In this document: piece by piece, positions 1 through 32,329 of the stretch | How the letters are laid out: each line of letters opens with the position of its first letter | Numbering within the stretch: the stretch's first letter is position 1 | Notes under the pieces: model-generated | The model's input: the letters and a program-made list of their open reading frames with translations, nothing else | What the model was told of the DNA's origin: nothing | Database searches by the model: none | Translations under genes and position numbers: made by a program | From: Bacteroidota bacterium | Lineage (GTDB): Bacteria > Bacteroidota > Ignavibacteria > UBA10030 > UBA8401 | Length of the DNA: 32,329 nucleotides | Direction of reading: 5' to 3' | Assembly: GCA_013361065.1 (NCBI GenBank) | Contig: JABWAK010000002.1 | Location: 66,273-98,601, forward strand

Positions 1-967
1 CATTCCAGTCGGTCTCGGCAGCCGTTGCCGAGGAGGAATGAACGGCGGCGATGGCGGCCTGCACGGTGTACGGTCCGAAGCGTCGCGTGTCCAGAGCAAG
101 ACGAACAAGCCGGAGTCCTTCGTCGATCGCAGCACGGTCCCACAGCGTACGGTCCTGGTCCTCCAGTAGCACCATGTTCCCGGTATCGTCGGTCCTGGCC
201 GTGCGCCGCGATTCTTGCAGCAGCATCAACGCCAGCAGTCCTGTCACCTCCGGTTCGGGAAGCAGTTGATGGAGCAATCGTCCCAGCCGGATCGCCTCGC
301 CGGAGAGGTCCGCCCGGGTGACGGCGGCACCGGAGGATGCGGAGTATCCCTCGTTGAAGACGAGATAGATCACATGCAGGACCGCGCCGAGACGCGCCGG
401 GAGTTCGGATGCCTGCGGGATTGCGAACGGGATCCGTTCGTCGCGGAGCTTCGCCTTGGCGCGGACGATCCGCTGGGCGAGCGTAGCCGGCGTGGTGAGG
501 AACGCACGGGCGATCTCTTCCGTGGTCAGATCGCATACTTCGCGAAGCGTCAGCGCGATACGCGCTTCTGGGGTGAGCGCCGGATGACAGCAGGTGAAGA
601 TCAGGCGGAGTTCGTCATCCTGGATCCCTTTGTCGATCTGCAGCGCCACATCGAACGGATGCGCTTCGAGCTGTTCGGTCAGACGGTCCGCAGACACCCC
701 TTCCTGCCGGTCCGGGACGAACCGTGCGGTGCGCCGCATGGTATCGATCGCTTTGAAACGGGCTGCGGAGATGAGCCAGGTGCGTGGATTCTCCGGGATA
801 CCGGAGTCCTTCCATTGCTGTGCCGCAGCGGCGAAGGCATCATGCATTGCATCCTCTGCCACATCGAAGTCGCCGAGCAGCCGGATGAGCGTGGCAAGGA
901 TACGCCGCGACTCGGTCTTATAGAGCGCATCGATCGATGCACGAAGATGATCAGCCGGCCCGGTCAT
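1..967 (-). CDS. ECF RNA polymerase sigma factor with DUF6596 tail (3' end outside window)
   Basis: This is an open minus-strand frame that runs off the left edge, with 322 residues visible. Residues ~10-90 give sigma region 2 (AEDAMHDAF near 37-45, then WL(I/L)xxARxxAIDxxRR). A region 4 helix-turn-helix follows around 'LTPEARIALTLREVCDLTT' and 'TPATLAQRIVRAKAKLR'. The DUF6596 block is then seen as 'LGAVLHVIYLVFNEGY' and the 'EAIRLGRLL' and 'LLALMLLQESRR' helices. This layout is that of the large (~400 residue) ECF42-type sigma factors, which direct RNA polymerase to a few promoters and use the C-terminal helices in place of a classical anti-sigma factor. The ATG at 967 overlaps the upstream stop as ATGA, so translation is probably coupled to the AlkZ-like gene. 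The usual YCII/DGPF partner gene is not in view; it could lie past the edge. Confidence 0.9.
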   Translation of the reverse strand, partial: MTGPADHLRASIDALYKTESRRILATLIRLLGDFDVAEDAMHDAFAAAAQQWKDSGIPENPRTWLISAARFKAIDTMRRTARFVPDRQEGVSADRLTEQLEAHPFDVALQIDKGIQDDELRLIFTCCHPALTPEARIALTLREVCDLTTEEIARAFLTTPATLAQRIVRAKAKLRDERIPFAIPQASELPARLGAVLHVIYLVFNEGYSASSGAAVTRADLSGEAIRLGRLLHQLLPEPEVTGLLALMLLQESRRTARTDDTGNMVLLEDQDRTLWDRAAIDEGLRLVRLALDTRRFGPYTVQAAIAAVHSSSATAAETDWN

Positions 968-2034
968 AGGAACGTCACCGTACATGGCCTTTCCGCGAAT
1001 GCACCATAGCGCTCTCCTTCGGCACGGACAACCTTTTTTTCGTTCGCCGTTAAGCGGCGCAGCCGGGAAACGGTAATTTCCGCTTTCCTGGTGCCGAGGG
1101 TCCGCTTCCATGTGCCGGCGATGCGTCCGTCGATGAGAAGCAGCGAGGTCAGATCGTTCCCCATCGACTTCAATGTTGTATCGTATTCCGCACCGCCGAG
1201 CGCGCTCCGGTCCTTATAGGCGATGTGGAACTCATCATAGACGGAGAGCAGCAGAGCGGACGGCGGCGGCGGGACCGCGCTTCTCACCCCGGCGGCGGAC
1301 CAGTATTCCTGTCCGCCGATCGTCTCGTGCCGCAGACCGGGAGCCGCAGCGTTCAATCCGATGCCGGCTTCCTTCAGGGTGAGACCGGACCACCAGGCGA
1401 AATCCTTCAACAGAACCGGACCGTGACTGCGGACGTAGATCGCGGCCAATTCGGCGAGCGCCTCCTCCTTCTCCAGCGGCCTCTGCACCGGCGCCCGTTC
1501 ATCCAGCAGCGCATAGGTGAACTGATTACCGCGGCGCGGACCGCTGCAGATGAGCGCATCGAGCTCCGCGTGCATCATGATGTGGGCGAGTTTCTGACCC
1601 TCTGCCGTGACCCTGTTCCTCTTCAGCCGGTCCGCCAGCTCCTCCCGGGTCAGATACGTTGCGTCCCGCAACTCCTTCTCCAGCAGCGTGTTCGTCCTTC
1701 GGATGAACTTCCGGTCGATGCCGAACGACCGGTCATACCCTGCCATCAGCAGCCGTACGCGGTGCGCGGTGGCCTGCTGCATCCAACGCACATTGTCCGG
1801 TGCGACGAAGTGCCAGGTGGGACGCAGGACATGCGTCCGGAGGAAGGATCCGTTATTGAACTCTGCTTCCAGTGATGCGAGGGTCACTCCGGAGAGACGG
1901 AGCGAGACTCCCCAGAGTGCAGCGTGATAGTCCTGTGCCTGAACGGCGCCGAACCAGGCAACGGCGTTCGCGGGTGATGTGCGTTTCTCTTTGCCGAGAT
2001 GCTGATGATGTATGCGGGCGCGGATGATATCCAA
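964..2034 (-). CDS. AlkZ-like winged-helix DNA-binding protein (HTH_42, DUF1006 superfamily)
   Basis: The protein has 356 residues. The N-terminal half carries QAQDY at 32-36 followed by ALWG, and then LRPTWHFV near 70-77. These are the signatures of the HTH_42 family, which includes DNA glycosylases AlkZ and AlkX/YcaQ. The catalytic QxQ or QxD motif of those enzymes corresponds here to Q32-A-Q34, so base-excision activity on bulky or crosslinked alkyl adducts is plausible but unproven; many family members are uncharacterised. The stop overlaps the start of the sigma factor gene (ATGA). The start is uncertain. The frame opens with TTG at 2034, and the AAGGGA at about 2050-2055 lies ~14 bases upstream, which is rather far. 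An ATG nearer to it (2049) is in another frame, so a start-proximal frameshift or a later start cannot be excluded. Confidence 0.82.
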   Translation of the reverse strand: MDIIRARIHHQHLGKEKRTSPANAVAWFGAVQAQDYHAALWGVSLRLSGVTLASLEAEFNNGSFLRTHVLRPTWHFVAPDNVRWMQQATAHRVRLLMAGYDRSFGIDRKFIRRTNTLLEKELRDATYLTREELADRLKRNRVTAEGQKLAHIMMHAELDALICSGPRRGNQFTYALLDERAPVQRPLEKEEALAELAAIYVRSHGPVLLKDFAWWSGLTLKEAGIGLNAAAPGLRHETIGGQEYWSAAGVRSAVPPPPSALLLSVYDEFHIAYKDRSALGGAEYDTTLKSMGNDLTSLLLIDGRIAGTWKRTLGTRKAEITVSRLRRLTANEKKVVRAEGERYGAFAERPCTVTFL

Positions 2035-2123
2035 CAGCGTACTGTCATTCCCTTAACGTGAGCGATGTCCAACAGTATACCGCACCGTGACGGAAAAGGC
2101 AAGCGGTCCGCATTCCTGCCGAT

Positions 2124-2702
2124 TCATTTCCTGTACGACATCCCTGCGCTCTTCAATGCGGCGCGGAGCGCGGTGAGCGTCTTGGGACCGAGACCGTGCA
2201 GTGCCGCCACATCCGCTTCGCGCCACTGACGGAGATCTTTTAAGGACATGATACGTGCAGCGCTCAACGCGCGCTGTGCGGGAGCCGACAGACCGTCGGG
2301 CAAGGCATTGGCGGAACGCTTCACATCATTCCGCGTCATGCCGGAACGAATCTCGTGCAGACGAGCCGTGACAATCCGCTCGAGCAGTTTCGGCGGGATC
2401 TGATGGTCCGGCGTGTAGCGGACAGTGCCGGCGGAGGTGGAAAAATCCTTGAGCTCATCCCGGAATGCCTTCAGCGTGAGTCCGCTCCAGGGGAAGATGC
2501 TGCAATGCTCCGCGTGAGCGGCATACCCGAACAGTGCCTTCTCCACGAAAAAGGTCGGCATGCCGTAGCTGATCCGTTCCGTTGCCTCCGGTGCGACCTT
2601 CTTCACGATGCGGCGGATCCTCTCGAACGCGGCGCGGACCTCCTTCGGCTGGCTGTCGAGATATTCTTTGACGGTGGTCGCTTTGGGCATTCCGGCTGCC
2701 AT
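2124..2702 (-). CDS. DUF1801 protein with C-terminal helix-hairpin-helix domain
   Basis: This 192-residue protein has two parts. Residues ~10-118 match the DUF1801 / YdhG-like fold (VKEYLDSQP, the ERISYGMPTF turn, CSIFPWSG), a small alpha/beta domain of the CyaY-related group sometimes called iron-chaperone-like. Residues ~140-190 form a helix-hairpin-helix segment with GLGPKTLTALRAAL, resembling the RNA polymerase alpha C-terminal or DNA-repair HhH fold. The start ATG at 2702 is preceded by GAGGTG five bases away, which supports this choice over the internal ATG at 2690. The fusion suggests that the DUF1801 unit is brought to DNA or to a DNA-bound partner; that is inference. The gene lies 89 bases upstream of the AlkZ-like gene on the same strand. 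Confidence 0.85.
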   Translation of the reverse strand: MAAGMPKATTVKEYLDSQPKEVRAAFERIRRIVKKVAPEATERISYGMPTFFVEKALFGYAAHAEHCSIFPWSGLTLKAFRDELKDFSTSAGTVRYTPDHQIPPKLLERIVTARLHEIRSGMTRNDVKRSANALPDGLSAPAQRALSAARIMSLKDLRQWREADVAALHGLGPKTLTALRAALKSAGMSYRK

Positions 2703-2772
2703 GATTCACCTCGTTATCATCGGTTTCGTTCGTTGATTCAACACGACCTGCGTGATCTTGTGCTATGGACCG

Positions 2773-3174
2773 TTACTGTTCGGGCGTGTCGATGATGCAA
2801 AAGAGCCCCCATCCGTGTCCATCCGGATCGACAAAGCTGTGCGAGTACATGAACCCAAGGTCCTCCGGTTTGTCGTACGTCGTGCCGCCTGCAGCAAGAG
2901 CACTGGCGACAAGCCGGTCGACCTCATCACGGTTCTCACACTGCAGGTTGAGCAACATCTCGACCGCCACGTTCGTATCGCAGACCGCTTTCGGCGTGAA
3001 GATGCGGAACTTCTCATGGGTTGCCACCATGACGTTGATCGTGTCGCTGACGATGAAGCACGCGCCGGAGTCATCGCTCATCTGCAGGTTTTGGGAGAAT
3101 CCGAGGGCCTTGAAGAAGGCGATGGACCTCGCAAGGTCGGCTACCGGCATGTTGATATAAATATGCTTGCTCAT
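2773..3174 (-). CDS. VOC (glyoxalase/bleomycin-resistance fold) family protein
   Basis: The protein has 133 residues. The beta-alpha-beta modules of the vicinal oxygen chelate fold are visible: 'INMPVADLARSIAFFKALGF' at the N-terminus and 'GFMYSHSFVDPDGHGWGLF' at the C-terminus. The terminal DPDGHxW is typical of the bleomycin-resistance/glyoxalase-like branch, which is often a metal-binding enzyme or drug-sequestering dimer. The ATG at 3174 was chosen because AAGGAAAG lies five bases upstream; a longer in-frame start at 3189 has no such site. The substrate cannot be read from sequence. It lies in the minus-strand array between two DUF1801 genes. Confidence 0.88.
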   Translation of the reverse strand: MSKHIYINMPVADLARSIAFFKALGFSQNLQMSDDSGACFIVSDTINVMVATHEKFRIFTPKAVCDTNVAVEMLLNLQCENRDEVDRLVASALAAGGTTYDKPEDLGFMYSHSFVDPDGHGWGLFCIIDTPEQ

Positions 3175-3278
3175 GATTCTTTCCTTCATTGGTGTTTCAT
3201 GGGATCGTTGCCAGCAGAAGATCGTATCCTGATAGAGCAGTGATCTGTTGCCTGGTGTTCATACGATCGATCGGTGGA

Positions 3279-3641
3279 CTATCTTGCTCTTTGTTTCACG
3301 GCATATCGCTTCAGACAGACCCGGACAACACGCCCGATGAGGGTCAGCGGAAGCGGTTCGTCATGCATAAAATGAAGCGCGCTCTTCGATCCGCGGTACT
3401 TTTCTACGGATCTCTTGAACGCATCGCTTCCGGAAGTGACCGGATAGACAGCGATGTGTTCCTTCCAGGCCGCCATATAGAAGAATCGTTTCCCGTTCAC
3501 GGAGAATGCCGGGATGCCGTAACTGATGGATCCCTCCGCTTCCGGCACCGCCTTCTTCACTTCACCCCGGATAGCACGTAGCCTGCGCCGGACCGCTGCC
3601 GGCTGTGCGTCAATATATTCTGTAATGGAACTGGCCGGCAT
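3279..3641 (-). CDS. Stand-alone DUF1801 (YdhG-like) protein
   Basis: This 120-residue protein is almost entirely one DUF1801 domain: ITEYIDAQPAAVRRRL, the GSISYGIPAF turn, FFYMAAWKEHIAVYP and a C-terminal LIGRVVRVCLKR helix. The fold is known from YdhG/Fra-type proteins, for which iron handling has been proposed, but most members lack an assigned role. The frame is open further upstream to 3851, but that part merely shadows the PhnB-like gene. The ATG at 3641 starts two bases after the PhnB stop (TAA at 3644-3646), with GGGGAG about eight bases upstream, so the two genes form a tight pair. This is the second of three DUF1801 domains in 3.7 kb. Confidence 0.87.
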   Translation of the reverse strand: MPASSITEYIDAQPAAVRRRLRAIRGEVKKAVPEAEGSISYGIPAFSVNGKRFFYMAAWKEHIAVYPVTSGSDAFKRSVEKYRGSKSALHFMHDEPLPLTLIGRVVRVCLKRYAVKQRAR

Positions 3642-3643
3642 CG

Positions 3644-4102
3644 TTACGCTCCCCGGTATGCTGCTTCCAGCTGCGCCACATCGATCTTCTTCATCTGCAG
3701 CATCGCCTGGGTGACCCGCTGTGCCTTCGCCGGATCCGGGTCCCGCATCAGCCGCATGAGCGCTTTGGGAATGATCTGCCACGAAAGGCCGAACCGGTCC
3801 TTGAGCCACCCGCACATCTGCACCTGGCCGCCGTCCGAAAGCTTCTCCCACAGCGCATCGACCTCCGCCTGGTCCTCACAGTCCACGAACAGGGAGAATG
3901 CTTCGTTCAGCGTGTAGTGCGGTCCGCCGTTGAGCAGATGCAGGCGCTGACCGGCAAGCTCGATGGTGGCGGTGAAGAGCGGGCCATCCTTCCCCTGGCG
4001 CTGTTCGCTGATGATGCGGGAGCCGGGAAAGAGACTCAGGTAGAACCTGATCGCCTCTTCGGCATTGTCGTTGAACCAGAGGAACGGGGTGAGTTTGGAC
4101 AA
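3644..4102 (-). CDS. PhnB-like VOC protein (3-demethylubiquinone methyltransferase-like domain)
   Basis: The protein has 152 residues. 'LTPFLWFNDNAEEAIRFYLS' followed by LFPGSRI, and later 'LFVDCEDQAEVDALWEKLSDGG' plus CGWLKDRFGLSWQIIP, are the hallmarks of the PhnB/PF06983 branch of the VOC fold. Despite the database name, these are usually not methyltransferases and no reaction is assigned. I chose a TTG start at 4102 because GGGAG lies seven bases upstream. The frame extends to another TTG at 4156, but that has no ribosome site and would add 18 non-conserved-looking residues. It is probably the first gene of a two-gene unit with the DUF1801 gene that follows, driven by the promoter at 4177-4205. 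Confidence 0.85.
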   Translation of the reverse strand: MSKLTPFLWFNDNAEEAIRFYLSLFPGSRIISEQRQGKDGPLFTATIELAGQRLHLLNGGPHYTLNEAFSLFVDCEDQAEVDALWEKLSDGGQVQMCGWLKDRFGLSWQIIPKALMRLMRDPDPAKAQRVTQAMLQMKKIDVAQLEAAYRGA

Positions 4103-4172
4103 AGAATTGCTCCCTGCGTCATTGAACCGTGAAAAAATGTCGTTGTTAAAAACCAACGTGATCGTAAAGAAA

Positions 4173-4205
4173 TTGAATCATTGATTCAATGATTCATTGA
4201 GTCAA
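4173..4205 (-). promoter_or_regulatory. Promoter overlaid by four TGANTCA palindromes
   Basis: Four 7-bp palindromes of form TGANTCA lie at exact 8-bp steps: 4174-4180, 4182-4188, 4190-4196 and 4198-4204. The first two also make a perfect 17-bp palindrome (4173-4189). On the minus strand the array coincides with a sigma70-like promoter: TTGACT at 4205-4200, a 17-base spacer and AATGAT at 4182-4177. This is about 75 bases before the PhnB-like TTG start. Repressor binding is inferred from the overlap. The rest of the 4206-4307 spacer is AT-rich and shows no further gene I can support. Confidence 0.55.
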
Positions 4206-4307
4206 TACGTTATCAAAACTACGACTCTATGATTGTATTTCATAATACTTATGTTGAGCATGTATTGTCAACCGCTGGAACGGAATATATGCATTCGAGG
4301 TACAGGG

Positions 4308-4421
4308 TCACTCATCGTCGTAGTGATGATGCGGAACGAAGCAGCGGCAGAACAACACGGCCGCAACGGTCCATACATTGATGCTGATGTAGACCACCAG
4401 ACCCGTCATCGCTCCCATCAT
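4308..4421 (-). CDS. Predicted 37-residue single-pass membrane peptide
   Basis: This short minus-strand frame begins with ATG at 4421, overlapping the stop of the upstream reductase gene as ATGA. A second ATG follows directly at 4418. The peptide has a single hydrophobic stretch (residues ~6-29: TGLVVYISINVWTVAAVLFC) and a charged, His-rich tail PHHHYDDE. That arrangement, a translationally coupled start plus one transmembrane helix plus a hydrophilic end, is what real small membrane proteins look like. It matches no family I know. C25 and C27 and the HHH run could bind a metal. It lies before the spacer that carries the TGANTCA array. Chance coding cannot be ruled out without homologs. Confidence 0.5.
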   Translation of the reverse strand: MMGAMTGLVVYISINVWTVAAVLFCRCFVPHHHYDDE

Positions 4422-4975
4422 GCTGCGGGGATGTAGGTGAGCAGCACCACGCCGCTGCTGAACGCGCGGGTGGATGTCAGCACGAGATCGACGGTGCGGG
4501 AGAGCGACTGGGCCACCGGTGTTCCGTTGCCGATCAGGACCGGATCGATCATGAACTGGTACTCATCCGCCAGTCCATGCTCGGCACAGAGCGTGACAAT
4601 GCTCCCGCTGCCCAGGATGGTGAGCGGCCGATCCTGCTCACGCTTCAGACGGCGGATCTCCGCAACTGGATCGGACGGAACAATGCGTGTATTCTGCCAT
4701 GCGGCGCTCTTCAGTGTGCGCGAGAAGACGATCTTGGACGATGTGTTCATCCCTTTCGCCACCTCCGGCTGCATCTGTTCGGCCATCGGGGTCGGCCAGA
4801 ACGACGCCATCATCTCATAGGTGCGGCGTCCGAACAGCAGGATGCTCCCGGAGTTCGCCCCTTCCTGTGCGTACGCACTCTCCTCCGCTCCGTGCCGGTG
4901 CCACTGGATGCTGTCATCGGCTCCTTTATAGAAACCGTTCAGCGTCATGAAATTGAACACGGATAACTGTGCCAT
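4418..4975 (-). CDS. RibD C-terminal / dihydrofolate-reductase-like family protein
   Basis: The protein has 185 residues. 'FNFMTLNGFYKGADDSIQW' near the N-terminus, LLFGRRTYEMMASFW in the middle, 'LTILGSGSIVTLCAEHGLADEY' and 'MIDPVLIGNGTPVAQSL' follow the RibD-C reductase fold, which binds NADPH. Stand-alone members such as YyaP and YwjB have no settled substrate; a folate- or pyrimidine-like substrate is only analogy. The ATG at 4975 has AAAGGAG spaced six bases upstream, so the longer frame to 5026 is rejected. It follows the GyrI-like/DUF1801 gene after 25 bases and overlaps the micro-ORF at its stop, so the three are likely co-transcribed. Confidence 0.88.
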   Translation of the reverse strand: MAQLSVFNFMTLNGFYKGADDSIQWHRHGAEESAYAQEGANSGSILLFGRRTYEMMASFWPTPMAEQMQPEVAKGMNTSSKIVFSRTLKSAAWQNTRIVPSDPVAEIRRLKREQDRPLTILGSGSIVTLCAEHGLADEYQFMIDPVLIGNGTPVAQSLSRTVDLVLTSTRAFSSGVVLLTYIPAA

Positions 4976-5000
4976 ACGAACTCCTTTCGTCATTGGACCG

Positions 5001-5846
5001 CTACAGGACCCGCTGCATCTGTCCATCCATGGATTTGATGTGCGTGTAGGACTGCTGCAGGATCTGTTCGAGCACCGGCAGCTGAATATCCCTCAGGTGT
5101 TTTATATAGAGACAGACCCTGCTTGTTGAATGGGTGCCGAGTTTCTTCAATAGGGTTGCATATCGTGCCGTACCGTCCATCAGATAGATGGTGATCTTCC
5201 CTTTCCGCGGATAGAAACCGATCACCTGACAATCCCCTTCGCGTCCGCTGTCGTATCGGTAATGATAGGAATCGAATCCGATGGTCCCCGCATTCCACAG
5301 CTTCGGCCGTTTTCCGCTGATCCTCTTCATGATGCCGATCAGAGCACGGCTCTCTTTCCTGGTCTGTTCATCCTTGATCGATGCAAGGAACGCGCTGACC
5401 GTCATTCTATCATCCTTCCTTTTTATTTTCGTTGCGTTGCCTGTCATCCGCACCATGCAGACGAGTTCAGACCGGCTCTTGTATACTTCGATGCACGGCG
5501 TTGCCGGATCGAGCTGCGGATGCTGCAGCAGTCCATCGAAGATACCGGAGAGTGAGTGGATCTTGTTCTGCCAATCGCTGACGGTGACCGTAGCGTACGT
5601 ACCGCTCCTCAGCGTGACCCGCTCCAATCCCTCCGCGCTCCCTTCTCCCTCCGTTGCTGCTTCCACGCCTGCACGATAGATGATCGTGCCGTCCTTCTCC
5701 GGTTTGGAGATACCGTACGGCATCCGTCCGTCACCGGCCGGGAGCCGTTTCCGCAGTTCATCGAACGCCTCCTGGATCCCCTCCGGGAACCGTTCCGCTC
5801 TCACGGTGATCAGATGCAGGTCGCTCTTCAATTCGATCGTTTCCAT
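5001..5846 (-). CDS. GyrI-like effector-binding domain fused to DUF1801
   Basis: The protein has 281 residues in two parts. Residues ~1-120 (ELKSDLHLITVRAERFPEGI, then EAFDELRKRLP, MPYGIS and YATVTVSDW) resemble the GyrI/AraC effector-binding (SOUL-like) fold, which binds small hydrophobic ligands. Residues ~150-280 are a DUF1801 domain with KLWNAGTIGFDSYHYRYDSG, GFYPRKGKITIYLMDG and SRVCLYIKHLRDI. No DNA-binding domain is present, so this is probably a ligand sensor or sequestering protein rather than a transcription factor. The start is ambiguous: ATG 5846 gives a compact domain, while ATG 5897 gives 17 more residues with only a weak GAGA upstream. It is transcribed divergently from the GlxA-like regulator at 5973, with ~126 bases shared. 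Confidence 0.8.
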   Translation of the reverse strand: METIELKSDLHLITVRAERFPEGIQEAFDELRKRLPAGDGRMPYGISKPEKDGTIIYRAGVEAATEGEGSAEGLERVTLRSGTYATVTVSDWQNKIHSLSGIFDGLLQHPQLDPATPCIEVYKSRSELVCMVRMTGNATKIKRKDDRMTVSAFLASIKDEQTRKESRALIGIMKRISGKRPKLWNAGTIGFDSYHYRYDSGREGDCQVIGFYPRKGKITIYLMDGTARYATLLKKLGTHSTSRVCLYIKHLRDIQLPVLEQILQQSYTHIKSMDGQMQRVL

Positions 5847-5972
5847 GGCATCAATATACTGGGGGAACCAGGCATCCGAAAGGTGTAAAAACGGCATTCT
5901 CGGGGGTTGATTGCGACAATGCAATTCTTTATACTTTGTATCATTATTCACTCAGAATGTGAGGATATCCCA

Positions 5973-6965
5973 TTGAAAAAGCATATTTCCATCCTCGTCC
6001 CGGACGGAGCCGCCGTCATCGGCTGCATTGAAGGTGCATTGAAGACCTTCCGGCTTGCGAATATGTTCCTGGAGGGACGCGGTCAGGAATCGCTCTTCAC
6101 CATCCAGCTGGTGGCGCTGAGCAAGGCGCCGCGGAATTACGACGGATGCTTCAGCGTCCAGCCGGACGCGACCATCCATTCCGTGAAGAGGACCGACCTG
6201 ATCATCATCCCGCCGGTGAACGGACAATTCGATGAGGTGATCGCATTGAATGCGGATTTCCTGCCGTGGATCCGCGAACGGCATGCGGAAGGCGCAGAGG
6301 CGGCCAGTCTTTGCGTCGGCGCATTCCTGCTGGCTGCGACCGGACTCATGACCGGGAAGCAATGCTCCACACACTGGTCTGCGGACCATCTGTTCCGGGC
6401 GATGTATCCCTCCGTCGACCTCGTCTCGGACAAGGTGATCACGGACGAGGAGGGACTCTACTCCAGCGGCGGTGCGAACTCGTTCTGGAACCTGCTGCTC
6501 TATCTCGTGGAGAAGTATGTGGACCGGGCGATGGCGGTGCACATTGCGAAGTACTATGAGATCGAGATCGACCGGGAGAGTCAGGCATCATATTTCATGT
6601 TCAAGGGACAGAAGGGGCATGACGATGCTCAGGTGCGGAAGGTGCAGGAATTCATCGAGTCCAACGTACAGCAGCGCATCACCGTCGGCGAACTGGCGGA
6701 GATGGTGGCGCTGAGCCGGAGGAATCTGGAACGGCGTTTCAAGAAAGCGACCTCCAACACCGTGGTGGAGTATATCCAGCGGGTGAAGATCGAAACGGCG
6801 AAGCTCGGACTGGAGAGCTCGGCCGAGAATGTGAACGAAGTGATGTACAGGACGGGATACACCGATACGAAGGCGTTCCGCACCACCTTCAAGAAGATCA
6901 CCGGTCTCTCGCCGCTCCAGTACCGGGCGAAGTACCGGCGGGAGCGGCCGGTCGAGCACATGTAA
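5973..6965 (+). CDS. GlxA-family transcriptional regulator (DJ-1/PfpI-like domain + AraC HTH)
   Basis: The protein has 330 residues. The N-terminal ~190 residues form a DJ-1/PfpI-type domain (HISILVPDGAAV; LCVGAFLLAATGLMTGKQC with C114 at the nucleophile elbow). The C-terminal ~95 residues are a double helix-turn-helix of the AraC type (ITVGELAEMVALSRRNLERRFK, later GYTDTKAFRTTFKKITGLSP). In this family the first domain is usually a ligand sensor without enzyme activity. The frame is open to 5907, but I place the start at TTG 5973. GAGGA lies seven bases upstream there and the protein then opens KKHISILVPDG like its relatives. Its divergent neighbour, a GyrI/DUF1801 protein, is a natural candidate target. 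Confidence 0.88.
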   Translation: MKKHISILVPDGAAVIGCIEGALKTFRLANMFLEGRGQESLFTIQLVALSKAPRNYDGCFSVQPDATIHSVKRTDLIIIPPVNGQFDEVIALNADFLPWIRERHAEGAEAASLCVGAFLLAATGLMTGKQCSTHWSADHLFRAMYPSVDLVSDKVITDEEGLYSSGGANSFWNLLLYLVEKYVDRAMAVHIAKYYEIEIDRESQASYFMFKGQKGHDDAQVRKVQEFIESNVQQRITVGELAEMVALSRRNLERRFKKATSNTVVEYIQRVKIETAKLGLESSAENVNEVMYRTGYTDTKAFRTTFKKITGLSPLQYRAKYRRERPVEHM

Positions 6966-7040
6966 CACACAGGTTGGATCGACAACAGGAACGGATCCAC
7001 CATTCACATCAAGCATTCAATATCGTATCGAAAGACCATC

Positions 7041-7763
7041 ATGAACATCATCAAGAGTATGTGTCTGTGCATCACCCTTTCCTTTCTTTCACCGATACTG
7101 ATACACGCACAACAGCGTGATGTCGTTGTGCTGCTGCACGGACTCGGCCGCGGCAAGAGCATCATGACCCCGCTCAAAGAGCGTCTCGACACATCCGGTT
7201 TCATCACCCGCGTTGTGGATTACCGCTCCATCGGCCGCACACCGGAGGAGATCATCAAGGATGTGTCGGACCAGCTCACCGCATTCCGGCTCGATACGTT
7301 CCGGACCGTCCATTTCGCCGGACATTCGCTCGGCGGACTGCTCATCCGTGCCTATCTGGACAGCGTGACATTGCCGAATCTCGGCCGGGTGGTGCTCATC
7401 GGCAGTCCAAGCAAAGGAACACCGTTCGTGGACCATTTCCGTGACACGTGGTGGATGAAGATCGCCGGTCCTGCTGCCCGCGCCCTCGGTACCGACGCAA
7501 AGAGTTTTCCCCGCACACTGCATACGCCGCACTATCCGGTCGGCATCATCGCCGGAAAGTACAGGACGTTCAATAACGACGATTTCATTCCAGGCGAGGA
7601 TGACGGTGTGGTGCCGGTCGAATCGACCAAAGTGGAGGGGATGACCGATTTCATCCTGGTGGAAGTATCGCACTCTTCACTGCCGAGGAATGAAGAGGTG
7701 GCGGAGCAGGTGAAGGAGTTCCTCCGCAAAGGGAGGTTCAAGCGGACGGCGGTAGAACCGTAA
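7041..7763 (+). CDS. Secreted alpha/beta-hydrolase, lipase-like
   Basis: The protein has 240 residues. The first ~23 residues are a signal peptide ending IHAQ. The mature part shows the oxyanion loop HGLGRG (33-38), the nucleophile elbow GHSLGG with S96, an acid at D187/D188 in GEDDGVVPVES, and a late histidine H211 in VSHSSLPRN. Together these make a complete Ser-Asp-His set in the order expected for lipase class 2 / PGAP1-like hydrolases. It probably hydrolyses esters in the periplasm or outside the cell; the substrate is unknown. The ATG at 7041 has GAAAG eight bases upstream. It lies 75 bases after the GlxA-type regulator on the same strand and 38 bases before the dioxygenase-like lipoprotein gene. 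Confidence 0.87.
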   Translation: MNIIKSMCLCITLSFLSPILIHAQQRDVVVLLHGLGRGKSIMTPLKERLDTSGFITRVVDYRSIGRTPEEIIKDVSDQLTAFRLDTFRTVHFAGHSLGGLLIRAYLDSVTLPNLGRVVLIGSPSKGTPFVDHFRDTWWMKIAGPAARALGTDAKSFPRTLHTPHYPVGIIAGKYRTFNNDDFIPGEDDGVVPVESTKVEGMTDFILVEVSHSSLPRNEEVAEQVKEFLRKGRFKRTAVEP

Positions 7764-7801
7764 CGATGCAATGATGTGAATGTTCACACAGAGGAGGACC
7801 G

Positions 7802-8956
7802 ATGAAGAGATCGATCGTGCTGTTCGGTATGACGCTGGTTTCGGGCGTGTTGATGAGCTGTTACGGCCAGCCGGCCGACGAGACCGAACCGCACCTGCTC
7901 GGCAGACCGGCGACCATCGCTGCACAGGATACCAGTCCCCTCTGGAGCGCGGACGGTGAACGCCTGCTCATCACCGGCACGGTCCTCGCGGCGGACGGCA
8001 TCACACCGGTGCCGGGAACGGTCATCTATTACTATCAGACCAATACCGGCGGCACCTATCCGCAGCTGAACGGTCATCCCCGCAATATGCCGCCGAACGC
8101 ACAGGGGCATTCGCACGGATACATCCGCGGCTGGGTGAAGAGCGACCGGAACGGCATGTACCGGATCTACACCGTGCGTCCCGGTTCCTATCCGGCCGGG
8201 GATGAACCGGCGCACATCCATCTCACCGTCAGCGAACCGGGCGGGACGCTGCACTATTACATCGACGATGTCGTCTTCGACGACGACCGTCTGATGACCA
8301 CGCGGAAGAGGCTCAGCCGGGAGAACCGCGCCGGCAGCGGGATCGTCCGCTTGGTGAACAGGAACGGGCTCCGCGTCGGAGAGCGGAACATCATCCTCGG
8401 ACTCAACATCCCCGGCCATCCTTCCGGAAGAACCGTACGCCGTTCCGGCCGGAGCATCGGTGAGGAGGTCTATTCCTTCACTCCGTTCCATGCGTGGGGT
8501 GAGGATAAAGGATCCCGGGCATGCCCTGTCTGCAAGTACGGCTGGTTCCACGGTGCGCTCTATTTTGTCGGCAACAGTCCGGACTGGACCGAGATCCGGT
8601 CCTGGCTCCGGTTCCTGGAATCGGAGAGCGTGAAGCGGGGCGACAAACTGAAGGTCTATTTCGTTTACGGGAACGAAAATGGTTACAGCGAACAGCAGCG
8701 GACGAAGGAGCTCGAAGCACTCGGGAAGGAGTTGAAGCTGGAAAGGCTTGCGCTGACGTTCGTCCCGTCATTCCATGATACGAAATCAGATGTGCATCTG
8801 AACCGGATCGATCAATCGGTCGGGAACACGTTCATCCTGTACAAGCGGAGCAATATCATCGGCTCATACACCGACCTGCGAGCAACGCCGGAGAGCTTCC
8901 GGATGATCTCGGAGCGGTTCGACCGGACCATCAATGAGTACTTCGAATCGCGGTAA
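7802..8956 (+). CDS. Lipoprotein: intradiol-dioxygenase-like domain fused to CxxC thioredoxin-like domain
   Basis: The protein has 384 residues. A lipoprotein signal ends LMSC with C20 as the lipid-anchor candidate. Residues ~52-200 match the intradiol ring-cleavage dioxygenase core: ITGTVLAADGITPVPGTVI, GGTYP with Y86, RGWVKSDRNGMYRIYTVRPGSYP with Y130, and PAHIH with H138 and H140. The Tyr-Tyr-His-His set that binds non-heme Fe(III) in this family therefore appears intact. Residues ~225-384 contain ACPVCKYGWFHGALYFVGN (C241, C244) followed by alternating strands and helices that look thioredoxin-like; I assign this from the CxxC and layout only. Catechol-type chemistry at the cell envelope is plausible, but the true substrate is unknown. 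AGGAGG lies just upstream of the ATG. Confidence 0.8.
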   Translation: MKRSIVLFGMTLVSGVLMSCYGQPADETEPHLLGRPATIAAQDTSPLWSADGERLLITGTVLAADGITPVPGTVIYYYQTNTGGTYPQLNGHPRNMPPNAQGHSHGYIRGWVKSDRNGMYRIYTVRPGSYPAGDEPAHIHLTVSEPGGTLHYYIDDVVFDDDRLMTTRKRLSRENRAGSGIVRLVNRNGLRVGERNIILGLNIPGHPSGRTVRRSGRSIGEEVYSFTPFHAWGEDKGSRACPVCKYGWFHGALYFVGNSPDWTEIRSWLRFLESESVKRGDKLKVYFVYGNENGYSEQQRTKELEALGKELKLERLALTFVPSFHDTKSDVHLNRIDQSVGNTFILYKRSNIIGSYTDLRATPESFRMISERFDRTINEYFESR

Positions 8957-8962
8957 ACGAAT

Positions 8963-8981
8963 CCACGGTCGTTGTCCGTGG
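8963..8981 (+). terminator. Short hairpin between convergent genes
   Basis: A 6-bp stem, CCACGG/CCGTGG, with a 7-base loop lies seven bases after the stop of the dioxygenase-like gene, facing the deacetylase gene. There is no T-run, so it is a weak terminator candidate. Confidence 0.3.
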
Positions 8982-9024
8982 TAGGATGTTCCGGTTTCGC
9001 AGCTCTGACAAAGTGTTGACAGCT

Positions 9025-9993
9025 CTACTCTTCGTAGATCCCTGCCCGTTCTTTAATGGACATCGGCACCGGCACCTCCTTTGCGAAGAACGTCCTTCCA
9101 GCTCCCCGCGTCAGCGCCCACCGCTCTAACCAAGAGATACCGGCGGCACCGAAGAACGATTCGTACTGACGGTACACAGGATCGTTCATCGCCTCGTCCA
9201 GCGTGATGAATGCATACCCCATCTTCCGGAATTCAGCGCAGAGTGCAGCATAGTGGTCCCCGTTCAGACGGTTGGCATGCAGCAGCAGGATCTGCGGTAT
9301 TTGACGGCCGAACAGTGTATCAGACATCCACTCATAGTAGCGCGCTTTCGCCGTCATGTACGGCAGATACTCAGCCGCAACGGCGCGCATGCCGGCGGAG
9401 TCGTTCGCTGCGAAGGCCTTGTCATACGCTGAGGCGAAGAGCCAGTCCGCATTATCCAGGGTGACCGGAGCGATGCGGTAGCCAAGCGAATCAAGGAATG
9501 CTGTGAGCGTTGCGCGCGTCAGACTGTCCCGCCCCGTCTGCAGATACGGATGCCGGAACCATTCCGGCCTCCCTCCCCGTTCAGCATACAGCTGATGGAT
9601 GGTTCTCATCCCTTTTACAATATCCTCCTTCGCTTCCGGTACCGGCACACGGTTCTGGCTCTTGTGTGCATACGTGTGGTTCCCGAGCGCGATGCCGGCA
9701 TCAAGCCAGCGCTTCATTGTCGCCACCCGCTGCGAGTCCCTCTGGCCCTTCACCTCCAGCTTGTTCTCATTCACGAATGCTGTTACCGGCGTCCGCGCAT
9801 CCTTGATCTGTTCCAGCAGTAGTGTTGTCACCCGGTCCAGCTCCGCATTGTCCACTCTCGCTGCAATGCTGAGCGGGAGATCGTCCATGGTAACGGCGAG
9901 ACGTCTCGGAAGCTCCTGTGACAGCGCAGATCCGGTGATGATACTGGAAATGAAAATACAGAGACTGAAACGTAATACGGCAAAATGCTTCAT
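9025..9993 (-). CDS. Secreted polysaccharide deacetylase (NodB/CE4 family)
   Basis: The protein has 322 residues. A signal peptide ends near SALSQ (residue ~26). NodB motifs follow in order: motif 1 TMDD (D37, D38), motif 2 GNHTYAHK with metal-binding H106 and H110, motif 3 WFRHPY (R147-Y150), and a late ILLLHANRLN with H239. This family removes N- or O-acetyl groups from chitin-like oligomers, peptidoglycan or other surface glycans using a divalent metal. The catalytic set looks complete. The C-terminal ~60 residues beyond the core (ITLDEAMNDPVYR onward) are of a kind seen in secreted members. Its start codon is only nine bases from that of the divergent membrane protein gene. Confidence 0.9.
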   Translation of the reverse strand: MKHFAVLRFSLCIFISSIITGSALSQELPRRLAVTMDDLPLSIAARVDNAELDRVTTLLLEQIKDARTPVTAFVNENKLEVKGQRDSQRVATMKRWLDAGIALGNHTYAHKSQNRVPVPEAKEDIVKGMRTIHQLYAERGGRPEWFRHPYLQTGRDSLTRATLTAFLDSLGYRIAPVTLDNADWLFASAYDKAFAANDSAGMRAVAAEYLPYMTAKARYYEWMSDTLFGRQIPQILLLHANRLNGDHYAALCAEFRKMGYAFITLDEAMNDPVYRQYESFFGAAGISWLERWALTRGAGRTFFAKEVPVPMSIKERAGIYEE

Positions 9994-10002
9994 CGGAATG
10001 TG

Positions 10003-11076
10003 ATGGTTTTATTGATACTTAATGTCTTGTTCAATATAATGAATATCATTGTCACCAACCCGGATGGAATCATCGTGACCTCACTTTTTTCCACAACACC
10101 CCGTCAATCCACTGTATTGTTGTTGCTGTTCGTGTCGATATCATTCCTTCTTGTGATCATCGACCGGTCACCGGTGCATCTTGAGAAAAGAGCTCCCGCG
10201 GTGGCGATCACCGAACAGAGTCTTGCTTTCTATGAAGGTACGCTTTCCGGATCACTGGGAGGACCCTATGCATACCGCGTTCTGGTGCCGTACGGGATCT
10301 CGGTTTTTCACGCTCTGTTGCCGTTCGCTCCGGTGCTTGTCATCGACGGAATCATCAAATTCTTCCTGCTCATACTCTGTCAATGGGGTTTGTACAGATA
10401 CCTCTGTCTTTTCTTTCCTCGTTCCGCGGCGCTGTTCGGAGTATTGTATGCCGATATTCTGATCTCGTTCACACTCTCCTCGATCGCCGGTCCATCAATC
10501 ACAGAAACGGCGGATATTCTCAATATGGTGTTCTTCATCGCAGCATTCTATGCTCTTCATCAAAGATCATTGCCCTTGCTGTTGATCACCCTCTTCGTTG
10601 CCACATGGAATCGTGAAACAATCCTGGCGATCCTTCCCATGATCATTATCGATGACATTCGCAGAAAAGAAAGGCCGATCCGCTCCATTGCCGCGATGGT
10701 GGTTGTGTTGTCCGCCTACGTTGTCATTCGCTTGATCATACCGGCATCACAAGGGGCCTGGTTCACATTCACAGGGCTTGTCAAGAATATTCCGTTCCTC
10801 TCACCTGAACACACTATGAACGCTCTCATGGGGAACATCCATGTAGCGCTGTTACTGCTGCCATTGATCGTGCTGTCGCTGGTGGGATTCCGTCGGAAGC
10901 CGGTGTTCCTGCAGAACGCTATGGCCATTGTTCCATTATTTATCGTGGCGCACTATCTGGTCGGCGTTATCATTGAAACCCGGTTATGGATGCCGTTATT
11001 CATCATTCTCATACCGTTGTCGCTCATCACCATTCTGGAATCCTTGGAACGGCCCTCGAGCAATACACCTTCCTAA
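10003..11076 (+). CDS. Polytopic membrane protein, possibly GT-C-like
   Basis: The protein has 357 residues and about nine to ten hydrophobic helices. A conserved-looking extracytoplasmic loop GGPYAYRVLVPYG follows the second helix, and a WNRET motif sits in a mid-protein loop. I do not recognise a named family. The large number of helices with short loops, an early exposed loop and the neighbouring glycan deacetylase suggest a GT-C-type glycosyltransferase or a sugar-lipid transporter, but no catalytic DxD or acidic loop is clear. I chose ATG 10003 because GGA lies five bases before it; the upstream ATG 9985 would overlap the divergent deacetylase gene. The codons look more AT-rich than the neighbours, which may hint at transfer. 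A strong terminator follows at 11139. Confidence 0.7.
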   Translation: MVLLILNVLFNIMNIIVTNPDGIIVTSLFSTTPRQSTVLLLLFVSISFLLVIIDRSPVHLEKRAPAVAITEQSLAFYEGTLSGSLGGPYAYRVLVPYGISVFHALLPFAPVLVIDGIIKFFLLILCQWGLYRYLCLFFPRSAALFGVLYADILISFTLSSIAGPSITETADILNMVFFIAAFYALHQRSLPLLLITLFVATWNRETILAILPMIIIDDIRRKERPIRSIAAMVVVLSAYVVIRLIIPASQGAWFTFTGLVKNIPFLSPEHTMNALMGNIHVALLLLPLIVLSLVGFRRKPVFLQNAMAIVPLFIVAHYLVGVIIETRLWMPLFIILIPLSLITILESLERPSSNTPS

Positions 11077-11138
11077 AAACAGGGTCCGGAGTGACTATCG
11101 ATCCTCTGATGTCAACCGGAACGGTCACCCGCTGACCC

Positions 11139-11169
11139 TTGTCAAGGTTAACCTTGACAACGTTTTTTT
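11139..11169 (+). terminator. Rho-independent terminator (22-bp perfect palindrome plus T7)
   Basis: The perfect palindrome TTGTCAAGGTT/AACCTTGACAA (11139-11160) is followed by CG and seven T residues. Folded with a TTAA loop it gives a 9-bp stem and a U-tract. It terminates the membrane protein gene on the plus strand just before the convergent lipoprotein gene. Confidence 0.85.
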
Positions 11170-11172
11170 ACA

Positions 11173-11760
11173 TTAGTAAAGCTTCGAAAGCCTCATGTAC
11201 CAATTCCACTCCCAGGTCGCCCCATCATCCGTTGAGATCGCCTGTGACCAAACAGGATGCTCGGGATCGCGCGCATCCCACTGATAGAGGATCACGATCG
11301 GCCTTCCCTCGAACATGTCGTCCGCGTACAACTTTCCCACACCATTCTCGAACGAACCGGTGACCGGCGTGCCGTCCATGCCGCCGCCGTTACTGTCCAC
11401 CCAATACACGGACCAGAGCCGCGTCTGCCGGTCATACAAGCGGATCGCCATCCCTTCGAACGGCTTCCCGTTCCAGGTGGAATAATAATGCTCCACATTG
11501 CTCCGGCCAAGCAGCGCTTTACTCATATGGAGTTCGGAATCGAACTCGATCCACTCATTGCTGTTGGTAAGGCGGGACTTCAGCATCCGGTTCTGGACCT
11601 TCCACTTCCCTACCAGGAAATCGAAATCATGTTCGGACGATGTGGCCGAAGCAACGATCGTCCGTTTCTTTGCCGGGGCGGCAGTGGTCTCCTCTGAACG
11701 CTGGATCATGGAGGAGCAGGAGGCGAACGACAGTGCCAGGAACAGGATCGCGGTTCTCAT
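11173..11760 (-). CDS. Lipoprotein, DUF1579-like
   Basis: The protein has 195 residues. The lipoprotein signal is short, with LSFASC giving C15 as the anchor residue. After a linker, EHDFDFLVGKWKVQNRML opens a beta-rich domain with repeated W-containing strands (SVYWVDSNGGGMDGTPVTGSF, ILYQWDARDPEHPVW, TWEWNWYMRL). This resembles DUF1579 and related small beta-barrel proteins that begin with HDFDFLxGxW. No enzyme role is known. AAAGGAAA lies upstream of the ATG. It is on the same strand as the DinB gene but 153 bases away, so it may have its own promoter. Confidence 0.82.
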   Translation of the reverse strand: MRTAILFLALSFASCSSMIQRSEETTAAPAKKRTIVASATSSEHDFDFLVGKWKVQNRMLKSRLTNSNEWIEFDSELHMSKALLGRSNVEHYYSTWNGKPFEGMAIRLYDRQTRLWSVYWVDSNGGGMDGTPVTGSFENGVGKLYADDMFEGRPIVILYQWDARDPEHPVWSQAISTDDGATWEWNWYMRLSKLY

Positions 11761-11913
11761 GATGATTTCCTTTCGGTGATAGTGATGTGTGAGTGCATAG
11801 TTCTCCTGTGCGACCGGTCCGACGCCACGCGCCTGGACTCCTGTAGAAACAGAAGCAAGTATGGTCGGCGGACCGGTCGTTGAGTATCGTGTGAGCGGAT
11901 GCTTAGCAGCGGA

Positions 11914-12438
11914 TCACGATCCAAGCAGCGGCAGGTACTTCTCGCGGATGGTCCGCAGATGCCAGCGCGGATGACCGGCAAGGATGAAGGCGATGGAGAG
12001 AACGCTGTATGGACCGCGGAATCCGGCACCGGTCCGCTGCAGCGATTCGTCGTTGAATGAACGGAAGAGTGCGATGGTCGAGCGGCGGAGCACGATCAGT
12101 TCCTCCGTCAGATCCTCGATGGTGCGCTCGTCCGCGAAGGAATGCGCGGCATAGGCGTCTTCGTCGAACGGCAGCACGGTGCCGGACTCGCACCGGGCAA
12201 AGGCCAGTGCACGGTATGTGAAGACCCGTTCGGTATCGATGAGATGCTGCAGGATCTGAGCGATGGTCCACTTCCCCAGGGCATAGACCTTCCGGCCAAG
12301 GGCCCGGAAGGTCTCCGCCGGCAGCTGTTCCAGCTCGCGCAGTCCGGCGGTGAGAGCGGACAGGTGGTCGGTATCATCCGCCATCAGGATGTACCGGTCG
12401 AAATACTCCGGCATCGGTGCGATCTGTGATCGTAACAT
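11914..12438 (-). CDS. DinB-family four-helix protein, putative metal-dependent
   Basis: The protein has 174 residues. It begins with a long helix containing LRELEQLPAE; 'WTIAQILQHLIDTERVF' supplies H65, and the C-terminal AGHPRWHLRTIREKYLP supplies H156 and H160. The three histidines match the metal site of the DinB/YfiT four-helix bundle superfamily, some of which are thiol transferases (bacillithiol or mycothiol S-transferases). Others have no known reaction. The ATG at 12438 is well supported by AAGGAAGGA just upstream. The gene follows the GlxA-type regulator by 26 bases and is probably in one transcript with it. Confidence 0.87.
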   Translation of the reverse strand: MLRSQIAPMPEYFDRYILMADDTDHLSALTAGLRELEQLPAETFRALGRKVYALGKWTIAQILQHLIDTERVFTYRALAFARCESGTVLPFDEDAYAAHSFADERTIEDLTEELIVLRRSTIALFRSFNDESLQRTGAGFRGPYSVLSIAFILAGHPRWHLRTIREKYLPLLGS

Positions 12439-12464
12439 CGGTCCTTCCTTTCGTTCTGTATGTT

Positions 12465-13415
12465 TCAGACAGCGGTCCCGGACAGCAGGCGGTTCACCTG
12501 CCGTTCGCTTTTCAATCCCACCTGCTGCGCGATCTGGCGGCGGGTAAGGTCGGGATTCTTCAGGAGCTGACGGATCCTCTCCCGGCGGAGGATGGTGATG
12601 TAGTCGTTCACGCTCACCCCGGTCTCTTTCCGGAAGATGCGCGTCAGGTTCCGTGCACTCATGCAGGCGGTCTCGGCAAGGTCAAACAGGGTCGTGCGTT
12701 CGTCCAGATGCGCCGTCAGCCTGTCCTGCACGGCATGGATGCCGGAGTGGATATGATTCCGGTACAGCATCACCTCGCTTTGCTGATGCTGCTCCCCGTT
12801 GCGGCGCGTGTAGATGACCATCTCGCGCGCCACGGTGTGTGCCAGATGCGGACCGGCCAACCGCTCCACGATGGCGAGCGCCATATCGATGCCGGACGCG
12901 ATACCGGCACTGGTATAGATCCCTTCCTGGAACGTGTAGAGGATGTTCTCCTGCACCAGCGCTTCGGGGTAACGCTTCTGCAGTTCCTGCGTCCGCTTCC
13001 AGTGCGTGGTGCACCGCCGGCCGTTGAGCAGCCCTGCCTCTCCAAGAACGAACGCGCCGCTGCAAATGCTTCCGACGGTCACTCCGTCCGCATGGGAACG
13101 GCGCAGCCATGCACGCACCTCTTTGTCCCGGCGGAACTCTGAAGAGAGCAGATAGGACAACTCCGCTCCCGGGACAAGGATGATATCTCCGGCCGATGGC
13201 GTCATCCGTGAGTAATGCTTCAGCGGTCCGAACGGCAGATGCGCCGAGGTATGGAGACGCGGCGTCGTGGAGCAGTACCGGACGGAGATCTCGGCTCCGT
13301 AGCCGGCCGCTTCCAGAAAGACCTGGTCCGGTCCCGCCAGATCCATGATATGTGTGTACGGCAGGACCAGGAAGAACACGGTGACGGGACGGTGTGTTGT
13401 TGTTCTCATCTTCAT
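12465..13415 (-). CDS. GlxA-family transcriptional regulator (DJ-1/PfpI-like domain + AraC HTH)
   Basis: The protein has 316 residues. The N-terminal DJ-1/PfpI-like domain includes VTVFFLVLPYTHIMDLAGP and GSICSGAFVLGEAGLL with C118 at the elbow, followed by CTTHW. The C-terminal ~90 residues are an AraC-type helix-turn-helix (TTLFDLAETACMSARNLTRIFR, then DLTRRQIAQQVGLKSERQVNRLL). This is the second GlxA-type regulator in the window; it aligns in layout, but not closely in sequence, with the one at 5973. The ATG at 13415 has AGGAG four bases upstream, and a second ATG six bases on is also possible. It probably controls itself and the DinB gene, and perhaps the divergent YwqK-like gene 142 bases away. 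Confidence 0.88.
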   Translation of the reverse strand: MKMRTTTHRPVTVFFLVLPYTHIMDLAGPDQVFLEAAGYGAEISVRYCSTTPRLHTSAHLPFGPLKHYSRMTPSAGDIILVPGAELSYLLSSEFRRDKEVRAWLRRSHADGVTVGSICSGAFVLGEAGLLNGRRCTTHWKRTQELQKRYPEALVQENILYTFQEGIYTSAGIASGIDMALAIVERLAGPHLAHTVAREMVIYTRRNGEQHQQSEVMLYRNHIHSGIHAVQDRLTAHLDERTTLFDLAETACMSARNLTRIFRKETGVSVNDYITILRRERIRQLLKNPDLTRRQIAQQVGLKSERQVNRLLSGTAV

Positions 13416-13557
13416 GACACTCCTAAGGTATGGAACGGGCGGGATGACGTACAGTCAAACAACGGACATTTTGGGCCAAAGTGCAACCCTGCGGTTCCGG
13501 CGGTTTCCCGGCCGCCGAAACAGGATTTTCATACGGTTTTTCCTTATGTTTCCCGAT

Positions 13558-14025
13558 ATGAAAACACGCGCCTCTAAAAAGATCATGAACGGAACGGTCA
13601 AAGAACTGTTCTCCAACGGCTCTCTTTCGGTCACCGGACGGATGACCGGCGGGAAGAGGACCGGACTCTGGAAGTACTTCCTCCGCAACGGACAGCTTCG
13701 CGCAACGGGACGGTACGCCGGCGGACTCATGTCCGGCACATGGAAGTGGTACCGCGAGAACGGGAAATTGTGGCAGACCGGGACGTTCCTGAAAGGGGTG
13801 AAACATGGACCGTGGAAACGGTACCATCTGAACGGAAAACTGTTCGATGCCGGCCGGTTCACAAAGGATGAGAAGAGCGGCACATGGAAGATCTACGATC
13901 CGAAAGGGAAGCTGCTCAGTTCGGTCTCCTATCGCAGCAAAGTGAAACGCGATCCGTGGAAAGCGGAACGGCATAAACCAAGACTCTCCCGGCGGAGCGT
14001 TCCGCTCCGTCCGAAACGCAAATGA
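13558..14025 (+). CDS. YwqK/MORN-variant repeat protein
   Basis: The protein has 155 residues built of about five tandem ~23-residue units of the form N-G-x-L-x-x-x-G-x-(Y/F/M)-x-x-G-x-x-x-G-x-W-x-x-Y. Examples are NGQLRATGRYAGGLMSGTWKW and NGKLFDAGRF followed by GTWKIYDPKG. This is the MORN-variant repeat of YwqK, annotated in databases as a toxin-antitoxin antitoxin, although no toxin gene is adjacent here. The C-terminal ~25 residues are strongly basic (RHKPRLSRRSVPLRPKRK). The start is uncertain: ATG 13558 lacks a clear ribosome site, and ATG 13546 would add four residues. Its stop overlaps the next start (ATGA). Confidence 0.75.
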   Translation: MKTRASKKIMNGTVKELFSNGSLSVTGRMTGGKRTGLWKYFLRNGQLRATGRYAGGLMSGTWKWYRENGKLWQTGTFLKGVKHGPWKRYHLNGKLFDAGRFTKDEKSGTWKIYDPKGKLLSSVSYRSKVKRDPWKAERHKPRLSRRSVPLRPKRK

Positions 14026-14510
14026 CCGGACCGAAGACATTCCAATTCACGGACGATATGAACGGATGGATCGCTGCGAGCGTTCTCTGCTGGCTTGCCA
14101 CGGCGGACGCTGACGGTCTGCCGAATGTCTCGCCGAAAGAGATGTTCTTCCGTCACGGCGATGACCGGCTCCTGATCGCCCACATCGCATCGCCGGTCAC
14201 GGTGAGGAACATCCGGCAGAATCCGAACGTCTGTGTCAGCATGGTCGATCTGTTCGTGCAGAAAGGCTACAAGTTCACCGGCACCGCGCGGATCACAGAG
14301 CAGCGTGACGCAGAGTTCGCTGCTCTTCAGGCGCTCTTCGCCGAACAGTTCGGCAGCCGCTTCGCGGACCTCATCCGCGCGGTGATCGCCGTGACGGTCA
14401 CCGCTGCCCAGCCTGTCATCGCACCCAGCTACCGCTTCTTCCCGGAAACGACCACCGAACAGGGACAGATCGACCAGGCGATGGAGCGGTACGGCGTCCG
14501 TCCGCGATAA
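14022..14510 (+). CDS. PNPOx-like flavin-binding split-barrel protein
   Basis: The protein has 162 residues. 'CWLATADADGLPNVSPKEMF' followed by LLIAHIASPVTVRNIRQNPNVCVSMVD is the split-barrel FMN-binding core of the pyridoxamine-5'-phosphate-oxidase-like superfamily. The 'KFTGTARITEQ' strand is also typical. Members of this subgroup bind FMN, F420 or heme, and most have unknown substrates. The short length and the lack of the PNPOx C-terminal signature argue against a true PdxH. The start overlaps the stop of the YwqK-like gene as ATGA, so the two are translationally coupled. Confidence 0.87.
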   Translation: MTGPKTFQFTDDMNGWIAASVLCWLATADADGLPNVSPKEMFFRHGDDRLLIAHIASPVTVRNIRQNPNVCVSMVDLFVQKGYKFTGTARITEQRDAEFAALQALFAEQFGSRFADLIRAVIAVTVTAAQPVIAPSYRFFPETTTEQGQIDQAMERYGVRPR

Positions 14511-14537
14511 CGCTGCCGCAGATCATTGTTCACAATA

Positions 14538-15044
14538 ATGTCTGCCATGTCCATCACCTACCGCCATATCGAACCGCAGGACAACGCCGAGATCGCCGAG
14601 GTCATCCGGAAGATCTTCCGCGAGCACCGCATCGACATGCCGGGCACGGTCTATACCGATCCGACCACCGACCGACTGTATGAGCTCTTCCGCACACCGA
14701 AGAGTGTGTACTGGATCGCTCTGGACGACGGCGTGATCATCGGCGGATGCGGCATCTATCCCACCAACGGACTTCCCGACGGTTGTGTTGAACTTGTGAA
14801 GTTCTACGTTGCCGCGGAGTACCGGGGCAAAGGGGTCGGCAACACCCTCATGCAAAAGAGCATCGCTGCGGCGGAGGAACTCGGTTACACACAGATGTAT
14901 CTGGAATCGTTCCCTGAGCTCAACAAGGCGGTCAGCATGTACCTGCGCAACGGTTTCTCCTACCTTCCCGCCGCGCTCGGCAACTCCGGTCACTTCGCCT
15001 GCAACATCTGGATGGTGAAACAACTCTCCCCTTCCGTCCGATGA
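14538..15044 (+). CDS. GNAT-family N-acetyltransferase
   Basis: The protein has 168 residues. The acetyl-CoA pyrophosphate-binding motif A is clear: FYVAAEYRGKGVGNTLM (R96-G101 loop). It is preceded by a strand with 'VYWIALDDGVIIGGCGIYP' and followed by 'AEELGYTQMYLESFPELNKAVSMYLRNGF', a standard motif B. The acceptor amine is unknown. Either ATG 14538 or ATG 14547 could be the start, and neither has a good ribosome site. The stop overlaps the start of the next gene as ATGA, so it is coupled to the LuxR-type HTH protein. Confidence 0.88.
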   Translation: MSAMSITYRHIEPQDNAEIAEVIRKIFREHRIDMPGTVYTDPTTDRLYELFRTPKSVYWIALDDGVIIGGCGIYPTNGLPDGCVELVKFYVAAEYRGKGVGNTLMQKSIAAAEELGYTQMYLESFPELNKAVSMYLRNGFSYLPAALGNSGHFACNIWMVKQLSPSVR

Positions 15045-15466
15045 AACGGACCGTGCTGATATACGGCGGCTCTATGGCCGCTCTTATCGTGCTGCTGAAG
15101 ATCGTGGAGTACCGGTATTTCGTCTTCGGTGACCTGACCGCCGAATTCTTCGTCGGTTTCATCGCCCTCCTCTTCACCGGTCTCGGCGTCTGGGTCGGAT
15201 GGAAACTGACCCGCCGCACCGTCATCGTCCGGGACCCGGATTTTGTCCCGGATGCCTCCGCACTGGCATCGCTCGGCATCAGCAAGCGAGAGCTGGAGGT
15301 GCTGGAACTGATCGCGCAGGGACTCTCCAACCGCGAGATCGCGGAGAGACTCTTCCTCTCCCCCCACACGGTGAAATCGCATTCCTCCAGCCTGTTCATC
15401 AAACTCGGTGCGCGGCGCAGGACGGAGGCGATCAAGCGGGCAAAGGAGCTGGGAGTGCTGGAATAG
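15041..15466 (+). CDS. Membrane-anchored LuxR-type HTH protein
   Basis: The protein has 141 residues. Two transmembrane helices (residues ~5-25 and ~35-57) precede a short linker and a LuxR/GerE helix-turn-helix (residues ~80-140). The HTH reads SKRELEVLELIAQGLSNREIAERLFLSPHTVKSHSS, with the signature ending KLGARRRTEAI. There is no receiver or sensor domain, so DNA binding would happen at the membrane, possibly governed by dimerisation in the bilayer or by a membrane partner. The start overlaps the acetyltransferase stop as ATGA. The adjacent DUF4199 membrane protein is a candidate partner; similar pairings occur in Bacteroidota from general knowledge. Confidence 0.87.
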   Translation: MKRTVLIYGGSMAALIVLLKIVEYRYFVFGDLTAEFFVGFIALLFTGLGVWVGWKLTRRTVIVRDPDFVPDASALASLGISKRELEVLELIAQGLSNREIAERLFLSPHTVKSHSSSLFIKLGARRRTEAIKRAKELGVLE

Positions 15467-15669
15467 ACCTCCCCGGTCAACCACTCCTCTGAAGTTGGAG
15501 CCCACCTATATAAGGGAAGAAGATGGACTCCACCAAAAGCATGAAATTGCCCATTTCATCCTTTCGGGTGATGCATCCCGTAGCCCCGGCAGTGTATCTT
15601 GGATGCAGATTCGCTGCCGGAACCGGCGGACGAACATGACCGAATCTCACACCAATCTAAGGATCACCT

Positions 15670-16209
15670 ATGCGTAAGATCGTCCTGGTCTACGGCTCCA
15701 TCGCCGGCATCCTGATGGACCTGCTCTTCCTGCTCAGCTTCTGGATGATGCAGAACGACATGCTCTCCTTCGAGAACAGCGAGCTGTTCGGCTACACCAC
15801 CATGATCATCGTCCTCTCGCTGATCTTCATGGGGGTGAAGTCCTACCGCGACAACCATCTGAACGGCGTGATGACCTTCGGCGCCGGAGCGAAGACAGGC
15901 ATCCTCATCGCCGCGATCGCGGCGCTGTTCTATGCCGGCGGCTGGGAGGTCTATTATAACACGGTCCCGAACGTGCGGGAGACCTTCATGGCGCGGTACG
16001 AAGAGATGAACGTGAAGAAGATGCGTCACGAAGGAGCAACGGAAGAGAAGATCGCCGAGAAGCGGGCGGAGCTGCAGAAGATGGCGGAATGGTACAAGAA
16101 CCCGTTCTTCCGCTTCGGGATGACGCTGGTGGAGATCTTCCCGCTCGGCCTGGTGGTAGCGCTCATCAGCGCCGGTATCCTGCGGAAGAAGAACGTGCTG
16201 CCTGCCTGA
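15670..16209 (+). CDS. DUF4199-family membrane protein
   Basis: The protein has 179 residues and four hydrophobic helices: ~5-25, ~42-60, ~75-93 and ~152-172. A charged segment between helices 3 and 4 (ARYEEMNVKKMRHEGATEEKIAEK) is probably soluble and coiled. The order and FxFGxxMTxVEIFPLGLVVALISA-like end match DUF4199, a family of unknown function common in Bacteroidota. AAGGA lies eight bases before the ATG. It follows the membrane LuxR-type gene by 203 bases. That spacer holds an imperfect stem (TGGAG…CTCCA, near 15494-15539) and a CCGGCAG/CTGCCGG stem further on, but no gene. Confidence 0.85.
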   Translation: MRKIVLVYGSIAGILMDLLFLLSFWMMQNDMLSFENSELFGYTTMIIVLSLIFMGVKSYRDNHLNGVMTFGAGAKTGILIAAIAALFYAGGWEVYYNTVPNVRETFMARYEEMNVKKMRHEGATEEKIAEKRAELQKMAEWYKNPFFRFGMTLVEIFPLGLVVALISAGILRKKNVLPA

Positions 16210-16214
16210 GGTTC

Positions 16215-16257
16215 CGGGGAAAGCGGGAATGCTCGCTGCGGTTCCCGCCGTTCCCCG
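16215..16257 (+). terminator. Strong two-part GC hairpin, candidate terminator
   Basis: Two stacked 7-bp stems, CGGGGAA/TTCCCCG and GCGGGAA/TTCCCGC, with a 12-base loop lie just after the DUF4199 stop. There is no T-run, so termination is likely but unproven. Confidence 0.4.
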
Positions 16258-16360
16258 ACAATTCGTGACAATTCCGAACAACGGAATGACACCTCCCGGT
16301 TCATTTTTCCCTATCATGGACCGTTCATTCATGCCATGATCAACAACGGGAGCCTCCTCC

Positions 16361-17485
16361 ATGCTGTCCGAATCCAACAGCCGGCGATTCCGCTTCTGGT
16401 CCTTCGTCTCGATGGTCCTGCTGGTGTTCGTCCACGGATACAATCTGGATATCCGCTATCTCCATCCTTCCACCATGCCGGACGAGCCGATGACCGTCAC
16501 CGCCTTCATCGAGTACTGGCTTGCCAACGGACTCCTCCGCTTCCGTATCCCGATGCTCTTCCTCATCTCCGGGTACCTGTTTGCGATGCACGACCATGTG
16601 CCGCAGGGAACGCGGATGAAGAAACGTCTCCGCACACTGCTGGTGCCGTACCTGCTCTGGAGCGCCGCAGGCTTCGCGCTCGTTGCTGTGATGGAGATGA
16701 CCGTGCTCGGGACGGACATCCTCCGCACGACCCGGATGCTGCAGATCGGCGAGAACACCGTCCTGCTGAGCGATTACACCTGGCAGGAGATGCTCGGACG
16801 CTGGATCTTCATGCCGGTACCGTACCAGCTCTGGTTCCTCCGTTCCCTGCTGATGCTGAACCTGCTCTATCCCGCACTGCGCTGGTGCGTCACCCATCCG
16901 ACGGCACCGAAGATCTTCTTCCCGGCCGCCGTGCTGTTCTGGTTCGCTTCGTTCAACATCCTGTTCGTGGAAGGGGAAGGTCTGCTCTTCTTCAGTCTCG
17001 GCGTGTGGATGCGGAAACGGTCGTTCGATCTGGACGGACCGGCGCCGCTGATGCATCCGGGGTGGTGGGGAACGCTCTTCGCTGTGACCGCAACAGTGAA
17101 AACCGTACTGGCATTCACCGGGATCCCGGGTGCGGGGGACTGGATCTACCCGCTGCTGCTGCTCCTGCACAAGACGACCGTGCTGACCGGCGTGATCTTC
17201 GCATGGTTTGCAGGACGCAGCCTCGCTGAACGATGGATGGAGAAAAGGTGGTTCGCTTCACTGACCGGTTACTCATTCATCATCTATGCACTGCATGCAC
17301 CGTTCGTCGCCTTCGCCATCGACGGCGTGTTCCGGTATGTGCACCACCTGCCGTTCTACCGGCTCGGAACGTTCTTCCTGCTGCCGCTGGCGGTGATCGC
17401 GATGTGCATTATGATAGGATGGGCGCTGAAGAGGACCGTCCCTCGGTTCTACGGCTTACTCACCGGCGGACGGGGCCTGGCATGA
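16361..17485 (+). CDS. Acyltransferase family 3 membrane protein
   Basis: The protein has 374 residues and about ten transmembrane helices. The family marks are visible: VHGYN with H25 at the end of helix 1, RFRIPMLFLISGYLF (R62-I-P64), LWFLRSLLMLNL in the middle and YSFIIYALHAPF near the end. These enzymes move acetyl, succinyl or other acyl groups to sugars of lipopolysaccharide, capsule or peptidoglycan, using a conserved membrane histidine and arginine. The specific acceptor is unknown. GGGAG lies eight bases before the ATG. It follows the DUF4199 gene by 151 bases. Confidence 0.9.
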   Translation: MLSESNSRRFRFWSFVSMVLLVFVHGYNLDIRYLHPSTMPDEPMTVTAFIEYWLANGLLRFRIPMLFLISGYLFAMHDHVPQGTRMKKRLRTLLVPYLLWSAAGFALVAVMEMTVLGTDILRTTRMLQIGENTVLLSDYTWQEMLGRWIFMPVPYQLWFLRSLLMLNLLYPALRWCVTHPTAPKIFFPAAVLFWFASFNILFVEGEGLLFFSLGVWMRKRSFDLDGPAPLMHPGWWGTLFAVTATVKTVLAFTGIPGAGDWIYPLLLLLHKTTVLTGVIFAWFAGRSLAERWMEKRWFASLTGYSFIIYALHAPFVAFAIDGVFRYVHHLPFYRLGTFFLLPLAVIAMCIMIGWALKRTVPRFYGLLTGGRGLA

Positions 17486-17526
17486 CGTTCATATAGTGTC
17501 TTGATGGTCAATTTCATATACATAAT

Positions 17527-17563
17527 TACCGTGTTTACAATCTGCTATAACGTAAATACGGTA
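17527..17563. promoter_or_regulatory. 12-bp inverted repeat in spacer
   Basis: TACCGTGTTTAC (17527-17538) pairs with GTAAATACGGTA (17552-17563), with one G-U and a 13-base loop. No T-run follows, so it may be an operator or an RNA hairpin in the AT-rich 200-base spacer between the acyltransferase and the secreted protein. Confidence 0.4.
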
Positions 17564-17686
17564 CTCGTTCTCTTTAAATGATACTTCCGGAATATTCACC
17601 ATGAATGATTCTTGATATCAAACCAATTAGTTGTTACTCTGCGGAACGACATTGTCTTTTGCCACTCTGTTTAACAGCACATAACA

Positions 17687-20347
17687 ATGAACATTCCTCG
17701 CTCACACTCTGCCTCTTTCGCGACAGCATTCTTCTCTCTCTTATGTGTTCTCACTACTGATTTCGCCCGGGCACAACATTGGAGTGCTCCGCGGACAATC
17801 GCCGAAGGGCTGTCCCCGGGAAATTATCATCTGAAACTGTACGCAGACGATACACTCCACACCATTTTCCAGAACTACACTGTTCGTGGTTCTATCTATT
17901 ACTCCACAGGGGACACCGCAGCATGGTCTGTCCCCCAACCAATTAGCGGCACCAATTCCTTTTTTGGTTCATTCGCGCTCTCGCCAACCGGTAAACGGAG
18001 CATGGTCTTCAGCCGGGGGGATTATCCCCATCAGGTGATTTCCCTGTCCCGGTTCGACAATGGTTCGTGGAAATCACCTGTCGACCTGTATGACGGTGAC
18101 CACAATTCTGCTTTCCCGGCGGTTGCCTACAACCAGGATACGCTCCTCATCGCATGGATGAACGGCACCAACAATTATATGGACCCGGTCCCCGGTGATG
18201 TCTATACCGGCATTGTCTCCGCAGATACGATCCTTCACCAAACGAAAGTGTCCACCGGGAACAAGGGCGCCTGGTCCATTTCTATTGTTAAGGACGCGAA
18301 CAATACCCCTTCGGTGTTGTGGCAATCGCTCGATGCCCGGCTGGAATCCCGACTTTATCATTCCTTGAAGACGAGCGGTCAGTGGACCGCGCCGACGGAG
18401 ATTGGCTACGGTCGTTTCCCGGTGGGGATCGCCGGTCCGGAAGGAATGCTGCAGGTCATCTATCATAATGAGATCAAAAGCCGCATCGGCTATCGGCAAT
18501 ACAACGGGACATCCTGGAGCGGTGAGACTGTATTGCCGCAGAGTAATGCGCCAAGTTCAACCGGGCACGGGAATCATAAGATCGTCATGATCGGAAATAC
18601 TCCGCTGGCTCAGTGGTCTACCGGAGAGTCGATCATGATGGCAATCCAAAAGGATGGACGATGGTCTCGTCCCCGATTGTTCACCGTCGGAACGGGAGAA
18701 GCTGCCGATATTGCAGTGACAAAAGGATCATTGCTCAACATTGTTTGGAAGTCGGGCGGGAACATGTATCATTCCTTCTCTTCCGTCGATACCATACCTC
18801 CCGTCTTTGCTTCCTTCCCGAAACTCCTCCGCGATACAATCGAAGCGGGCACTCCCGTTACCGTGAACTGGAAGATAAGCGGGAGCGATACGATGTTTCA
18901 CACCGAGATCGCGTTCTCCACGGATCTGGGTGCGACATGGAAGGTCATTGATACCGTTGCATCGCGCGAGACATCGTATACATTCACACCCCCGGTATTG
19001 TTCTCCGACAGTTGCCTCATACGCATGACCGCCGATGACTTTTGGTTGAATAAACAATCCGCCTATTCCACAACATTCTCCATCCGTAATTTACCTCCCC
19101 GGTCATTCTCCCTCTCCGGGCCGTTGGAGAACACCATCGTTACGCCGAATATTGTTGCATTCACCTGGGAGGCATCCGCCGATATTTCGCGGGATACTAT
19201 CCGGTATTCGCTTCGGGTGAAAAGCATGCTCGCCCAAGCGGGGTTGGACACAACGTTTCCGCCGACCCTGACAACATCGGCATCACTTACCATCAAGCCT
19301 GTTTCGGTCAACGACACGATGTTTGCCTGGTCCGTTATAGCACACGATGGTATCGATTCGACCATGAATATCGGAGGTCCTCGAACATTCATCCGTCCCA
19401 TACCGCCGCCGATTCTCCCGTTCCCACTCTTTCAGCCGTTTGACAGTGCCCGATCCAATGTTCCCAATCTGCAGTTTACATGGAGAAAGCCGATGAATCG
19501 ACTGTATGATATTATGCGGTACCATTTGCGAATTTTTTCTGCCCCTGCTGACTCTGCGCCGCCAGTTTTCGACACTCTGATCCCCAATATCCTGTCCACC
19601 TCTTTAACGGTCGGTAAATTCGTGCTGCTTCCCGTTGCATCATATGCGGACAGTCTTTTCTACTGGCATGTCCTTGCTGATGATGGATTTGATACGGTCC
19701 ACAATATCGGCGGCGAGCGCCGTCTGGTTCTTGCCCTCCCGGCTGTAAGAACAATACCTTCCAGCATCGATTTTGGGACTGTCACGCCTGCTGCCACCGT
19801 ATTCAGCGACCTGAAGATCTACCTTCCGTACATCAGAAAGATCTCTGTTGATTCGATATATTTCATCCGCAAACGATTCTTCACCACTGCCCCGTCCATT
19901 CCGCCGGTATTGGTGAAAGGAGATACCCTCACCATTTCCGTTGGGTTCTCGCCTGATTCACTGATGATGTACGAGGACACGCTGGTGATCAGCGGAGAAC
20001 ATGCTGCGTTCACCATTGAAGTTCCTGTTCATGGTACTGCATCCTACTCCGTTGGTATTCCCGGCAGCAGGAATGACCGTCCGGTAGAATTCGGCTTGTC
20101 CCAGAACTTCCCAAACCCATTCAATCCCTCCACGGTCATCCCTTTCCACGTGAAAACAACCGGACGGACCACGCTTCGATTGTATGATGTTCTGGGAAGG
20201 GATTTAATGACGCTGTTCGACCAAATAGTGACGCCGGGATCCTATTCTGTCGAATTTGTAGGAAAGGATCTTCCCAGCGGTGTCTATATTTGCGTGATGC
20301 ATTCGGGACCGTTCACCGCTTCCCGAAAACTTTTGTTGGCAAAATAG
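17687..20347 (+). CDS. Large secreted propeller/Ig-like protein with type IX sorting domain
   Basis: The protein has 886 residues. The signal peptide (1-29) ends ARAQ. Residues ~30-370 carry six units with the pattern (G/A)-x-W-(S/T/K)-x-P (for example HWSAPRTI, GSWKSPVDL, GQWTAPTEI, GRWSRPRLF), consistent with a sialidase-like propeller. Residues ~375-690 hold fibronectin-like domains with repeated W-x-(I/V) and NIGG(P/E)R motifs. Residues ~695-790 resemble a HYDIN-like Ig domain (IDFGTVTPA…SVGFSPDS). The C-terminus has QNFPNPFNPSTVI, LYDVLGRDL and an RKLLLAK tail, the type A sorting signal of type IX secretion. A surface or secreted role is clear; the ligand is not. Confidence 0.85.
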   Translation: MNIPRSHSASFATAFFSLLCVLTTDFARAQHWSAPRTIAEGLSPGNYHLKLYADDTLHTIFQNYTVRGSIYYSTGDTAAWSVPQPISGTNSFFGSFALSPTGKRSMVFSRGDYPHQVISLSRFDNGSWKSPVDLYDGDHNSAFPAVAYNQDTLLIAWMNGTNNYMDPVPGDVYTGIVSADTILHQTKVSTGNKGAWSISIVKDANNTPSVLWQSLDARLESRLYHSLKTSGQWTAPTEIGYGRFPVGIAGPEGMLQVIYHNEIKSRIGYRQYNGTSWSGETVLPQSNAPSSTGHGNHKIVMIGNTPLAQWSTGESIMMAIQKDGRWSRPRLFTVGTGEAADIAVTKGSLLNIVWKSGGNMYHSFSSVDTIPPVFASFPKLLRDTIEAGTPVTVNWKISGSDTMFHTEIAFSTDLGATWKVIDTVASRETSYTFTPPVLFSDSCLIRMTADDFWLNKQSAYSTTFSIRNLPPRSFSLSGPLENTIVTPNIVAFTWEASADISRDTIRYSLRVKSMLAQAGLDTTFPPTLTTSASLTIKPVSVNDTMFAWSVIAHDGIDSTMNIGGPRTFIRPIPPPILPFPLFQPFDSARSNVPNLQFTWRKPMNRLYDIMRYHLRIFSAPADSAPPVFDTLIPNILSTSLTVGKFVLLPVASYADSLFYWHVLADDGFDTVHNIGGERRLVLALPAVRTIPSSIDFGTVTPAATVFSDLKIYLPYIRKISVDSIYFIRKRFFTTAPSIPPVLVKGDTLTISVGFSPDSLMMYEDTLVISGEHAAFTIEVPVHGTASYSVGIPGSRNDRPVEFGLSQNFPNPFNPSTVIPFHVKTTGRTTLRLYDVLGRDLMTLFDQIVTPGSYSVEFVGKDLPSGVYICVMHSGPFTASRKLLLAK

Positions 20348-20554
20348 ATCAACGCACATGATCGATGCGATGCACGGTCTTGGGGAGTTGTGGTGAGAAC
20401 AGCGGTGATGCGGTTCCATGGTCCTGCATCCGATTGAAGAGCAATGGTGTGACGACTGTTCCGTTTCCTTGACGATCATCAATGCCGGCCATTTGGAACT
20501 GTTCGGATTCTTCTCTACTTTCGTCATGATGAACCCGACCATTGGTGATATCCT

Positions 20555-21655
20555 GTGAACATCGTATCCATCATCGTTCTGCTGGGAGCACTGCAGGGCT
20601 TCCTCCTGTCGTTCTCCATCAGCAGCATGAAACGAGGCAACAAGCAAGCGAATAGGATCGTTGCATTGTACATCCTCTTCATTGCCATCACCCTGCTGGG
20701 GCGGTACGCGTATACCGTTACTTCCGAATCGCTGTTCTTTGCAAAACTTCTCTTCGTCGGTGATTTTGTCATCTTTTTTTACGGCCCCCTCCTCTATCTG
20801 TATTTTCTGCGTCTCTTCCAAATTCGGCCAACGGTTCAGGTGGCACTATGGGTCCATTTCATTCCTTTAATGGTGTTTTCTGCGGTCATTTTGCCATTCC
20901 TAGGACTCGATACACCGCAATTCATAGTGTACAGCGGAAGGCTTGAGTATATCTTTTATTTCTTGGAAGGTGTCGCCATTGTCCAGAACTTCTTCTACGT
21001 GTGGGTCAATGCCGGTTTGATCCGCAATTATCGGAAGGAGAGTGTGCGGGTCAGCTCGGCTGTACCGCAGATGCAATTCTATATAGTTCTGCTCGGTATT
21101 ACTGCCATTGGATTGTTTTTTTGGACGATAAGCTTCTTGCTCCGGTTCATTGACCCGGAGGGTTTTCATGGTTTTTTGGGATATCAAATGGTATGGATCA
21201 GTTTGTCGGCACTGATCATTGCGTTGGGATATTATACGATGCGGAATCCGGAAGCTCTCACCGGCTTGGAGGGGGCTGAAGATGCGAGCGAAACACCGCA
21301 GCCGCTGAAGAATGCCGATGCATTGCTTCGTCAGCTCGACGAAATCATGAAAAGCCATAGGCCCTTCCTTGAACCTAAGCTCACCCTTCCGGACCTTGCG
21401 AAAATCTCCGGATTACAAGTGCATATTCTTTCACGGGTGATCAACGAAGCAACCGGAAAAAATTTCTTCGAATTTGTCAATTCCTATCGCGTGGAGGAAT
21501 TCAAACGGATCGCCACCCCCGAACGGCTCCGGACGATGACGCTGTTCGCCCTTTCGTTGGAAGCCGGATTCAACTCCAAATCGACCTTCAATGCCGCTTT
21601 CAAGAAACTGACCAACCGCACACCGCGGGAATACTTCCGCACGTTGCCGCAATAG
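20555..21655 (+). CDS. 7TM-AraC transcriptional regulator
   Basis: The protein has 366 residues. Seven hydrophobic helices (residues ~1-235) are followed by a hydrophilic linker and a double helix-turn-helix of the AraC type (residues ~270-366: KLTLPDLAKISGLQVHILSRVI, then LSLEAGFNSKSTFNAAFKKLTNRTP). This layout is common in Bacteroidota and would couple a membrane signal to transcription. The start is GTG 20555 with GGTGA nearby; no better upstream start is visible. The preceding 207-base spacer has no gene I can support. The genes just downstream encode secreted propeller proteins, which are the obvious candidate targets. Confidence 0.87.
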   Translation: MNIVSIIVLLGALQGFLLSFSISSMKRGNKQANRIVALYILFIAITLLGRYAYTVTSESLFFAKLLFVGDFVIFFYGPLLYLYFLRLFQIRPTVQVALWVHFIPLMVFSAVILPFLGLDTPQFIVYSGRLEYIFYFLEGVAIVQNFFYVWVNAGLIRNYRKESVRVSSAVPQMQFYIVLLGITAIGLFFWTISFLLRFIDPEGFHGFLGYQMVWISLSALIIALGYYTMRNPEALTGLEGAEDASETPQPLKNADALLRQLDEIMKSHRPFLEPKLTLPDLAKISGLQVHILSRVINEATGKNFFEFVNSYRVEEFKRIATPERLRTMTLFALSLEAGFNSKSTFNAAFKKLTNRTPREYFRTLPQ

Positions 21656-21697
21656 TTGTATTTTTCGCCCATTTTCTACACCGTTTTGACCCAAGAA

Positions 21698-21719
21698 GTC
21701 CGACTTTATAAGGTCGGAC
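21698..21719. promoter_or_regulatory. Inverted repeat upstream of secreted-propeller operon
   Basis: GTCCGAC (21698-21704) and GTCGGAC (21713-21719) form a 7-bp perfect stem around TTTATAAG, about 75 bases before the ATG at 21794. There is no T-run. It could be a binding site for the neighbouring 7TM-AraC protein or a leader hairpin. Confidence 0.4.
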
Positions 21720-21793
21720 GATTCCCCCGTTACAGCTCCGTATCGTGGTGCAGTCATTCACCACACCAATCACCACCACTATACAGGAGCTTT

Positions 21794-22924
21794 ATGAACA
21801 TCGTCTTCCGCATTGCCGCACTGATCGTGATGACCGGCGGGATCCTCTCCGCACAGAATGTCACAACACTCATCCAGGGGTCGTCCTTCAATGACGGTCT
21901 TGCGCTGGATGCACAGGGGAATATCTATGCTTCCTATTATTACAACACTGTCGTCACCAAGATCACCCCGCAAGGTAATGCAACGGCGTTCGCGACCGGA
22001 CTCTCCAGCCCTAACGGATTAACATTCGGACCGGACGGGAATCTCTACATCCCCAACGCCACCGGTGGGACGATCACCCGGGTGACGCAGGCAGGGGTGA
22101 AATCGACATTCCTCACGATCGCCGATCCCGCCACCATCATGTTCAATTCCGACGGAAGCATGCTGGTGACCCATTACAATCTGAACAAGATCTCCCATGT
22201 CGACACAGCCAAGAATGTCACCACGTTTCTGTCCGGAAGTCCGTTGAACGGTCCGATCGGACTTGTCCGGGATACCGCCGGGACGCTGTACATCGCGAAC
22301 TTCACGGACGGTAAAGTGTTCCGGTATCACCGCGCGGACAGTCTGCAGCAGATCGCTGATATCCCGGGATGGCTCGGGTTCATGGCCATCTCACGCAACA
22401 CATTGTTCGTGACCGGATACCAGCAATGTCGCATCTATCGCATCCCGCTGAACGGCGGACCGACCACCTCCATCGCCGGGAACGGCGGACTGGAAACGGT
22501 CGACGGCCCGTTCCTCAGCGCTTCCTTCGCCAATCCAAACGGCATCGCCATCACTCCTTCCGGCGATACGATGTATGTCTCCGATTACAGTACCCGTGCA
22601 CTGCGGCAGCTGACGGGATTCCATACGGTAACCTCTGTTCCCCGGGGTCGAAAGAGCGCTGCCTCCTTCCGTCTGGAACAGAATTATCCGAATCCGTTCA
22701 ATCCCTCCACCACCGTGTCGTTCAGTGTACCGCAACAGTCTCACGTGCGCATGGATGTCTATTCTATATTGGGTGAACGTGTCGCGCAGCTGATCGATGG
22801 CACAATGTCCGCCGGCGAACACTCCGCACTGTTCGACGGTTCCGAACTCGCCAGCGGCATGTACCTGATCCGTATGACGGTCGGTACAGCGACCGCAACG
22901 GTGAAAGCGCAGTTGATCAAATGA
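21794..22924 (+). CDS. Secreted NHL/SMP-30-like beta-propeller with type IX sorting domain (copy 1)
   Basis: The protein has 376 residues. The signal peptide ends ILSAQ. Residues ~25-285 are NHL/SMP-30-type repeats with 'LALDAQGNIYASYYYNTVVTKI', LTFGPDGNLYIPNATGGTITRV, 'GPIGLVRDTAGTLYIANFTDGKVFR' and IAITPSGDTMYVSDYSTRALRQL. The last ~80 residues are a type IX sorting domain (NYPNPFNPSTTVSFSV, YSILGERVAQ, GMYLIRM, KAQLIK). The start is fixed by AGGAG four bases before ATG 21794; the longer frame upstream is discarded. The stop overlaps the SnoaL-like start as ATGA. Closely related to the gene at 23415. Confidence 0.9.
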   Translation: MNIVFRIAALIVMTGGILSAQNVTTLIQGSSFNDGLALDAQGNIYASYYYNTVVTKITPQGNATAFATGLSSPNGLTFGPDGNLYIPNATGGTITRVTQAGVKSTFLTIADPATIMFNSDGSMLVTHYNLNKISHVDTAKNVTTFLSGSPLNGPIGLVRDTAGTLYIANFTDGKVFRYHRADSLQQIADIPGWLGFMAISRNTLFVTGYQQCRIYRIPLNGGPTTSIAGNGGLETVDGPFLSASFANPNGIAITPSGDTMYVSDYSTRALRQLTGFHTVTSVPRGRKSAASFRLEQNYPNPFNPSTTVSFSVPQQSHVRMDVYSILGERVAQLIDGTMSAGEHSALFDGSELASGMYLIRMTVGTATATVKAQLIK

Positions 22925-23418
22925 AGAGCTGCATTATTCTTACGATCCTCTGTTCCTTCGTTCTGTCCGCTCAGACTCCGCGCAGCACGGCCTTCGCCGA
23001 CACCACGGAACGGACACGCACCGTTGCGGAACAGTACCTCCGGCATTATTTCACCATGGATTTCGATGCCATGGGGGCACTGATGCATGAGGCGATCACA
23101 TTCGAGGACCCGACGGCACGGATGATCTTCGGTTCACAGAAGCATGAAGGAAAGGATTCGGTACTGGCGGCGATGCAGAAGGTGGTCGGTTCCATCACCG
23201 GAATGTCCCCGGACCACATCCGTCAGTTCGCATCCGGCAACACGTTGGTCTCGGAACTGACGCTCCGATGGTCCTTCCGAAGCCGGTCGGGAAAACCGGT
23301 CACCATCACCACGCCGCTGGTGATCGTGCTGATGGTCCAGGACGGCAAAGTGATCTGGCACCGGGATTATGGTGATTATACGACCTTCCGGCGCCAATAT
23401 GAGGAGCAGGTGAAATGA
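22921..23418 (+). CDS. Secreted SnoaL-like (NTF2-fold) protein
   Basis: The protein has 165 residues. A signal peptide (VLSAQ cleavage near 18) precedes a cone-shaped NTF2-like domain: VAEQYLRHYFTMDFDAMGALMHEAITFEDPT, 'HEGKDSVLAAMQKVVGSI' and 'VIVLMVQDGKVIWHRDYGDY'. The pattern matches SnoaL-like polyketide-cyclase relatives, which often bind or isomerise small hydrophobic compounds. No catalytic residue can be assigned. ATGA overlaps occur at both ends, so it is firmly embedded between the two propeller genes. Confidence 0.87.
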   Translation: MKSCIILTILCSFVLSAQTPRSTAFADTTERTRTVAEQYLRHYFTMDFDAMGALMHEAITFEDPTARMIFGSQKHEGKDSVLAAMQKVVGSITGMSPDHIRQFASGNTLVSELTLRWSFRSRSGKPVTITTPLVIVLMVQDGKVIWHRDYGDYTTFRRQYEEQVK

Positions 23419-24548
23419 TGCCCGGTATGAAACACATCGCATCGATCCTTTTCATCATGACCACGGCGGTCACGGCACAATCGGTGACCACCGTGATCGG
23501 CAACTCGCTCTTCAATGACGGACTCGCGCTGGATGCCGGGGGGAACATCTATGCGGCACGGTATCCCGGCTCGACCGTTGTGAAGATCACGCCGCAGGGA
23601 ACCCTGACAACGTTTGCGAAGGGGTTCTTTGATCCCAACGGCATCGCGTTCGCACCCAACGGCGACCTGTATGTGCCGAATGCGGCCGGCGGAACGATCA
23701 GCAGGGTCGCACCGGACGGTGCAGTATCAACGGCCGTGACCATCACCGATCCGAGCACCATCCTCTTCGAGCAGGATGGCAGCATGCTGGTGGCACACAG
23801 CACACTGAACAAGATCTCGCGCATCGATACGGCGAAGAATGTCACCACACTCCTGTCAAGCAGTCCGCTGAACGGTCCGATCGGACTCGCCCGCGATACG
23901 GCCGGACTGTTGTACATTGCGAATTTCACGGATGGGAAAGTGTTCCGACACCACGGCGGGGACAGTCTTGAACTGATCGCCGATATCCCGGGAACGTTGG
24001 GATTCCTGGCCTCTTCACGGAATACACTCTTCGCCACCGGATTCCAGCAATGCCGCATCTATCGCATCTCATTGAACGGCGGTCCGGTCACAGTGCTGGC
24101 CGGGAACGGCGGATTTGAGACGGTGGACGGATCATTCCTGCAGGCATCATTCGCACGGCCGAACGGTATTGCGATCACACCGTCCGGCGATACGATGTAC
24201 GTCTCCGATTACAGTTCCCGATCGCTTCGCCGGCTGACCGGATTCCACACCGTTACCGGGAATCCAAAACGGCAGTCCATCGTCCCGGCGTTTCGTTTGG
24301 AACAGAACTATCCGAATCCGTTCAATCCTTCCACTACCGTGTCGTTCAGTGTTCCATACCGGTCCCATGTGCGGTTGGAGATCTTTTCCATGCTCAGCGA
24401 ACGCGTGGCACGGCTGGTCGATGCTCCGATGGCAGCCGGTGAGCATTCCGTTCTGTTCGATGGTTCCGAACTGGCCAGCGGTATGTACCTGATCCGCATG
24501 ACGGTCGGCGCTGCGACCATAACGGTGAAAGCACAGCTGATCAAATAA
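23415..24548 (+). CDS. Secreted NHL/SMP-30-like beta-propeller with type IX sorting domain (copy 2)
   Basis: The protein has 377 residues and repeats the plan of the gene at 21794 nearly block for block: SVTTVIGNSLFNDGLALDA, DPNGIAFAPNGDLYVPNAAG, LNKISRIDTAKNVTTLL, SPLNGPIGLARDTAG, IAITPSGDTMYVSDYSSRSL and NYPNPFNPSTTVSFSV. It also ends in the same KAQLIK tail. The two are tandem paralogs. Differences cluster in the propeller loops and the linker before the sorting domain. The ATG at 23415 overlaps the SnoaL-like stop as ATGA; the later ATG 23427 would also fit a normal signal peptide. Confidence 0.9.
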   Translation: MMPGMKHIASILFIMTTAVTAQSVTTVIGNSLFNDGLALDAGGNIYAARYPGSTVVKITPQGTLTTFAKGFFDPNGIAFAPNGDLYVPNAAGGTISRVAPDGAVSTAVTITDPSTILFEQDGSMLVAHSTLNKISRIDTAKNVTTLLSSSPLNGPIGLARDTAGLLYIANFTDGKVFRHHGGDSLELIADIPGTLGFLASSRNTLFATGFQQCRIYRISLNGGPVTVLAGNGGFETVDGSFLQASFARPNGIAITPSGDTMYVSDYSSRSLRRLTGFHTVTGNPKRQSIVPAFRLEQNYPNPFNPSTTVSFSVPYRSHVRLEIFSMLSERVARLVDAPMAAGEHSVLFDGSELASGMYLIRMTVGAATITVKAQLIK

Positions 24549-24635
24549 CATCAGCCTTTCTGAAAAAAAATAGATCATATAACTATAAGTACTTGTGAAT
24601 CTTACAACAATGACCGTTACATATTTGGGGGACCT

Positions 24636-25688
24636 ATGAACAAAATTATCCTTCGCTCCATCATCAATAATTTCGTCGTTCTGATCATCGGTTCGTCGGT
24701 GTTGATGCATGCACAAGATCGGGATACCTCTTCCCTTCGCTCCTCTTCCATCCACGAGGTATTATTGTCCATTAACCAAACAATGCGGGACAATCTGTAT
24801 GATGCTTCCATCGTCCCGAGCACGGAATACCAGACGATAGAGAAAGGTCTTCTCGAGTTGTCGCTCAGTAGTTCGGATATGGAGTCATTTGTGAAAGGAT
24901 TCAATGACCTGTGGGCCCGCGGACCTTTCTCCCACGTGCGGCTTGTCCGGGCAAGGATGTCCGCTGAGATGACAGCACACTATCTCGATACAATGAGTGT
25001 GCCCGGCAATGGCGCATCGCTCAGATGGATGGATGATGTGGCGGTGCTGAATGTGTCGACCATGATGGGCCGGAATACGATCGATCAGATCACGGAAGCC
25101 TTCAAGGCGGTAACGGACAGAAAAGCGCGGGCTCTGATCATCGATCTGAGGAAGAATAGCGGCGGTGCGTTCGCCGTACGGCCGTTGGTGGGACATCTTC
25201 TCCAAAAGGATCTGGAAGCTGGGGTTTTTCTTTCGCGCCGCTGGACCGAACAGCACACCGCCCCGCCGGATGATGCCGCCGTCCGCTCTCTGCGGGCATG
25301 GGACGGATGGTCGATTCGTGCATTTTGGAATGATGTTCATGCGAATGGGGTTCTGCGTATCGTTTTTCCGCCGCTGAAGCCGCACTTTGATGGACCGGTC
25401 TACGTCCTGACCAGTCGAAAGACCGCCAGCGCCGCAGAACTTGCAGCGGATGCACTGCTCGCATCCGGCCGTGCTGTGGTGATCGGTGAGAGAACGTCGG
25501 GACAGATGCTGTCGCAGAAGATGTACGATATCCCCCACGGACTGCAGCTATCGCTGCCTGTCGCCGATTACTATGCGAAACATTCGGGACGGATCGAAGG
25601 CCGCGGCATCACTCCTTCGGTCATCGTGCCGTCCGACTCGGCAATGGCGAAAACCTTGGAGTTGATCAAGAAGAGATCCGAGAAGTGA
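24636..25688 (+). CDS. Secreted S41-family (tail-specific protease-like) peptidase
   Basis: The protein has 350 residues. The signal peptide ends LMHAQ near 27. The S41 core has 'ALIIDLRKNSGGAFAVRPL' (~167-185) and 'VYVLTSRKTASAAELAADALLASG' with S265 as the likely nucleophile, then VVIGERTSGQ. No PDZ domain is seen before the core, and the segment 40-125 is an N-terminal helical cap like that of Tricorn/IRBP-type members. The basic partner residue is not certain: the usual Lys a few turns after the Ser is not in place, although K295 in the next loop could serve. GGGGGA just upstream supports ATG 24636. Confidence 0.87.
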   Translation: MNKIILRSIINNFVVLIIGSSVLMHAQDRDTSSLRSSSIHEVLLSINQTMRDNLYDASIVPSTEYQTIEKGLLELSLSSSDMESFVKGFNDLWARGPFSHVRLVRARMSAEMTAHYLDTMSVPGNGASLRWMDDVAVLNVSTMMGRNTIDQITEAFKAVTDRKARALIIDLRKNSGGAFAVRPLVGHLLQKDLEAGVFLSRRWTEQHTAPPDDAAVRSLRAWDGWSIRAFWNDVHANGVLRIVFPPLKPHFDGPVYVLTSRKTASAAELAADALLASGRAVVIGERTSGQMLSQKMYDIPHGLQLSLPVADYYAKHSGRIEGRGITPSVIVPSDSAMAKTLELIKKRSEK

Positions 25689-25711
25689 TGGTGGCCGGTG
25701 CTGACGGAGCT

Positions 25712-26581
25712 TCAGTCGATCAGCCCCTTCAGCACCGCCATATTCTCCACATCCTCGTGCAGGTCGTCGCTCTTGGGCGTTTCGAGGATCTTCGGGATAT
25801 GAGCGAACCGTTCATCGTTCATCAGTAGACGGAATCCGGTGAGACCGATCGCCCCTTTGCCGATATGCTCGTGACGGTCCACGCGCGAGCCGAGTCCTTT
25901 CTTTGAATCATTCACATGGAACGCCGCAAGGCGGTCCAGCCCGATGATCTCATCGAACAGGATGAACGTTTCCTCGTATCCTTTCTCGGTGGCGATGTCA
26001 TATCCGGCAGCGAAGATGTGACAGGTATCGATGCAGACCGCCATCCGCTCCGGATGCTCCACGCCGTCGATGATGGCACGGAGATGTTCGAACCGGTGTC
26101 CGATGTTCGTCCCCTGCCCCGCCGTCGCTTCCAGCACGCTCTTCACCGCGAATCCTTTCGTTGCCTCGTGCGCGATGTTCAGACTCTCGCAGATCCCTTT
26201 GATCCCCTCCTCTTCCCCGCGTCCTAGATGGGAGCCGGGATGGAAGTTCAGCAGCGGGATGCCGAGCGCTTCGCACCGTTCCAGTTCGTCGATGAACGCC
26301 GCGCGGCTCTTCCGCAGGTTCTCCGGATCGACCGCACAGAGATTGATCAGATACGAATCGTGCGATACCACCGGCGCGATTCCTGCCGCAGCGATCTTCT
26401 CTTTATAGAGTGCGATCTCCTGCTCTGAGTTCGGTTTGCCTACCCATTGATTGGTGTTCTTGGTGAACACCTGCAATGCGGTGCATTGGATGGAAACAGC
26501 ACGATCTACTGCGGTATGGATCCCGCCGGCAATGGACATATGTGCCCCGAGCAACAATGGTTGTTTCTTTTTTACCGGCAT
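25712..26581 (-). CDS. nfo: Endonuclease IV (apurinic/apyrimidinic endonuclease)
   Basis: The protein has 289 residues. The TIM-barrel zinc-ligand motifs of endonuclease IV are all present: LLGAHMSIAGG (H14), LNFHPGSHLG, VLEATAGQGTNIGHRF, CIDTCHIFAAGYD, FHVNDSKKGLGSRVDRHEHIGKG and PKILETPK. This enzyme cuts the backbone 5' of abasic sites and repairs blocked 3' ends in base-excision repair. The start at ATG 26581 is fixed by GAGGGA just upstream; the longer frame to 26662 is discarded. It is the only minus-strand gene between the peptidase and the histidine kinase. Confidence 0.95.
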   Translation of the reverse strand: MPVKKKQPLLLGAHMSIAGGIHTAVDRAVSIQCTALQVFTKNTNQWVGKPNSEQEIALYKEKIAAAGIAPVVSHDSYLINLCAVDPENLRKSRAAFIDELERCEALGIPLLNFHPGSHLGRGEEEGIKGICESLNIAHEATKGFAVKSVLEATAGQGTNIGHRFEHLRAIIDGVEHPERMAVCIDTCHIFAAGYDIATEKGYEETFILFDEIIGLDRLAAFHVNDSKKGLGSRVDRHEHIGKGAIGLTGFRLLMNDERFAHIPKILETPKSDDLHEDVENMAVLKGLID

Positions 26582-26656
26582 GGTCCCTCGTTCTATTGAC
26601 TGATACGGTGATGGTTCATCTCTTCGTTTTAAATATCTATTCAACAAAACGTGGAG

Positions 26657-26747
26657 TGTCATCCCCGATTGCTCCTATCGGGGATCCAGTATACTGGATT
26701 CCGCTAAAAACATGTCCCTAAGGGACCCCTGCGGGGCAGGAATGACA
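26657..26747. repeat. Palindrome-rich intergenic element with TGTCAT ends
   Basis: A 91-base element begins TGTCATCCC and ends GGAATGACA, so its ends are inverted repeats. It contains four successive hairpins: CCCCGAT/ATCGGGG (26663-26683), the perfect palindrome ATCCAGTATACTGGAT (26684-26699), GTCCC/GGGAC (26714-26726) and CCCC/GGGG (26726-26736). It resembles the non-autonomous 'GTCATTCCxGC' intergenic repeats found in many bacteria. No transposase is nearby. Confidence 0.7.
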
Positions 26748-26770
26748 ATTGTTTTCTAGGATATGCAATA

Positions 26771-26798
26771 TTGGAATTGATTCTTGTAAGAATATAAC
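26771..26798 (+). promoter_or_regulatory. Candidate promoter for anmK
   Basis: TTGGAA (26771-26776), a 16-base spacer and TATAAC (26793-26798) lie about 50 bases before the anmK ATG, just after the palindromic element. This fits a sigma70-like promoter but is a match by eye only. Confidence 0.35.
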
Positions 26799-26846
26799 CA
26801 GTTTTTATTATATCTTCCCTGATATTCAAGGAACGCTCTCACGATC

Positions 26847-28034
26847 ATGACGCGCCTGGAACGGATCATCAGAAAGAAAGAACGGACGGTCATCGGCATC
26901 ATGTCCGGAACATCGGTCGACTCGGTCGACGCAGTGCTCGTGAAAGTGCGCGGCTCCGGACTGGACACGCGTTTCCGGCTGCTTGCATTCCATCGTCATG
27001 CCTACCCCGCCGGGTACCGCGATTTCGTCCTGAAGAATTCGCTGCCCGGCGCCGGGAGCGTCGACACCATTTCCACCATCAACGTCCTCTCCGCGCAATT
27101 CTTTGCGGACGCTGTGAAGGCGCTGCTCCGGAAGAGCGGTACGCCGGCATCGTCCGTGGACCTGATCGGCTCGCATGGACAAACGGTGCATCACCTGCCG
27201 CAGCCGGCGGCGATGTTCGGAAAGAAGGTCCGCTCCACACTGCAGCTGGCCGATCCTTCCGTCATTGCAAAACTGACCGGCATCATCACGGTGGGGAATT
27301 TCCGCGCCGGTGATATGGCGCTCGGCGGACAGGGAGCGCCGCTCGTACCATACTTCGATCTGCTGGCGTTCCGTTCCAAAAAACATCATCGAGCACTGCT
27401 GAATATCGGCGGCATTGCGAACATCACCCTGTTGAAGAAGAATGCCGCAGAAAAGGACCTTCTCGCACTGGATACCGGTCCGGGCAACATGGTGATCGAT
27501 GCACTCATGCAGCACTTCTACCGCCGCCCGTACGACAGGAACGGCAGCGTTGCTGCCTCCGGACGGATCATCCCTGCGCTGTTGACGGAGCTGGTGAAGC
27601 ATCCGTACTTCACCCGCCCGCTCCCCAAATCGACCGGGCGCGAGGAGTTCGGCAGTATGTTCGTCCGCCGCGTGCTGCACCGTGCGCGCGGTGCAAGAAA
27701 ACAGGATGTGATCGCAACGGTGACCGAACTGACGGCGCTCACGGTGTGGGACCAATTCAATCGATATCTTCGTCCTGCGTTGAAGAAGGCTCCGCTGCAG
27801 GAACTCATCGTCAGCGGCGGCGGTTCGTACAACCATGCGCTGATGGACTCACTGCGCCGCTGTTTTGCACCGGCGCTCATCATGCACAGCGACGAACTCG
27901 GCGTCCCGTCCGACGCGAAAGAGGCGCTCTGCTTTGCGCTCCTGGCGAACGACACGGTGAGCGGTGTTCCGTCCAACCTTCCGTCCGTCACCGGCGCGAA
28001 GAGCCGGACGGTCCTGGGAGTGATCGCGCAATAA
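26847..28034 (+). CDS. anmK: Anhydro-N-acetylmuramic acid kinase
   Basis: The protein has 395 residues. Family motifs are clear: GIMSGTSVDSVDAVLV (17-32, phosphate loop), LIGSHGQTVHHLP, VGNFRAGDMALGGQGAPLVPYFD, ALLNIGGIANITLL, LALDTGPGNMVIDALM and ELIVSGGGSYNHALM. AnmK phosphorylates and opens 1,6-anhydro-MurNAc to MurNAc-6-phosphate, so the cell recovers wall sugars during peptidoglycan recycling. The next gene in the pathway, murQ, is not adjacent. The ATG at 26847 has AAGGA ~13 bases upstream, a little far. Length and order are normal for the family. Confidence 0.95.
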   Translation: MTRLERIIRKKERTVIGIMSGTSVDSVDAVLVKVRGSGLDTRFRLLAFHRHAYPAGYRDFVLKNSLPGAGSVDTISTINVLSAQFFADAVKALLRKSGTPASSVDLIGSHGQTVHHLPQPAAMFGKKVRSTLQLADPSVIAKLTGIITVGNFRAGDMALGGQGAPLVPYFDLLAFRSKKHHRALLNIGGIANITLLKKNAAEKDLLALDTGPGNMVIDALMQHFYRRPYDRNGSVAASGRIIPALLTELVKHPYFTRPLPKSTGREEFGSMFVRRVLHRARGARKQDVIATVTELTALTVWDQFNRYLRPALKKAPLQELIVSGGGSYNHALMDSLRRCFAPALIMHSDELGVPSDAKEALCFALLANDTVSGVPSNLPSVTGAKSRTVLGVIAQ

Positions 28035-28177
28035 TCAGGCCGACTTGTTCCACGGTCCGACAGGGATACCATCCTGACCGACACATACGGAGACAAGATC
28101 ACGTCCAACGCTCACCGGGGCGTTCACCATTTTTCAAAGGACGTTTTGCTAATTCTTTCATTGACTTCGGAGATATC

Positions 28178-28639
28178 ATGATTCGAAAGTATCAGCCTGC
28201 TGACTGTGATGAGATTGTGAATGTGTGGTCCCGTGCGTCCGCTGTTGCGCACCCATTCCTCAGTCAGGATTTCCTCACTGTTGAGCGATACAATATCCCC
28301 AATGTATATCTGCCCAATGCAGAAACGTGGGTTTGGTTGTCCGACGGGAAGGTCATCGGGTTCATCTCGCTTCTTGGGAATGAAGTCGGCGCCATCTTCA
28401 TCGACCCGACAGCCCATCGTTCCGGGATCGGACGGGCACTCATCCATCACGCACAGAACCTGCATGGAGACCTCGAGGTTGAAGTGTTCGAGAAGAACAT
28501 GTCGGGACGGGCGTTCTACGCTGCGATGGGTTTTATTCCTTTGCTTCAAAAGGTTCATGATCAGACAGGCTTCAATGTTCTGCGGCTTCGACGAGTTGCT
28601 GAGGATCCACAGCGTCTGAACAGTACCAAGCACCACTGA
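28178..28639 (+). CDS. GNAT-family N-acetyltransferase
   Basis: The protein has 153 residues. It starts MIRKYQPADCDEIVNVW, continues with WVWLSDGKVIGFISLLGNEVGAIFIDPTAHRSGIGRALI (motif A loop R81-R86) and ends with VFEKNMSGRAFYAAMGF (motif B). The layout resembles small acetyltransferases such as YjaB. The acceptor is unknown. GGAG lies five bases before ATG 28178, which fixes the start; the longer frame overlapping anmK is rejected. The 143-base gap after anmK contains no gene. Confidence 0.9.
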   Translation: MIRKYQPADCDEIVNVWSRASAVAHPFLSQDFLTVERYNIPNVYLPNAETWVWLSDGKVIGFISLLGNEVGAIFIDPTAHRSGIGRALIHHAQNLHGDLEVEVFEKNMSGRAFYAAMGFIPLLQKVHDQTGFNVLRLRRVAEDPQRLNSTKHH

Positions 28640-28654
28640 GTTTGGATGGCCGGG

Positions 28655-28708
28655 ACGGTGAGCGTCACCAATAGTTTGACCGGGTTATGCTCCCGGGTGA
28701 CGCTCACC
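28655..28708. repeat. Inverted-repeat element, copy 1 (upstream of histidine kinase)
   Basis: Arms GGTGAGCGTCACC (28657-28669) and GGTGACGCTCACC (28696-28708) are perfect reverse complements, and each arm is itself a GGTGA/TCACC palindrome around GCG or CGC. The 26-base centre includes a CCGGG/CCCGG stem with loop TTATGCT. It lies 50 bases before the kinase ATG. Confidence 0.75.
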
Positions 28709-28757
28709 TGCTCAATCGAAGTATCGCACTTTCAACAACATCAACACGGGGGAACAG

Positions 28758-30305
28758 ATGCTCAAGAATCTATCGCTGCCGGTGAAGACGTCGCTGATCT
28801 TCTTCCCGCTCTTCTTCGGAGCGGTCGCGGTCATTTCGTACTTCAACTACAGCGCCACCCAGGAACAGATGATGCTCCAGGTGCAGAACGCTTCCACCGC
28901 CCAGGCCAACACCATCAAAGAAGCACTGGTGAACATGATGGTGACCAACGAGAGTGTGGATGACAGCTACCTGAAGAAGGTCAGTTCCTCCGGCGACATC
29001 CGGGATATCCACATCCTCTTCCGGCTGGACAGTCTGCACTTCGATGAGGAGTTCCTGGAGGATGATGAGCGGCGCACACGTCTGATCCGCCGCGAGGTGG
29101 AGGTGTGGGACATGAACAAGAGTTTCGGTCCGGAAGTGTTCCACACGAAGGAACCGCAATGGTTCCTGGCGTGCAAGAAGAAACTGCATGAAACAAAGGT
29201 CATTTCGGACCTGGCGAAGGATAAGCCGGCGATCCTGCAGGAGTGCGAGGAGATGCAGGCGCTCATCCCGTTCGTGGCGGAGAAGAAATGTCAGCAATGC
29301 CATAATGTGGAACTGGGAAGCGTCCTCGGCGCGGCCGTGATGACCGTCCCGCTCGCCGAGACCGCCTCACATCTGGAGGCAAATGCGCTCCGTTCCCTCT
29401 ATGTCTTCCTCGGTTTCCTGGTCCTTTCCCTGGTGCTGAATGTGGTGGTCTTCCGCCGCTTCGTGGAAAATCCGCTGCAGCGGCTGATCGGCATCACCGA
29501 TGCCATCGGCAGCGGGAAGATACCGGAGAAGAAAGCGAAGGACGGATTCGACAATGATGAGATCGGCAAGCTTGCTTCCGCGTTCGACCAGATGCAGGAG
29601 AATCTGCAGCGGGTGCAGAAGGAGTTGCTGAAGAACGAGCGTCTCTCCGCCGTGGGACAGATGGCCAGTTCCATCGTCCACGATTTTCGGACGCCGATGA
29701 CCTCCATCTCCCTGATCGCCGATTTCATGAAACGGCACGAGACCATGGACCCGGAGCAGCGCGCGAAGAAGTTCGAACAATTGCACGGCGCCATCCGCCG
29801 CATGGACGATATGATGCAGGAACTGCTCGACTTCTCCAAAGGGAGCTTCCAGCTGAACCTGGTGCAGTGCACCGGCGAGGAGCTGGCGGAAGCGCTGCTG
29901 CTGGATTATGAACCGCACTTCAAGGAATCATCCATCCGCTTTGCCGTGAGCAACCGGTCGGCCGGTCCGCTCACGCTGGACAAGGAGCGCATCCGCCGCG
30001 CGGTGAACAACCTGATCAACAACGCGGAAGATGCAATGCCGGACGGCGGCATGATCAGCGTCCTGCTGGAGAACACCGGGAACGATCTGCGCATCACGGT
30101 GGAGGATACCGGCACCGGTATCCCGGCCGAGATCAGGGAACACCTCTTCGAACCGTTCGTCACGCACGGGAAGAAGAACGGCACCGGACTCGGACTGACC
30201 GTGGTGAAGAAAGCCGTGGACCATCACCGCGGCACCGTGACCGTCGTGTCTGAGCCGGGGAAGGGAACAACCTTTACCATCACGATCCCGCGCACCACAG
30301 TATAA
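28758..30305 (+). CDS. Sensor histidine kinase with periplasmic CxxCH heme-binding domain
   Basis: The protein has 515 residues. TM helix 1 (~10-30) and TM helix 2 (~211-233) bracket a ~180-residue periplasmic domain that contains EKKCQQCHN (C178, C181, H182), a c-type heme attachment site of the DUF3365/Tll0287 kind. A HAMP segment (~234-290) follows. The dimerisation helix carries the phospho-acceptor H308 in SSIVHDFRTPMTSI, and the ATPase domain has NNLINNAEDAM, DTGTGIP and GTGLGL boxes. It probably senses redox state, oxygen or NO through the heme. The H-box reads H-D-F-R-T-P instead of the usual H-E-(L/F)-R-(T/N)-P. No response regulator lies beside it in the window. GGGGGAA precedes the ATG. 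Confidence 0.92.
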   Translation: MLKNLSLPVKTSLIFFPLFFGAVAVISYFNYSATQEQMMLQVQNASTAQANTIKEALVNMMVTNESVDDSYLKKVSSSGDIRDIHILFRLDSLHFDEEFLEDDERRTRLIRREVEVWDMNKSFGPEVFHTKEPQWFLACKKKLHETKVISDLAKDKPAILQECEEMQALIPFVAEKKCQQCHNVELGSVLGAAVMTVPLAETASHLEANALRSLYVFLGFLVLSLVLNVVVFRRFVENPLQRLIGITDAIGSGKIPEKKAKDGFDNDEIGKLASAFDQMQENLQRVQKELLKNERLSAVGQMASSIVHDFRTPMTSISLIADFMKRHETMDPEQRAKKFEQLHGAIRRMDDMMQELLDFSKGSFQLNLVQCTGEELAEALLLDYEPHFKESSIRFAVSNRSAGPLTLDKERIRRAVNNLINNAEDAMPDGGMISVLLENTGNDLRITVEDTGTGIPAEIREHLFEPFVTHGKKNGTGLGLTVVKKAVDHHRGTVTVVSEPGKGTTFTITIPRTTV

Positions 30306-30322
30306 ACTAAAATCATCAGCAG

Positions 30323-30373
30323 ACGGTGAGCGTCACCACTTGCGGTTGCATAACCAGGGGTGACGCTCACCGT
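30323..30373. repeat. Inverted-repeat element, copy 2 (downstream of histidine kinase)
   Basis: Arms ACGGTGAGCGTCACC (30323-30337) and GGTGACGCTCACCGT (30359-30373) form a perfect 15-bp stem, the same arm sequence as at 28655. The centre differs but includes GGTT/AACC around GCAT. It begins 18 bases after the kinase stop. Confidence 0.75.
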
Positions 30374-30378
30374 TAAAC

Positions 30379-30410
30379 ACACAAGAAGGGGCTTTCGCCC
30401 CTTCTTGTGT
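30379..30410. terminator. Bidirectional terminator between convergent genes
   Basis: A 14-bp stem, ACACAAGAAGGGGC/GCCCCTTCTTGTGT, with a TTTC loop is followed by TTTCT on the plus strand. It separates the plus-strand kinase from the minus-strand secreted protein. Confidence 0.75.
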
Positions 30411-30434
30411 TTCTACCTTAACCGATCATATCCG

Positions 30435-32329
30435 CTACTTCAACAACAGCATCTTCCTCACTTCGCTGAAACTCCCAGACTCCAGACGGTAGAAATAAAC
30501 ACCGGATGGAACCGAGCGCTGCTGCGTATTGGTGCCATCCCACTCCACAACATGTTCGCCTGCCGAGTGCGGGCGGTCCGCCAGCACTTTAACCAGTTGT
30601 CCCAGAACGTTGTACACACGCACCGACGCATGAGCGGCATTCTGTGTGGAATACCGGATCGTGGTCACCGGATTGAATGGATTGGGATAATTCTGATACA
30701 GCCGATATTCCGCGGGAATGGTCGTTGACGGAACCGACGTCACGAAATCTCCCGGCCCGATGATGAATTCGTCCTGCGAGGTCAACGGACGCGTCAGCAG
30801 GATGTCGCAATCGCCTTCGATGGCAAGTGGATCCCCTTCGCCGGCTTTTACTCGGTTGACCAAATAAATCGGGTGTTTCTGTTTCCCGTTGATCACTGGA
30901 ATAAGATTCAATCCCCCTTTGGTGGAATCATAGCGAGTACCGGTCGGATCATACGTTGATGCCATAATATACGATTCTATTTGAGGTAGGGTGTCAGAGA
31001 AATCCCATCGGTTCATTTTCCCGTTATCCATGAACACGACATCCAGTTGACGGGGAGAATTGGATTCAATAGCATATACCGCAAATGGAATGCTTATGAA
31101 CCCACGGAACGACCACACTGGCGGGACGAGGGTTTCACGGCGATAGAAATATGCACGTTGTGAGCGCTGGGTATTCGTTGAGTCGAACGTATACAGTTCT
31201 CCCGGGTCGAACCGGCCATTTCCATTCCTGTCGTCCAATGACGTTCGTTGAGAGAAACGTATCTTAATATCTCTGTAGTCGGTCAACGGTAGATTGCTTT
31301 GGATATACGTGTTTATCGGTACATAGCCCATGTAATCGCGTTTGAAGCCTGGGAAACGCGTTGAATCGACCGAGGTATACACTAACGATCTCACAGAAAC
31401 ACTTGGGTGATACTCCCCGCTCCAATGCAGCTTCAGTCCGTTCACCACCGGAATTCCAAACCCTGCGATCGTTTCGGTGTTCAAAATAGTAGTATTCAGG
31501 ATCTGTGAGCCGGTCGTTGAATCCTTCATCCTGAAACCGGGTGTGCCGCCGATGCCGACCGAATCGACCCCCTGCACGATGTAATAATGTTCGAGATATG
31601 CTTTATTGTCGATCACCGTAATGGTCGGAACGATGGATGATTTCCCTGCGCGCCGTTTCATTCCGACTCTATCGTTTACCGGCGTGTGCACAGTCAACGC
31701 GAGTTCACGCTTCCATGCATTGGCGGTTGAATCAGTGATAAAAAGAGAGATCGGTACGGTGGTGCCGGGATACGATCCGGGAATCACAACGGTGCAATAC
31801 GATGAAGGATCGGCGGCGTTATACACAGGATCGAATCGACCGTTGGGTTGCAGCAATGGAATGGTCAGTTGGCCAGCCATGGTAGTACCATTGACTAACA
31901 CTGTTACCTTCAATGAAGCAAGGGTGAACGGGTTTGGATTGACAAAAGGAATGCTGAAGCGCACCGTCTCGCCTTTATTGGCCTTCCCGTCATTATTGGC
32001 ATTGTCAGACAGTACGATCGGACTTTCCACTGTAATCGGTGCGGTGGTAATGAAGGACCTCAGCTTATTCCATTCATAGATTGCGTTAGACTCATCGGTA
32101 ATGACAGAATTCAGGTACATTGCTTCGCTCTGCGGGGCAACGGTCACCGAGCCGCCGAAGATCCTGTCCCCGGCAATGCCATCCTTGTGACTCCCGTCGT
32201 CAAAGAGAGGAGTTTCTGCGATCAGCACTCCTGATTCGGAGTATAACCGACCATTTGCTGTTATCCCCTTGATCTTTCTTGCATCCACGACAATATCAAA
32301 GGCGTAGTTCGAACCGACCGTCGTCTGAT
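30435..32329 (-). CDS. Secreted type IX-sorted repeat protein (5' end outside window)
   Basis: About 630 residues are visible, and the frame stays open to the right edge; the GTG at 32288 is internal, not a start. The N-terminal visible part ('FDDGSHKDGIAGDRIFGGSVTV', 'SDNANNDGKANKGETVRFSIPFVN') looks like a choice-of-anchor/CARDB-type Ig domain with a Ca-binding-like DNANNDGKANKGE run. The middle ~300 residues are beta-rich with no family I recognise and include RNGNGRFDPGELYTFDS, a possible dockerin-like or EF-hand-like DxNGxxD loop. The end has YPNPFNPVTTI, YNVLGQLVKVLADRPHSAGEHVVEWDG, GVYFYRLESG and RKMLLLK, the type IX sorting signal. A surface or secreted role is clear, the ligand is not. 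Confidence 0.85.
   Translation of the reverse strand, partial: QTTVGSNYAFDIVVDARKIKGITANGRLYSESGVLIAETPLFDDGSHKDGIAGDRIFGGSVTVAPQSEAMYLNSVITDESNAIYEWNKLRSFITTAPITVESPIVLSDNANNDGKANKGETVRFSIPFVNPNPFTLASLKVTVLVNGTTMAGQLTIPLLQPNGRFDPVYNAADPSSYCTVVIPGSYPGTTVPISLFITDSTANAWKRELALTVHTPVNDRVGMKRRAGKSSIVPTITVIDNKAYLEHYYIVQGVDSVGIGGTPGFRMKDSTTGSQILNTTILNTETIAGFGIPVVNGLKLHWSGEYHPSVSVRSLVYTSVDSTRFPGFKRDYMGYVPINTYIQSNLPLTDYRDIKIRFSQRTSLDDRNGNGRFDPGELYTFDSTNTQRSQRAYFYRRETLVPPVWSFRGFISIPFAVYAIESNSPRQLDVVFMDNGKMNRWDFSDTLPQIESYIMASTYDPTGTRYDSTKGGLNLIPVINGKQKHPIYLVNRVKAGEGDPLAIEGDCDILLTRPLTSQDEFIIGPGDFVTSVPSTTIPAEYRLYQNYPNPFNPVTTIRYSTQNAAHASVRVYNVLGQLVKVLADRPHSAGEHVVEWDGTNTQQRSVPSGVYFYRLESGSFSEVRKMLLLK

Follow-up and report, generated by a model that had tools for sequence, protein, structure and literature searches.

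A candidate c-heme Cache histidine kinase without a neighboring response regulator, and its phospho-acceptor-less relatives, in a genome of the Ignavibacteria

What does a membrane histidine kinase with a single heme attachment motif outside the membrane and no response regulator beside it sense, and what might set its output? The gene that raises this question occupies positions 28758..30305 (+ strand) of the window, by which we mean the whole 32,329-nucleotide stretch of Bacteroidota bacterium DNA that was analyzed (G000:C122:66273-98601, from a genome of 3.8 Mb in 288 contigs). The open reading frame starts with ATG and encodes 515 amino acids. From the reading frame, its motifs, and Pfam, we assign the order first membrane helix, putative c-heme Cache sensor, second membrane helix, HAMP, HisKA, and HATPase_c. 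The first membrane helix, at about residues 6-32 (28773..28853, +), is predicted from a hydropathy peak at about residues 5-32 and from helix 7-64 of an AlphaFold2 model; the second, at about residues 208-237 (29379..29468, +), is predicted from hydropathy. A HAMP domain follows at residues 238-284 (29469..29609, +; PF00672, 29.3 bits against a cut-off of 25).

The H-box histidine, the N-box, the G1 and G2 boxes, and both domains of a HisKA-type kinase are all present. HisKA spans residues 299-361 and lies above the Pfam cut-off; it holds the H-box HDFRTP (29679..29696, +), recognized by motif and by Pfam, with His308 as the phospho-acceptor. HATPase_c, also above its cut-off, spans residues 408-513 (29979..30296, +; PF02518, 105.5 bits) and contains Asn422, EDTGTGIP, and GTGLGL. 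Three pairs of window-type kinases gave dN values of 0.10 to 0.26 against dS values of 1.3 to 1.6, and these kinases are under purifying selection. The original prediction had drawn attention to the replacement of Glu by Asp in the H-box. The replacement is real but unremarkable: HD stands in place of HE in 8 of the 26 H-boxes read in this genome, the one in the window included (the best 30 of 46 HisKA matches were sampled, and 4 were unreadable). We dropped it as a notable feature on this count, and because Asp309 is kept even in relatives that lack the acceptor histidine, described below.

Exactly one C..CH sequence occurs in the protein, CQQCH at residues 178-182 (29289..29303, +), and it sits between the two hydropathy peaks. 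Cys178, Cys181, and His182 are invariant in 13/13 aligned near relatives and in 36/36 sequences once more distant ones are added (both counts include the window protein), so that the motif is more than a chance occurrence. By motif and conservation it is a predicted site of c-type heme attachment, with His182 as the putative proximal ligand. The 36-sequence alignment, drawn from the order and the class, includes L071-L073 and 20 of the 26 loci L074-L099; L076, L081, L083, L084, L089, and L094 were omitted, untried, as apparent near copies. Seven of its columns are invariant: Met61, Pro171, Cys178, Cys181, His182, Leu190, and Gly191. Three matches above the cut-off for the cytochrome c assembly family PF01578 are found in the same genome. 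A scan of genome contigs returned five loci (L001-L005) from records labeled Ignavibacteriae, Ignavibacteriales, or Bacteroidota, and among 41 whole genomes searched, G001, G005, G007, and G010 proved to have full-length orthologues, besides the genome of the window (G000).

No sensor domain reaches its Pfam cut-off in the 515-residue protein. A profile built from the 36 sequences matched the solved domains of GSU0935 (3b42) and GSU0582 (3b47) in the PDB at 1.5e-8 and 2.6e-5, the next match being at 0.19; with the single sequence as the query, neither entry was among the 60 matches listed of 68. The AlphaFold2 model of residues 1-285 (pLDDT 85, pTM 0.68) has a long signaling helix, a strand at 163-173, a helix at 176-180 that carries the CXXCH motif, and a strand at 189-198. 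A short CXXCH helix inserted between strands is what the preprint PMC12889525 describes for sCache_heme domains. The extracytoplasmic CXXCH, the homology to solved domains, and the Cache fold of the model together place the protein in the broad c-heme Cache group (sCache_heme, GSU0935/GSU0582 type); as a sensor it would be a variation on an established type.

Narrower filing fared less well. PF11845 (DUF3365/Tll0287-like) gave no match at E<=1, and we dropped assignment to that family for this reason. The earlier label of a DUF3365-type kinase falls with it, though the protein is a relative within the broad group. A paralogue, L034, scored 19.5 bits against the PF11845 cut-off of 24.1; PF21563 (Mcp40H-20_sensor) likewise stayed below its cut-off for the window protein, at 17.6 bits against 27. 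Hhalign of the relatives' alignment against PF11845 members covered 46 columns only, around the heme motif. A stand-alone redox cytochrome of the Tll0287 type is ruled out by the fusion to HAMP and kinase domains; the conserved candidate for the distal ligand, moreover, is Met61 and not Cys.

We put the probability at about 60% that the gene encodes a histidine kinase of the inner membrane, an orphan, with one covalent c-type heme in its periplasmic Cache domain. Against this reading stand the scores of the window protein, which by itself falls below the cut-offs of PF11845 and PF21563, and part of the structural comparisons. Foldseek ranked a WalK model first (2.6e-6); 3b42 took second and third place, at E ~4e-3 and with low TM-scores. 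In favor of the reading, VIA-align superimposed the model on Tll0287 (5b82) with Z 9.0 and an rmsd of 3.7 over 123 residues, and on WalK Cache domains with Z ~10; but many ordinary Cache domains score near Tll0287, and a Z of this size is moderate evidence only. The entries 3b42 and 3b47 were absent among the 50 VIA-align rows listed, which carries no weight either way. What had been claimed from the sequence at the outset, a c-heme sensor kinase with HDFRTP and covalent heme in the periplasm as the sensor, was confirmed in its reading frame, its single CXXCH between two helices, and its H-box at residue 308. The heme itself is probably right, given the conserved CXXCH, the profile match to GSU0935 and GSU0582, the Cache-like model, and the assembly genes.

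How would such a sensor work? Cys178 and Cys181 would hold the heme, to judge from the conservation of CXXCH, and His182 would be its proximal ligand. The proposed distal ligand is Met61 (28938..28940, +), invariant in 36/36 sequences. The profile alignment pairs Met61 with chain residue 26 of 3b42 and the CXXCH histidine with residue 110, and the heme ligands of GSU0935 are reported as Met60 and His144 (PMC8396549); the offset is 34 for both, so Met61 corresponds to Met60. Lying on the long signaling helix that continues the first membrane helix, Met61 may thus ligate the reduced heme. By the GSU0935 model, oxidation of the heme or binding of NO would free Met61, and the helix would therefore shift. 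With general HAMP kinase mechanics added, this shift would pass through the second membrane helix and HAMP to the DHp helices, where it would alter autophosphorylation of His308; phosphate would presumably go on to a response regulator encoded elsewhere. A published signaling c-heme Cache protein without the distal Cys was considered to bind water (PMC12889525), so the distal ligand may differ here.

Two stimuli could drive this switch, and we regard each as a serious possibility of somewhat less than even odds. In one, NO binding to the ferrous heme would make Met61 dissociate and the kinase switch, redox state setting only the competence of the heme. This agrees with the slow NO release and the lack of a stable oxy-complex described for a membrane c-heme Cache protein of the signaling type with HAMP (PMC12889525). 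It agrees also with the Geobacter GSU0582 and GSU0935 domains, which take up NO whether oxidized or reduced, Met60 being displaced when NO binds the reduced heme (PMC8396549); but these domains bind CO too, and according to the same report they were proposed as redox sensors. In the other, the stimulus is the redox potential of the heme, oxidation breaking the Fe-Met61 bond as proposed for GSU0935 and GSU0582. The placing of the invariant Met61 on Met60 fits this, as does the redox-linked ligand switch reported for the Geobacter domains (PMC8396549). The crystals of GSU0935, however, contain one His/Met heme and one His/water heme, Met60 being a ligand in one of the two (PMC8396549), and for Met61 the role of ligand is suggested by alignment, which does not show coordination. 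The sequence cannot tell redox from NO.

The original prediction did not touch a further feature, which probably lies beside the heme strand. The distinct rows of the clade of the window protein (10/10; branch support 96/91) share an inserted stretch of about 24 residues with Cys139, His144, and Cys163 (29172..29246, +), which no other row of that alignment has. Strand 134-139 of the model ends with Cys139 and strand 163-173 begins with Cys163, which makes a disulfide closing the hairpin likely; the loop is probably a disulfide-stapled extension. When the alignment is widened, Cys139 shares its column with the second Cys in the first heme motif of two-heme sensors, and the loop may therefore be related to that site. 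One locus, L004, has a tandem sensor-only copy of the heme domain (L004:5215-5922, G010:C189:9587-10294; 235 amino acids) directly upstream of the full kinase; this copy keeps CXXCH and lacks both loop cysteines. The main text of PMC12889525 contains neither the word "disulfide" nor the word "methionine". The cysteine pair could instead be a second thiol redox sensor, or a metal site together with His144, so that the protein would integrate two signals. The constancy of Cys, His, and Cys throughout the clade, and the loss of both cysteines together in the sensor-only copy, speak for such a role. We nevertheless find it improbable, since for paired cysteines flanking a periplasmic hairpin a structural disulfide would be the simplest reading.

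To whom the preferred kinase, with its heme sensor, would pass its phosphate is a question of the surrounding genes. A PF00072 search found no receiver domain within the window. Among the 100 PF00072 matches listed genome-wide, the sole one on the contig (C122:53613-53987) lies upstream, at a distance of about 12 kb from the left edge of the window and of 42 kb from HisKA. No receiver turned up either among the genes that neighbor the orthologues in L001, L002/L037, L003, L004/L032, L005/L199, and L038, as searched with a narrow profile and then a broader one, the latter of which found receivers in 22 of 30 loci around the HisKA domains of this genome; L004/L032 has two receivers about 6 kb away in another gene group. 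The lack of an adjacent regulator, as claimed at the outset, thus stands for the window and, within these searches, for the close orthologues. As a distinguishing mark it was dropped: in this genome, 15 of the 46 HisKA domains lack a receiver within 3 kb (the window's included; the figure is an upper bound on account of contig ends). Elsewhere in the window, 15041-15466 encodes a 141-residue protein whose N-terminus is hydrophobic and which has a LuxR-type HTH but no receiver match, possibly a membrane-anchored LuxR regulator by its sequence.

The contig ends at the last base of the window, about 2 kb past the gene, and the DNA to its right is unreadable in this genome. A cognate regulator might thus lie just beyond that end, and in G432 a window-type kinase (L198:6419-8092) is followed about 1 kb downstream by a 1116-residue hybrid kinase-receiver (9136-12486), a lead to a possible partner. 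We give this explanation very little credence. Besides the receiver-free surroundings of the orthologues, the kinase gene is followed by a strong hairpin (30379..30410; -26.2 kcal/mol, z -7.9) and then by a gene on the opposite strand. The hairpin, a possible shared terminator, is terminator-like on both strands (the scan gave 5 sites against 2.2 expected in shuffles). Scanned for promoters, the stretch 28000-30600 yielded none. Palindromic repeats with the same GGTGAGCGTCACC arms flank the gene upstream (28657..28708) and downstream (30325..30371); the 13-base arm GGTGAGCGTCACC has 28 occurrences in the genome and its reversed control has 0, with both arms at four places, and the palindromes appear REP-like.

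A functional tie to conserved neighbors was considered as well. The order anmK-kinase-DUF2279 is found in L001, L002, L003, L004, and L038, with the tandem sensor-only gene before the kinase in L004. DUF1207 comes next in L001, L002, L003, and L038; in L004 no DUF1207 gene was called. A GNAT gene is next in L002, L003, and L004, the records of L001 and L038 ending before that point. The neighbors in L005 are different. In the window anmK lies at 26847-28034, and the best DUF2279 match of the genome is on another contig. In G002, G003, and G004 (loci L114, L115, and L116) anmK and DUF2279 are adjacent without the kinase. This speaks against a functional tie to anmK or to DUF2279/DUF1207; the site is one of presence or absence, and the kinase looks like a removable passenger.

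The kinase has relatives, one of them in the same genome, that have lost the phospho-acceptor. Across 98 genomes of the order, searched with the copy in this genome as query, we read 13 distinct proteins of this kind, with Gln at the acceptor position in 7 (family f1) and Arg in 6 (family f6). The clade comprises the paralogue G000:C232:9452-10903 (L031:9449-10903), which has Gln, together with L014, L033, L034, and L138-L147. Position 422 of the N-box is Tyr in 13/13 of these dead proteins; the 15 distinct rows outside the clade have His at the acceptor position, and the same 15 have Asn at 422. CXXCH is kept in all 12 dead proteins that cover the heme motif. A branch with 100/100 support sets the 13 dead rows apart, in a tree from which 5 of 33 rows were left out (two duplicates, one same-gene repeat, and two short fragments); L013, L156, L160, L161, and L163 were skipped in the box-reading alignment, being already in the set. 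A smaller tree with more distant kinases sets the dead rows next to the window's clade and the other His-bearing rows outside (97/96). In the closest dead pair, G000-G006, the ratio dN/dS comes to about 0.13 for the kinase part and 0.10 for the sensor; the dead kinase domain thus seems to be constrained. For the pair G000-G018 the dN/dS figures of the kinase part are 0.31/1.19, and for two other pairs dS was not computable. A stop or a split breaks up the dead copies of G450 and G010, contig ends shorten those of G002, G445, and G441, and in G442 the window-type copy falls into two reading frames. In the f1 genomes the dead gene lies near at least one of argG, a DsbD/CcdA-type gene, and a 2-oxoacid:ferredoxin oxidoreductase; none of these was found next to the f6 copies.

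Does the live kinase work with its paralogue G000:C232:9452-10903, or compete against it, a dead partner with the same sensor modulating the live one? We hold this to be a tentative possibility. The single well-supported branch, the uniform loss of acceptor and N-box residue with the heme motif kept, and the constraint on the closest pair all argue for it, as does co-occurrence. Ten of the 98 genomes have a window-type kinase, 13 a readable dead copy, and 6 both (hypergeometric 2.6e-4, a figure that ignores shared ancestry and unequal completeness). A looser count of 15 genomes with a dead copy, 7 of them shared, adds fragments in G001 and G015 whose acceptor is unreadable. A precedent is ChrS, which was made a pseudokinase by laboratory evolution and is reported to raise heme tolerance through its paralogue HrrS, with which it forms heterodimers (PMC9491836). 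On the other side, the live and dead paralogues are only about 35% identical and their genes are not neighbors; and of the 13 genomes whose dead copy was read, 7 yielded no window-type kinase, so that the dead copy can exist alone.

Set beside known systems, the window protein shares with GSU0935 and GSU0582 (3b42, 3b47) a periplasmic Cache/PAS-like domain between two helices, one CXXCH before the second membrane helix, an aligned distal Met, and HAMP after the sensor. It differs from these chemoreceptors in its histidine kinase output and in its Cys-His-Cys loop of about 24 residues. The sCache_heme signaling fusions (DUF3365/Tll0287 in the broad sense), for which the preprint reports fusions to histidine kinases, likewise have a Cache fold with the CXXCH helix between strands (PMC12889525); in contrast to them, the window protein is not recognized by PF11845, has the extra loop, and has Met as its conserved distal candidate where Tll0287 has Cys. 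Two-heme sensor kinases of the same order and class (most of L074-L099) share the sequence of membrane helix, heme Cache domain, membrane helix, HAMP, and kinase, along with the Met61 column, but they carry CXXCH and CX4CH in one periplasmic domain and have H-boxes of the HEINNP or HELNNP type. The dead clade resembles histidine pseudokinases such as the ChrS variant (PMC9491836) and DivL; in it the acceptor is gone and the rest of the architecture is kept. It differs in carrying a c-heme sensor, and the gene in the window, for its part, is an intact kinase.

The protein is most likely, on the evidence of its sequence, a membrane sensor with a permanently attached heme outside the membrane and a kinase inside. 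Sensor kinases with c-type heme were already known; less expected is a look-alike with a dead kinase in related bacteria, this one included, and it is the Cys-His-Cys loop and this dead relative clade that point beyond what was first predicted. In 2026 a preprint defined c-heme Cache sensors as one family, with NO binding for the signaling type, and the control of kinases by such sensors is not settled in its text (PMC12889525). The clade described here would offer a clean test, with an invariant candidate distal Met, a clade-specific loop, and a live kinase together with a dead paralogue of the same sensor in one genome. It is conceivable, if still doubtful, that the c-heme kinase family of this order has split into a live Cys-His-Cys branch and a long-kept dead branch that act as a paired system, in which a heme pseudokinase sets the output of the live kinase through mixed dimers or competition for the receiver. 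If the dead paralogue does modulate the live one, the pair would be a natural, long-conserved counterpart of the laboratory-evolved ChrS pseudokinase.
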